A stretch of DNA of 40,639 nucleotides, taken from positions 1 through 40,639 of the forward strand of contig CACNFT010000007.1 of assembly GCA_902619825.1 (NCBI GenBank). Reading direction: 5' to 3'. This stretch comes from an uncultured Candidatus Actinomarina sp. (GTDB lineage: Bacteria > Actinomycetota > Acidimicrobiia > Actinomarinales > Actinomarinaceae). A program made the translations under genes and the position numbers. Position 1 is the stretch's first letter. Each line of letters begins with the position of its first letter. Below are positions 1-40,639 of the stretch, piece by piece. The notes under the pieces are model-generated. The model made no database searches. It was given only the letters and a program-made list of their open reading frames with translations, and was not told where the DNA came from.

Positions 1-371
1 ACACTCTCGCCTACTTCTGATAAAATGTCAGTGCTACAGGCAGAGTTTTCTAATAATTTAACTAAAGCTGCTGGCTCATAAAGTAGTCCAGTGTAAAAGA
101 CAAGGTCTGCCTCAGCTATTGTTCCAGCATCTTGAGGAGCTGGTTCGTAAGTGTGTGGGTTTGCTTCAGGAGGCATTAAAACTGTTAGGTTTATGTTTTC
201 ACCACCAACTTGACTAACAAATTCACCAATCATAGGTGTGGTTGCAACAACATTAATTTCTCTTCCATCAATGGCTGGACAACCTGCTTCTTCAGATCCA
301 CCTCCAGCACAAGCAACAAGAACCAGTGAAAGCGCTAGAATTGCAAATTTTGTCATAGGTTTTATTTTCAT
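1..371 (-). CDS. znuA: Zinc/manganese ABC transporter substrate-binding lipoprotein (ZnuA/TroA family), C-terminus cut by window edge
   Basis: About 123 codons are visible; the frame stays open to base 1, so the C-terminal part lies outside. The N-terminus is a lipoprotein signal peptide: MKIKPMTK, a hydrophobic stretch, then LVAC with the acylated Cys at residue 21. The mature part reads INVVATTPMIGEFVSQVGG, then MPPEANPHTYEPAPQD, where the His of NPHTYEP is the first metal-ligand His of cluster 9 binding proteins. The start at 371 is chosen because AAGGAAAC lies just upstream; a second ATG at 356 is possible but has no such site. It diverges from a Fur-family regulator with a palindromic operator between them, which suggests high-affinity Zn (or Mn) import repressed when metal is plentiful. 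The metal is inferred from family and context. The permease and ATPase genes are not in the window. Confidence 0.9.
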   Translation of the reverse strand, partial: MKIKPMTKFAILALSLVLVACAGGGSEEAGCPAIDGREINVVATTPMIGEFVSQVGGENINLTVLMPPEANPHTYEPAPQDAGTIAEADLVFYTGLLYEPAALVKLLENSACSTDILSEVGES

Positions 372-410
372 TTAAGTTTCCTTATCTAATTTTAAAAATG
401 TTAAATTACA

Positions 411-435
411 ATAAATGAGAATAAGTCTCATTTAT
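411..435. promoter_or_regulatory. Fur/Zur-type operator in the divergent promoter
   Basis: Perfect inverted repeat: arm ATAAATGAGA at 411-420, five-base spacer, arm TCTCATTTAT at 426-435. The core resembles Fur-family boxes, which are AT-rich dyads containing TGAGAAT or TGATAAT. It lies 40 bases before the znuA start and 71 bases before the regulator start, so one bound dimer pair could control both. Assignment to the adjacent regulator is inference. Confidence 0.7.
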
Positions 436-505
436 AACTTTGTCAAGTCTCCTAAAACGAAATTAAATATTTTTTTAAAGATAAATAAACTATTATTATG
501 TACCT

Positions 506-940
506 ATGCAAGATTCAAAAAAAATCTTATCTGACAACAATGTTTCAATAACTAACCCTAGAATTTTAGTCCTTGAAGCTTTGCTTGATAATAAAAGTCC
601 TATAACTGTAGATGAACTTTTAACAAAATTAGAAAATCAAGTTGCAAAATCAACCTTGTATAGGGTTTTAAGTGATTTGAAAAAAATAAATATACTTCAA
701 GAATTTACAAACCTAGAAAATCAATCAGTTGTTGAGCTATTACTTGATACAGACTCACATCATCATCATTTGTTTTGTAGTGACTGTGGAGAGATTATTG
801 ATGTAGAGATGGCCAATGAGTTTGAAGAAAAATTATCAAAAGAGATAAAAAGAATTGAAAAAAAATTTAATTTTATAATTGAAGATCATAGGCTCGAGTT
901 ATTCGGAAAGTGTACTGATCTTTGTGAAAATTGTAGCTAA
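506..940 (+). CDS. zur: Fur-family metal-dependent repressor, probably Zur
   Basis: 144 residues, the normal Fur/Zur length. The winged-helix N-terminus (about 1-80) contains ITNPRILVLEALLDNKSPITVDELL and the recognition-helix segment AKSTLYRVLSDLKK. The dimerisation domain has the His cluster HHHHLFCSDCGEIIDVE. Structural-zinc cysteines are in CSDC and near the C-terminus in CTDLCENC, which has one extra Cys-containing turn compared with the usual CxxC pair. Its position divergent from a ZnuA-like protein favours Zur over iron-sensing Fur, but a Mn sensor cannot be excluded. There is no Shine-Dalgarno site; a TATTAT hexamer at 491-496 sits nine bases before the ATG, so the mRNA is probably leaderless or nearly so. 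The operator at 411-435 is well placed for autoregulation. Confidence 0.88.
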   Translation: MQDSKKILSDNNVSITNPRILVLEALLDNKSPITVDELLTKLENQVAKSTLYRVLSDLKKINILQEFTNLENQSVVELLLDTDSHHHHLFCSDCGEIIDVEMANEFEEKLSKEIKRIEKKFNFIIEDHRLELFGKCTDLCENCS

Positions 941-944
941 AGTT

Positions 945-1121
945 TTAAAGAATAATTCCAACCAAAGATGCTTGTATCAATAAAGAATCGACTGCAACAT
1001 ATGAATGAAAATCTAATAGCCTATTCATTACTGGAATAATCATGTTTTCAGAAGCATCAGTTTCAACTGCCAAATAAGCAGCTTCATATCCTTGAGTAGT
1101 TAAATTACAAATTACACACAT
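945..1121 (-). CDS. Small hypothetical protein (58 aa)
   Basis: An open frame starting at an ATG (1119-1121) preceded by AGGGA nine bases upstream and ending four bases from the convergent regulator stop. The product begins MCVICNLTTQGYEAAYLAVE; it has a CxxC pair at its N-terminus and a hydrophobic C-terminus ending in SLVGIIL. A TTG eight codons upstream would extend it, but the ATG has the better ribosome site. I do not recognise the family. It is supported by filling what would otherwise be a 240-base gap in an almost gapless sequence, and by start-site quality. It could still be a chance ORF. Confidence 0.45.
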   Translation of the reverse strand: MCVICNLTTQGYEAAYLAVETDASENMIIPVMNRLLDFHSYVAVDSLLIQASLVGIIL

Positions 1122-1179
1122 TTTGATTATCCCTATTAAAACCAATTTTAAAAAATTTTTGGTTTATTGTAAACAGTAG

Positions 1180-2421
1180 ATGCATTATGTTTTCCCAGTA
1201 ACTCTCGGACATGGCGTAGTTAATGTTGGTGATTTGCCAATACCGTTTGACATAATTCTAAATGCTTCAGCTCTAGTTGTTCTAATAACTTTTGTTTATT
1301 TAAAGGTTTCCTGGAAGGAATCAATCATTGCCCATCGGGAAGAATTATTTGATGATAAACAAAGTTTGTTTGGAAAGTTGTTTGGATTTTTAATTTTATT
1401 TTTACTTGTTGCCCCAGGTGTATTTAGTAATGAGTCAGCCAAAACATCAATAGCTCCACTGATGTTATGGGTATTTTTATGGATTGGTGTTCCCGTTCTT
1501 GGTCTTTTATTTGGAGATATATATGCGAAATTTAATCCTTTAAATCTCTTTCCAGTTTCCTCAAACAAGCCTAAATCAGTATATTTTGCTTGCGTTTTGT
1601 TTATTGGTCTAACCTGGTTTGAACTAGTGTGGAGAAAACCTGGAAACCCTTTCAATATTGGGGTTGTCTTTATATTGCTTTTTATCACTGTAAATTTATT
1701 GAGATATTTTTTAAAAAAATCATTAATTGAAGTTGATCCATTACTTTTACTTCATTATTTGTACAGTAAGTTGAAACTATTCAACTCGAGACCTTACTTT
1801 CGATCATTGCTTGATAACATTGGAAATCTTGCAAGGCTTAGAGGTATTGAGTATTTTGTGCTTTTAATGATCGGCACCGTTACTTACGATGGTTTGAGAG
1901 AGACCACTTTCTGGTACGAACAATTCGGTCCAAGAATAAACGATATGGCATTCTCGACAATGATGTTCTTTATTATGAATCTAACAACAATACTGTTTTA
2001 CCGTTTTGCCTGTTTCTTTGCAATAAAGATCGGAGGGTCTGATCTTGAGCTCAACAAAGTGTCAAATCTGTTTGGACATACAATGTTACCTATTGCTTTT
2101 GCATATCACGTGACACATTATTTAACTCTCTTACTATTTGAATCTCAAACATTCTTTTATCGATTGAACGATCCCATTGGGAATGGTTTAAATCTATTTA
2201 ATGCTAAAGAACCATCTATTAACTACTTTGTAGAACCAATATTTATTTGGGGTGTGCAGGTAGGAGTAACCCTTTTAGGTCATATGCTTAGTGTTGTTTT
2301 AGCTCATGATCTAGCAGTAAAGCTTTTTGGTCATCAACAAAGTGATAAAACCCAATACATATTTTTGTTCATAACTGTTGCTTTGACTCTTCAGGCTCTA
2401 TTTGTATTGAGTGTCGGATAG
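1180..2421 (+). CDS. Polytopic membrane protein resembling actinobacterial 'fenitrothion hydrolase'-annotated proteins
   Basis: 413 residues with about nine to ten hydrophobic segments. The N-terminus LGHGVVNVGDLPIPFDIIL resembles a widespread actinobacterial family that often carries the transferred name fenitrothion hydrolase; I recall this pattern and could not search it. The C-terminal half is rich in conserved-looking membrane histidines: PIAFAYHVTHY, a GH pair in LLGHMLSVVLAHDLAVKLFGHQ, and others. These could bind a metal or heme. True function is unknown and organophosphate hydrolysis is not implied. The gene ends 24 bases inside the 3' end of the convergent M48 protease gene. There is no clear Shine-Dalgarno site before the ATG. 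Confidence 0.7.
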   Translation: MHYVFPVTLGHGVVNVGDLPIPFDIILNASALVVLITFVYLKVSWKESIIAHREELFDDKQSLFGKLFGFLILFLLVAPGVFSNESAKTSIAPLMLWVFLWIGVPVLGLLFGDIYAKFNPLNLFPVSSNKPKSVYFACVLFIGLTWFELVWRKPGNPFNIGVVFILLFITVNLLRYFLKKSLIEVDPLLLLHYLYSKLKLFNSRPYFRSLLDNIGNLARLRGIEYFVLLMIGTVTYDGLRETTFWYEQFGPRINDMAFSTMMFFIMNLTTILFYRFACFFAIKIGGSDLELNKVSNLFGHTMLPIAFAYHVTHYLTLLLFESQTFFYRLNDPIGNGLNLFNAKEPSINYFVEPIFIWGVQVGVTLLGHMLSVVLAHDLAVKLFGHQQSDKTQYIFLFITVALTLQALFVLSVG

Positions 2422-3690
2422 TTTTTTTTCTATACTCGCAACACGCTCAGCAATTGGAGGGTGAGAATAATAATAAGAACTATATAGAGGGTCTGGTGTT
2501 AGGTTGCTTGCGTTATCTTTGGTAAGTTTTAAAAGACCTGAAATCATATACTTTCCATCAGTAAATTTAAAAGAAAAATCATCTGCAGCAAACTCTCTTT
2601 GTCGTGATAGGTAAGAGGTAATTGGCCGAGTGAAAAAGGTATATGTTCCAGCAACAAGATAAAAGAGAATGAATTTTGAATATAAAGTAATTTCATCTAA
2701 TCCATGAGTGATAAAAAAGTTTTCTGACTTAAAAATCTCACTTAAAATATAAAAACCAACAAAGCCAAAAACTAATGAGCTGATAAGCGACTTTCTTATA
2801 TGTCCAAGTTTATAGTGACCCAGTTCGTGACCTAATATTGCCTCCATTTCATCAGGTGTGATTGTTTCAAGTAATGTATCATAAAAAACTATTCTCTTAT
2901 TGTTGCCAAAGCCAGTGAAAAAAGCATTTCCATGTGAGCTCCTCAAGCTAGCGTTCATAACAAAGAGACCTTTTGCTTTAAATTTAACTTTCTCTAAAAG
3001 TTTTTCTATTGGCTTTTTAAATTGCTCATCATCAAGGGGCTCAAATTTATTGAATAGTGGCATTATCAATACTGGGTAAAGGAAGAAAATAATCAACTGT
3101 ATTGAAAATACTGCACCAAAAGCAAATATCCACCAGTTACTTCCTAGGTTTTCAATTATTCCAATCACCACAGCATAAATTGAACATGATATAACAGATG
3201 AAATGATCAGGTTTTTAAATATGTCTGTTACAAATGTTTTTTTGGTTGTCTTATTAAAACCATATTTTTCTTCAATCACGAATGTTGAGTATATAGCTAA
3301 AGGGATTTCTAGTACTTCTGAAATAATAATTATAAAAAAACCTAGAAGAATAGCACCTAGTATGTTTGATGATGTGATTCCCAAAACGACTTCAGTTAGC
3401 CAGCTAAGTAATCCTCCAAGGGTAAGAAGTAATAGAATAATTATACTTACAAAAGAGACGAGAATCTGAAACTTTAACCTATCAAGGTTGTAATCTGTAG
3501 ATTTTTTATATTCCTCACTATTGACAATATTTTCAAATCTTTCTGGAACCCTTCCTTTGTTTTGTTTTATAGAATTTATATTTCGATACTTTAAATAAGT
3601 CTCGATAGTAAATTTCAATCCTATAAATAAAATAAATAGAGTTGTGAAATTAATTGAATCTATTGTTTCCAGAATTTCCATATCAGACAA
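2398..3690 (-). CDS. M48 family metalloprotease, Ste24/CAAX-protease type
   Basis: 430 residues, matching the M48A (Ste24p) layout: several N-terminal membrane segments, a soluble region, then the zinc motif HELGH at 288-292 (ligands H288 and H292, catalytic E289). The third ligand is probably E366 in REFAADDF, fitting the family ExxxD pattern. The conserved SHGNAFFTG segment (252-260) is also present. The active site faces the cytosol or an intramembrane chamber. Bacterial members are thought to act in membrane-protein quality control; a prenylated substrate is not expected here. The last 24 bases overlap the convergent membrane-protein gene, an unusually long convergent overlap. Confidence 0.92.
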   Translation of the reverse strand: MSDMEILETIDSINFTTLFILFIGLKFTIETYLKYRNINSIKQNKGRVPERFENIVNSEEYKKSTDYNLDRLKFQILVSFVSIIILLLLTLGGLLSWLTEVVLGITSSNILGAILLGFFIIIISEVLEIPLAIYSTFVIEEKYGFNKTTKKTFVTDIFKNLIISSVISCSIYAVVIGIIENLGSNWWIFAFGAVFSIQLIIFFLYPVLIMPLFNKFEPLDDEQFKKPIEKLLEKVKFKAKGLFVMNASLRSSHGNAFFTGFGNNKRIVFYDTLLETITPDEMEAILGHELGHYKLGHIRKSLISSLVFGFVGFYILSEIFKSENFFITHGLDEITLYSKFILFYLVAGTYTFFTRPITSYLSRQREFAADDFSFKFTDGKYMISGLLKLTKDNASNLTPDPLYSSYYYSHPPIAERVASIEKKLSDTQYK

Positions 3691-3751
3691 TATTAACTGT
3701 TTTAACGTTATCTAAATAATTTTTTAAAGTAAAAATAAAGGTTCCTAATCT

Positions 3752-4516
3752 TCATTTACCGAATCTTCTATCCCGTTGAACATACTCTCTAAGACACCTT
3801 AAGAAATCAATCTTCCTGAACTCAGGCCAATAAACATCTTGGAATACAACTTCAGAATAAGCACTTTGCCATAGTAGAAATCCAGATAGTCTTGATTCAC
3901 CGCTAGTTCTAATTATCAAATCGATATCTGGTGAGTCAGGAGAGTATAAATGGTCTCTTATTTGTTCATCATTAATGCTCTTTATCAAATCATCAATGTC
4001 TAATTCTTTGTTTTCTTTGAGTAAGCTCTTTATGGCATCAACTATCTCCTGCCTACCTCCGTAACCTATTGCAATTGTAAGTACTTTCTCACCCCCTCCT
4101 CTGATTTCCTGTAATTGTTTAATGGAGTTTTGAAGATATTCTGGGAGTAAATCAATGCTTCCTACAAAATTTATTTTAAAATTATCAACTAGATCATCTA
4201 TAAGTAATTCTTGAAATAATTCATTTAAAACAAGATAATAAGAATTTAATTCCTCCTTAGGTCTTGATAGGTTCTCTTTAGACAGCAACCAGCTTGTAAC
4301 ATGATTAATTCCAAGCTCATCACACCAGGCTAAACACTCTTTAAATCGAACCATTCCAATCCTGTAAGAAACTTCATATGTAAGAAGATTCTCCCTTCTT
4401 GCGTAACGTCTATGCCCATCATGAATTAAGCCGATGTGCTGTGGAAGGTTTTCATTTTTTATTTTGTTTTGAAGTCTATTTTCGTATACAGAATAGACAA
4501 ATCTAGGAGTGACCAT
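3752..4516 (-). CDS. uppS: Cis-prenyltransferase (undecaprenyl/decaprenyl diphosphate synthase family)
   Basis: 254 residues. Family motifs in order: IGLIHDGHRRYAR (28-40), with the Mg-diphosphate Asp at D33; LLSKENLSRP, corresponding to the usual STENW.R segment; AIGYGGRQEIVDA; and near the C-terminus IRTSGESRLSGFLLWQSAYSE with FQDVYWPEF. The enzyme condenses isopentenyl diphosphate onto an allylic primer with cis double bonds, making the lipid carrier for cell-wall precursors. In the first motif the usual Met before Asp is His and Gly-Asn is Gly-His. The family in actinobacteria has short- and long-chain members and product length cannot be read from sequence. It starts two bases after the upstream Xaa-Pro aminopeptidase gene, so the two are probably co-transcribed. 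Confidence 0.9.
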   Translation of the reverse strand: MVTPRFVYSVYENRLQNKIKNENLPQHIGLIHDGHRRYARRENLLTYEVSYRIGMVRFKECLAWCDELGINHVTSWLLSKENLSRPKEELNSYYLVLNELFQELLIDDLVDNFKINFVGSIDLLPEYLQNSIKQLQEIRGGGEKVLTIAIGYGGRQEIVDAIKSLLKENKELDIDDLIKSINDEQIRDHLYSPDSPDIDLIIRTSGESRLSGFLLWQSAYSEVVFQDVYWPEFRKIDFLRCLREYVQRDRRFGK

Positions 4517-4518
4517 AA

Positions 4519-5943
4519 TTAACTACAAATTGCTTCAATGTCTTCAATAGTTTTTGGTGCTTCCTCAGTCAAATTAATTGGTTCATCATCAGTGCAAACA
4601 ATATCATCTTCAATACGGATCCCTATTCCAAGAAGATCTTTTGGAATTACGTGCTTAATAGATTTAGCATCTTTCATTTCTTCATTTTCTAATTTTGTCG
4701 CTTTTTCCATACCAAGGAGTTTTCTTCTTTCTCTAATTTCTTTTGGATCTCTTTTAAGTAATTTGAACTCAATTTCTGGTTTGTTTGGCCGTATATAGAT
4801 GCCAGGCTCAACTGTTGTAACCATTCCTGGCATTAATTTTCTAGGCTTATTGTTTTCTTCTATACTTCCAGCGTCGTGAACGTCTAGACCCAGCCAATGT
4901 CCTGTTCCATGCATAAAAAATTCAAAATAATGCATCATAGAAATTGTTTCATCAACTCCCATTGGAACCAATCCTAAATCAACCAGTGATTGAGAAATTG
5001 ATGAAACCGTCAACTTATGAATATCAGACATAGTATTTTTTGTGTTTACATTATTAATCCCAAGGGTTTGAGCCTTTAGTACCTCTAGATAAACATCTTT
5101 TTGTGGAACTGAAAATTTCCCATTTATTGGAAATGTTCTAGTTACATCAGAGGAATACATATTATATTCCGCTCCAGCATCAATTAAAACTAAACCATTG
5201 TTATCTACTTTTTCTCTATTTGTTGAATAGTGAAGAATACAGGCATTGTCTCCAGATGCAACAATTGATGGGTAGCCAAGTCTTTCAGCGCCTAGATCAT
5301 AAAATGTTTTTTCCATTTCCGCTTCAATTTGATACTCAAACATTTCTTTTTGAGCGTACTGCATTGCCACCTTATGTCCTTCAACTGTAATTTCACATGC
5401 TTTTTTCAAATTATTTATTTCATCTTCATTTTTTATAAGTCGAAGTTCAGAAAGTATAGGAGAGAGAGACTTTAGTGATGCATCACTAAAACTAGCTCCC
5501 CTCTGATCGTAAGGTGTTGCTTGATTAATTATCTTCTTATCGTATTTTTCGAAAGAATTGTTTGAATAATTACAGTAAATATTTTGTATTCCTGAGAGTA
5601 ATTTTGGGGCTATTTTTCCATAATCATCATAAGTAAATGCGTCTGTTGCACCAAAATGTTTTTTTGCGCCCTCTGGTCCAAATCTTTTTCCATCCCAGGT
5701 TTCCATTTCAACATTTCTATCCTGAACAAATAAATAAAGATCTGGTTGTTTATTTTTAATGATGATTATTGCATGTGCAAATGGCTCAGGCCAAGCTGTT
5801 AAATAATGAAAGTTTGAATCTTGTCTAAAATCAAAGGCGACATCATTGTTTCTATAAATTGTATTATTTCCATGTAAAAGAACAGCTCCTTCATCTATTT
5901 CTTTTGCAAGGTTTTCTCTATTAAATTTTGATAATTCAATCAT
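4519..5943 (-). CDS. pepP: Xaa-Pro aminopeptidase (M24B, pita-bread fold)
   Basis: 474 residues, with an AMP_N N-terminal domain (about 1-150) and the M24 catalytic domain after it. The five dimetal ligands are all visible: D255 (LVLIDAGAEY), D266 (SSDVTRTF), H349 (HGTGHWLGLDVHD), E379 (TTVEPGIYI) and E445 (GIRIEDDI). The enzyme removes an N-terminal residue preceding proline from peptides in the cytosol. Compared with the family there is a charged insertion of roughly 40-50 residues between EPGIY and RIEDD (about 388-435, rich in K/R/E), which is present in many PepP proteins of this length. It is followed after two bases by the cis-prenyltransferase gene. Confidence 0.93.
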   Translation of the reverse strand: MIELSKFNRENLAKEIDEGAVLLHGNNTIYRNNDVAFDFRQDSNFHYLTAWPEPFAHAIIIIKNKQPDLYLFVQDRNVEMETWDGKRFGPEGAKKHFGATDAFTYDDYGKIAPKLLSGIQNIYCNYSNNSFEKYDKKIINQATPYDQRGASFSDASLKSLSPILSELRLIKNEDEINNLKKACEITVEGHKVAMQYAQKEMFEYQIEAEMEKTFYDLGAERLGYPSIVASGDNACILHYSTNREKVDNNGLVLIDAGAEYNMYSSDVTRTFPINGKFSVPQKDVYLEVLKAQTLGINNVNTKNTMSDIHKLTVSSISQSLVDLGLVPMGVDETISMMHYFEFFMHGTGHWLGLDVHDAGSIEENNKPRKLMPGMVTTVEPGIYIRPNKPEIEFKLLKRDPKEIRERRKLLGMEKATKLENEEMKDAKSIKHVIPKDLLGIGIRIEDDIVCTDDEPINLTEEAPKTIEDIEAICS

Positions 5944-5988
5944 TCAAATAAGGATAATGTAGATAAGTAGAAAATTGCTAGTAAATTT

Positions 5989-6450
5989 TTATATCAGATA
6001 AGAATCAAGTGATTTTGAAATTAAAATTGCCTCTTTATTTCCATAAGAAATGATTAAAACAACATTATCACCTGCTATCGAAGCAGCTATACCATCTATA
6101 TATAAATTATCTACTGCTTCGGCAACAACTTGAGCCGCAGCAGTTGTTGTTTTTATAATGACTTGGTTGGAAACTGGTTCAACGCTTACAACAAAATCTC
6201 TTAAAGCTTTTTTGGCAATTGATTTTTGGGCATTATTTATATCATCTTTTGGAAGAATATATTTTAAATTATTTTTTGAATCTCTTTTTTTACTTGCCCC
6301 AATTTCGGTAAGATCTCTAGATAGAGTGGCTTGCGTAATTGAGATACCACTATTTTTTAAGATTCCCTTTAATTGATTCTGGGAAGTAATTTTTCCTTCT
6401 TCGATTAAATCAGCAATTAATTTTTGTCTTTGTATAGTTGATTTTGACAT
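5989..6450 (-). CDS. argR: Arginine repressor
   Basis: 153 residues, normal size. The N-terminal winged helix (1-70) carries ITQATLSRDLTEIGASK (38-54), the recognition segment with Ser44-Arg45. The C-terminal hexamerisation and arginine-binding domain has TTTAAAQVVAEAVDN and ASIAGDNVVLII. The family usually reads GTIAGDDT there; the second Asp, an arginine ligand, is Asn here. It represses arginine biosynthesis genes when arginine is abundant. No arg genes lie in the window, so it is an orphan regulator here. Two ARG-box-like dyads overlap its own start region. A TATATT hexamer seven bases before the ATG suggests a leaderless transcript that ArgR itself would block. Confidence 0.93.
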   Translation of the reverse strand: MSKSTIQRQKLIADLIEEGKITSQNQLKGILKNSGISITQATLSRDLTEIGASKKRDSKNNLKYILPKDDINNAQKSIAKKALRDFVVSVEPVSNQVIIKTTTAAAQVVAEAVDNLYIDGIAASIAGDNVVLIISYGNKEAILISKSLDSYLI

Positions 6451-6451
6451 A

Positions 6452-6486
6452 TGTATAAATATACATTATTTTGAATATTTATACAA
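6452..6486. promoter_or_regulatory. Tandem ARG-box-like operators over the argR promoter
   Basis: Box 1 is TGTATAAATATACA (6452-6465), a perfect dyad with six-base arms. Box 2 is TTGAATATTTATACAA (6471-6486), an imperfect dyad. Their centres are 20 bases apart, about two helical turns, close to the 21-base spacing of classical ARG-box pairs. Box 1 covers the probable -10 element (minus-strand TATATT, 6458-6463) and the likely transcription start. Autoregulation by ArgR is inferred. Box 2 ends one base before the 3' end of the CCA-adding enzyme gene. Confidence 0.65.
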
Positions 6487-7860
6487 CTAAAGTTTATTAT
6501 AAACTTCCTTGGCTAATTTGATTGCTTCCTCTTTTGAAACTTCACCATCATTAATTCTTTGTTCATACAAAGAGTCCATTATTTTTCCTAAGATTGGACC
6601 TGGTTCAATTTTTAAAACTTTCATAATTTCATTTCCATTCACGGGAGGCCTTAACTTATCAAGTTCTTCTTTTTCTTTAACTTCTTTAATTCTTTGTTCC
6701 ATCTCATCAAGCGTTTTGTATATATCTTGTTTTTTTTGTTTATTTTTAGTTGTTACATCTGCTCTAACTAATGCATTTAAATCATCAAGCATATGTCCAG
6801 CATCAACAATATATCTTCTTACTGCAGAGTCTGTCCATCCCAACTTAAAAGTATGCGGGCGGGCGCTCTGTTCTACAAGCTGTGCAACATCTTCAATTGT
6901 TTTATTGTCATACTTCAATCTTTTTAATATTTTTTTTGTCATTCTTGCACCAACTACTTCATGGTGTCTGAAGTGAACTTTGCCATTTTCTACACCTTTA
7001 GTATTCGGTTTGGCAATATCATGCAGAAGTGCTCCCATTCTTAATGTGAGTTTTGGCGGTACCCCCTCTAAAACTTCTAATGAGTGTTCGTAAACATCTT
7101 TGTGGTGGTGCTTTGGATCAACTTCCATTTTAAGTTCATTTATTTCTGGAATGATATACAAACTTAAACCGCTTTCAACTAAAGCGCGGATACCCATTGG
7201 AGCGTCTTTGCCGAGTAAGAGTTTAGTAATTTCATCTCTGACTCTTTCAACTGATACGATTTTGATTCTTTCAGTATTGTTTCTAATCGCTGTATAAGTA
7301 TCGTTATCAGGTGAAAATCCATGAGTGCTTATGAACCTGCATAGCCTTAACATTCTAAGAGGGTCGTCTGAAAATGAAATAACTGGGTCATCAGGAGTTT
7401 TAATTATTCCTTGAGCTAAATCTTTAAGTCCGAAAAATGGATCAAGGAGTTCGTTTTTGTTAATCGAATAAGCTATCGAATTAATTGTGAAATCTCTTCT
7501 AGAAAGGTCTGAATTTAAATCTGGTACTGATTGTATTGATGGGTTTCTTGAAGAATTTTCATATGTATCTTTCCTGTAAGTTGTTATGTGAATTGAACTC
7601 TCTTTAAGTTGTAACTCAATGGTTCCAAATGCTCTCCCCACTTCTGTAGTTTTATACCCTTCATCATTCAGTATTTTTATAGATTCTTCTGGTGATGCAT
7701 TAGTTGTGAAATCAAAATCTTTTGTAGGAATGTTTAAAATACCATCTCTTACAGCACCTCCAACAAGATAAAAATCATATCCACTTGATTCGTAAAGGTT
7801 CGATAGAGATTTTAAATATCTATTATTGTCAATTAAATCTGTAAGACTTCTTGGTACCAT
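6487..7860 (-). CDS. pcnA: CCA tRNA nucleotidyltransferase with HD domain
   Basis: 457 residues. The class II nucleotidyltransferase head has YLVGGAVRDGIL (GG at 34-35), the catalytic DFD at 48-50, RRDFTINSIAY (121-131), LLDPFFGLKDL and DPLRMLRLCRF. An HD-type domain follows with GALLHDIAKP and HFRHHEVVGARM. The enzyme adds or repairs the 3' CCA end of tRNA. The head-plus-HD architecture and the position divergent from a Nudix gene match the actinobacterial pcnA locus (Rv3907c in M. tuberculosis), which supports CCA addition rather than poly(A) polymerase. The minus-strand start (MVPRSLTDL) is 38 bases from the divergent Nudix start. Confidence 0.93.
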   Translation of the reverse strand: MVPRSLTDLIDNNRYLKSLSNLYESSGYDFYLVGGAVRDGILNIPTKDFDFTTNASPEESIKILNDEGYKTTEVGRAFGTIELQLKESSIHITTYRKDTYENSSRNPSIQSVPDLNSDLSRRDFTINSIAYSINKNELLDPFFGLKDLAQGIIKTPDDPVISFSDDPLRMLRLCRFISTHGFSPDNDTYTAIRNNTERIKIVSVERVRDEITKLLLGKDAPMGIRALVESGLSLYIIPEINELKMEVDPKHHHKDVYEHSLEVLEGVPPKLTLRMGALLHDIAKPNTKGVENGKVHFRHHEVVGARMTKKILKRLKYDNKTIEDVAQLVEQSARPHTFKLGWTDSAVRRYIVDAGHMLDDLNALVRADVTTKNKQKKQDIYKTLDEMEQRIKEVKEKEELDKLRPPVNGNEIMKVLKIEPGPILGKIMDSLYEQRINDGEVSKEEAIKLAKEVYNKL

Positions 7861-7898
7861 ATTGTTAGCTTAGAAGAATTTTAGGGTAACAATAAAGT

Positions 7899-8333
7899 AT
7901 GAATTCAAAAGTTGATTTTGCAGCTGGTGGCATTGTTTTAATTGACGACAAGATACTGCTGGTAAAAAATAGATTAAGTGAAGAATATGAGGCTGATTAC
8001 GATTCTGGATTTTGGGGTTACCCAAAAGGTCATTTAAACGATCAAGAAACACCAATAAAAGCTGCAGAAAGAGAGGTTTATGAAGAAACTGGTTTTAAAG
8101 TTTCTGCTGTTGGAAAAAAACCTATTGCAGAATCCCGTTATGAGATAAAAAAAGATGGTAAACCAGTTAAAAAAACTGTCTGGTTTTATGAAATGAATGT
8201 TGTTGAAAGTTTCTCAAAAGAGCCTGATGATGAAATAGAGGAGATTGCCATTGTTCCCTTTGAAGAGGCCTTTGAATTATTAGCATATGAAGAAGATAAA
8301 AAAATTTTAAAATATGTATTCAACAGAAAATAA
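7899..8333 (+). CDS. Nudix hydrolase (MutT4-like by position)
   Basis: 144 residues with a complete Nudix box at 44-66: G44, E50, then REVYEETGF (58-66), fitting GX5EX7REUXEEXGU. These residues bind Mg and cleave a nucleoside diphosphate linked to another group. The N-terminus VDFAAGGIVLIDDKILLVKN is typical of the fold. The substrate cannot be read from the sequence. In actinobacteria the Nudix gene divergent from pcnA is mutT4 (Rv3908), and this gene occupies the same place. Its last 20 bases overlap the following acetyltransferase gene. Confidence 0.9.
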   Translation: MNSKVDFAAGGIVLIDDKILLVKNRLSEEYEADYDSGFWGYPKGHLNDQETPIKAAEREVYEETGFKVSAVGKKPIAESRYEIKKDGKPVKKTVWFYEMNVVESFSKEPDDEIEEIAIVPFEEAFELLAYEEDKKILKYVFNRK

Positions 8334-9021
8334 AAAGATTCATTACTTTTACAACGGAATATTTTATACAAGGAGTATTAATGAATTTGTTAATGATATA
8401 TTGTTCCAGAAAATTTATGGAGGAGAGGGTCTTTTAAAAAAAATATTAAAAATATCAAAAAATTCAAACATTAGTTTTAGTTCGTCAATGGTAAATGAAA
8501 ATTCAATTAAACCCTGGATTAAATCAGGATGGACCATTAATCATAAATTAAATGTTTGTGTATTAAACCTTAGAAATTCAAACCACAGATATCCGAGTGA
8601 CAATAAACATATAGAAATTAAAAAACTTGAACATAAGGATATAGAATATTTGCTTGAATTAGATCATAAAATATTTGAAGATTATTGGAAAAATTCTAAA
8701 TCAAGTCTTGAGGAAACTATGAAGAGCTGTAACAACAATTATTTATTTAAAAGTGGAGGCGAAAATAACCTTGATGGTTATGCAATTTTAGGAGAGACTA
8801 GAAAGTTTACATATCTTCAACGAATAGGAATAGTAAAGAGCTCTCAAGGATTGGGTCTTGGAAATAATTTACTTAATTGTGTAATTAGTTTTGCTGTTGA
8901 AAAAAAGTTTATAAATATGAAACTTAATACCCAAAGTGACAATATTGCCGCTCTAAATCTCTATAAAAAAAACAAATTCGAGATTTCACCAAGGAAGCTT
9001 GTAATTATGAAAACTTCATGA
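8314..9021 (+). CDS. GNAT-family N-acetyltransferase
   Basis: 235 residues. The C-terminal part (about 95-235) is a GNAT fold. IEIKKLEHKDIEYLLELDHKIF is its first strand-helix unit. LQRIGIVKSSQGLGLGNNLL is motif A, with the SQGLGLG pyrophosphate loop for acetyl-CoA. MKLNTQSDNIAALNLYKKNKFEI is motif B. The N-terminal 90 residues are not clearly recognisable and may be a degenerate second GNAT half. The acceptor substrate is unknown. The start is the ATG inside the end of the Nudix gene (20-base overlap); no later Met fits before the domain. In other actinobacteria this slot holds a large membrane protein and murJ, so this is a local replacement. Confidence 0.78.
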   Translation: MYSTENKKIHYFYNGIFYTRSINEFVNDILFQKIYGGEGLLKKILKISKNSNISFSSSMVNENSIKPWIKSGWTINHKLNVCVLNLRNSNHRYPSDNKHIEIKKLEHKDIEYLLELDHKIFEDYWKNSKSSLEETMKSCNNNYLFKSGGENNLDGYAILGETRKFTYLQRIGIVKSSQGLGLGNNLLNCVISFAVEKKFINMKLNTQSDNIAALNLYKKNKFEISPRKLVIMKTS

Positions 9022-9049
9022 ATAGTTTTACATAGCTTATGATTAACTT

Positions 9050-9334
9050 ATGGAAGAAGATAGCTTTGTTGAATCGGTTGAGAGCTTAATAAAAAGTGTA
9101 AAAGATCTTATTGTTCGACCTGTAAAAAGACTTACTGGTTTTGCATCTTTAGGTTTACTACTTGTTGTATTATTAATCACTGCAGTAATATTTTTATTCT
9201 CAGGAATATTAAAGATTATGCAAGGACTTGGTCTTTTACTAGGCGTTAACCCTACTGGATTTGCAATGGGTGCACTCGGCTTAGTATTTATGATTTTGTC
9301 ATTGAATAGTTACAGAAAGAAAAAAAATGGATGA
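9050..9334 (+). CDS. Small two-helix membrane protein (94 aa)
   Basis: The N-terminal 30 residues are an amphipathic, acidic-to-basic segment (MEEDSFVESVESLIKSVKDL). Two hydrophobic segments follow at about 32-52 and 64-85, and a basic tail (SYRKKKNG). It looks like a membrane protein with both ends cytosolic. I do not recognise a family. It overlaps trxB by eight bases, so they are translated as a pair. A TATGAT hexamer six bases before the ATG and no Shine-Dalgarno site suggest a leaderless start and a new transcript here. Its position corresponds to the sigma/anti-sigma or murJ slot in larger actinobacterial genomes. Confidence 0.75.
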   Translation: MEEDSFVESVESLIKSVKDLIVRPVKRLTGFASLGLLLVVLLITAVIFLFSGILKIMQGLGLLLGVNPTGFAMGALGLVFMILSLNSYRKKKNG

Positions 9335-10241
9335 TTTAGCAATAATTGGTTCTGGTCCTGCTGGGTATACAGCTGGAATTTATGCTGCAAGGGCTAACCT
9401 GGAACCAGTCTTATTTGAAGGGTTAGAATCTGGTGGACAGTTAATGCTCACTACAGATGTTGAAAATTATCCAGGTTTTGATCAAGGAATTATGGGTCCT
9501 GAAATGATGCAGGTCTTTAAAAATCAAGCTGAAAGGTTTGGAACAAAAATTTTAACTGAGACTGTAGATTCAATAGAAAAGATTGAAAATGGATTTAAGC
9601 TAACAACTTCGAAAAATACTTATGAGTTCAAAACTGTAATTATTTCATCTGGAGCATCGGCGAACTGGCTTGATGTAAAGGGAGAAAAAGAGCTACAAGG
9701 ACATGGTGTTTCGGCTTGTGCGACTTGTGACGGTTTCTTTTTCAAAGATAAAAATGTAATAGTTGTCGGTGGAGGAGATTCAGCTATGGAGGAAGCTTTA
9801 TTTCTAACTAAATTCGTAAAAAATGTAACTGTTGTCCATAGAAGAGATTCATTTAGAGCAAGTAAAATTATGCAAGACAGGGTACTAAGTCACGACCAAA
9901 TTGATGTCTCATGGAACAAAGAAGTTGTGGAAATTAAAGGTGAGAGTCAAGTTTCATCTGTTCTTCTCAAAGATAGTCAAACAAACGAAATGGAAGAAAA
10001 AGAAATTGATGGAGTTTTCATAGCTATAGGACACACACCAAATGTAAGTTTTTTAAATGGATTTCTAGAGCTTGATGAAAAAGGATATATAAAGACTGGG
10101 TCTACTACTGCTACCAGTACTAGCGTCCCTGGTGTCTTTGCAGCAGGAGATGTTGCTGACTCAATTTATAGACAAGCCGTAACTGCAGCCGGTACCGGAT
10201 GCCAAGCAGCAATTGATGCTGAAAGGTGGCTTGAAAATTAA
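9327..10241 (+). CDS. trxB: Thioredoxin reductase
   Basis: 304 residues, normal for low-molecular-weight TrxR. The FAD site is IIGSGPAGYTAGIYAARA (6-23). The redox-active disulfide is C131-A-T-C134 in SACATCDGFFFK. The NADPH loop is VVGGGDSAMEEALFL (146-160). The C-terminal FAD contact is GVFAAGDVADS. It transfers electrons from NADPH to thioredoxin. The usual actinobacterial neighbour trxA is missing between this gene and the cwlM-like gene, so thioredoxin must be encoded elsewhere. The start codon lies inside the upstream small membrane-protein gene and the 3' end overlaps the next gene. Confidence 0.96.
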   Translation: MDDLAIIGSGPAGYTAGIYAARANLEPVLFEGLESGGQLMLTTDVENYPGFDQGIMGPEMMQVFKNQAERFGTKILTETVDSIEKIENGFKLTTSKNTYEFKTVIISSGASANWLDVKGEKELQGHGVSACATCDGFFFKDKNVIVVGGGDSAMEEALFLTKFVKNVTVVHRRDSFRASKIMQDRVLSHDQIDVSWNKEVVEIKGESQVSSVLLKDSQTNEMEEKEIDGVFIAIGHTPNVSFLNGFLELDEKGYIKTGSTTATSTSVPGVFAAGDVADSIYRQAVTAAGTGCQAAIDAERWLEN

Positions 10242-11181
10242 ATTTGATTTATCTTCTATTGTTGATAACTTATCAAATGAAGAAGTTGAAGACTTAAAAA
10301 ATAAATTAAATTATGTTGGCTACTCAACCAATCAAGATATTAGCGAGTTAAAAACAGTTGTTGAAATATTTGTCGATGACAATAATTTAGAAAACATAAA
10401 CAACAAAGAAGATCTTTGGAAAGAGCTCATTAATTTTGGATATAAACTTGGAGACAGAATATTAAGTTTTAATACTAAAGAACTCTATGGTTCAGATGTT
10501 GAAGAACTCCAAGAACTTTTATCAAGAATGGGTTTTTATTCCGAACCCATCAACGGAATATATTCAAATTCTGTTGTTGAAGCTGTAACAAGATTCCAAG
10601 AAAACAGAGGCTTAACTATTGATGGGGTGGTTGGGCTTAATACTGTTTATGAAATTAGAAATTTGGTAAGGCCTGGTCAAGATATCTCATTAAACGAAGC
10701 AATGAAGTCAATATCACCAAATCTTACTACTGGAACAATAGGTTTTAATGTTTGTTTTGATATTCCAAATTTAGGAACTTACAAAGAACAAATAAAATTT
10801 TATGATCAGATAAAAAAGAGTTGCATAAATCATGGAATTATTTCGATATTTGCATCAGAAATTAATGAAGAACTAAATCTTGAAAACAAAATTCAATATA
10901 TTAACAATCTTCAACCAACTTTATTTGTTTCATTTAATAACTCAGAAGAAGAATCAGTTAATTTCTTTAAAGGAAGGTTTTCTGAGAGTGTTGTTGGAAA
11001 AAAAGTTGCAGAACATTTATCTGAAACTTTGAAAATTGAATCAATAGGTAAGTCCTCAAACATTCTTAAAGAAACAAAATCAGTTGGAGTCGTCATAAAT
11101 GGTAAATTTTACCAAAAATTAGAAATTGATAATTTAATACAATCATTGGTTGATTCTTTAAAGAATCAATTTGAAAACTAA
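10216..11181 (+). CDS. CwlM-like peptidoglycan-binding protein with degenerate amidase domain
   Basis: About 321 residues. The order of parts matches CwlM: a weak peptidoglycan-binding-like repeat (about 12-75), a clear PG_binding_1 repeat with VEELQELLSRMGFYSEPING and VVEAVTRFQENRGLTIDGVVG (about 90-150), then an Amidase_3-like domain (about 170-320). The zinc ligands of active amidases are missing. The DPGHGG motif is replaced by FDIPNLGTY and the SIHAN motif by VSFNNS. It is therefore probably a cytosolic regulator or scaffold rather than a hydrolase, as known for mycobacterial CwlM, which activates MurA. There is no signal peptide. The start is uncertain: ATG 10216, or TTG 10231 preceded by AAAGG. 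It overlaps trxB and, at its 3' end, the convergent parB by four bases. Confidence 0.75.
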   Translation: MLKGGLKIKFDLSSIVDNLSNEEVEDLKNKLNYVGYSTNQDISELKTVVEIFVDDNNLENINNKEDLWKELINFGYKLGDRILSFNTKELYGSDVEELQELLSRMGFYSEPINGIYSNSVVEAVTRFQENRGLTIDGVVGLNTVYEIRNLVRPGQDISLNEAMKSISPNLTTGTIGFNVCFDIPNLGTYKEQIKFYDQIKKSCINHGIISIFASEINEELNLENKIQYINNLQPTLFVSFNNSEEESVNFFKGRFSESVVGKKVAEHLSETLKIESIGKSSNILKETKSVGVVINGKFYQKLEIDNLIQSLVDSLKNQFEN

Positions 11182-11975
11182 TTTATTTTATTAACAAACT
11201 TATCTAGCTTATCTTTTGAATCAAAGGTAAAAGATAACTTGTACTTTTCTTTGCTTTTATTTATTTTTACTTTTGATCCTGTTTTGTCCTCAAAAAAGTT
11301 TTTATAGTGAGTGACTTCTTGATCAGAAATTTTCTCAATACTAAGATCTCTTACTTTATCTTCTACCGCCCTACTTGAAAGCTTCAGAGAAATAATTTCA
11401 TTTAGAATAGAGTTTTGTAAATTAAATTCTAAATTAATGAGTGGACGTACTTGCCCCATTGAGACTTTTTCTTCTTTTAGAGCTTGATAAACTGTTTCAC
11501 TTAAATTTGTTAAACGTAGAATATTAGAAACGTGTGCTCTGCTTTTACCAACCAGTAGTCCTATTTCTTCAGGGCTTAGATTGAACTTTTCTGATATTTC
11601 TTTATATCCCATTGCCTCATCAATATGGTTTAATCTTTCTCTTTGAATGTTCTCAACCAGGCCAACAATTGCTGCGTCTCTCTCGCTAATGTCTTTTATG
11701 AGACAAGGTACTTTTTCTAGGCCGACCATTTTTGATGCTCTTAGTCTTCTCTCTCCAGCAATTAACTTATATTTATTTGGCTCCACTTCTTGAACAATTA
11801 GTGGCTGAAGTAAGCCATTTTTTTGGATTGAATTTTTTAACTCATTTAGTTTATTTTCGTCGAATGTTGTTCTTGCCTGAGAATTGCTCTCACTAATATT
11901 TTGGACATTTATTTCTCTTACCTTATATTCTCTTACATTTGTATCAGTTATAAGACTGCTCAATGATCTTTTCAT
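11178..11975 (-). CDS. parB: Chromosome-partitioning protein ParB (CTPase clamp)
   Basis: 265 residues. The N-terminal ParB/Srx-like CTP-binding domain contains LIAGERRLRASKMVGL (71-86) and the second box ENIQRERLNHIDEAMGY (108-124). The helix-turn-helix (about 125-160) has LSPEEIGLLVGKSRAHVSNILRL. The C-terminal 60 residues form the dimerisation region. ParB loads at parS and spreads as a sliding clamp, organising the origin. A perfect parS lies about 810 bases away inside rsmG. The coding region overlaps the end of parA by 32 bases and the convergent cwlM-like gene by four. Confidence 0.95.
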   Translation of the reverse strand: MKRSLSSLITDTNVREYKVREINVQNISESNSQARTTFDENKLNELKNSIQKNGLLQPLIVQEVEPNKYKLIAGERRLRASKMVGLEKVPCLIKDISERDAAIVGLVENIQRERLNHIDEAMGYKEISEKFNLSPEEIGLLVGKSRAHVSNILRLTNLSETVYQALKEEKVSMGQVRPLINLEFNLQNSILNEIISLKLSSRAVEDKVRDLSIEKISDQEVTHYKNFFEDKTGSKVKINKSKEKYKLSFTFDSKDKLDKFVNKIN

Positions 11976-12729
11976 TAATATTCATCCTTTCTAATAATTC
12001 ATTAGCTAATTGATAAAACTCTTTTTTCGATTTGTTGTCATTGGTAAAGTCTTCAACGGTTTTTAAATAATATGGGCTATCAGCAACATCTGCAGAGCTT
12101 GAAACTTTTGTATCTAAGAGTTTATCTGCCAACAAATACTCAAGTTCTTTTTCAAAATCAAGATAGCTTGATCTTCCACTTTCTATTTGGTTTAATACAA
12201 CACCCAGGAAAACGGGGTTAACTTTTATTTGTTTTGAAATTGTTTCTTTTGCAAAAGACATTGCTTGAGAAACTCCTTCTATTGCTAAAAATTCTGGTTT
12301 TGTTGGTATTAAATAGAAATCAGAAGCACACAATGCTTCTTGTACAAGTGAGCTCATTGTTGGAGGTGTATCAAAAATTACTATATCAAAGTCTTTAAAA
12401 ACGAACGATTGCAGAGCTTTTGCTAGAACAGAACCTCCGATTATTTTTTCATTATTAAATTTTAAAATAGATTCATTTGAGGGAATTAAGGCTAAATTAT
12501 CACCAAGAAAAGGGATTTCTTTTTCCAATTTTCCTTCCATAAGATCCTGTGAAGTAAGTATTGATTTTTTTTGTTTATCAAAATCAAGATAAGTTGACGT
12601 ATTACCTTGTGGGTCTAAATCAACAATTAGTGTTTTTATTCCATTATTTGAATATATTTTTGCAATATTTACAACAATAGTGGTTTTTCCAACACCGCCC
12701 TTTTGACATAATATCGATAAAGATTTCAC
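11944..12729 (-). CDS. parA: Chromosome-partitioning ATPase ParA (Soj)
   Basis: 261 residues. The deviant Walker A motif is KGGVGKTT (10-17), followed by VDLDPQGNTSTYL (switch I region) and VIFDTPPTMS (Walker B). It is an ATP-dependent dimer that binds DNA non-specifically and moves ParB-parS complexes. The start codon is GTG at 12729, overlapping the rsmG stop in a GTGA arrangement, so translation is coupled. The 3' end overlaps parB by 32 bases. Confidence 0.96.
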   Translation of the reverse strand: MKSLSILCQKGGVGKTTIVVNIAKIYSNNGIKTLIVDLDPQGNTSTYLDFDKQKKSILTSQDLMEGKLEKEIPFLGDNLALIPSNESILKFNNEKIIGGSVLAKALQSFVFKDFDIVIFDTPPTMSSLVQEALCASDFYLIPTKPEFLAIEGVSQAMSFAKETISKQIKVNPVFLGVVLNQIESGRSSYLDFEKELEYLLADKLLDTKVSSSADVADSPYYLKTVEDFTNDNKSKKEFYQLANELLERMNINEKIIEQSYN

Positions 12730-13343
12730 ATATCAGTTATAACATCTATATAACGAAAATTATTTTTATTTATGAGAAACTTTTCTTGTTTCACGTGAAA
12801 CATTGAATTAAATATTTCTGATGATTGAGAGTTAGATGAGACAAATATTGCTAAATTATTATCATTGAGTTGTTTTTTTTCTAATGTTTTCAGAATATTA
12901 GAGGTTGAAACGTAGCATCTCATTACGATTATTGAGTTTTTTGCCTCTTTTAGAATTGTTTTTGCATCTTTTTTTATAGGTTTAGCATTGTTCAAATTTA
13001 AAATTTTTACTAATCTTTCCAGTTCATATATTCTTTTTTGTTTGTTGTCTACTAATGAAACATTTGTTTTGTTTACAATTGAGATGGGTATTCCGGGTAT
13101 TCCGGCTCCTGTCCCAAGATCAATAATTTCACATTCACTTAAATTTTTGAATTTTTTAATTAATTTTGCAAAATAAAGTGAGTGAATTATAAATTCATCC
13201 CAAATAAATTGATCTGTTTTTTTACTAATTAAGCCCGTTTTTATGGCAGTATTTTTTAGCCATTCATGATATTCAAATAATTTATCTTGATGATTTTTAA
13301 AGTCGTCTAAACCCCACTCTGGTATCTGGGGTTCAAAATTCAT
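12726..13343 (-). CDS. rsmG: 16S rRNA (guanine-527-N7) methyltransferase
   Basis: 205 residues, the normal size. The SAM-binding motif is CEIIDLGTGAGIPGIPISIV, followed by SLVDNKQKRIYELERLVK, the acidic end of strand 2. N-terminal FIWDEFIIHSLYFAKLIK resembles the family signature around RHILDS. It methylates G527 of 16S rRNA. The segment MFHVKQEKF near the C-terminus is encoded by the parS element, an arrangement common where rsmG precedes parA. The gene overlaps jag and parA by four bases each. Confidence 0.94.
   Translation of the reverse strand: MNFEPQIPEWGLDDFKNHQDKLFEYHEWLKNTAIKTGLISKKTDQFIWDEFIIHSLYFAKLIKKFKNLSECEIIDLGTGAGIPGIPISIVNKTNVSLVDNKQKRIYELERLVKILNLNNAKPIKKDAKTILKEAKNSIIVMRCYVSTSNILKTLEKKQLNDNNLAIFVSSNSQSSEIFNSMFHVKQEKFLINKNNFRYIDVITDM
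12787..12802. other. parS centromere site, perfect consensus, inside rsmG
   Basis: The 16-base palindrome TGTTTCACGTGAAACA matches the bacterial parS consensus at every position. It lies in the rsmG coding sequence, about 60 bases upstream of the parA start and roughly 3 kb from dnaA. It is the ParB loading site. I saw no second perfect copy in the window by eye. Confidence 0.95.
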
Positions 13344-14092
13344 TCTTCTTCGTTGCTACTAGGTGCAAAAACTACTGATCTATATGGCTCTCTACCTTCA
13401 GAATATGATCTAATTCCATCTATTTCTGCAACAGCATCATGAAGGGTCTTTCTGTCTACAGAGTTCATTGGTTCGAGCATAACTTCCTGTTTGTCCTCTA
13501 ATATTTGTTTAGTAAGTCTCTCAGCATAAATTGTTAGAGCCTCTTTCCTTTTTAAAGCATAATCTGCGACATCAAGTCTTAGTCTTGTTCCAGCACCTGT
13601 TTTTCTTTGAACTGCTGTTCGTGTTAGTTCATGAAGTGACCGAATAATAATTCCTTTTTCCCCTACAAGGGCTTCGGTTTGTTCTCCTTTAACGTTTACA
13701 ACAAGATTTTTATCTTCAACTTCACCTTCAACTTTTCCATCAAGCCCAAAAGAGTTAATTAGTCCTTGTAAAAAGTCAACAGATACCTTTAATTGTTCAT
13801 TGGGGTCTGCTTCAACCCTTGGTTTTTTTGGCTCATAGCTTCTTTTTTCTCTTTTTCTATTGTCTCTTTTGTTCCTTTGTTTGTATTGTCTTGAGTTGTT
13901 GTTTTTAAACCCAGATCTAACTGAGATTCTTACAAGGGCTTTTGTTCCTCCAACTCCAAAAACTCCGCCTTCGGGTTCGCGTAAAATACTTATGTTGGCT
14001 TCAGTTGCATCCTCTAAATTAAGCTCTTTCAAACCTGCTTTAATTGCATCATCAATGGTTTTTGCTTCAACCTCTACCCACTTGTCTGACAT
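13340..14092 (-). CDS. jag: KhpB/Jag RNA-binding protein
   Basis: 250 residues with the complete Jag layout. The Jag_N domain (about 1-57) contains VEVEAKTIDDAIKAGLKEL and EPEGGVFGVGGTKALVRI. A very basic linker (about 62-92) is rich in R, K, N and Q. The KH domain (about 95-170) has NLVVNVKGEQTEALVGEKGI. The R3H domain has SVDRKTLHDAVAEIDGIRSYSEGREPYRSVV. It binds RNA as a partner of KhpA and is linked to cell-wall growth and division in Gram-positive bacteria. It sits directly after yidC, sharing one base with it, as in most bacteria with this operon. Confidence 0.94.
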   Translation of the reverse strand: MSDKWVEVEAKTIDDAIKAGLKELNLEDATEANISILREPEGGVFGVGGTKALVRISVRSGFKNNNSRQYKQRNKRDNRKREKRSYEPKKPRVEADPNEQLKVSVDFLQGLINSFGLDGKVEGEVEDKNLVVNVKGEQTEALVGEKGIIIRSLHELTRTAVQRKTGAGTRLRLDVADYALKRKEALTIYAERLTKQILEDKQEVMLEPMNSVDRKTLHDAVAEIDGIRSYSEGREPYRSVVFAPSSNEEE

Positions 14093-14910
14093 TATTTTCT
14101 CCTTCTTTTTTTTCTGTTTTTGCGAGGATCTTCTTGCTGCTTGGTTTCTGGTGTTTCCTCGTTCTCTTCGTTATCTTTTTCAGTTTTATCACTTTTGTCC
14201 TCTTTATCTTCTATACGAATAATTAAGGCTTGTTGACCAATTCTGAAAATATTTCCTGTTAAGAAATATACGACAAGACCTGAAGGCAAAGTCCAGGAAA
14301 TGAACCCGAAAAATATTGGCATAACCTTTCCAATCATTTGCATTTGCTGTGCTTGTGGGTTGTCGCTTTTTCCTTGTTTCTTTGTAATTTGTTGTTGTTG
14401 AAATAGTGCGGTTGCAACAACCATTAAAATAAGAACAATGTATGGAACTCTTTCTACCCATCCTGATATTTCAGATGCAGGTATTTGAAGATCCATGTTA
14501 AAGAAAAGAATGTTTATATTGTTTTCTAGATCTGAAAATAAAGATTCAGATTTTGGTATAAACAAGAGCGGTTCTCTCAACACTCTAAACAAAGCAAACC
14601 AAACTGGCATTTGTACCAATAAAGGAACAACGCAACCAAGCGGGTTGATTCCTTTTTCTTTGTAAAAAGCTGCTATTTCTTTGTTTAATTCTTCTTTATT
14701 GTCTTTATGTTTTTTCTGTAACTTCTTTAGCTCTGGTTGAACATCTTGCATTCTTTTGGTAGACCTCGTCTGCCTAAGAGTTAGTGGGAAAATAATTATA
14801 TTAATTATGACCGTCAAAATGGCTATGGAAATCCCATATGAGGGGACATATCCGTAAACAAATGAAAGCAAAAAGCCAATAGCTAGTGCAAAAGGTTCAA
14901 TTATTGCCAA
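14092..14910 (-). CDS. yidC: Membrane protein insertase YidC/Oxa1
   Basis: 272 residues, the short Oxa1-type form without the large periplasmic domain. The core has a first membrane segment, then IIIFPLTLRQTRSTKRMQDVQPELKK, whose basic residues lie in the hydrophilic groove and cytosolic coiled hairpin. INPLGCVVPLLVQMPVWFALFRVL and three further membrane segments follow. The C-terminus is highly charged and ends RKNRKKRRRK, a probable ribosome-binding tail. It inserts and folds membrane proteins with or without SecYEG. It overlaps yidD by ten bases. There is no lipoprotein signal at the N-terminus, unlike many Gram-positive YidC proteins. Confidence 0.95.
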   Translation of the reverse strand: MAIIEPFALAIGFLLSFVYGYVPSYGISIAILTVIINIIIFPLTLRQTRSTKRMQDVQPELKKLQKKHKDNKEELNKEIAAFYKEKGINPLGCVVPLLVQMPVWFALFRVLREPLLFIPKSESLFSDLENNINILFFNMDLQIPASEISGWVERVPYIVLILMVVATALFQQQQITKKQGKSDNPQAQQMQMIGKVMPIFFGFISWTLPSGLVVYFLTGNIFRIGQQALIIRIEDKEDKSDKTEKDNEENEETPETKQQEDPRKNRKKRRRK

Positions 14911-15113
14911 TTTTTACCAAACTTTCTATATACGGGATTACACTTATAAACCCTTTCTATAAAAACAGGGAGAGTCCTAATTAAACCTTTATTTTCAAAG
15001 CTTTCTCTTATCGCGTTCGAACAGGTTGGGTAATATAAACAATTTCCCTGACCAATGCCAAAGAGCCCGAGCAGTGAACGAAACACTGTAAACAAAATGT
15101 TTGTTATCTTCAT
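14901..15113 (-). CDS. yidD: Membrane protein insertion efficiency factor YidD
   Basis: 70 residues. The signature is GQGNCLYYPTCSNAIRESF followed by PVFIERVYKCNPVYRKFG, with the family's conserved cysteines and the C-terminal RV-KCNP segment. A short amphipathic N-terminus precedes it. It aids YidC-dependent insertion. The start overlaps rnpA by four bases and the end overlaps yidC by ten, so all three are translationally coupled. Confidence 0.94.
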   Translation of the reverse strand: MKITNILFTVFRSLLGLFGIGQGNCLYYPTCSNAIRESFENKGLIRTLPVFIERVYKCNPVYRKFGKNWQ

Positions 15114-15433
15114 TTTTTAATTAGTTTGGGATGAGAAGAGATTATTTTTTGTATTTCTAAAATCTTTAAATTTAAGTTTTTTTTTGATCCAATAATATAA
15201 ATATCAAAACTTTCTTTATCTTCTAAACCCCTAACTGCCTCTTTAATCCTTCTTTTAAATTTATTACGCTCTACTGCGGTTGTCTGCTTACTTGAGATGC
15301 TTATACCAAGTCTTGAAACTTTTTCTTGGTTTTTCTCTATATAAACCCTTAATCCTTTTTCAGTAAAACAATTTGTTTCTTTTTTCAGTCTGAAAAAATC
15401 ATTTTTCTTATTCAGTGCAGTAAATCTAACCAA
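15110..15433 (-). CDS. rnpA: Ribonuclease P protein component
   Basis: 107 residues, normal size, very basic. It begins MVRFTALNKKNDFFRL, has the strand LGISISSKQTTAVERNKFKRRIKEAVR containing the RNR-type RNA-binding signature, and a further strand FDIYIIGSK. It binds the RNase P RNA and the 5' leader of precursor tRNAs. It lies five bases downstream of rpmH in the universal rpmH-rnpA pair. Confidence 0.94.
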   Translation of the reverse strand: MVRFTALNKKNDFFRLKKETNCFTEKGLRVYIEKNQEKVSRLGISISSKQTTAVERNKFKRRIKEAVRGLEDKESFDIYIIGSKKNLNLKILEIQKIISSHPKLIKK

Positions 15434-15438
15434 TTAGC

Positions 15439-15573
15439 TTATGCAGAAAGTGTTTTTCTACCTTTTCTTCTTCTTCTTTTAAGAATTTCTCTGCCAGCTC
15501 TGGTGCTCATTCTCGATCTAAAACCGTGTTTTCTACTTCTTTTTCTATTACTAGGTTGATAAGTTCTTTTCAT
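15439..15573 (-). CDS. rpmH: 50S ribosomal protein L34
   Basis: 44 residues starting [20 protein letters not shown] and ending KGRKTLSA, a full-length L34 with 21 Lys/Arg residues. The ATG at 15573 is preceded by AGGAAG at the right distance. It is the first gene of the leftward operon running through rnpA, yidD, yidC, jag, rsmG, parA and parB. Its promoter must lie in the intergenic origin region. Confidence 0.98.
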
Positions 15574-15644
15574 TTTTCTTCCTGTTTAAACACAATATAT
15601 TAAAAAATTATTTAAACAAAGTAAATTAATATTTAATTTAAAAG

Positions 15645-15680
15645 TTCGCGAAAACAAAACCATCTTCGCGAAAACAAAAC
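15645..15680. repeat. Two tandem 20-bp-phased direct repeats in the origin region
   Basis: TTCGCGAAAACAAAAC occurs at 15645-15660 and again at 15665-15680, so the copies are exactly 20 bases apart (two helical turns). Each starts with the eight-base palindrome TTCGCGAA, which stands out in so AT-rich a region. They cover the zone where a -35 element for the TATAAT at 15692 would be. They are likely binding sites for an initiator or repressor. A related GGTTTTGTTGTC lies after dnaA (17160-17171), matching 11 of 12 bases of the complement. Confidence 0.8.
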
Positions 15681-15691
15681 TAACTAGGTTT

Positions 15692-15697
15692 TATAAT
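15692..15697 (+). promoter_or_regulatory. Probable -10 element of the dnaA promoter
   Basis: A perfect TATAAT lies about 150 bases before the probable dnaA start. There is no recognisable -35 hexamer 16-18 bases upstream; that position is inside the second TTCGCGAA repeat, suggesting an activator- or repressor-controlled promoter. This is pattern-based only. Confidence 0.4.
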
Positions 15698-15845
15698 CTG
15701 AAAATTCACTTATTATTTTTCTTATCATTTCCTCTAATAAACTCAACAATCGTTGGGTTTTTAGTTGGTGTGTGTTTGTTTTCTAAAAATTAATATGTTT
15801 TTACCACTCTATGATTTCCGAAGGGGTTTTATTAGATTGTTTAGA

Positions 15846-17150
15846 ATGAGTAATTTACTTAAAGAGTTTAAATCTGAAATACACAAACTAGATTTATCTA
15901 AAACTGAAAGATATTGGTTAGAACAAGTAAATTTTGAAATTGACAATGAGTCTTTAAGTATTTTCGTAGGATCAGACTTTGTAAAATCATCAATTGAGAA
16001 AAAACTATATAAAAAAATCAAAAAAACATTCAACATAAGCACGGGATTTAAAGAATGTGTTTTTGTTTTAGATAAGAATATGAAAAAAGACTTTCAAGCC
16101 TATGAATTTGAAGAAAAAAATGAAGATCTATTGAAAAATCAAGAAGAGATAAAAAAAGTTAAGCCTGATTTATCTGTTTTTGACGAGATGTTTGTCGGCT
16201 CCTCTAATAATCTTTCAGTAACGGCAGCAAAAAATGTTGTTAAAGATCCTGGTGGACGTTTTAACCCTCTTTTTGTTTATGGATCTCCGGGGGTTGGTAA
16301 AACACACCTTCTAAAAACTATTGAAAAAGCTCACCCCTCTTCTTTTTATATTGATTCTGAATCTTTTTTAGATTCATATATTCAAGGAATAAAAAATAAA
16401 GATATAGATATATTTAAATCAAAAATAAGGTCTGTCGAAATTTTACTAGTAGATGATATTCAGTTTTTTATGGGTAAAAAGGGTGTTTCAGAGGAGCTTT
16501 TCCACACTATTAATTATTTTTTAAACAATCAGAAAGCGGTTGTTTTGGTTTCAGATCAAAAACCAAATAAACTTTTAGGCTTTCCGGATCGCCTAATTTC
16601 AAGAATTTTAAACGGTTTAGTTACTGACATTGAAAAACCTGATGAAGAAATGTTTCTTAAAGCAATTGAGAAAGCAAATGTTGAACAGGGCGGTTATTTG
16701 CTTTCTAAAGAAGAGATTAAAACAATAAGTGGGTTAAGGGTCGATAGTTTTAGAGATATAAACGGAATTGTTAACCAACTCTTAATAAACAAACAAACAG
16801 GAAAGGGTAATTTCGATTATATTAAGGAGTTGATTTCTGTTTCTAAGTCAGGATTTGTAGAGTCTGTTGGTCCTGATCAAATATTAGATTACGTTTCAAA
16901 GGTTTTTCAAGTTGATAAAAACCTCATATCTTCAAAAAACAGAACATCGAAGGTTAATGAGTCTAGGAGGCTTTTTGCATCTCTTGCAAGGAAACATACA
17001 GATCTATCATTAAATCAAATAGGTTTGTATCTTGGTGGTAGAAGCCACTCAACAGTTTTAAGCTATATTGATAAATCTAAAGACTCACCTTTAGTTATCA
17101 AAGAAATAAACAGTTTCGACAGTTCACTCTCAATAAAAGAGGTTGGTTAA
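15846..17150 (+). CDS. dnaA: Chromosomal replication initiator DnaA, divergent DNA-binding domain
   Basis: 434 residues from the ATG at 15846, whose product MSNLLKEFKSEIHKLDLSK aligns with the start of domain I. TTG 15837 has AAGGGG ten bases upstream and is an alternative; the frame is open back to 15765. Domain III has GSPGVGKT (146-153) and ILLVDDIQFF. Domain IV has the signature RKHTDLSLNQIGLYLGGRSHSTV, where the usual GGRDHTTV has Asp to Ser and the first Thr to Ser. In the basic loop, the usual PRQ is replaced by SRR (ESRRLF). In E. coli these are base-contacting positions (P406/R407/Q408 region, D433, T435). The protein probably recognises an altered box. It initiates replication and may regulate its own promoter. 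Confidence 0.93.
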   Translation: MSNLLKEFKSEIHKLDLSKTERYWLEQVNFEIDNESLSIFVGSDFVKSSIEKKLYKKIKKTFNISTGFKECVFVLDKNMKKDFQAYEFEEKNEDLLKNQEEIKKVKPDLSVFDEMFVGSSNNLSVTAAKNVVKDPGGRFNPLFVYGSPGVGKTHLLKTIEKAHPSSFYIDSESFLDSYIQGIKNKDIDIFKSKIRSVEILLVDDIQFFMGKKGVSEELFHTINYFLNNQKAVVLVSDQKPNKLLGFPDRLISRILNGLVTDIEKPDEEMFLKAIEKANVEQGGYLLSKEEIKTISGLRVDSFRDINGIVNQLLINKQTGKGNFDYIKELISVSKSGFVESVGPDQILDYVSKVFQVDKNLISSKNRTSKVNESRRLFASLARKHTDLSLNQIGLYLGGRSHSTVLSYIDKSKDSPLVIKEINSFDSSLSIKEVG

Positions 17151-17267
17151 TTCTTTGTCGGTTTTGTTGTCTTTTTGCTCCTCTAAAATCCTTTTTGTAA
17201 ATTGGTTTTTTTTCTATTTATACATGTCAGACGTTCTTATTACTATTAAATTTATAAAAGATTAAAT
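17151..17267. other. dnaA-dnaN intergenic spacer
   Basis: 117 bases, very T-rich on the plus strand. In many actinobacteria this spacer is the long oriC with many DnaA boxes; here it is short and I see none. It contains GGTTTTGTTGTC (17160-17171), resembling the complement of the upstream TTCGCGAAAACAAAAC repeats, and TATAAA (17253-17258) nine bases before the dnaN ATG, a probable near-leaderless promoter. Confidence 0.4.
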
Positions 17268-18383
17268 ATGAAGTTTAAAACACAAACAAGCGTATTAAAG
17301 GAAGTAGTTTCTTCTGTTTCTCGAGTTGTTAATCCCAGACCTTCAACACCCGCTCTAACAGGTCTTTATCTTCACGCTTCAGACGGTTTTCTAGAGATTA
17401 TAGGTTCTGATCTGGACATAACAATTAAGTCAAAGATGGTTGTTGACGTAGATGTTGAAGGAAAGTGTCTTGTTAATTCAAATAAACTATCAGAAATTGT
17501 AAGAAAACTTCCTGAGGGAGAGGTTGTCTTTTCTGATGTAGGAAGTGAATTAAAAATTGAAACCAAATCATTAGACTTCACTTTAAGAAAACTGGAAGAC
17601 CAGGACTATCCAGAAGCATTCTTGAAAAAACATGAAAAAGACGATCAAACACAAGAAGTGTTGGTTTCAGAGTTGTTTGATTCATTGAAGAACGTAGGTA
17701 TTGCTTCTACTCCAGAGGGTGGAAGACCCGTGTTAACAGGTGTTTATTTCAACAATCAAGACGAAAAAACAGAACTAGCAGCAACAGACAGTTATAGATT
17801 AGCCACACAACAAATTAGCAACTTCCCAATAAACGATGTGGGAATTATTTCATTTAAATCGTTAAGCGAAGTAATTAGGCTTTTTGAAAATGAAGAAGAA
17901 ACACTAAACATTAATTCAAACGAAAAAGATCTTTACTTTTTTAATGACAAATACTTCGCCTCATTAAGAAAAGTAGAAGGAACTTTTCCAGAATATCAAA
18001 ACCTTTTTCCAAAAGAAACACTGTTTACAGCAGAGATTGATAAGAAAGAAATATTAGAAAGTCTTGATCGCTCTACTGTCGTTGCTGAGGGGTATATACC
18101 CGTAACCTTTATTTTTGAAAACAACGAAAAATTAACAATCACCACACTTAATAAAGACGTTGGTGGCGGAAACGAAAGCTTAAATATAAAAATTCTTGGT
18201 GTTGAAACAGGGGATATAAACGGCTTTCAAATGTCTTTCAATCCGAATTTCTTAATTCAAGGCATCGAAGTTTTAGAAGGCAACAAAGTTTACATTAGAT
18301 TCTCTGGAAACGAAAAACCGGTAGTAGTACAAGGAGAATCAGAGAACTATAAATATCTCTTAATGCCAGTAAGAGCCTCGTGA
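17268..18383 (+). CDS. dnaN: DNA polymerase III beta sliding clamp
   Basis: 371 residues, the usual length, with three clamp domains. Domain 1 starts MKFKTQTSVLKEVVSSVSRV and contains PALTGLYLHASDGFLEIIGSDLDITI. Domain 2 has GRPVLTGVYFN and LAATDSYRLA. Domain 3 ends in the clamp-typical YLLMPVRAS. The ring tethers the polymerase to DNA. The stop overlaps the next gene in a GTGA arrangement. It directly follows dnaA as in most bacteria. Confidence 0.97.
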   Translation: MKFKTQTSVLKEVVSSVSRVVNPRPSTPALTGLYLHASDGFLEIIGSDLDITIKSKMVVDVDVEGKCLVNSNKLSEIVRKLPEGEVVFSDVGSELKIETKSLDFTLRKLEDQDYPEAFLKKHEKDDQTQEVLVSELFDSLKNVGIASTPEGGRPVLTGVYFNNQDEKTELAATDSYRLATQQISNFPINDVGIISFKSLSEVIRLFENEEETLNINSNEKDLYFFNDKYFASLRKVEGTFPEYQNLFPKETLFTAEIDKKEILESLDRSTVVAEGYIPVTFIFENNEKLTITTLNKDVGGGNESLNIKILGVETGDINGFQMSFNPNFLIQGIEVLEGNKVYIRFSGNEKPVVVQGESENYKYLLMPVRAS

Positions 18384-18670
18384 AACAAGCAAGTGGACCT
18401 GAAAAAATAAACATTGAAGAAAACAGTGTTGGAATAAATTTTAAAAAATCAGAACAAGTTAAAAAACACCTTAATAACTCTTCCTACCCCTGGAAGGACG
18501 AAATATCTTCAGGACCAGTAATTAATGATATCCTTGTAATTTATGTGGACTCAAAAAGACTAAAAGACATAATCGAACTGGAGTCTCTAAAAATAATCAA
18601 CAATATAGAAAAAAAGCTTGGATTTTCGGTGAATTCTATACGTGTTGAATTGCAAAATAGCCAACAATAA
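18380..18670 (+). CDS. DUF721 (DciA-like) protein, short form
   Basis: 96 residues from a GTG start that overlaps dnaN by four bases. The C-terminal half, DILVIYVDSKRLKDIIELES followed by NNIEKKLGFSVNSIRVEL, resembles the KH-like DUF721 core, where a DSxxWxxEL pattern is usual; the Trp is Leu here. The position between dnaN and gyrB matches Rv0004 of M. tuberculosis and related genes. DUF721/DciA proteins assist replicative helicase loading in bacteria without DnaC. At 96 residues it is shorter than actinobacterial homologues, which carry long N-terminal tails. Assignment rests mostly on position and the short C-terminal pattern. Confidence 0.65.
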   Translation: MKQASGPEKINIEENSVGINFKKSEQVKKHLNNSSYPWKDEISSGPVINDILVIYVDSKRLKDIIELESLKIINNIEKKLGFSVNSIRVELQNSQQ

Positions 18671-18747
18671 TAACGTATTTCTACTAAAATAAGAGTTCAG
18701 CAAGGGGCTGTACTTAATATAAAAAAGAAGCGTATCTTAGGAGATCC

Positions 18748-20670
18748 GTGCCAAAAAAAGATTCAAAAAGCTATGACTCTAAAGACATAAAGGTCTTAGA
18801 AGGTTTAGAAGCGGTAAGAAAAAGACCAGCAATGTATATTGGTTCGACCGGACCAAACGGCCTCCACCATCTAATTTGGGAAGTTGTGGACAACTCTGTT
18901 GATGAGGCAATGGCGGGAAGGTGTACTCAAATTGATGTAATGCTTGAAAAAAACGGCTCAGTCACAGTAAAAGACAATGGAAGCGGAATACCCGTAAAGC
19001 CCCACCCTAAAACAAAAAAATCTGCCCTAACAACCGTCTTAACAACACTACATGCTGGAGGAAAGTTTGAGTCAGGAGCCTACACAGTAAGCGGCGGTCT
19101 ACATGGAGTTGGTATTTCGGTAGTAAACGCACTTTCTGTTTTTGTGAAGGTTGAAGTAGAAAGGGACGGACATGTATGGAATCAAAATTTTGATTACGGA
19201 AAGCCCACTTCAAAAATTAAAAAAGGAAAAGCTTCCAAAAAAACAGGAACAAAAATAAACTTCTTGGCTGATCCAGAAATATTTGACGAAACACAGGTTT
19301 TCGAATACAACATTGTTTCGGAAAGATTGAGACAAACAGCATTTTTAAACAAAGGCCTCAAGATTAACCTAACTGACAACAGAGTAAAACCAGCAACAAA
19401 AGAACAGTTCTTTTATAAAGGTGGTTTAGTTGATTTTGTTGATTATTTAAATGAGGGGTTTGAGGTTCTTCATGAAAAAACAATTTCATTTTCAGATCAA
19501 AGCAAGGACTCAGAAATAGAAGTTGCAATGCAGTGGAAAAACGAAGACGACGTAAATATAAAAAGCTTTGCAAACAACATACATACTCTTGAAGGAGGAA
19601 CTCACGAAGAAGGTCTTAGAACAGCAGTTACTAAAGCAATAAACGATTTTGCTAAATCTAGAAACCTTCACTCTGATATTTCTTTAACAGGCGATGATAT
19701 AAGAGAAGGCTTAACAGGTGTTGTTTCTGTAAGGGTGAAAGAACCACAATTTGAAGGCCAAACAAAAACAAAACTTGGGAACACCGAAATGAAATCTAAA
19801 GTACAAGTATTAGTAAACCAAGAATTTCCAAAATGGCTTTCAAAAAATACAAAAGAAGGACGAGCTATTGTCGAGAGGTGCGCTATTGCGGCAAAAGCAA
19901 GAATGAGTGCAAAGAAAGCAAGAGAGCTTACTAAAAGAAAAAGCATACTTGAAACATCAGGCCTTCCAGGAAAGCTGGCAGACTGTTCTTCAACAGATCC
20001 ATCAGAAAGTGAATTATTTATTGTAGAGGGAGATTCTGCTGCTGGTCCCGCCAAGCAAGCAAGAGACTCAAGAACGCAAGCAATTCTTCCAATTAGAGGA
20101 AAAATTATTAATGTTCAAAAGGTTACAGAGAACAGAGCTTTACAAAATGAAGAAATAAGTTCTCTTATCAAGGCAATCGGAACAGGAATAAAAGCCGAAT
20201 ATAACGGAGAAGAATCAAGGTATGACAAAATTATATTTTTAACAGATGCAGACGTTGATGGTGCCCATATTAGAACCTTGTTGTTAACATTCTTCTTTAA
20301 ATTTATGCCCGGACTCATTAAAGAAGGAAAGGTTTGGATCTCCGAACCTCCACTTTATAGAGCTAAGTCTTCTGGTTCAATAAATTATTTGAAAGACGAT
20401 CAAGCCCTTGAAAATTTTAAAAAAGAAAACAAAAATAAGAAATTTGATATCAGCAGATTCAAAGGTCTTGGAGAAATGAACGCAGGAGAGCTTTGGGACA
20501 CTGCAATGAATCCAGAAAGTAGAACTCTTATAAAAGTAAGCATTGCTGATGGAAAGGCAGCTGAAGCTAGAGCAGCAAACATGTTTGAAATACTAATGGG
20601 TAACGACGTTGCAAAAAGAAAAACTTTCATTGAGGAAAACGCCAAAGATGTAAGGTTCTTGGACGTATAA
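18748..20670 (+). CDS. gyrB: DNA gyrase subunit B
   Basis: 640 residues starting at GTG with TTAGGAG well placed upstream. The GHKL ATPase domain has MYIGSTGPNGLHHLIWEVVDNSVDEAMAG and GGLHGVGISVVNALS. The Toprim domain starts at EGDSAAGPAKQARDSRTQAI (E427), where gyrases usually read EGDSAGGSAK, then TDADVDGAHIRTLLLTFF with the Mg-binding acidic residues. The C-terminal ISRFKGLGEMN is canonical. Together with GyrA it introduces negative supercoils. The Ala in EGDSAAG and the Pro in GPAK are uncommon. A ParE identity was considered, but FFFKFMPGLIKEGKVWISEPPLYR and the dnaN-proximal position favour GyrB. gyrA starts one base after its stop codon. Confidence 0.94.
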   Translation: MPKKDSKSYDSKDIKVLEGLEAVRKRPAMYIGSTGPNGLHHLIWEVVDNSVDEAMAGRCTQIDVMLEKNGSVTVKDNGSGIPVKPHPKTKKSALTTVLTTLHAGGKFESGAYTVSGGLHGVGISVVNALSVFVKVEVERDGHVWNQNFDYGKPTSKIKKGKASKKTGTKINFLADPEIFDETQVFEYNIVSERLRQTAFLNKGLKINLTDNRVKPATKEQFFYKGGLVDFVDYLNEGFEVLHEKTISFSDQSKDSEIEVAMQWKNEDDVNIKSFANNIHTLEGGTHEEGLRTAVTKAINDFAKSRNLHSDISLTGDDIREGLTGVVSVRVKEPQFEGQTKTKLGNTEMKSKVQVLVNQEFPKWLSKNTKEGRAIVERCAIAAKARMSAKKARELTKRKSILETSGLPGKLADCSSTDPSESELFIVEGDSAAGPAKQARDSRTQAILPIRGKIINVQKVTENRALQNEEISSLIKAIGTGIKAEYNGEESRYDKIIFLTDADVDGAHIRTLLLTFFFKFMPGLIKEGKVWISEPPLYRAKSSGSINYLKDDQALENFKKENKNKKFDISRFKGLGEMNAGELWDTAMNPESRTLIKVSIADGKAAEARAANMFEILMGNDVAKRKTFIEENAKDVRFLDV

Positions 20671-20671
20671 C

Positions 20672-23242
20672 ATGGCAGCAAAGAAACCAGCAGCAAAGAA
20701 ACCAGCAGCAAAGAAACCAGCAGCAAAGAAACCAGCAGCAAAGAAACCAGCAGCAAAGAAACCAGCAGCAAAGAAACCAGCAGCAAAGAAATCGAAAACC
20801 GCTACTGCTACAAAGAAAAAACCAACAATTAAATCTGATACACTAAACGGTTCAATTGCTGTTGAAGATGAAATCTCTAAGTCATTCTTAGATTATGCTA
20901 TGTCGGTTATTGTTTCCAGAGCTCTTCCAGATGTAAAGGATGGATTAAAACCAGTACAAAGAAGAATTTTATACTCAATGTATGAAACAGGAATTAGACC
21001 GACAGGACCTTTCAGAAAGTGTTCAAAGGTTGTAGGTGATGTTATGGGTAACTATCATCCACATGGAAACGACGCTATATACGGAACCCTAGTAAGGTTG
21101 GGACAAAATTTTAGTACTAGATACCCCCTGATTGAACCACAGGGTAACTTTGGAACCCCCGACGATCCACCTGCTGCTATGAGGTATACAGAGTCTAGAA
21201 TGTCTTCCCTGTCTTCACAGCTATTAGATGGGATTGACGAAGAGACAGTAGACTTTGAGCCTAATTATTCCGGAGAGACAAGCGAACCAAAAGTATTACC
21301 TGGAAGATTTCCAAACCTTTTAATTAATGGAGCTGAGGGTATCGCAGTTGCTATGGCAACAAATATGCCACCCTACAACCTGAAAGAGATTACAGAGGCA
21401 GTTAAATTTACTTTAAAAACAAAAGACCCCAAACCACGAGATTATTTAAAAATAATAAAAGGTCCAGATTTTCCTACAGGAGGATTAATTGTAGATACCC
21501 CCACGATAAAAGAAGCAATACTTAAAGGTAGAGGGTCTATAAAACTTCGAGCTGTTGCAGACATAGAAGAATTAGGAAAAGGTAGATCTGCAATTATTGT
21601 TAAAGAGCTTCCGTATCAGGCTTCAATTGACAGAATTATGGAAAAAATAGCATCTTTGGTTCAGGACAAAAAATTAACCGGAGTCTCAGACTTAAGGAAT
21701 GAAAGTAGTGACAGAAACGGAACCAGACTCGTTGTTGAGTTAAAGAGAGACGCCGTACCACAAGTTGTGTTAAATGATCTTTTTAAATTTACACAACTTC
21801 AAGATACTTTTTCAGTTAATTCAGTAGCCCTTGTTGAAGGAGTGCCTAAAGTACTATCGGTTCCCGAACTTATTAGATACTACATTGATCATCAAATAGA
21901 TGTAATTCAAAGGAGATCTAAATACAGACTTGAAAAGGCAAAAGCACGGTTACATATCGTTGATGGCTTATTGCTTGCATTGAATAAAATCGATCAAATA
22001 ATAAAAGTCATTAAATCTTCCAAAGATGTGGAGGTAGCAAGAAAATCACTGATGAGTAAATTTAAATTATCAGAAATTCAGGCAACACACATCCTTGATA
22101 TGCCCCTAAGAAGGTTAACTGCATTGGAAAAAGAAAAGCTCGAAGATGAAAAGAAAGAACTCAAAGAAACAATTAAAGACCTTACAGCAATATTAAAAAG
22201 TAGAGCGAAACAAAATCAAATACTTATTGAAGAGCTTGATGCAATAACAGACAAGTTTGGTGATGAAAGAAGATCCAGAATTGTTCCAGATGTTGGCGAG
22301 GTAAAAATTGAAGATTTAATTGAAGACGAGGAAATTATTGTTTCCATCTCATCTGAAGGTTATATAAAATCAGTTCCTTCAACCTCCTATAAAAAACAAG
22401 GTAGAGGAGGTAAGGGTGTTAAAGCAGCTTCTTCAGAGGAAGACATAATTGAGCACCTCCTTTCAACATCTGTTCACTCTTATTTACTTTTCTTTACAGA
22501 CAACGGAAAAGTATACAGAGCCAAGGCACATGAAATTCCAAAAACAAATAGGACTGCAAAAGGATCTTTAATTCACAATGTACTTTCAATGGGACAAGAT
22601 GAAAAAGTTCAGGCAATAATTGACACAAGGGACTATGAAACAGAAAAATTCTTATTAATAATGACTGAGAAAGGAACGGTAAAAAAATCAAAATTTAAAG
22701 ATTTTGATTCAAACTATAAATCATTACAAGCCATAAAGCTAAAGGATGGTGACAAAGTTGTTTCTGTAAAAACAACGTCTGGGAAAGAAGACATAATACT
22801 TGTTTCCCAGAAGGGACAAGCAATAAGATTTGATGAAAACAATCTCAAAGCCCAAGGTAGATCAGCAATGGGAGTTAGAGGAATAAAACTTCGTGAAGGG
22901 GACAAGGTTGTAGGTGCAGCAACATCCAGAGAGGAAACACTCTTATTTATTACGGCCAAAGGGTATGGAAAGCGTACAAAATTAGATGAATTCAGAAGAG
23001 CTGGAAGAGGAGGACTCGGAGTCAAGGCTCTTAAGGTTACGGAAGCCAAAGGAGATTTAATTGGCGCAGGACCCGTTGATGAAGATACAGAGGTTATGCT
23101 TATGAGTACTGGTGGAACAGCAATAAGATGTGCTGTAAAACAAATAAAACAAATGAGTAGAGTTGCTCAAGGAGTAAAGGTTATGAAGCTTTCAAAAGAA
23201 GAAGAAATATCTGCCTTTATTCCAATTAAAAATGAATCGTAA
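20672..23242 (+). CDS. gyrA: DNA gyrase subunit A with lysine/alanine repeat N-terminal tail
   Basis: 856 residues. Residues 2-41 are eight five-residue units (seven AAKKP, one AAKKS), followed by a Lys/Thr-rich linker to about 56. The conserved core begins near VEDEISKSFLDYAMSVIVSRALPD, placing SFLDYA at 71 against about 17-20 in ordinary GyrA, so the tail adds about 50 residues. The catalytic Tyr is Y172 in AAMRYTE. The quinolone pocket reads HPHGNDAIYG (129-138), whereas M. tuberculosis has HPHGDASIYD. The C-terminal beta-pinwheel has QGRGGKG, a variant GyrA box (usually QRRGGKG). It forms the A2B2 gyrase with the adjacent gyrB. It overlaps the DUF3566 gene start by one base. Confidence 0.95.
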   Translation: MAAKKPAAKKPAAKKPAAKKPAAKKPAAKKPAAKKPAAKKSKTATATKKKPTIKSDTLNGSIAVEDEISKSFLDYAMSVIVSRALPDVKDGLKPVQRRILYSMYETGIRPTGPFRKCSKVVGDVMGNYHPHGNDAIYGTLVRLGQNFSTRYPLIEPQGNFGTPDDPPAAMRYTESRMSSLSSQLLDGIDEETVDFEPNYSGETSEPKVLPGRFPNLLINGAEGIAVAMATNMPPYNLKEITEAVKFTLKTKDPKPRDYLKIIKGPDFPTGGLIVDTPTIKEAILKGRGSIKLRAVADIEELGKGRSAIIVKELPYQASIDRIMEKIASLVQDKKLTGVSDLRNESSDRNGTRLVVELKRDAVPQVVLNDLFKFTQLQDTFSVNSVALVEGVPKVLSVPELIRYYIDHQIDVIQRRSKYRLEKAKARLHIVDGLLLALNKIDQIIKVIKSSKDVEVARKSLMSKFKLSEIQATHILDMPLRRLTALEKEKLEDEKKELKETIKDLTAILKSRAKQNQILIEELDAITDKFGDERRSRIVPDVGEVKIEDLIEDEEIIVSISSEGYIKSVPSTSYKKQGRGGKGVKAASSEEDIIEHLLSTSVHSYLLFFTDNGKVYRAKAHEIPKTNRTAKGSLIHNVLSMGQDEKVQAIIDTRDYETEKFLLIMTEKGTVKKSKFKDFDSNYKSLQAIKLKDGDKVVSVKTTSGKEDIILVSQKGQAIRFDENNLKAQGRSAMGVRGIKLREGDKVVGAATSREETLLFITAKGYGKRTKLDEFRRAGRGGLGVKALKVTEAKGDLIGAGPVDEDTEVMLMSTGGTAIRCAVKQIKQMSRVAQGVKVMKLSKEEEISAFIPIKNES
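20675..20794 (+). repeat. 15-bp tandem coding repeat (AAKKP)n at the start of gyrA
   Basis: Eight in-frame 15-base units; seven are identical copies of GCAGCAAAGAAACCA and the eighth changes at its end. Perfect nucleotide identity, not just amino-acid identity, points to recent expansion by slippage and predicts copy-number variation among strains. Confidence 0.97.
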
Positions 23243-23832
23243 TGGTTAGAGTAAACAGAGTTAGAAGAATTATAAGAAAGGTTGATCCTTGGACCGTCTT
23301 AAAAGTTTCTTTTGTCTTCAATTTTATTATTTCGTTAACAATTGTTCTTGGATTTTCAATTTTATGGGTTTTACTAGTAAATGCTGGGGTTCCTCAAGGA
23401 CTTGAAGAAATTGCAAGAAGACTAGCACTACTAGACGACAATGCATCTCTAGTTGGCAATGTAGAAACTTTATTTTCTAGTGTCTTATTTTTTGCAACTG
23501 TATATTTATTAACTCAAACAGCAATAGCAACTCTAGGAGCATTCTTTTATAACCTAATTTCAGATTTGGTTGGTGGAATCGAGGTAATAGTACTAGAGGA
23601 GTCATATAACGAAACTGGCTCAAAACCTAGCAGTGATAACGCCAGGAATGAAAACACAGAAACTGCAGCAATGCCTGTTGCAAATGCGTTGGGAAGATTT
23701 AGAAGACAAAAAAATAGAAATGACGATTTCATGGTTCCAGAAATGCCTAGACCAGATGTTCCAAGAGACATTGAAGAAGAGACACTAACAGAAACTTTAA
23801 AAAGTTATCCTGAAAACGATACAGAACAATAA
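23242..23832 (+). CDS. DUF3566 transmembrane protein
   Basis: 196 residues. The N-terminal domain reads VRRIIRKVDPWTVLKVSFVFNFI, then two membrane segments (about 25-50 and 75-100) separated by a loop GLEEIARRLALLDDNASLVGN. This matches the DUF3566 family found directly after gyrA in actinobacteria (Rv0007 in M. tuberculosis). The tail (about 118-196) is polar and probably disordered. In homologues the disordered extension usually precedes the membrane domain, whereas here it follows it. Function is unknown; it is a strong marker of actinobacterial ancestry. The start ATG overlaps the gyrA stop. Confidence 0.88.
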   Translation: MVRVNRVRRIIRKVDPWTVLKVSFVFNFIISLTIVLGFSILWVLLVNAGVPQGLEEIARRLALLDDNASLVGNVETLFSSVLFFATVYLLTQTAIATLGAFFYNLISDLVGGIEVIVLEESYNETGSKPSSDNARNENTETAAMPVANALGRFRRQKNRNDDFMVPEMPRPDVPRDIEEETLTETLKSYPENDTEQ

Positions 23833-23858
23833 TTTTTGCTACACTTAACCACTAAATA

Positions 23859-24006
23859 AATAAAGTAACAAAGCGAAGCTAGTGAGAATCTAGCACTGTC
23901 CCGCAACTGTGATTCGAAAGATAAGTCAGGTCGACTTTATTACTTTTTACAACAATCCTCGAGAGAAGGAATGGAGTATCGTACTTTTTCTCGTGGTGAG
24001 AAAGGA
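23859..24006 (+). promoter_or_regulatory. Cobalamin (B12) riboswitch with a translational expression platform
   Basis: The aptamer core contains the B12 box GTCCCGCAACTGTGA (23898-23912), preceded by GCTAGTGAGAATCTAGC, which fits the conserved GxxGGTGAGAATCCGGC hairpin. P1 is closed by AATAAAGT (23859-23866) with ACTTTATT (23934-23941). Downstream, TTTCTC (23987-23992) pairs with GAGAAA (23998-24003), burying the ribosome site AAAGGA (24001-24006). CTCGAGAGAAGG (23959-23970) could pair with CTTTTTCTCG instead, giving a competing form. This suggests B12 controls translation of the BtuF-like gene. The pairing scheme is by eye, not by folding software. Confidence 0.88.
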
Positions 24007-24010
24007 AAAT

Positions 24011-24982
24011 ATGAAAACAAAAATACTTCTTCTTGCCATGATAATTTCAATGTGTGGAGGCACATCTGACGAAGGTAATGAAAAAAACATTATTTCATTA
24101 TCAACCACCCATACAGAAATTATTCAAATGCTTGAAGCTGAGAACCAGCTAATTGGTGTTGATTCGTTCTCAGAGACAGAACTTCCAATAAAAAAAATAG
24201 ATGCCTATACAGTTACAGCAGATGAGCTTCTTTTACTCAATCCAGATATTGTAATCGTTGCTTTTGATTTTAACGGTATCGTAGAGGGATTAGAAAATTT
24301 AAATATTGAATATGCTCTTCTTCCACCTGCACAAAATTTGGATGACGTTTATTACCAAATTGAAACCATTGGGACAATTATTAACAAAGAAAATACAGCA
24401 AGTTCTCTAGTTTTAGAAATGAAATCTGACATTGATGAAATTATTGAAAACTCAGCAACTGAATCTATATCTGTTTATCACGAAATTGGTTACACATATG
24501 GCATATATTCAATAAATGAAAATTCTTTTTTAGGAGAAATTTACAATATTCTTGGTGTAAGCAATATTGCAGATAAGACTGAGGACCCGTACGGATCTGG
24601 TTATCCACTTCTTGAAGAAGAACAGGTCTTAAATGCAAACCCTGAACTAATCGTAATTGGACACTCTGACTTTTTGAATAAAGACATCTCAACAAGACAA
24701 GGATGGGAGGGTCTTAATGCCGTATCAAATGAGAATGTTTATTTCCTCGATGAAAACTTAGCAAATAATTGGGGTGTAAATACTGTTGATTTGATAAATA
24801 CATTATCTGAAATAACAAAATTTAATGAAGATCCTGGTTTAGTTTATAAAGCAAAATATTTAGAAAGTGATCTTGGGAGTTCAGACACTACTCAAAACAT
24901 CATCATTGCAACAATAATTGTGATAATCTTGACAGCGTACATACTTATTACGAGAAGGAATAAGAGTAAAGTACAAAGTTAA
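24011..24982 (+). CDS. btuF: BtuF-like cobalamin-binding protein with C-terminal membrane anchor
   Basis: 323 residues from the ATG at 24011, which has AAAGGA upstream; the frame is open further upstream, but that part is riboswitch. The N-terminal signal ends MIISMCGGTSDE, a weak lipobox with Cys15 after Met. The cluster A-II periplasmic-binding-protein fold shows IISLSTTHTEIIQMLEAENQLIGVDSFS, LLNPDIVIVAF and FLGEIYNILGVSNIAD. A hydrophobic segment near the C-terminus (about 291-312, NIIIATIIVIILTAYILI) followed by RRNKSK is a probable membrane anchor, which is unusual for the family. The riboswitch supports B12 or a corrinoid as ligand. No BtuC/BtuD gene is adjacent. Confidence 0.87.
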   Translation: MKTKILLLAMIISMCGGTSDEGNEKNIISLSTTHTEIIQMLEAENQLIGVDSFSETELPIKKIDAYTVTADELLLLNPDIVIVAFDFNGIVEGLENLNIEYALLPPAQNLDDVYYQIETIGTIINKENTASSLVLEMKSDIDEIIENSATESISVYHEIGYTYGIYSINENSFLGEIYNILGVSNIADKTEDPYGSGYPLLEEEQVLNANPELIVIGHSDFLNKDISTRQGWEGLNAVSNENVYFLDENLANNWGVNTVDLINTLSEITKFNEDPGLVYKAKYLESDLGSSDTTQNIIIATIIVIILTAYILITRRNKSKVQS

Positions 24983-24996
24983 GGAGATAAATTACT

Positions 24997-25905
24997 ATGA
25001 AGGGTTATTCTAACGAGCTCTACATACTTGCATTTGACCACAGAGGAACTCTAACAAAAGGTCTTTTAGGCGTAGAAGGAAGACCGCCTAACGAGGAAGA
25101 AGCATCAAGAGTGTCTTCAATGAAAGATATTATTTTTGATGGATTTATAGAAGCTAAAGAAACAGGTATTGGGAGAGGTGAACCCGCAATACTTGTTGAC
25201 GAGACTTTCGGATTACAAGTGCAACAAAAAGCAAAAGAAATGGGTGTTAAGTTCGCAGCCCCTGTTGAAAAATCAGGTCAAAAAGTATTTGATTTTGAGT
25301 ATGGTGATGAATTTGGAGAAAAGATAAAAGAAGTTAATGCTGATTTTGTAAAAATTTTAGTCAGATGGAACCCAAATGATGATGAAGAAACTAGAGAAGT
25401 TCAAGGTAAAAGAATAAAAACATTATCTGATTGGCTTGAAGAAAATGAAAGAAAATTTTTGCTGGAATTTTTAGTCCCTGCGACTGAAGAGCAATTGTCG
25501 AGTGTAGATGGAGATCAATCAAGATACGATTCAGAAATAAGACCTAAATTAGCAGTTCAGGTTGTTGAAGAGATGAGAGAAAAAGGGGCAGACCCTGACA
25601 TTTGGAAGATAGAAGGATTAGACACTAAAGAAGATTGCGAAAAAGTCTCTTCTGCAATCAAAGATGGTGGCAGAGATGATGTAATAGCCGTTGTTCTAGG
25701 TAGAGGTGCAAATGACGAAAAAGTTAATGAGTGGTTGAGGGCTGGATCATCTGTTGATGGATATAGTGGCTTTGCGATAGGTAGGTCTATATTTTGGAAC
25801 TCACTAAAAGGATGGCATGAAAATGAAAAGTCAAGAGAAGAAGCCGTATCAGAAATAGCCAATTCATATTTAAATTTTATCTCTGTATATCAAAACGGGA
25901 GCTAA
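24997..25905 (+). CDS. DUF2090 / class I aldolase-like protein
   Basis: 302 residues preceded by AAGGAG. The opening ELYILAFDHRGTLTKGLLG is typical of DUF2090 proteins (the C-terminal module of some IolC proteins) and of LacD/DeoC-type TIM barrels. Further strands: FVKILVRWNPNDDEE; RKFLLEFLVPATEEQ; DPDIWKIEGLDTKED, whose Lys is a candidate Schiff-base residue; and YSGFAIGRSIFW, a phosphate-binding-like end. A role in cleaving a sugar bisphosphate or keto-deoxy sugar phosphate is inferred. The next gene, a phosphofructokinase starting three bases downstream, strengthens a link to fructose or tagatose 1,6-bisphosphate. The exact substrate is unknown. Confidence 0.75.
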   Translation: MKGYSNELYILAFDHRGTLTKGLLGVEGRPPNEEEASRVSSMKDIIFDGFIEAKETGIGRGEPAILVDETFGLQVQQKAKEMGVKFAAPVEKSGQKVFDFEYGDEFGEKIKEVNADFVKILVRWNPNDDEETREVQGKRIKTLSDWLEENERKFLLEFLVPATEEQLSSVDGDQSRYDSEIRPKLAVQVVEEMREKGADPDIWKIEGLDTKEDCEKVSSAIKDGGRDDVIAVVLGRGANDEKVNEWLRAGSSVDGYSGFAIGRSIFWNSLKGWHENEKSREEAVSEIANSYLNFISVYQNGS

Positions 25906-25908
25906 GAA

Positions 25909-27111
25909 ATGCCTGTTGGCAAAGCGGTAATCGGTCAATCAGGTGGTCCGACAGCTGTAATTAACAAGTCACTAGTTGGTTTCATAAAAGAGGCTATTAA
26001 TCAGGAATACGATGAAATACTTGGAGCAAGACACGGACTGGAGGGGATATTGAAGGAGGATTTTGTTGATTTATCTAAACTTTCAGAGTCTCAACTTTAT
26101 GGAATATCAAAAACACCTGCAGCTGCTTTAGGCTCAGTAAGAAAAAAACCAACGGAGAATGATATTGAGAAATTAGTTTCAATCTTTGAGAAACAAAACA
26201 TAAGATATTTTTTCTACATAGGTGGAAATGATTCTGCAGAAACTGCAAATCTTGTATATGAGGGTGCAAAAAAAATAGGATATGAAATTAAAGCTTTTCA
26301 TATTCCTAAAACTATAGATAATGACCTCTTGGAAACAGATCATTGTCCAGGTTATGGTTCAGCAGCCCGATTTGTTGCACATGCATTCCAAGGGGATGAT
26401 GCTGACAACAGGAGCCTTAAGGGAATAAAAATCAATGTTTTAATGGGTAGGCACGCAGGATGGCTTACAGCTGCCAGCACTTTAGGTAAATCAACTGAAG
26501 AGGATGGTCCACATTTAGTTTATGTTCCAGAAAAAGTATTTAATTTAGCTGAATTTTTAAAGGATGTAAAAGAAGTTTACGATTCATTAGGAAGGTGCGT
26601 AGTTGCTGTATCTGAAGGCATTCACAATAAAGATGGGGAGTACTTTCTCCAAACATACGCAAGCGAGACAGGTTCTGGACTTGCAGGAAAAAAAGATAGC
26701 CACGGGAATATTCAGCTCTCAGGTTCGGGTGCCTTAGGAGATACACTTACAAACATTGTTTCAGAACATATTGACGGAGCAAGAGTAAGAGCAGATACGT
26801 TTGGCTATCTTCAGAGATCTTTTCTTGCAGATGTTTCAGAAGTAGATGCTGAAGAAGCTGAGAGAGTTGGACAGTATGCAGTTATTGCTTCAAAAGAAAA
26901 AGAAAGCGGTTCAATTATTCTAAGAAGACAGTTTTCAGAAACTTATTATTGTGATGTAGATGTTGTTGAGTTACATAAAGTTGCAAAACATACAAAAAAT
27001 ATGCCGGAAGAATATCTAGAAAAAAACAAACCATATGTGACCAATGATTTTTTTGAATACGCAATGCCTCTAACCGGAGGTATAGAGCCCAAAACACAAA
27101 TATTTGTATAA
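25909..27111 (+). CDS. 6-phosphofructokinase, PPi-dependent type by motif
   Basis: 400 residues. Motifs: IGQSGGPTAVINKSLVG at the N-terminus; YIGGNDSAETA, where ATP enzymes have GGDGS; IPKTIDNDL, where ATP enzymes have PGTIDND; and GRHAGWLTAAS. An Asp after GGN and Lys in PKTIDND are the two diagnostic residues of pyrophosphate-dependent enzymes. It phosphorylates fructose 6-phosphate reversibly, serving glycolysis and gluconeogenesis and saving ATP. It lies three bases after the aldolase-like gene and abuts the thioesterase gene, so it is in an operon. PPi use is inferred from the two residues; donor specificity was not shown. Confidence 0.9.
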   Translation: MPVGKAVIGQSGGPTAVINKSLVGFIKEAINQEYDEILGARHGLEGILKEDFVDLSKLSESQLYGISKTPAAALGSVRKKPTENDIEKLVSIFEKQNIRYFFYIGGNDSAETANLVYEGAKKIGYEIKAFHIPKTIDNDLLETDHCPGYGSAARFVAHAFQGDDADNRSLKGIKINVLMGRHAGWLTAASTLGKSTEEDGPHLVYVPEKVFNLAEFLKDVKEVYDSLGRCVVAVSEGIHNKDGEYFLQTYASETGSGLAGKKDSHGNIQLSGSGALGDTLTNIVSEHIDGARVRADTFGYLQRSFLADVSEVDAEEAERVGQYAVIASKEKESGSIILRRQFSETYYCDVDVVELHKVAKHTKNMPEEYLEKNKPYVTNDFFEYAMPLTGGIEPKTQIFV

Positions 27112-27543
27112 ATGTCAAAAATAGAATTATCTAGAGAAGATTTTAAAGCATTCTGGGAGGCAACAGTAAGATATTACGAACTTGACCCTCAGGGAGTAAT
27201 GCACAATGCAAATCATGTTGCTTTTTTTGACCAAGCGATTACTGCGTATTTCAAGCATGTAAATTATGACTATTTTAAAGATATTGAACAAACAAAAAAA
27301 GACTTTCACACAATACAAGTTTTAGTTCAGTATCATAAACCACTTTATTTTGAAGATAAAATTGAGATAGGAACAAAAATTAAAAATATTGGTAATACAA
27401 GTATGACTTGGATAATGGGAATGTTTAATAAAAATTCAGGTGATTTAGTAAGTTCTTGCGAGGCAGTCCATGTCTACACAGATCAAACAACGATGAAACC
27501 AATTCCAATAACTGATGAACTCAAAAAAAAATTAAATTTTTGA
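27112..27543 (+). CDS. Acyl-CoA thioesterase, 4HBT/YbgC-like hot-dog fold
   Basis: 143 residues. VRYYELDPQGVMHNANHVAFFDQA (19-42) contains the family active-site Asp at 25 and the HxNH segment. FHTIQVLVQYHKPLYFEDKIEIGTKI and TSMTWIMGMFN are the following strands. It hydrolyses acyl-CoA or hydroxybenzoyl-CoA thioesters; the substrate is not determinable. The ATG directly follows the phosphofructokinase stop, so the genes are co-transcribed, though no metabolic link is evident. The last codons contain the -35 element of the next promoter. Confidence 0.87.
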   Translation: MSKIELSREDFKAFWEATVRYYELDPQGVMHNANHVAFFDQAITAYFKHVNYDYFKDIEQTKKDFHTIQVLVQYHKPLYFEDKIEIGTKIKNIGNTSMTWIMGMFNKNSGDLVSSCEAVHVYTDQTTMKPIPITDELKKKLNF

Positions 27544-27567
27544 CAAATAAGTAATAATTATTATTAA
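27540..27567 (+). promoter_or_regulatory. Promoter of the lipoprotein/exporter block
   Basis: Consensus -35 TTGACA at 27540-27545, 16-base spacer, then TATTAA at 27562-27567. The ATG of the next gene is nine bases downstream and has no Shine-Dalgarno site, so the transcript is probably leaderless or nearly so. Pattern-based. Confidence 0.6.
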
Positions 27568-27576
27568 TAAATAAAT

Positions 27577-28065
27577 ATGAAAAAAACAAACATACTTTTT
27601 TTTATTTTATTTTTTAATATTTGTAGTGGCTCAGAAAGTGGGGTTGTTTCAATTTCTGAAAATACAACAACAACCGAAATTATAAATGAAGAAGATTATC
27701 CAATAGTTTTAGCGAATTGCTTAAACGAAGAAATGGGATATAACATTGCAACTCCGTTTGATATACAAGATTTAAAATCAACAACTAGCCAATTAAGCAA
27801 CAATAAAAAAGAAGAGTCACAGTTAAGTGAAGATGTTGATTTTTGTATAAGTAAATATAATCTCTGGTCGGATTCATCTTCCTTGAATCCAGAAGAGCTT
27901 GCCAAAGTGTATGATGAAAATCTTGAATTAGCTAAATGCTTAAGAGAAAAGGGCCTAAATGTTCCTGATCCAATCCAACAAGAACCCAAGGTTGATTTAA
28001 GTGGGCTCAAGGAATCTAGAGATGATATTATGCCGTTGCTACAAGAGTGTGGTTGGCAAAAATAA
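27577..28065 (+). CDS. Cysteine-rich two-module secreted protein, paralogue A
   Basis: 162 residues. A signal-like N-terminus (MKKTNILFFILFFNIC) has a poor lipobox because Ile precedes Cys16. It is followed by GVVSISENTTTT, the GVVS linker shared with three neighbours. Module 1: LANCLNEEMGYNI, later DFCISKYNLW. Module 2: LAKCLREKGLNVPDP, later LQECGWQK. Each module has a Cys before an ExGY/ExG-type turn and a second Cys 39-54 residues on; the pattern predicts two disulfides or a ligand site. Actinobacteria have many secreted proteins with the CMRExGxxFPDP pattern; their function is unknown to me. First gene of the exporter block. Confidence 0.75.
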   Translation: MKKTNILFFILFFNICSGSESGVVSISENTTTTEIINEEDYPIVLANCLNEEMGYNIATPFDIQDLKSTTSQLSNNKKEESQLSEDVDFCISKYNLWSDSSSLNPEELAKVYDENLELAKCLREKGLNVPDPIQQEPKVDLSGLKESRDDIMPLLQECGWQK

Positions 28066-28101
28066 GAATTTAGTAAGAATTAAATTTGTATAATTAAAAA
28101 A

Positions 28102-28692
28102 ATGAAAAAATATTCAAACACTCTCTTAATACTTTTATTTATTTTTTTATTGGCGTGCACCTCATCAGATGAATCACAAGGAGTTGTTTCTACGAATGAT
28201 TTATCAAGCGATACAACAGTTACAACAATTGCAGAGGAAGTCGTTCAAGAGGTCGTTTCAGTAGAAGATGCGCAGCTTTTACTTGCTAGATGCTTAAGAG
28301 AGAATGGATATGATATTACAGATCCTAAAAATGATGAAAGCTTACAAAGTGTTTTACGTCCAGTATTTTTAGCAGCTGATCAAAAAGAGAGAGAGGAACT
28401 TTTTGAGACAATTCAAACATGTGCTGACGAAATTAATATTCCAATAGGTGGCACAGCAGACTTTGAGAATCCTGAAGAAGTTGCTGATAGATTAGACACT
28501 GAGTTGGAATTTGCACAATGCTTTCGAGAAAAGGGGATAGAGGTTGAAGACCCAAATGCTGAGAGACCTCTCAGATCTATTCTTATAAGCCTTGTGCAAT
28601 CTGGACAATACCTTGAAGATCAAATTAGACAAACTGCTGGAGAGTGCTTTGACGAACTTGGACTTGAACCACCACAACAAGGTGGAGGATAA
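28102..28692 (+). CDS. Cysteine-rich two-module lipoprotein, paralogue B
   Basis: 196 residues. A good lipoprotein signal (MKKYSNTLLILLFIFLLACTSS, Cys19) is followed by GVVSTNDLSSDTTV. Module 1: LLLARCLRENGYDITDPKND, later IQTCADEINIP. Module 2: FAQCFREKGIEVEDPN, later AGECFDELGLEPP. The two halves are clearly a tandem duplication. It is surface-exposed and anchored in the outer leaflet of the cytoplasmic membrane. TATAAT (28089-28094) lies seven bases before the ATG, so this gene has its own probable leaderless promoter inside the block. Function unknown. Confidence 0.82.
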   Translation: MKKYSNTLLILLFIFLLACTSSDESQGVVSTNDLSSDTTVTTIAEEVVQEVVSVEDAQLLLARCLRENGYDITDPKNDESLQSVLRPVFLAADQKEREELFETIQTCADEINIPIGGTADFENPEEVADRLDTELEFAQCFREKGIEVEDPNAERPLRSILISLVQSGQYLEDQIRQTAGECFDELGLEPPQQGGG

Positions 28693-28717
28693 GACTAAGA
28701 TTATTTATAATTTTCCT

Positions 28718-29317
28718 ATGTATAAAAAAGCTTCAGTAATACTTATTTTTCTAACAGCATGTTCTTTTTTCCAACAAGATGAGCAATCTGTTGTCTCTGT
28801 TGCAGACACTGATAAGGGGAAAGAGGCAATTGCTCTGGGTGTTGAGCTAGTAGATGAACGTGAAGAAATCTCAGATGAGGATGCACCTTTAGTCCTTGTT
28901 CAATGTGTTAATGAATCAGGGTATAAATTTAAAGAACCAAAGAACTTTATAGACCTATACACCACGATTGCATCATATTTTGAAACAATAACCGAACAGG
29001 AAGCCGAAGAACTCTGGGGCATAATTGAGGAGTGTGCCTTGAAATATAATTTATGGGGTGTAGCAGATGAAAATCAATTTGAAGATCCAGCAGAAGTATC
29101 CAAAGAAATTGATAGATCATTATTTATGGCGAAGTGTTTTAGAGAAAGTGGATATCCTAAAGTCCCAGACCCAGATTATTTCAATAGAGAAGTCAGATTA
29201 GATGCTTATATTGATGAAGATTGGGAGTTGAGAGAAGATGATCCATTAGTTCAGACATGGCAGGCATGTGAGGACAAATTACCAGAAGAGTTAAAAGATG
29301 AGGAGTGGGATGCATAA
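28718..29317 (+). CDS. Cysteine-rich two-module lipoprotein, paralogue C
   Basis: 199 residues from the ATG at 28718; the frame is open upstream into gene B, but only this start gives a signal peptide (MYKKASVILIFLTACSFF, Cys15). Linker SVVSVADTDKG. Module 1: LVQCVNESGYKFKEPKN, later IEECALKYNLWG. Module 2: MAKCFRESGYPKVPDPDY, later WQACEDKLPEEL. The segment after the second Cys (KYNLW) is shared with paralogue A. TATAAT at 28706-28711 lies six bases before the ATG. The protein is strongly acidic. Function unknown. Confidence 0.82.
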   Translation: MYKKASVILIFLTACSFFQQDEQSVVSVADTDKGKEAIALGVELVDEREEISDEDAPLVLVQCVNESGYKFKEPKNFIDLYTTIASYFETITEQEAEELWGIIEECALKYNLWGVADENQFEDPAEVSKEIDRSLFMAKCFRESGYPKVPDPDYFNREVRLDAYIDEDWELREDDPLVQTWQACEDKLPEELKDEEWDA

Positions 29318-29382
29318 AAAACTAAGTGAAAAACTTCTCAGAATACACATAGGTTTAATAAACTACACTAATTGGAACAACG

Positions 29383-30966
29383 ATGAAAAATATTTTTAAA
29401 TTAAAAAACTTGTACATTTTAATAGTGGTGCTGGCACTTGGTTATGGTGGATACTATTTTGGTACTCAGAACACAGAGACATCCTCAAGTAATAAAACTT
29501 TAGAGCTTACTACTGTTCCTATACAAAAAGGTGACTTAGCAAAGAAGGAAGAGTACAACGGAACCTTAAGACAGACTGATAGTAAAGTGCTCAACTCACC
29601 TATGTCAGGAGTTATTACCTTAATTCCCAAAGAAGGAACCATTATTAATTTTGGAGAGGTCTTATTTGCTGTAGACAATAAACCTGTAATTTTAGTTGAA
29701 GGAGCGACACCTTTTTATAGAACTCTTGATTTAAATTCTGATGCTGGTCCTGATGTTTTACAACTTGAGAAAGCACTTGTGTTTTTAGGATATGCAGCAG
29801 AAGATTTTGTACCTGATGAAACTTTTGATGAAACTACCTCAAATATGCTCAATGTACTTTATGTTGATTACAAAATTGATACAAAATCTGAAATTACACC
29901 AGCAGAACAGGTTGCTATTAATTTAAAAAAGACTGAAGTAGAAAATATTGAAGAGACAATTTCAGATGGTGGAACTACTTTGGCGCAAGTCAACGACAAA
30001 AAGAAAAAGCTAGATGATGCAAAAGATGCTGCTACGGAAGAAAGTGCAGCCTGGAAAGCAGCTGACACCGCTATTGAAAATGCTGAACAAAGCATTACCT
30101 TACTTCAAGACGATACGATTCCTGAAACAAAAGAAAAAATTGCAAATGGCACTAGAGACTCTGAAATAGAAGATCTACAGCAAGAGATTGAGAAACAAAA
30201 AAGAATTAAAGATTTAGAAAAAGGCAACGAATCTGGAATTGATGCCACAGAAGCATTAGCTATTGAAACAGCTCAAAAAGCATATGATGATACCTTAGAA
30301 AGCTACAACGAAGGAGTTGATCAAGCAGCTGAATTAGCAAAAGCAAAAGAAGAACTTGAAGAGTTAGAACTTGCCTCAAAGTCAGAAACCTTTAGCCCAA
30401 CAAACGCGTATGCATCAAAAACACCAATAATTGTAGGTTCTTATATTAACGACGTTGGTTCTGCGGTCGTACTAAATTCACCACTGTACAATATTTCTTC
30501 TATTGGAATTGAGGTTGTCTTTCAAGTTGATGCTACCGACCAGGAAACAGTTTCACTTGGTGACAGTGTTGAAATAGAACTTCCTACCGATGAAAGAGTC
30601 CCAACAGTTATCACATTTATTGACCAGGTTGTAACACAAACTCAGGCAGGAGAATTTATAGAAGTTACTCTAGAAGTTCTCAACCCAGAAGAGATTGAAG
30701 CTTATGATCAAGCTCCAGTAAAAGTATTTGTGACAACAGAGATTTCTGAAAATGTTCTTTATGTTCCTGTTAATGCTCTTCTTGCTTTAGCAGAAGGTGG
30801 ATATGCATTGGAAGTTTATGATGGAGAGCTTGGCAATGGAACATTTGAAGGAGAATCTGGAGTAGATACTAGCTATATTGCTGTTGAAATAGGCGTATTT
30901 ACTGATGGCTTTGTTGAAGTAATAGGAAATATCTCAGAGGGTCAACTTGTAGTTGTACCGCGATGA
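29383..30966 (+). CDS. MacA/HlyD-type adaptor with peptidoglycan-binding-like insert
   Basis: 527 residues. One N-terminal membrane anchor (about 9-28). A barrel/lipoyl half begins LTTVPIQKGDLAKKEEYNGTL and SGVITLIPKEGTIINFGEVLF. A PG_binding_1-like segment follows (about 118-165, DAGPDVLQLEKALVFLGY). Next is a long charged coiled coil (about 180-330, rich in E, K and A), then the second lipoyl/barrel half and a membrane-proximal domain (LYVPVNALLALAEGG). This is the usual adaptor of actinobacterial MacB-like exporters, bridging the permease to extracytoplasmic partners. It overlaps the ATPase gene by four bases. Nearby lipoproteins are obvious candidate partners or cargo. Confidence 0.88.
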   Translation: MKNIFKLKNLYILIVVLALGYGGYYFGTQNTETSSSNKTLELTTVPIQKGDLAKKEEYNGTLRQTDSKVLNSPMSGVITLIPKEGTIINFGEVLFAVDNKPVILVEGATPFYRTLDLNSDAGPDVLQLEKALVFLGYAAEDFVPDETFDETTSNMLNVLYVDYKIDTKSEITPAEQVAINLKKTEVENIEETISDGGTTLAQVNDKKKKLDDAKDAATEESAAWKAADTAIENAEQSITLLQDDTIPETKEKIANGTRDSEIEDLQQEIEKQKRIKDLEKGNESGIDATEALAIETAQKAYDDTLESYNEGVDQAAELAKAKEELEELELASKSETFSPTNAYASKTPIIVGSYINDVGSAVVLNSPLYNISSIGIEVVFQVDATDQETVSLGDSVEIELPTDERVPTVITFIDQVVTQTQAGEFIEVTLEVLNPEEIEAYDQAPVKVFVTTEISENVLYVPVNALLALAEGGYALEVYDGELGNGTFEGESGVDTSYIAVEIGVFTDGFVEVIGNISEGQLVVVPR

Positions 30967-31640
30967 AAACCGATACAAAAACTGTAATTTCAATCAATAA
31001 TATTTCTAAAGTTTATGAAGGGCCACCTCCTGTAAAAGCACTAGATGGAGTTTCTTTAAATGTTAAAGAAGGAGATCTGGTAGCAATTGTTGGACAATCT
31101 GGAAGTGGTAAATCAACTTTATTAAATATGATTGGCTTATTGGACAGTGTTTCTGGCGGTTCAATTGAAATAGAAGGCAAAGATATATCTGACCTAACAG
31201 ATAATGAACTTTCTAAATTTAGAGGCGAAAAAATAGGGTTCATTTTTCAAAGCTTTTTTCTTTTACCTGGATTAACCGCACAAGAGAATGTTGCAGAAGG
31301 ACTACTATATCAAGGGATTTCAAGGTCAGAAAGGCTAGAAAAAGCTGGAGAGGTTTTAGAACAAGTAGGACTCGGTGATAGGTTAAGCCACCTTCCTAAA
31401 GAACTTTCTGGTGGCCAGCAACAAAGAGTTGCTATTGCTAGAGCGCTAGTACAAGACCCAGCATTTGTTTTAGCAGATGAACCAACCGGAAATTTAGATA
31501 AAGAATCAGGAATAAATATTTTAAATATCTTAAAAGAACTTAATAACCAAGGAAAAACTGTAATTATGATTACTCACAATCAAGAGCATGCAAATATGTT
31601 TAAAAAAGTAATTGAATTGGTTGATGGAAAAATTGTGTAA
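30963..31640 (+). CDS. ABC transporter ATPase, MacB/LolD type
   Basis: 225 residues. Walker A GQSGSGKST, Q-loop IFQSFFLLPGLTAQENV, signature LSGGQQQRVAIARALV, Walker B FVLADEPTGNLD, and the H-loop MITHNQEH. The sequence class matches MacB/LolD/FtsE ATPases that power mechanotransmission rather than classical transport. It is translationally coupled to the adaptor by ATGA and followed after two bases by the permease. The three genes form a complete MacAB-like exporter with ATPase and permease on separate chains. Confidence 0.95.
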   Translation: MKTDTKTVISINNISKVYEGPPPVKALDGVSLNVKEGDLVAIVGQSGSGKSTLLNMIGLLDSVSGGSIEIEGKDISDLTDNELSKFRGEKIGFIFQSFFLLPGLTAQENVAEGLLYQGISRSERLEKAGEVLEQVGLGDRLSHLPKELSGGQQQRVAIARALVQDPAFVLADEPTGNLDKESGINILNILKELNNQGKTVIMITHNQEHANMFKKVIELVDGKIV

Positions 31641-31642
31641 AA

Positions 31643-32827
31643 ATGAAAAGAAAAAAACTAAGAACTAGAGATTTATTTTTTGTTGCACTTTATGGAGTTC
31701 GCGCAAGAAAAGGCAGAGCTACTCTTACGTCAATTGGAATTGGAATTGGAATAGCTGCAATAGTTGCAGTTTCTGGAATATCAGCATCTGGAAGGGCTGA
31801 CTTACTATCAACTCTTGAATCACTTGGAACAAATCTGGTAAAAGCTTCTCCTCAAGCAGGATTTTTTGGAACTCAAGAAGATTTACCAAAAGGAGTTCTA
31901 GGAATGGTTGAAAGAATTGGACCAGTTGAAGAAGTAACATCTACAACTCAGACTGATTTACTAGTTCGTAGAAGTGACTTTATATCAGAATTTGAAGGTG
32001 GGGGAATTTCAACAATAATTACAAGCGCAGAACTTTTAGATGTTATCGGAGGTAATCTTGTTGAAGGTAGGTTCATTACACCTGGTTTGTCTAATATACC
32101 TGTAACTGTATTAGGAAGCGTGACTGCTGAAAGACTTGGAATTACAAATCTTTCAACACCTACAAAGATTCTCATTGATAATGAATGGTTTGGAGTAATT
32201 GGAGTATTAGAAGAGCTTAAAATACATCCAGACTTAGATAGATCGGTATTTATAGGTTATGGAGTTGCAAAAACTCTTTTTAATATTGATGAGGAACCAA
32301 CAACGATTTATTTAAGAGCAAATCCAACTTTTATTGAGGATGTTGTTGAAGTGCTAGCTCCATCAATGAACCCTGAAAATCCTGATCAAGTAGAAGTTAC
32401 TAGACCCTCAGACGCACTTGAAGCGCAACAGGCAGCCGAAGAAGCATTTACTAATTTATTACTTGGGCTAGGTTCTGTAGCTCTTCTCGTTGGAGGTGTT
32501 GCCATAGCAAATGTAATGGTCATGTCTGTTCTTGAAAGAAGAATGGAAATAGGTGTAAGAAGATCAATTGGTGCAACCCGTAGAGAAATAAGATATCAAT
32601 TTTTATTAGAAAGTATAGTTTTATCAGGAATAGGAGGCCTTGTGGGTGTTGGCCTAGGTACTGTCATTACTTTGGCTTACACTAACTACACAGATATTGT
32701 ATTCTCAATACCGATATGGCAAATTTTAGGAGCAGTCTTTTTAGCGTTATTAATTGGAGCGATCTCAGGGGTATACCCGGCTATAAAAGCATCAAAAATA
32801 CAACCAGCGGAAGCAGTAAGAAAGTAA
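31643..32827 (+). CDS. ABC transporter permease, MacB/FtsX type
   Basis: 394 residues. The first membrane segment follows ARKGRATLTSIGIGIGIAAIV. A MacB_PCD extracytoplasmic domain covers about 50-260. Three C-terminal membrane segments include GGVAIANVMVMSVLERRMEIGVRRSIGATRREI, the conserved cytosolic helix that contacts the ATPase, and the end GVYPAIKASKIQPAEAVRK is canonical. It uses ATP-driven motion to move a substrate or lipoprotein at the outer face. The last 112 bases are overlapped in another frame by the next lipoprotein gene. Confidence 0.93.
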   Translation: MKRKKLRTRDLFFVALYGVRARKGRATLTSIGIGIGIAAIVAVSGISASGRADLLSTLESLGTNLVKASPQAGFFGTQEDLPKGVLGMVERIGPVEEVTSTTQTDLLVRRSDFISEFEGGGISTIITSAELLDVIGGNLVEGRFITPGLSNIPVTVLGSVTAERLGITNLSTPTKILIDNEWFGVIGVLEELKIHPDLDRSVFIGYGVAKTLFNIDEEPTTIYLRANPTFIEDVVEVLAPSMNPENPDQVEVTRPSDALEAQQAAEEAFTNLLLGLGSVALLVGGVAIANVMVMSVLERRMEIGVRRSIGATRREIRYQFLLESIVLSGIGGLVGVGLGTVITLAYTNYTDIVFSIPIWQILGAVFLALLIGAISGVYPAIKASKIQPAEAVRK

Positions 32828-33345
32828 TCTTCCTTGCTCTATTGGTTTCAGCCTGCACAATTGGTGAAGAAGAAACTAAGGGTGTAGTCTCACTTGAAGA
32901 TAGTGTATCCTCTACAACAATTATTGAGCAGGTAACTTTTGAAGAAGGTATTTTGAATTTTGCACAATGTATGAGAGAAGAAGGCATTGACTTTCCAGAC
33001 CCTTCATTTGATATAGATGGCAATCCAGAATTTGACAATTTAGATATTGAAAACGAAGAAGAATTTGAAGAAGCATTTACAAACTGTGAAGATATTTTGA
33101 GAAACGCTCTTCCTGATCAATTTGATCTTGATCCAGAAGTTGAGGCAGCCTTGGTTGATGCTTCATTAGAATTTTCAAAATGTATGAGAGATGAAGGTAT
33201 CAGCAACTTTCCTGACCCAACACCAGGTGAGTTTGGGTTTTTTGCTTTTAGAGATGCAGATATTGAATGGACTTCAAACGAGGTTCAAGAAGCATTTGAA
33301 ATTTGCCAACCAGAAAATCCTCTTGATTCGATAGGTGATGATTAA
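32716..33345 (+). CDS. Cysteine-rich two-module lipoprotein, paralogue D (start uncertain)
   Basis: Up to 209 residues. KKVIFLALLVSACTIG is a good lipoprotein signal, followed by GVVSLEDSVSSTTI, the linker shared with A-C. Module 1: FAQCMREEGIDFPDPSFD, later FTNCEDIL. Module 2: FSKCMRDEGISNFPDPTP, later FEICQPENP. The only ATG in frame upstream of the signal is 32716, which leaves an odd 36-residue lead and a 112-base overlap with the permease gene. A TATTCT ten bases before it could be a -10 element. An alternative is a non-standard start nearer the signal, or reading-frame change from the permease; I see no clear slippery site. The 3' end overlaps the convergent lipoprotein gene by four bases. 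Confidence 0.75.
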   Translation: MANFRSSLFSVINWSDLRGIPGYKSIKNTTSGSSKKVIFLALLVSACTIGEEETKGVVSLEDSVSSTTIIEQVTFEEGILNFAQCMREEGIDFPDPSFDIDGNPEFDNLDIENEEEFEEAFTNCEDILRNALPDQFDLDPEVEAALVDASLEFSKCMRDEGISNFPDPTPGEFGFFAFRDADIEWTSNEVQEAFEICQPENPLDSIGDD

Positions 33346-33809
33346 ATTCCTGAATCAAAATACATTGGTGGGCTTACTCCTATTGTCTGCCAACACAGGC
33401 CTTCAGTAATTTGACATTCATCATAAGTAAACACCCAAGTAACAACAAAATACTCATTTTTATTATTTAAAATTTTTATTTCATAATGAACCATCTCGCC
33501 ATCTTCTTGAATTACTTCATATGAGTAATCTGTCAAATCAACTATTGCGTTGTATGGAGCAGAAATAAGCATTGATTTAAATCTTCCAATTGGCCCGGTA
33601 ACCTCTTTATTGTCTTTGTGAGCATTATTCCAGATTATTTCAACAGCTTTATCTGGATCCGATGAGAAATTTCTATAGCTTTCCATTATCTCAATAAGAA
33701 CATCCTCAGAATCTTTTTGCTCAACTACAAGATCATTATCAGCATTTGTAGAATTACAACTGAATAAAAAAAAGATAATTAAAAATAATTTTTGAAACTT
33801 CTTATCCAC
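33342..33809 (-). CDS. Predicted lipoprotein, possible DUF4864-like fold
   Basis: 155 residues from GTG 33809. This start gives a compact signal MDKKFQKLFLIIFFLFSCNS (Cys18) and overlaps the stop of the upstream micro-ORF by eight bases; a TTG three codons earlier is possible. The mature part has EIMESYRNFSSDPDKAVEIIWNNAHKDNK, then GPIGRFKSMLISAPYNAIVDL and a C-terminal GLCWQTIGVSPPMYF. The GPxxRF..M..SPPY and CW.T..VSP pattern recalls DUF4864-type NTF2-like proteins, but I could not confirm it. Probably surface-anchored. Last gene of a leftward operon of tiny membrane proteins, convergent with paralogue D. Confidence 0.72.
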   Translation of the reverse strand: MDKKFQKLFLIIFFLFSCNSTNADNDLVVEQKDSEDVLIEIMESYRNFSSDPDKAVEIIWNNAHKDNKEVTGPIGRFKSMLISAPYNAIVDLTDYSYEVIQEDGEMVHYEIKILNNKNEYFVVTWVFTYDECQITEGLCWQTIGVSPPMYFDSGI

Positions 33810-33897
33810 TAAAAACAAGCGTCACAACTAAGTACAAATGCAGTAAGAAAGTTACAAAGAGAAATGACCAAAAAAGTCTTTTTTCTATTTTACTCAC
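33802..33897 (-). CDS. 31-residue single-helix membrane micro-protein
   Basis: Starts at GTG 33897 in a GTGA overlap with the preceding micro-ORF and ends inside the start of the lipoprotein gene. The product begins MSKIEKRLFWSFLFVTFLLH, continues LYLVVTL and ends FSG. It is one hydrophobic helix after a basic N-terminus, paralogous to the upstream gene (MSK-I/L-EKR-x-FW-x-F, then H-x-YLV). The stop-start overlaps at both ends and the paralogy are the evidence; on length alone it would be ignored. Confidence 0.6.
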   Translation of the reverse strand: MSKIEKRLFWSFLFVTFLLHLYLVVTLVFSG

Positions 33898-34001
33898 AAT
33901 GAGATCGTGACTAAGCCCATTGAATTTAGAACTAAATAGAAGTGAAAAACAAAAGCAACTCCCATGAATGCCCAAAATGTACGTTTTTCTAATTTACTCA
34001 C
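33894..34001 (-). CDS. 35-residue single-helix membrane micro-protein
   Basis: Starts at GTG 34001. The product begins MSKLEKRTFWAFMGVAFVFH, continues FYLVLNSMGLV and ends TISL. It shares the MSKxEKRxFWxF...HxYLV pattern with the next gene and ends in a four-base GTGA overlap with it. The minus-strand hexamer TACCAT sits six bases before the GTG, fitting a leaderless start. Probably a small membrane subunit or regulator; no family recognised. Confidence 0.58.
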   Translation of the reverse strand: MSKLEKRTFWAFMGVAFVFHFYLVLNSMGLVTISL

Positions 34002-34041
34002 AGTTGAATGGTAGTGATAAAAAAAAGTTTTAAGTAATTAA

Positions 34042-34200
34042 TTACTCTCTATTTGCTTTTTCGTATGCTTGACTATAAAGAATTAAGGTAGGTGCCCATA
34101 GTCCAACATAGATTGCTAACTGTGAATCATCAAGCACAACATAGATTAATACCGATGCAATCACGGAAACTATGCTTGCGTAAAGTCCAAGTTTTATCAT
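34042..34200 (-). CDS. 52-residue two-helix membrane protein
   Basis: Starts at ATG 34200 with AAAGGA eight bases upstream and a minus-strand TATAAT at 34222-34227. The product begins MIKLGLYASIVSVIASVLIY, then DDSQLAIYVGLWAPTLILYS and a polar tail (EKANRE). The segment AIYVGLWAPTLI resembles short conserved actinobacterial membrane proteins with FVGLWAPT in the second helix. Function unknown. It diverges from another micro-gene at 34259 and precedes the two 31-35-residue genes. Confidence 0.75.
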   Translation of the reverse strand: MIKLGLYASIVSVIASVLIYVVLDDSQLAIYVGLWAPTLILYSQAYEKANRE

Positions 34201-34258
34201 TAAAAGGTCCTTTCAATTAATATTATAATTTACCACAATTATTAGTATTAATTAGTAA

Positions 34259-34402
34259 ATGATAGAAACATTAAGTCAAAACCCGCTTTCATTGGTATTA
34301 ATATTTCCAGTTGTAACGCTTACGGTCTTTGTAGTTGGAATAATAAGGATAGATTTAGCTGAATTTCAACAAAAACATGTTTCAGGCAAAGAAGAAGAAT
34401 AA
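34259..34402 (+). CDS. 47-residue single-helix membrane protein
   Basis: Starts at ATG 34259, divergent from the 52-residue gene. The product begins MIETLSQNPLSLVLIFPVVT, has one membrane helix to about residue 29, then RIDLAEFQQKH and an acidic end GKEEE. There is no Shine-Dalgarno site; TATTAA at 34246-34251 is a possible -10 element seven bases upstream. Family not recognised. Support comes from a membrane-protein-like composition and a good fit in the gap. Confidence 0.6.
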   Translation: MIETLSQNPLSLVLIFPVVTLTVFVVGIIRIDLAEFQQKHVSGKEEE

Positions 34403-34439
34403 TCATTTTTTTGTCACAACAAAATACTTATATTAGATT

Positions 34440-34940
34440 ATGAATTTTGGTGAATTAGATAACCTTAATGACTCCGAGCTCTTTGATTTACAGAATAAAA
34501 TATCAGAAATTGTAAAACAAAGAAATCTTGAAAAAGGTGATTTAGAGGAAATAATTGATAATTCATTTAATGTAGGTTTTCCAAAAATAGATGGCCTAGG
34601 ACTAAACCCTTGGATTGAGAATTCCTTAATTATTTGCCCTGGAGCAAGAATTGATAAAACAAAAACAAGACATATTTGTAAATTTATTGTCATTGACGAG
34701 GAATGGTCATGGGAATCACCACACATGATTAGTGATGTAATACGAAGAGACCAATCTTCAAAAAACTTTAGGCAACATTCGATAACGCTGATCTCACCAT
34801 TTGAAGGCATGAAGTTGCAAGTAATATCTCAAAAATCACAACAAGGAAAACATCTTGTTGAGGGCGTCGAGTCTTTTGAATTTAAAAACGGGATACTTGA
34901 GAAAACTATGACAAAATCATCAAGTTCAAGGGAACATTAA
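34440..34940 (+). CDS. Conserved hypothetical soluble protein
   Basis: 166 residues, no signal or membrane segment. The N-terminal 40 residues are acidic and helical (LNDSELFDLQNKISEIVKQR). The main domain has NPWIENSLIICPGARID, TRHICKFIVIDEEWSWESPHMISDVIRRD and a run of strands ending GVESFEFKNGILEKT. Cys and Trp positions in HICKFIVIDEEWSWE look conserved and recall an uncharacterised actinobacterial protein type, but I cannot name it. There is no ribosome site before the ATG, in line with the leaderless pattern of neighbours. Confidence 0.72.
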   Translation: MNFGELDNLNDSELFDLQNKISEIVKQRNLEKGDLEEIIDNSFNVGFPKIDGLGLNPWIENSLIICPGARIDKTKTRHICKFIVIDEEWSWESPHMISDVIRRDQSSKNFRQHSITLISPFEGMKLQVISQKSQQGKHLVEGVESFEFKNGILEKTMTKSSSSREH

Positions 34941-34970
34941 TTATTCACCAAAGTTTTATAATTTAATTAT

Positions 34971-36212
34971 ATGTTAAATGTAGTCGTGATAGGTGGTGGC
35001 TTCGGAGGTCTTAAATTTCTACAACGGGCTAGAAGTAGCAAGATTCAATTTACGCTTATTGATAAGCAAAACCATCATTTATTTCAACCCTTACTTTATC
35101 AAGTTGCAACAGCAGTTTTGTCGCCTGCCAACATCGCTTTTCCAATAAGAAGAATGTTTAAAAATTTTAAAAATGTAAAAGTTATTTTAGATGAGGCAAC
35201 TGATATTAATAGAGAAGATAAAACTGTAACAATTTCTAGTGGTGAAAAAATAAAATATGACCAATTAGTTGTGAGCACGGGCTCTAGACATTCATATTTT
35301 GGCAATGATGGTTGGTCAGAGTATTCAAACGGTCTTAAAGGCATAAATGATGCACTGCAGATTAGAGAACGTTTATTAAGAGCATTTGAAAAAGCTGAGA
35401 ACGAAAAAAATATTGACAAGAGAAATAAATATTTAAATTTTGTTGTTGTAGGAGGAGGTCCTACAGGAGTTGAAATGGCTGGATCAATTGCAGAAATAGC
35501 TTATAAAAATATGAAAGAGGAATTTAGAAACTTCAAAAGCTCAGATGCAAATGTATATCTTATCGAAGCAACAGAAAAAATATTACCAATGTATAGTGAT
35601 AGGCTTTCTGGCAAAGCAGAAAAATATTTAATCGATTTTGGAGTTCAAGTTAGAACAAACGAAAAAGTGATAAAAATAGAAAATGACTTAGTAGTTACTG
35701 ATAAAGAAAGCATAGAAACAGACAATGTGATTTGGGCTGCTGGAAATGAAGCAAGCCCAATAATTAAAAAACTAAATACAAAAACTGACTCTGAAGGAAG
35801 AGCGATAGTTGATCCTGACTGTTCTATTAAAGAAGATGGAAACGTATTCGTTATCGGGGATGCCGCAAATTACAAGAATAAGAACAACTCCACACTCCCT
35901 GGTATAGCTCCTGTTGCTATTCAGCAAGGTAAATATTTAGCAAAAATTATTAAGAATAAAACTCTAAAACAAGATAGAAAACCATTCAAATATTATGACA
36001 AAGGAATGATGGCAACAGTTGGGAGATATAAAGCAATTGGCAAGATTGGAAATATAGAAATATCTGGATTTATCGCTTGGTTATTTTGGAGTGCGATACA
36101 CATTCTTTATTTAATTGGATATAGATCAAAAATATTAGTAGTTATTGAATGGATATTCTCTTACCTCTTTAACAAAAAAGGAACAAGATTAATTTACAGA
36201 GAACCAACTTAA
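34971..36212 (+). CDS. ndh: Type II NADH dehydrogenase (NDH-2)
   Basis: 413 residues. The FAD-binding motif is VVVIGGGFGGLKFLQRA at the N-terminus, followed by NHHLFQPLLYQVATAVLSPANIAFPIR, the NDH-2 hallmark. The NADH-binding motif is NFVVVGGGPTGVEMAGSIAEIA. The second FAD contact is NVFVIGDAANY, then GIAPVAIQQGKYLAKII. The C-terminal region has a hydrophobic, amphipathic stretch (FIAWLFWSAIHILYLIGY) for monotopic membrane binding. It oxidises NADH and reduces quinone without pumping protons. TATAAT (34957-34962) lies eight bases before the ATG, a probable leaderless promoter. It ends two bases from the convergent mgtE. Confidence 0.94.
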   Translation: MLNVVVIGGGFGGLKFLQRARSSKIQFTLIDKQNHHLFQPLLYQVATAVLSPANIAFPIRRMFKNFKNVKVILDEATDINREDKTVTISSGEKIKYDQLVVSTGSRHSYFGNDGWSEYSNGLKGINDALQIRERLLRAFEKAENEKNIDKRNKYLNFVVVGGGPTGVEMAGSIAEIAYKNMKEEFRNFKSSDANVYLIEATEKILPMYSDRLSGKAEKYLIDFGVQVRTNEKVIKIENDLVVTDKESIETDNVIWAAGNEASPIIKKLNTKTDSEGRAIVDPDCSIKEDGNVFVIGDAANYKNKNNSTLPGIAPVAIQQGKYLAKIIKNKTLKQDRKPFKYYDKGMMATVGRYKAIGKIGNIEISGFIAWLFWSAIHILYLIGYRSKILVVIEWIFSYLFNKKGTRLIYREPT

Positions 36213-36214
36213 CT

Positions 36215-37585
36215 TTATAACAGTAAAAGAGCTATTCCTAGAAAACCAGCAAAGCCTACAATGTCTGTAATTAATGTAAGAAATATGTTTGATGCTAATG
36301 CGGGATCAAAACCTATCTTTTTTAGCATTAAAGGTATTGATGAACCAAATAAATTACCAATAAATATGTTTCCAAAAACTGCAATACTAAGCGCTAAAGA
36401 ATAATCATTCAAACCAATGAAACTTAGTATTAGAAAAGATAAAACACCTACAAAAATACCATTTATTATTCCTATGAAAGTTTGTTTTCCGATTACCTCA
36501 AAAACCCTAGCATCCGAAACATCATTTCTAGCAAGAGCCCTTATTACTATAGCTAGAGATTGTGCACCTGAATTTCCACCAACTAGAGCAACTACTGGCA
36601 TTAGGGCAGCTAGCAGAATGTCGCCAGCAATAGTCTCTTCGAATTGAGATATAAGTAAAGACACTATAAAAGCCAAACCCATATTTATTGCAATCCATGG
36701 GAGCCTTAAACGTATAGACTTTTGTACGGGTGTGAATATAGTTTCTTCTGCTCCAGCACCAAACGATTGTGAGAAATCTTCTGCAATTTCAGTTTGAATA
36801 ACATCTAGCGCCGTATTGACAGTAGTTTGACCGATAAGTTTGTTATTTTTATCTACTACTGGAAGAGCTAACAGTTCATATTGTTTAATTAAAATTGCTG
36901 CCTCCTCTTGATCTGAGGACGGATTTACAGAAATTGGATTTTGAATCATTACATTTTTAATTAATTCATTTTCATCTGCAAATACGATTTCTCTGAAAGA
37001 AATAACCCCGGTTAATTTCTCTTCATTATCAACGGAATATACGTAAATCAGATCTTCAACATTATTGTGAAGAGCTTTTAACTCTCTTAGTGCATCTTTA
37101 ACTTTTAAACCAGTTGATATTTTTGCAACTTCTTCAGACATCTGTCTACCTACCGAGTTTTCAGGGTAAGCTAGTCTCTTGTTTATATTGAGTTTTGTTG
37201 ACTTATCAAGAATTTCTAAAATTTCTTCGGTTTCATCTTCAGTAGATCTCTCAAAAACATCAACTACATCTTCTGTATCCATTTGTTTAAATATTTCTTC
37301 AACATAAGAATCTTTTAATATCTCAACAATTTCAATAATTGCTCTTGGTCTCAGTGATTCAAATATTTTTACTGAAGTTTCAATAGGAAGAGAGGTAATT
37401 AATTTTCCTGCTTCTGATGGGTCAAATTCTTCTAGAGTATCAGCAGAGTCAAATGGGTCGGTTTCAGCAATTTGAATCCATAGGTCTTTATTATTTTCTA
37501 AATAAATAAAAGCTTGATCAGGCTCTGAACGTGCTAAATCTCTTAATTCTTTACCTTTTAATGGTTCTTTTGAATCATTACTCAT
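36215..37585 (-). CDS. mgtE: Magnesium transporter MgtE
   Basis: 456 residues. The cytosolic N-domain of helical repeats (about 1-130) has DTLEEFDPSEAGKLITSLP and MDTEDVVDVFERS. Two CBS domains follow (about 135-255), with VGRQMSEEVAKI and VMIQNPISVNPSSDQEEA. The pore domain has five membrane segments with PVVALVGGNSGAQSLAIVIRALA and FDPALASNIFLTLITDIVGFAGFLG; the TD pair is the conserved Mg-selecting Asp. The N and CBS domains sense cytosolic Mg and close the channel. The start is preceded by GAGG placed in the loop of a small hairpin. Confidence 0.96.
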   Translation of the reverse strand: MSNDSKEPLKGKELRDLARSEPDQAFIYLENNKDLWIQIAETDPFDSADTLEEFDPSEAGKLITSLPIETSVKIFESLRPRAIIEIVEILKDSYVEEIFKQMDTEDVVDVFERSTEDETEEILEILDKSTKLNINKRLAYPENSVGRQMSEEVAKISTGLKVKDALRELKALHNNVEDLIYVYSVDNEEKLTGVISFREIVFADENELIKNVMIQNPISVNPSSDQEEAAILIKQYELLALPVVDKNNKLIGQTTVNTALDVIQTEIAEDFSQSFGAGAEETIFTPVQKSIRLRLPWIAINMGLAFIVSLLISQFEETIAGDILLAALMPVVALVGGNSGAQSLAIVIRALARNDVSDARVFEVIGKQTFIGIINGIFVGVLSFLILSFIGLNDYSLALSIAVFGNIFIGNLFGSSIPLMLKKIGFDPALASNIFLTLITDIVGFAGFLGIALLLL

Positions 37586-37600
37586 GAATACCTCGTATTC
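37586..37600 (-). promoter_or_regulatory. Hairpin presenting the mgtE ribosome-binding site
   Basis: On the minus strand, GAATAC and GTATTC pair around a GAG loop directly before the ATG; the GAGG ribosome site spans loop and stem. Six base pairs, mostly A-T, so weak at warm temperature. It may tune translation, or may be chance. Confidence 0.4.
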
Positions 37601-37626
37601 ACTTTAATTGTCTTAATAAATTTTAT

Positions 37627-39510
37627 TTATGTTAATTGTTTTTTGTGCCAGTCAATTATTGATTCAAACCTTTGAATTCTATGATTTGGCTTCCCTGATC
37701 TAGAAAGTTCGTGGCTTTCATCTGGAAATCTAATCATAGTTGTATCGACACCACGTCTTTTAAGATTTGAAAACAGTTGTTCAGCTTGTTCAACTGGACA
37801 TCTGTAGTCCTTTTCAGAATGAATAATTAAGGTAGGAGTAATAATATTATTTGCATATGTGATTGGACTTTTTTTTCTGTATAAATTTAAATTATTATTC
37901 ATATCATCTAAAAGATACATTTCAGGAAAACCAATACCAATATCTGATGTTCCTACCATCGTTTCCCAATTCAGCAAAGCTCGCTCAACAATTGCAGATT
38001 TAAACATTTTTGGATGATGGCCAATAATCCAGGAGGTCATAAATCCTCCATAAGAACCACCCATAATTCCGTAACTTTTGTTTTCAATACCCATAAGCTT
38101 CAGCATTTTTTTAAAAGAGGTTAATACATCGTGTACATCATTAACTCCCCATTTTCTTCCACATACATCTCTCAAGAAGGCATGACCTCTGCCTGTTGAC
38201 CCTCTAGGATTGCAGGCAATAACATTGAAACCAGCTGAAGCATATGTTTGAAATTCATCAAAAAACGTATATCCATATTGGCTTGCTGGTCCACCATGTA
38301 TATTTAATAGTGTTGGTTTATTCTTACCAACAAAAATTCCCCATGTATCTATATCAGATTGACCAGTATCTATTCGATGATATTCACAGTCAAATGTTCT
38401 CACATTATTATTGAAGTCATCATTTGTGGTCGACAGCTTCTTGAGTCTTCCATTTACCAATTTAAATATTTCATCGGGATGAGAAAAAGAATTTGCTATT
38501 ACATACAAGTCTTCACCTATAAAATTAAAATCTTTTATAGTTATATCTTCTTCAATTATTGTTTCTTTCTGACTGACATTCCTTAAAAGAGTTTTTCCAG
38601 AGTCTTCATATAAACAAAAGATTTCATTATTATGTATTTTTACTGACACAACATTTCTATCAAATGCATGCTCAAGAAAACTCAATTTTCCATTTTCTGA
38701 GACTTTTAAAATGGTAGTGTTTGTTGGCCAATCGAATCTTTTTCTTAACCCGACGGCGTAAAGTTTATCTTTAAGACTAAAGATTTGATTAAACATTCCA
38801 CCAGAATTAATTTTTACTAATTTTGACTTTACTAATTTGATTATGTGTTCCTCAAGCATTGTTCCGTTTTCATTATGCTGACTTCCTATAAAGTAAAGAT
38901 CCGACCCCACTTCAATTAGAGATGATATAGAAAGTAACGATTCCTTGTCACCATCAACAATTTTTTCAATTTTTAATGAAGAAATGTTTATTTTATAAAT
39001 GTGAAATCTTTTATTGTAAATTACTCCAGTGGTGTCAAATCTGAAGGGTAACTTGTTGATAACTGTAGGCTGATCTGTTTTATTCTCTATTTTTTTAAAC
39101 TCATCAGACCATTCTTTGGTAATCACATAAACGAACTTGCTATTCTCACTCCAAACATAATTTACAATTGAGTCCTCAGTATCAAAGATTGCTTTTTCAC
39201 TATTACCATTTTTTACAACTAAATAAGTTTTCGATGAATTTTTCTTTTTCTCAAGTGAGTCAAGAATCTCCGAAGATTTAGGTGTTTTAACAAATGAAAT
39301 CAATTTATTATTTTTTGAATATTTTGGGATTGAGAAATTCCAGTTTGTAGACTTTTTTAAATCTGTCCATTTACTTTTTGATAATTTATGAATTGAAGAT
39401 TCATATGAATTGTTTTCCAAGTTTATTTTCGTTGATTTGTAAACAACATTTGAACCATTGCTTTGAAGCTCAGACAAATTTTTAAAGTCAGAAATATTAA
39501 TTGGATTCAT
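37627..39510 (-). CDS. S9 family prolyl oligopeptidase-type peptidase
   Basis: 627 residues. The N-terminal two-thirds (about 1-380) is beta-propeller-like, with repeated strand patterns but low conservation. The alpha/beta hydrolase domain contains LLNIHGGPASQYGYTFFDEFQTYAS (oxyanion region), NPRGSTGRGHAF, and the catalytic triad: S486 in MGGSYGGF, D568 in HSEKDYRCP and H600 in DESHELSRSG. This is the acylaminoacyl-peptidase/DPP-like S9C pattern. It cleaves short peptides, probably in the cytosol because no signal peptide is seen. It may belong with the downstream symporter of peptide or amino-acid degradation products; this is inference from adjacency. Confidence 0.9.
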   Translation of the reverse strand: MNPINISDFKNLSELQSNGSNVVYKSTKINLENNSYESSIHKLSKSKWTDLKKSTNWNFSIPKYSKNNKLISFVKTPKSSEILDSLEKKKNSSKTYLVVKNGNSEKAIFDTEDSIVNYVWSENSKFVYVITKEWSDEFKKIENKTDQPTVINKLPFRFDTTGVIYNKRFHIYKINISSLKIEKIVDGDKESLLSISSLIEVGSDLYFIGSQHNENGTMLEEHIIKLVKSKLVKINSGGMFNQIFSLKDKLYAVGLRKRFDWPTNTTILKVSENGKLSFLEHAFDRNVVSVKIHNNEIFCLYEDSGKTLLRNVSQKETIIEEDITIKDFNFIGEDLYVIANSFSHPDEIFKLVNGRLKKLSTTNDDFNNNVRTFDCEYHRIDTGQSDIDTWGIFVGKNKPTLLNIHGGPASQYGYTFFDEFQTYASAGFNVIACNPRGSTGRGHAFLRDVCGRKWGVNDVHDVLTSFKKMLKLMGIENKSYGIMGGSYGGFMTSWIIGHHPKMFKSAIVERALLNWETMVGTSDIGIGFPEMYLLDDMNNNLNLYRKKSPITYANNIITPTLIIHSEKDYRCPVEQAEQLFSNLKRRGVDTTMIRFPDESHELSRSGKPNHRIQRFESIIDWHKKQLT

Positions 39511-39524
39511 TTATAGTTTTTATG

Positions 39525-40639
39525 TTATTTTATTCTGTTGTAAAGCAGTGTGCCAATTATAGAGAATATAAAACCTACACCAAAAGTATTTAAGTCAGCC
39601 AGTCCATAAATATCTGTCGGTATAAACAACCCCCCAGGATTTAAATTTAGATCAACATAATAAAATCTATATAATATTGATGAAACAAATCCTAGAGAAA
39701 ATGGAATCACAATACCTTGACTTGTTTTTCTCATTCGGATTTTATAAAACGCTGGAAAAACCAAACATACTGCTAGTAAATCAGCAAATAAAAAAACTGA
39801 AAAAATATTTGTAACAAAAAACGACAAGGTTAAAGATCCAAATGTTATAACCAGAGTGATTATTTTTGCTTCAGCAACACCACTTTTGACAATATCTAAA
39901 GCCATTGTTGATGATATTGCGCTTTGTAGTGTGTCGATACTTGATGCAACCAACATTGTGCAAAGGCCTATAACAAGTATTCTTGAGAAACTATTTAATT
40001 GTATTTGTTGAATAAAACTTAATGATGGGTTCTCAATTCCAAAACCAGCACCTGACGATCCAGCAATCCCAAGTATTAGTACAGTTAAAAAACATCCAAG
40101 ACCTGCAAAAATTGAAGATTTTTTTATTACGCTATCGTCTAATGCTGAGTAAGTTCTTTGCCAGTAACCTTGTGAAAAAATTTCAGCTGCAGTCACTGCA
40201 AGGATAACTGCAACAGCTGATTTAAAGCTAGGAAGTGTAAATGAATTAAGCCCCCCGATGTTTGCTGCTTTTATAATTTCTCCTAAACCGTTTTGACTAA
40301 TCCAGAGAGAAAAAACAATAAATAATAGAATAATTATCGAGATCCCCTGAAATCTATCAGTAATTAAAGATGCTTTGAAACCCGACAAGTTTAAATATAG
40401 GAATGTGACTAGTGCTATTGCTAAACAAACAATTAGGCCTGAAGTGTTAGATATCTCCGGAAAAAGAAAGTTGATTGATGCAAATTCTGCAATTAAAAAA
40501 GCTGACATATAGATAATTGCAACTAATGAAACAAAAATTTGTGCAAAATTACCGTATTGTTTGTTTATATATTGAGGTAGTGTTGCCTTATCTGGTACAG
40601 CATCAACAATTTTAGGACCCAGAAAATAAAGCAGCCCAA
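39525..40639 (-). CDS. Sodium:solute symporter (SSF family), N-terminus cut by window edge
   Basis: About 371 codons are visible and the frame is open to the right edge; the Met at 40508 is internal. The visible start LLYFLGPKIVDAVPDKATLPQYINKQYGNFAQ matches the SSF segment before the long membrane core. About nine membrane segments follow, including AVTAAEIFSQGYWQRTYSALDD, a conserved SSF helix region, and MLVASSIDTLQSAISS, containing the Na2-site Ser/Thr helix. It couples Na+ entry to uptake of a small solute; the substrate cannot be inferred. The 3' end lies 14 bases from the S9 peptidase start, on the same strand and upstream of it, so co-transcription is likely. Confidence 0.9.
   Translation of the reverse strand, partial: GLLYFLGPKIVDAVPDKATLPQYINKQYGNFAQIFVSLVAIIYMSAFLIAEFASINFLFPEISNTSGLIVCLAIALVTFLYLNLSGFKASLITDRFQGISIIILLFIVFSLWISQNGLGEIIKAANIGGLNSFTLPSFKSAVAVILAVTAAEIFSQGYWQRTYSALDDSVIKKSSIFAGLGCFLTVLILGIAGSSGAGFGIENPSLSFIQQIQLNSFSRILVIGLCTMLVASSIDTLQSAISSTMALDIVKSGVAEAKIITLVITFGSLTLSFFVTNIFSVFLFADLLAVCLVFPAFYKIRMRKTSQGIVIPFSLGFVSSILYRFYYVDLNLNPGGLFIPTDIYGLADLNTFGVGFIFSIIGTLLYNRIK

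Follow-up and report, generated by a model that had tools for sequence, protein, structure and literature searches.

Gene organization of the locus

The window, i.e., the whole 40,639-nt stretch of DNA analyzed here, is contained as contig C7 in a 1.08 Mb genome with 33% G+C (estimated completeness 90.6%). Downstream of dnaA, dnaN, gyrB and gyrA it harbors seven plus-strand genes in the order lipoproteins A, B and C, adaptor, ATPase, permease and lipoprotein D (Table 1), and the closest related loci are those of Candidatus Actinomarina. An initial annotation had described four paralogous two-module cysteine lipoproteins built around a MacAB-type exporter; this description held, as all open reading frames are present and the alignment of A to D contains 22 invariant columns. 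The start of lipoprotein D overlaps the permease stop and a close canonical start codon is absent, leaving GTA at 32824, ATC at 32827 or ATG at 32716 as candidate starts.

Table 1. Genes and adaptor features of the lipoprotein-exporter locus.
Feature	Position	Strand	Characteristics
Lipoprotein A	27577..28065	+	Signal sequence; two Cys modules, module 1 degenerate; atypical lipobox FNIC
Lipoprotein B	28102..28692	+	Lipobox LLAC; linker GVVS; two Cys modules, both predicted to be three-helix bundles
Lipoprotein C	28718..29317	+	Lipobox LTAC; linker SVVS; two Cys modules; start ATG 28718, rather than TTG 28592
MacA/YknX-like adaptor	29383..30966	+	N-terminal membrane helix; weak TIGR00999 match
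Adaptor peptidoglycan-binding-like segment	29740..29877	+	Between lipoyl half-motifs; alignment to PF01471 domains
Adaptor coiled-coil hairpin	29899..30375	+	Alignment and structure model (helices 173-331)
ABC ATPase, MacB/LolD type	30963..31640	+	PF00005, 5.6e-36
MacB-type permease (MacB_PCD + FtsX), lipoprotein-linked subfamily	31643..32827	+	PF12704, 1.6e-16; PF02687, 7.7e-22
Lipoprotein D	~32818..33345	+	Of the four, nearest to the phylum consensus

Sequence and predicted fold of the lipoproteins

When the whole genome was searched with lipoprotein D, exactly four places were retrieved, all at the exporter operon (best E value 9e-115; B, 1.5e-12; A, 1.3e-9; C, 1.1e-6), so that the clustering of lipoproteins and exporter is not a matter of chance. 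Invariant positions in A to D include the lipobox Cys, V-V-S, a pair of Cys in each module and, in module 2, R, G and DP. A profile-profile comparison shows the two modules within one protein to be homologues (probability 99.5, E 2e-22). A signal sequence and a Cys motif common to all four proteins had been proposed; module 1 deviates from the motif in A and C (CLNEEMGYNIATP and CVNESGYKFKEP) and the lipobox of A is atypical. Exactly five Cys are present in 171 of 173 family members, a count that points to one disulfide per module. In the AlphaFold2 model of B, each module is predicted to form three helices with the Cys residues in helices one and three; pLDDT is about 71-96 across the modules (10-residue blocks), at an overall pTM of only 0.46 and with a disordered linker. 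The modules are strongly acidic (median net charge -30 and -24, pI 4.05); as evidence for the role proposed below, charge is weak, since marine proteins often have a low pI.

The family is annotated as 'hypothetical protein' in public records, and among open-license papers we found no description of the lipoprotein or its exporter unit. Scans of the lipoproteins against Pfam, NCBIfam and PADLOC gave no match above cut-off, Pfam searches with 32 relatives yielded weak scattered matches only (best E 0.0016), and neither a PDB profile search nor Foldseek with the model of B returned anything significant (best Foldseek E 1.4). No match to the lipoprotein was obtained in phages.

The linker motif G-V-[AV]-[ST] is found throughout the phylum, being present in 33 of the 57 core proteins versus 5% after shuffling. 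GVAS as a mark of exporter-linked copies was rejected, its frequency within the core being 27/47 in linked copies versus 6/10 in copies lacking an exporter. Conservation of this membrane-proximal motif nevertheless suggests docking, as would be expected of a ligand-free assembly factor that aids adaptor oligomerization or cell-wall anchoring in the manner of YknW; the gene position is fixed beside the adaptor, and the Bacillus exporter YknXYZ requires a fourth protein (PMC4887032). We consider such a role quite improbable, as the motif is as common without exporter as with it, tandem Cys modules and repeated duplication resemble ligand binding more than scaffolding, and YknW, a membrane protein of the Yip1 family, is unrelated (PMC4887032).

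ATPase, permease and adaptor

The three genes encode what is expected of a MacAB-like exporter, namely a MacB-fold permease, a separate MacB-type ATPase and a membrane-anchored adaptor with lipoyl and beta-barrel domains, the latter protein with a low-confidence model. Both MacB and LolD models match the ATPase at 1e-69 to 1e-66, below equivalog cut-offs, with MacB as the best NCBIfam model (1.4e-69); the MacB macrolide equivalog NF007826 reached 235 and 84.8 bits versus a cut-off of 966 bits. The permease of 394 aa contains one MacB_PCD and one FtsX domain, both above cut-off.

Matches of ATPase and permease to LolD (1e-66) and LolC/E (1e-9) reflect fold-family similarity. This kinship with LolCDE, along with the presence of several lipoproteins per exporter in Actinomarina, raises the question of whether the lipoproteins are cargo that a Lol-like exporter lifts off the membrane to the wall or surface. 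We regard this as very unlikely. MacB and LolD models score alike, hence homology does not point to lipoprotein release in particular; moreover, stand-alone lipoprotein copies occur in genomes such as G390, G409 and G414, and there is usually a single lipoprotein per exporter, alongside a peptidoglycan-binding adaptor and a two-component system.

The adaptor is ~30-35% identical to adaptors containing PF01471, a domain placed between the lipoyl half-motifs in actinobacterial adaptors and matched in 7 of 15 homologous adaptors aligned. The peptidoglycan-binding insert claimed for the adaptor is thus real by homology, while in the window adaptor itself this segment lies below Pfam detection and Actinomarina adaptors carry a degenerate version of the domain. 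From these sequence comparisons we infer that the adaptor may bind peptidoglycan; purified YknX was reported to do so (PMC5985334). A coiled-coil insertion, considerably longer than 150 residues, further sets the Actinomarina adaptors apart from the other actinobacterial adaptors in the comparison, which lack it. The adaptor model (mean pLDDT 67) shows an N-terminal helix at residues 8-29 and strands on either side of the helical insert, and some adaptor homologues gave HlyD-type matches.

The locus in Actinomarina relatives

Wherever an Actinomarina relative has a full locus, the lipoproteins are followed by adaptor, ATPase, permease and D in the same order. In a lipoprotein tree across the genus, the A, C and D clades are well supported and the B clade moderately so, indicating that duplication happened before most of the sampled lineages radiated; D is separate from A/B/C, in a tree whose long branches leave the deep branching order unsure. 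A sub-clade (L047, L056 and L059) has two upstream lipoproteins instead of three, and in some relatives (L043, L049 and L073) A and B are separated by genes that include a histidine kinase and a response regulator. Many relatives carry no kinase-regulator pair at the lipoprotein locus. The orthologous kinase was absent from the genome studied here at its completeness of 90.6%; a partial match of 32% identity on another contig was all that was retrieved.

Co-occurrence across Actinomycetota

The lipoprotein, searched with a profile built from diverse members (E 1e-5 or better), was found in 51 of 396 actinobacterial genomes, and the linked permease subfamily in 42, using a permease profile that was itself built from lipoprotein-linked loci. 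Both were present in 41 genomes, the permease only in 1, the lipoprotein only in 10 and neither in 344 (Fisher p 5e-45, to be read with the caveat that genomes share ancestry and the counts are not phylogenetically independent). Outside the genomes used to train the lipoprotein profile, the corresponding numbers were 30 with both, 1 with the permease only and 7 with the lipoprotein only. A lipoprotein on the same strand within 7.5 kb accompanied 44 of 52 subfamily permeases in a genome scan that scores only few candidates per genome and in which many assemblies are fragmented; for two of the eight remaining permeases, a contig end interrupts the lipoprotein locus of the same genome.

In all, 76 neighborhoods and 20 arbitrary control regions were compared. 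In the 55 core loci, the adaptor lies directly downstream in 45, with the ATPase in 45, the permease in 44, and both kinase and regulator in 37; in the control regions, an adaptor or permease was seen in 0/20 and kinase plus regulator in 1/20. Ten core copies lack an adjoining adaptor, two of them being cut off by a contig end. Stand-alone lipoprotein copies (L153, L157, L164, L187 and L188) were encountered as well. Annotated Streptomyces plasmids have this layout, too: regulator and kinase are arranged divergently and followed by genes that PGAP names 'hypothetical protein', 'peptidoglycan-binding protein', ABC ATPase and ABC permease. Broader relatives with the FAEYERAVLATVEC helix (G028) were not exporter-linked, and the linkage therefore holds for the core family only.

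Genetically, the lipoprotein is thus tied to a single MacB-like permease subfamily whose adaptor is of the peptidoglycan-binding type; most lineages add a histidine kinase and a response regulator to this association. Such a tie does not extend to MacB permeases in general, since 137 of 149 genomes contain MacB_PCD but only 14 the lipoprotein; the link is limited to one permease subfamily. Linked permeases score at least 495 bits and all other permeases in the 149 genomes at most 299, and judged from these scores the linked ones look like a natural, sharply separate MacB subfamily.

That the lipoproteins would be functional partners of the exporter had been proposed for the Actinomarina locus with the prediction that modules be found mostly together with exporters and not at random positions in relatives; both parts of the prediction came true, with 45/55 core loci exporter-linked and a fixed placement in relatives. 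What is not supported is a system particular to one compact genome: the four lipoproteins of Actinomarina are a lineage expansion of a phylum-wide unit that usually has a single lipoprotein. Likewise, adaptor, ATPase and permease were correctly recognized as the exporter unit, but the two-component system present in 37/55 core loci had been missed.

Adjacency by chance or shared inheritance, i.e., a conserved neighborhood without function, would fit synteny by descent among related genomes and the existence of unlinked copies. We give this explanation practically no weight, in view of linkage that persists in numerous families despite very low sequence identity and of the gap in score that separates linked permeases from the rest; the phylum-wide test contradicts it.

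More serious is the idea that the lipoprotein is mainly a sensor accessory that binds ligand or kinase at the face of the membrane and sets kinase activity, as CseA does for CseBC and CpxP for CpxA, with the exporter merely as output. Kinase and regulator flank the 37 core loci mentioned, and L159, L183 and the weaker L119 combine the lipoprotein with a two-component system in the absence of an exporter; the first two belong to the core and keep the sensor model alive. Still, we deem it unlikely. Linkage to the exporter is tighter (45/55), the kinase-regulator pair is missing at the locus in many relatives, and the present genome combines four lipoproteins with the absence of the orthologous kinase, apart from the partial match noted above. 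Exporter and lipoproteins were kept and even expanded without this kinase, which favors the exporter over the kinase as the partner, although another kinase in this genome could serve the operon.

Proposed role of the lipoproteins

Very likely, the lipoprotein is a hitherto overlooked functional component of a pump for compounds that damage the envelope. With about an even chance of being right, in our estimation, A to D are lipoprotein subunits that act outside the cytoplasm, capture substrate or serve in docking, and are dedicated to an antimicrobial-responsive MacAB-type exporter, a mechanism that we infer from the arrangement described above. In such a scheme, the kinase would sense an envelope-active compound, probably a peptide or another amphiphile, and then induce the operon. 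The acidic, probably disulfide-stabilized helical modules, held by their lipid at the outer face of the membrane, would either capture the compound or dock on the adaptor or permease, and then hand the compound to the exporter, which would drive it outward via the wall-bound adaptor. Duplication to four lipoproteins in Actinomarina may widen the ligand range or stoichiometry, while the two-component system dedicated to the unit is missing from the present genome.

A bolder version, possible although we are inclined to doubt it, is that of a receptor-fed exporter distributed throughout Actinomycetota, in which a tethered two-module protein would collect substrate outside the cell and feed it to a MacB-type pump. 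Such an arrangement would mirror, for export, what binding proteins do in ABC importers, with four receptors in a streamlined marine lineage. If true, a dedicated binding lipoprotein would make extracellular substrate choice by Gram-positive MacAB pumps testable. In any case, a previously nameless 'hypothetical protein' family is assigned a defined partner and a role that can be tested, and an actinobacterial exporter unit with sharp boundaries emerges, usually consisting of sensor pair, lipoprotein, wall-binding adaptor and pump, which antibiotic-producing Streptomyces and marine Actinomarina have in common.

Relation to known systems

Transporters of the LolCDE type share the permease/ATPase fold family and the involvement of lipoproteins with our locus. 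Here, however, there is no known LolA-like carrier or outer membrane, an adaptor is present, and the lipoproteins are locus-specific. BceRS-BceAB is a known antimicrobial-peptide resistance layout with a two-component system beside a MacB-fold ABC transporter (PMC5985334) and resembles the actinobacterial unit in this respect. BceB, in contrast, has ten helices, whereas the permease found here is of the short MacB type with an adaptor, and Bce modules contain neither an adaptor nor a lipoprotein of the present kind.

LanI together with LanFEG (NisI/SpaI) provides a precedent for a lipoprotein and an ABC exporter acting jointly, and a lipoprotein signal adjacent to an ABC exporter is found in our locus, too. 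LanFEG is not known to be MacB-type. NisI and SpaI are beta-sheet proteins, in contrast to the modules studied here, which are predicted to be all-helical with Cys pairs and had no match in the PDB by profile or fold. An unsystematic look at the window genes scanned revealed no lantibiotic gene. NisI consists of two tandem similar domains, one of them acidic and ligand-binding, and works together with NisFEG (PMC4828448). We thus see the lipoprotein-exporter unit as analogous to LanI with LanFEG, yet unrelated: an analogy rather than membership.

The Gram-positive MacAB-like pumps YknWXYZ and Spr0693-0695 share with our locus an adaptor, a separate ATPase and a MacB-fold permease, in Bacillus with an extra fourth protein, and a peptide toxin has been proposed as substrate (PMC4887032; PMC5768738; PMC5985334). 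YknW differs in being a Yip1-family membrane protein and not a lipoprotein, and the Yip1 model in Pfam matched none of the seven genes at 27577-33345; furthermore, actinobacterial adaptors have the PF01471 domain and the actinobacterial loci usually a two-component system. The family is best classed as a new and uncharacterized lipoprotein part in exporters of a known kind, rather than as a categorically new system.

Translation start of lipoprotein D and joined frames

In the window, the signal peptide of D, the lipoprotein encoded downstream of the MacB-type permease, lacks an adjoining canonical start codon. When codons were compared with the loci of relatives, an ATG was found at or by the TGA stop of the permease in L049, L056, L060 and L061; the window and most relatives have GTA or ATA at this position, where the codon overlaps a TAA or TAG stop. 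Since neither ATG nor GTG occurs across the 60 codons upstream of the D lipobox in L047 and L059, with a TTG within the signal peptide as the sole candidate start in L059, translation of D in these two loci seems to depend either on a -1 frameshift out of the permease or on initiation at a non-standard codon. For the other loci, an ATG 46–48 codons upstream is an alternative start.

A single open frame spans permease and D in L057 (385-2421; UBA1281 metagenome assembly), reflecting either a true fusion or a one-base assembly error. In L068 (1-1737), upstream of PFK, one frame unites adaptor, binding-protein and aldolase-like pieces, which looks like a chimera of single-cell assembly.

Features in the window and in two related loci
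Feature	Position	Strand	Remark
Start region of D	32716-32845		
PF01497 (periplasmic-binding-protein domain) protein	23909-24982		
Small lipoprotein-like ORF	33342-33818	-	convergent with D
Coiled-coil insert of adaptor	29899-30375		after peptidoglycan-binding-like segment
Small secreted-looking protein	L049:2700-3206		adjoins kinase/regulator, between A and B
Small secreted-looking protein	L043:2107-2637		adjoins kinase/regulator, between A and B

Accessory and related proteins

The PF01497 protein is probably anchored in the membrane at its C end, because a C-terminal transmembrane helix is followed by a basic tail. Family models gave no match for the further lipoprotein-like ORF. The coiled-coil insert of the Actinomarina adaptor is missing in all nine other actinobacterial adaptors of the alignment.

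Genome G028 encodes lipoproteins with a FAEYERAVLATVEC-like helix, both in tandem and scattered (L123, L200, L122), which form a broader superfamily having Cys pairs and show no exporter linkage. A weak match to the small secreted-looking protein adjoins the exporter–lipoprotein unit in G028 as well (L105, E 6e-5); in L049 and L043, this protein recalls CpxP/Spy-type stress proteins.
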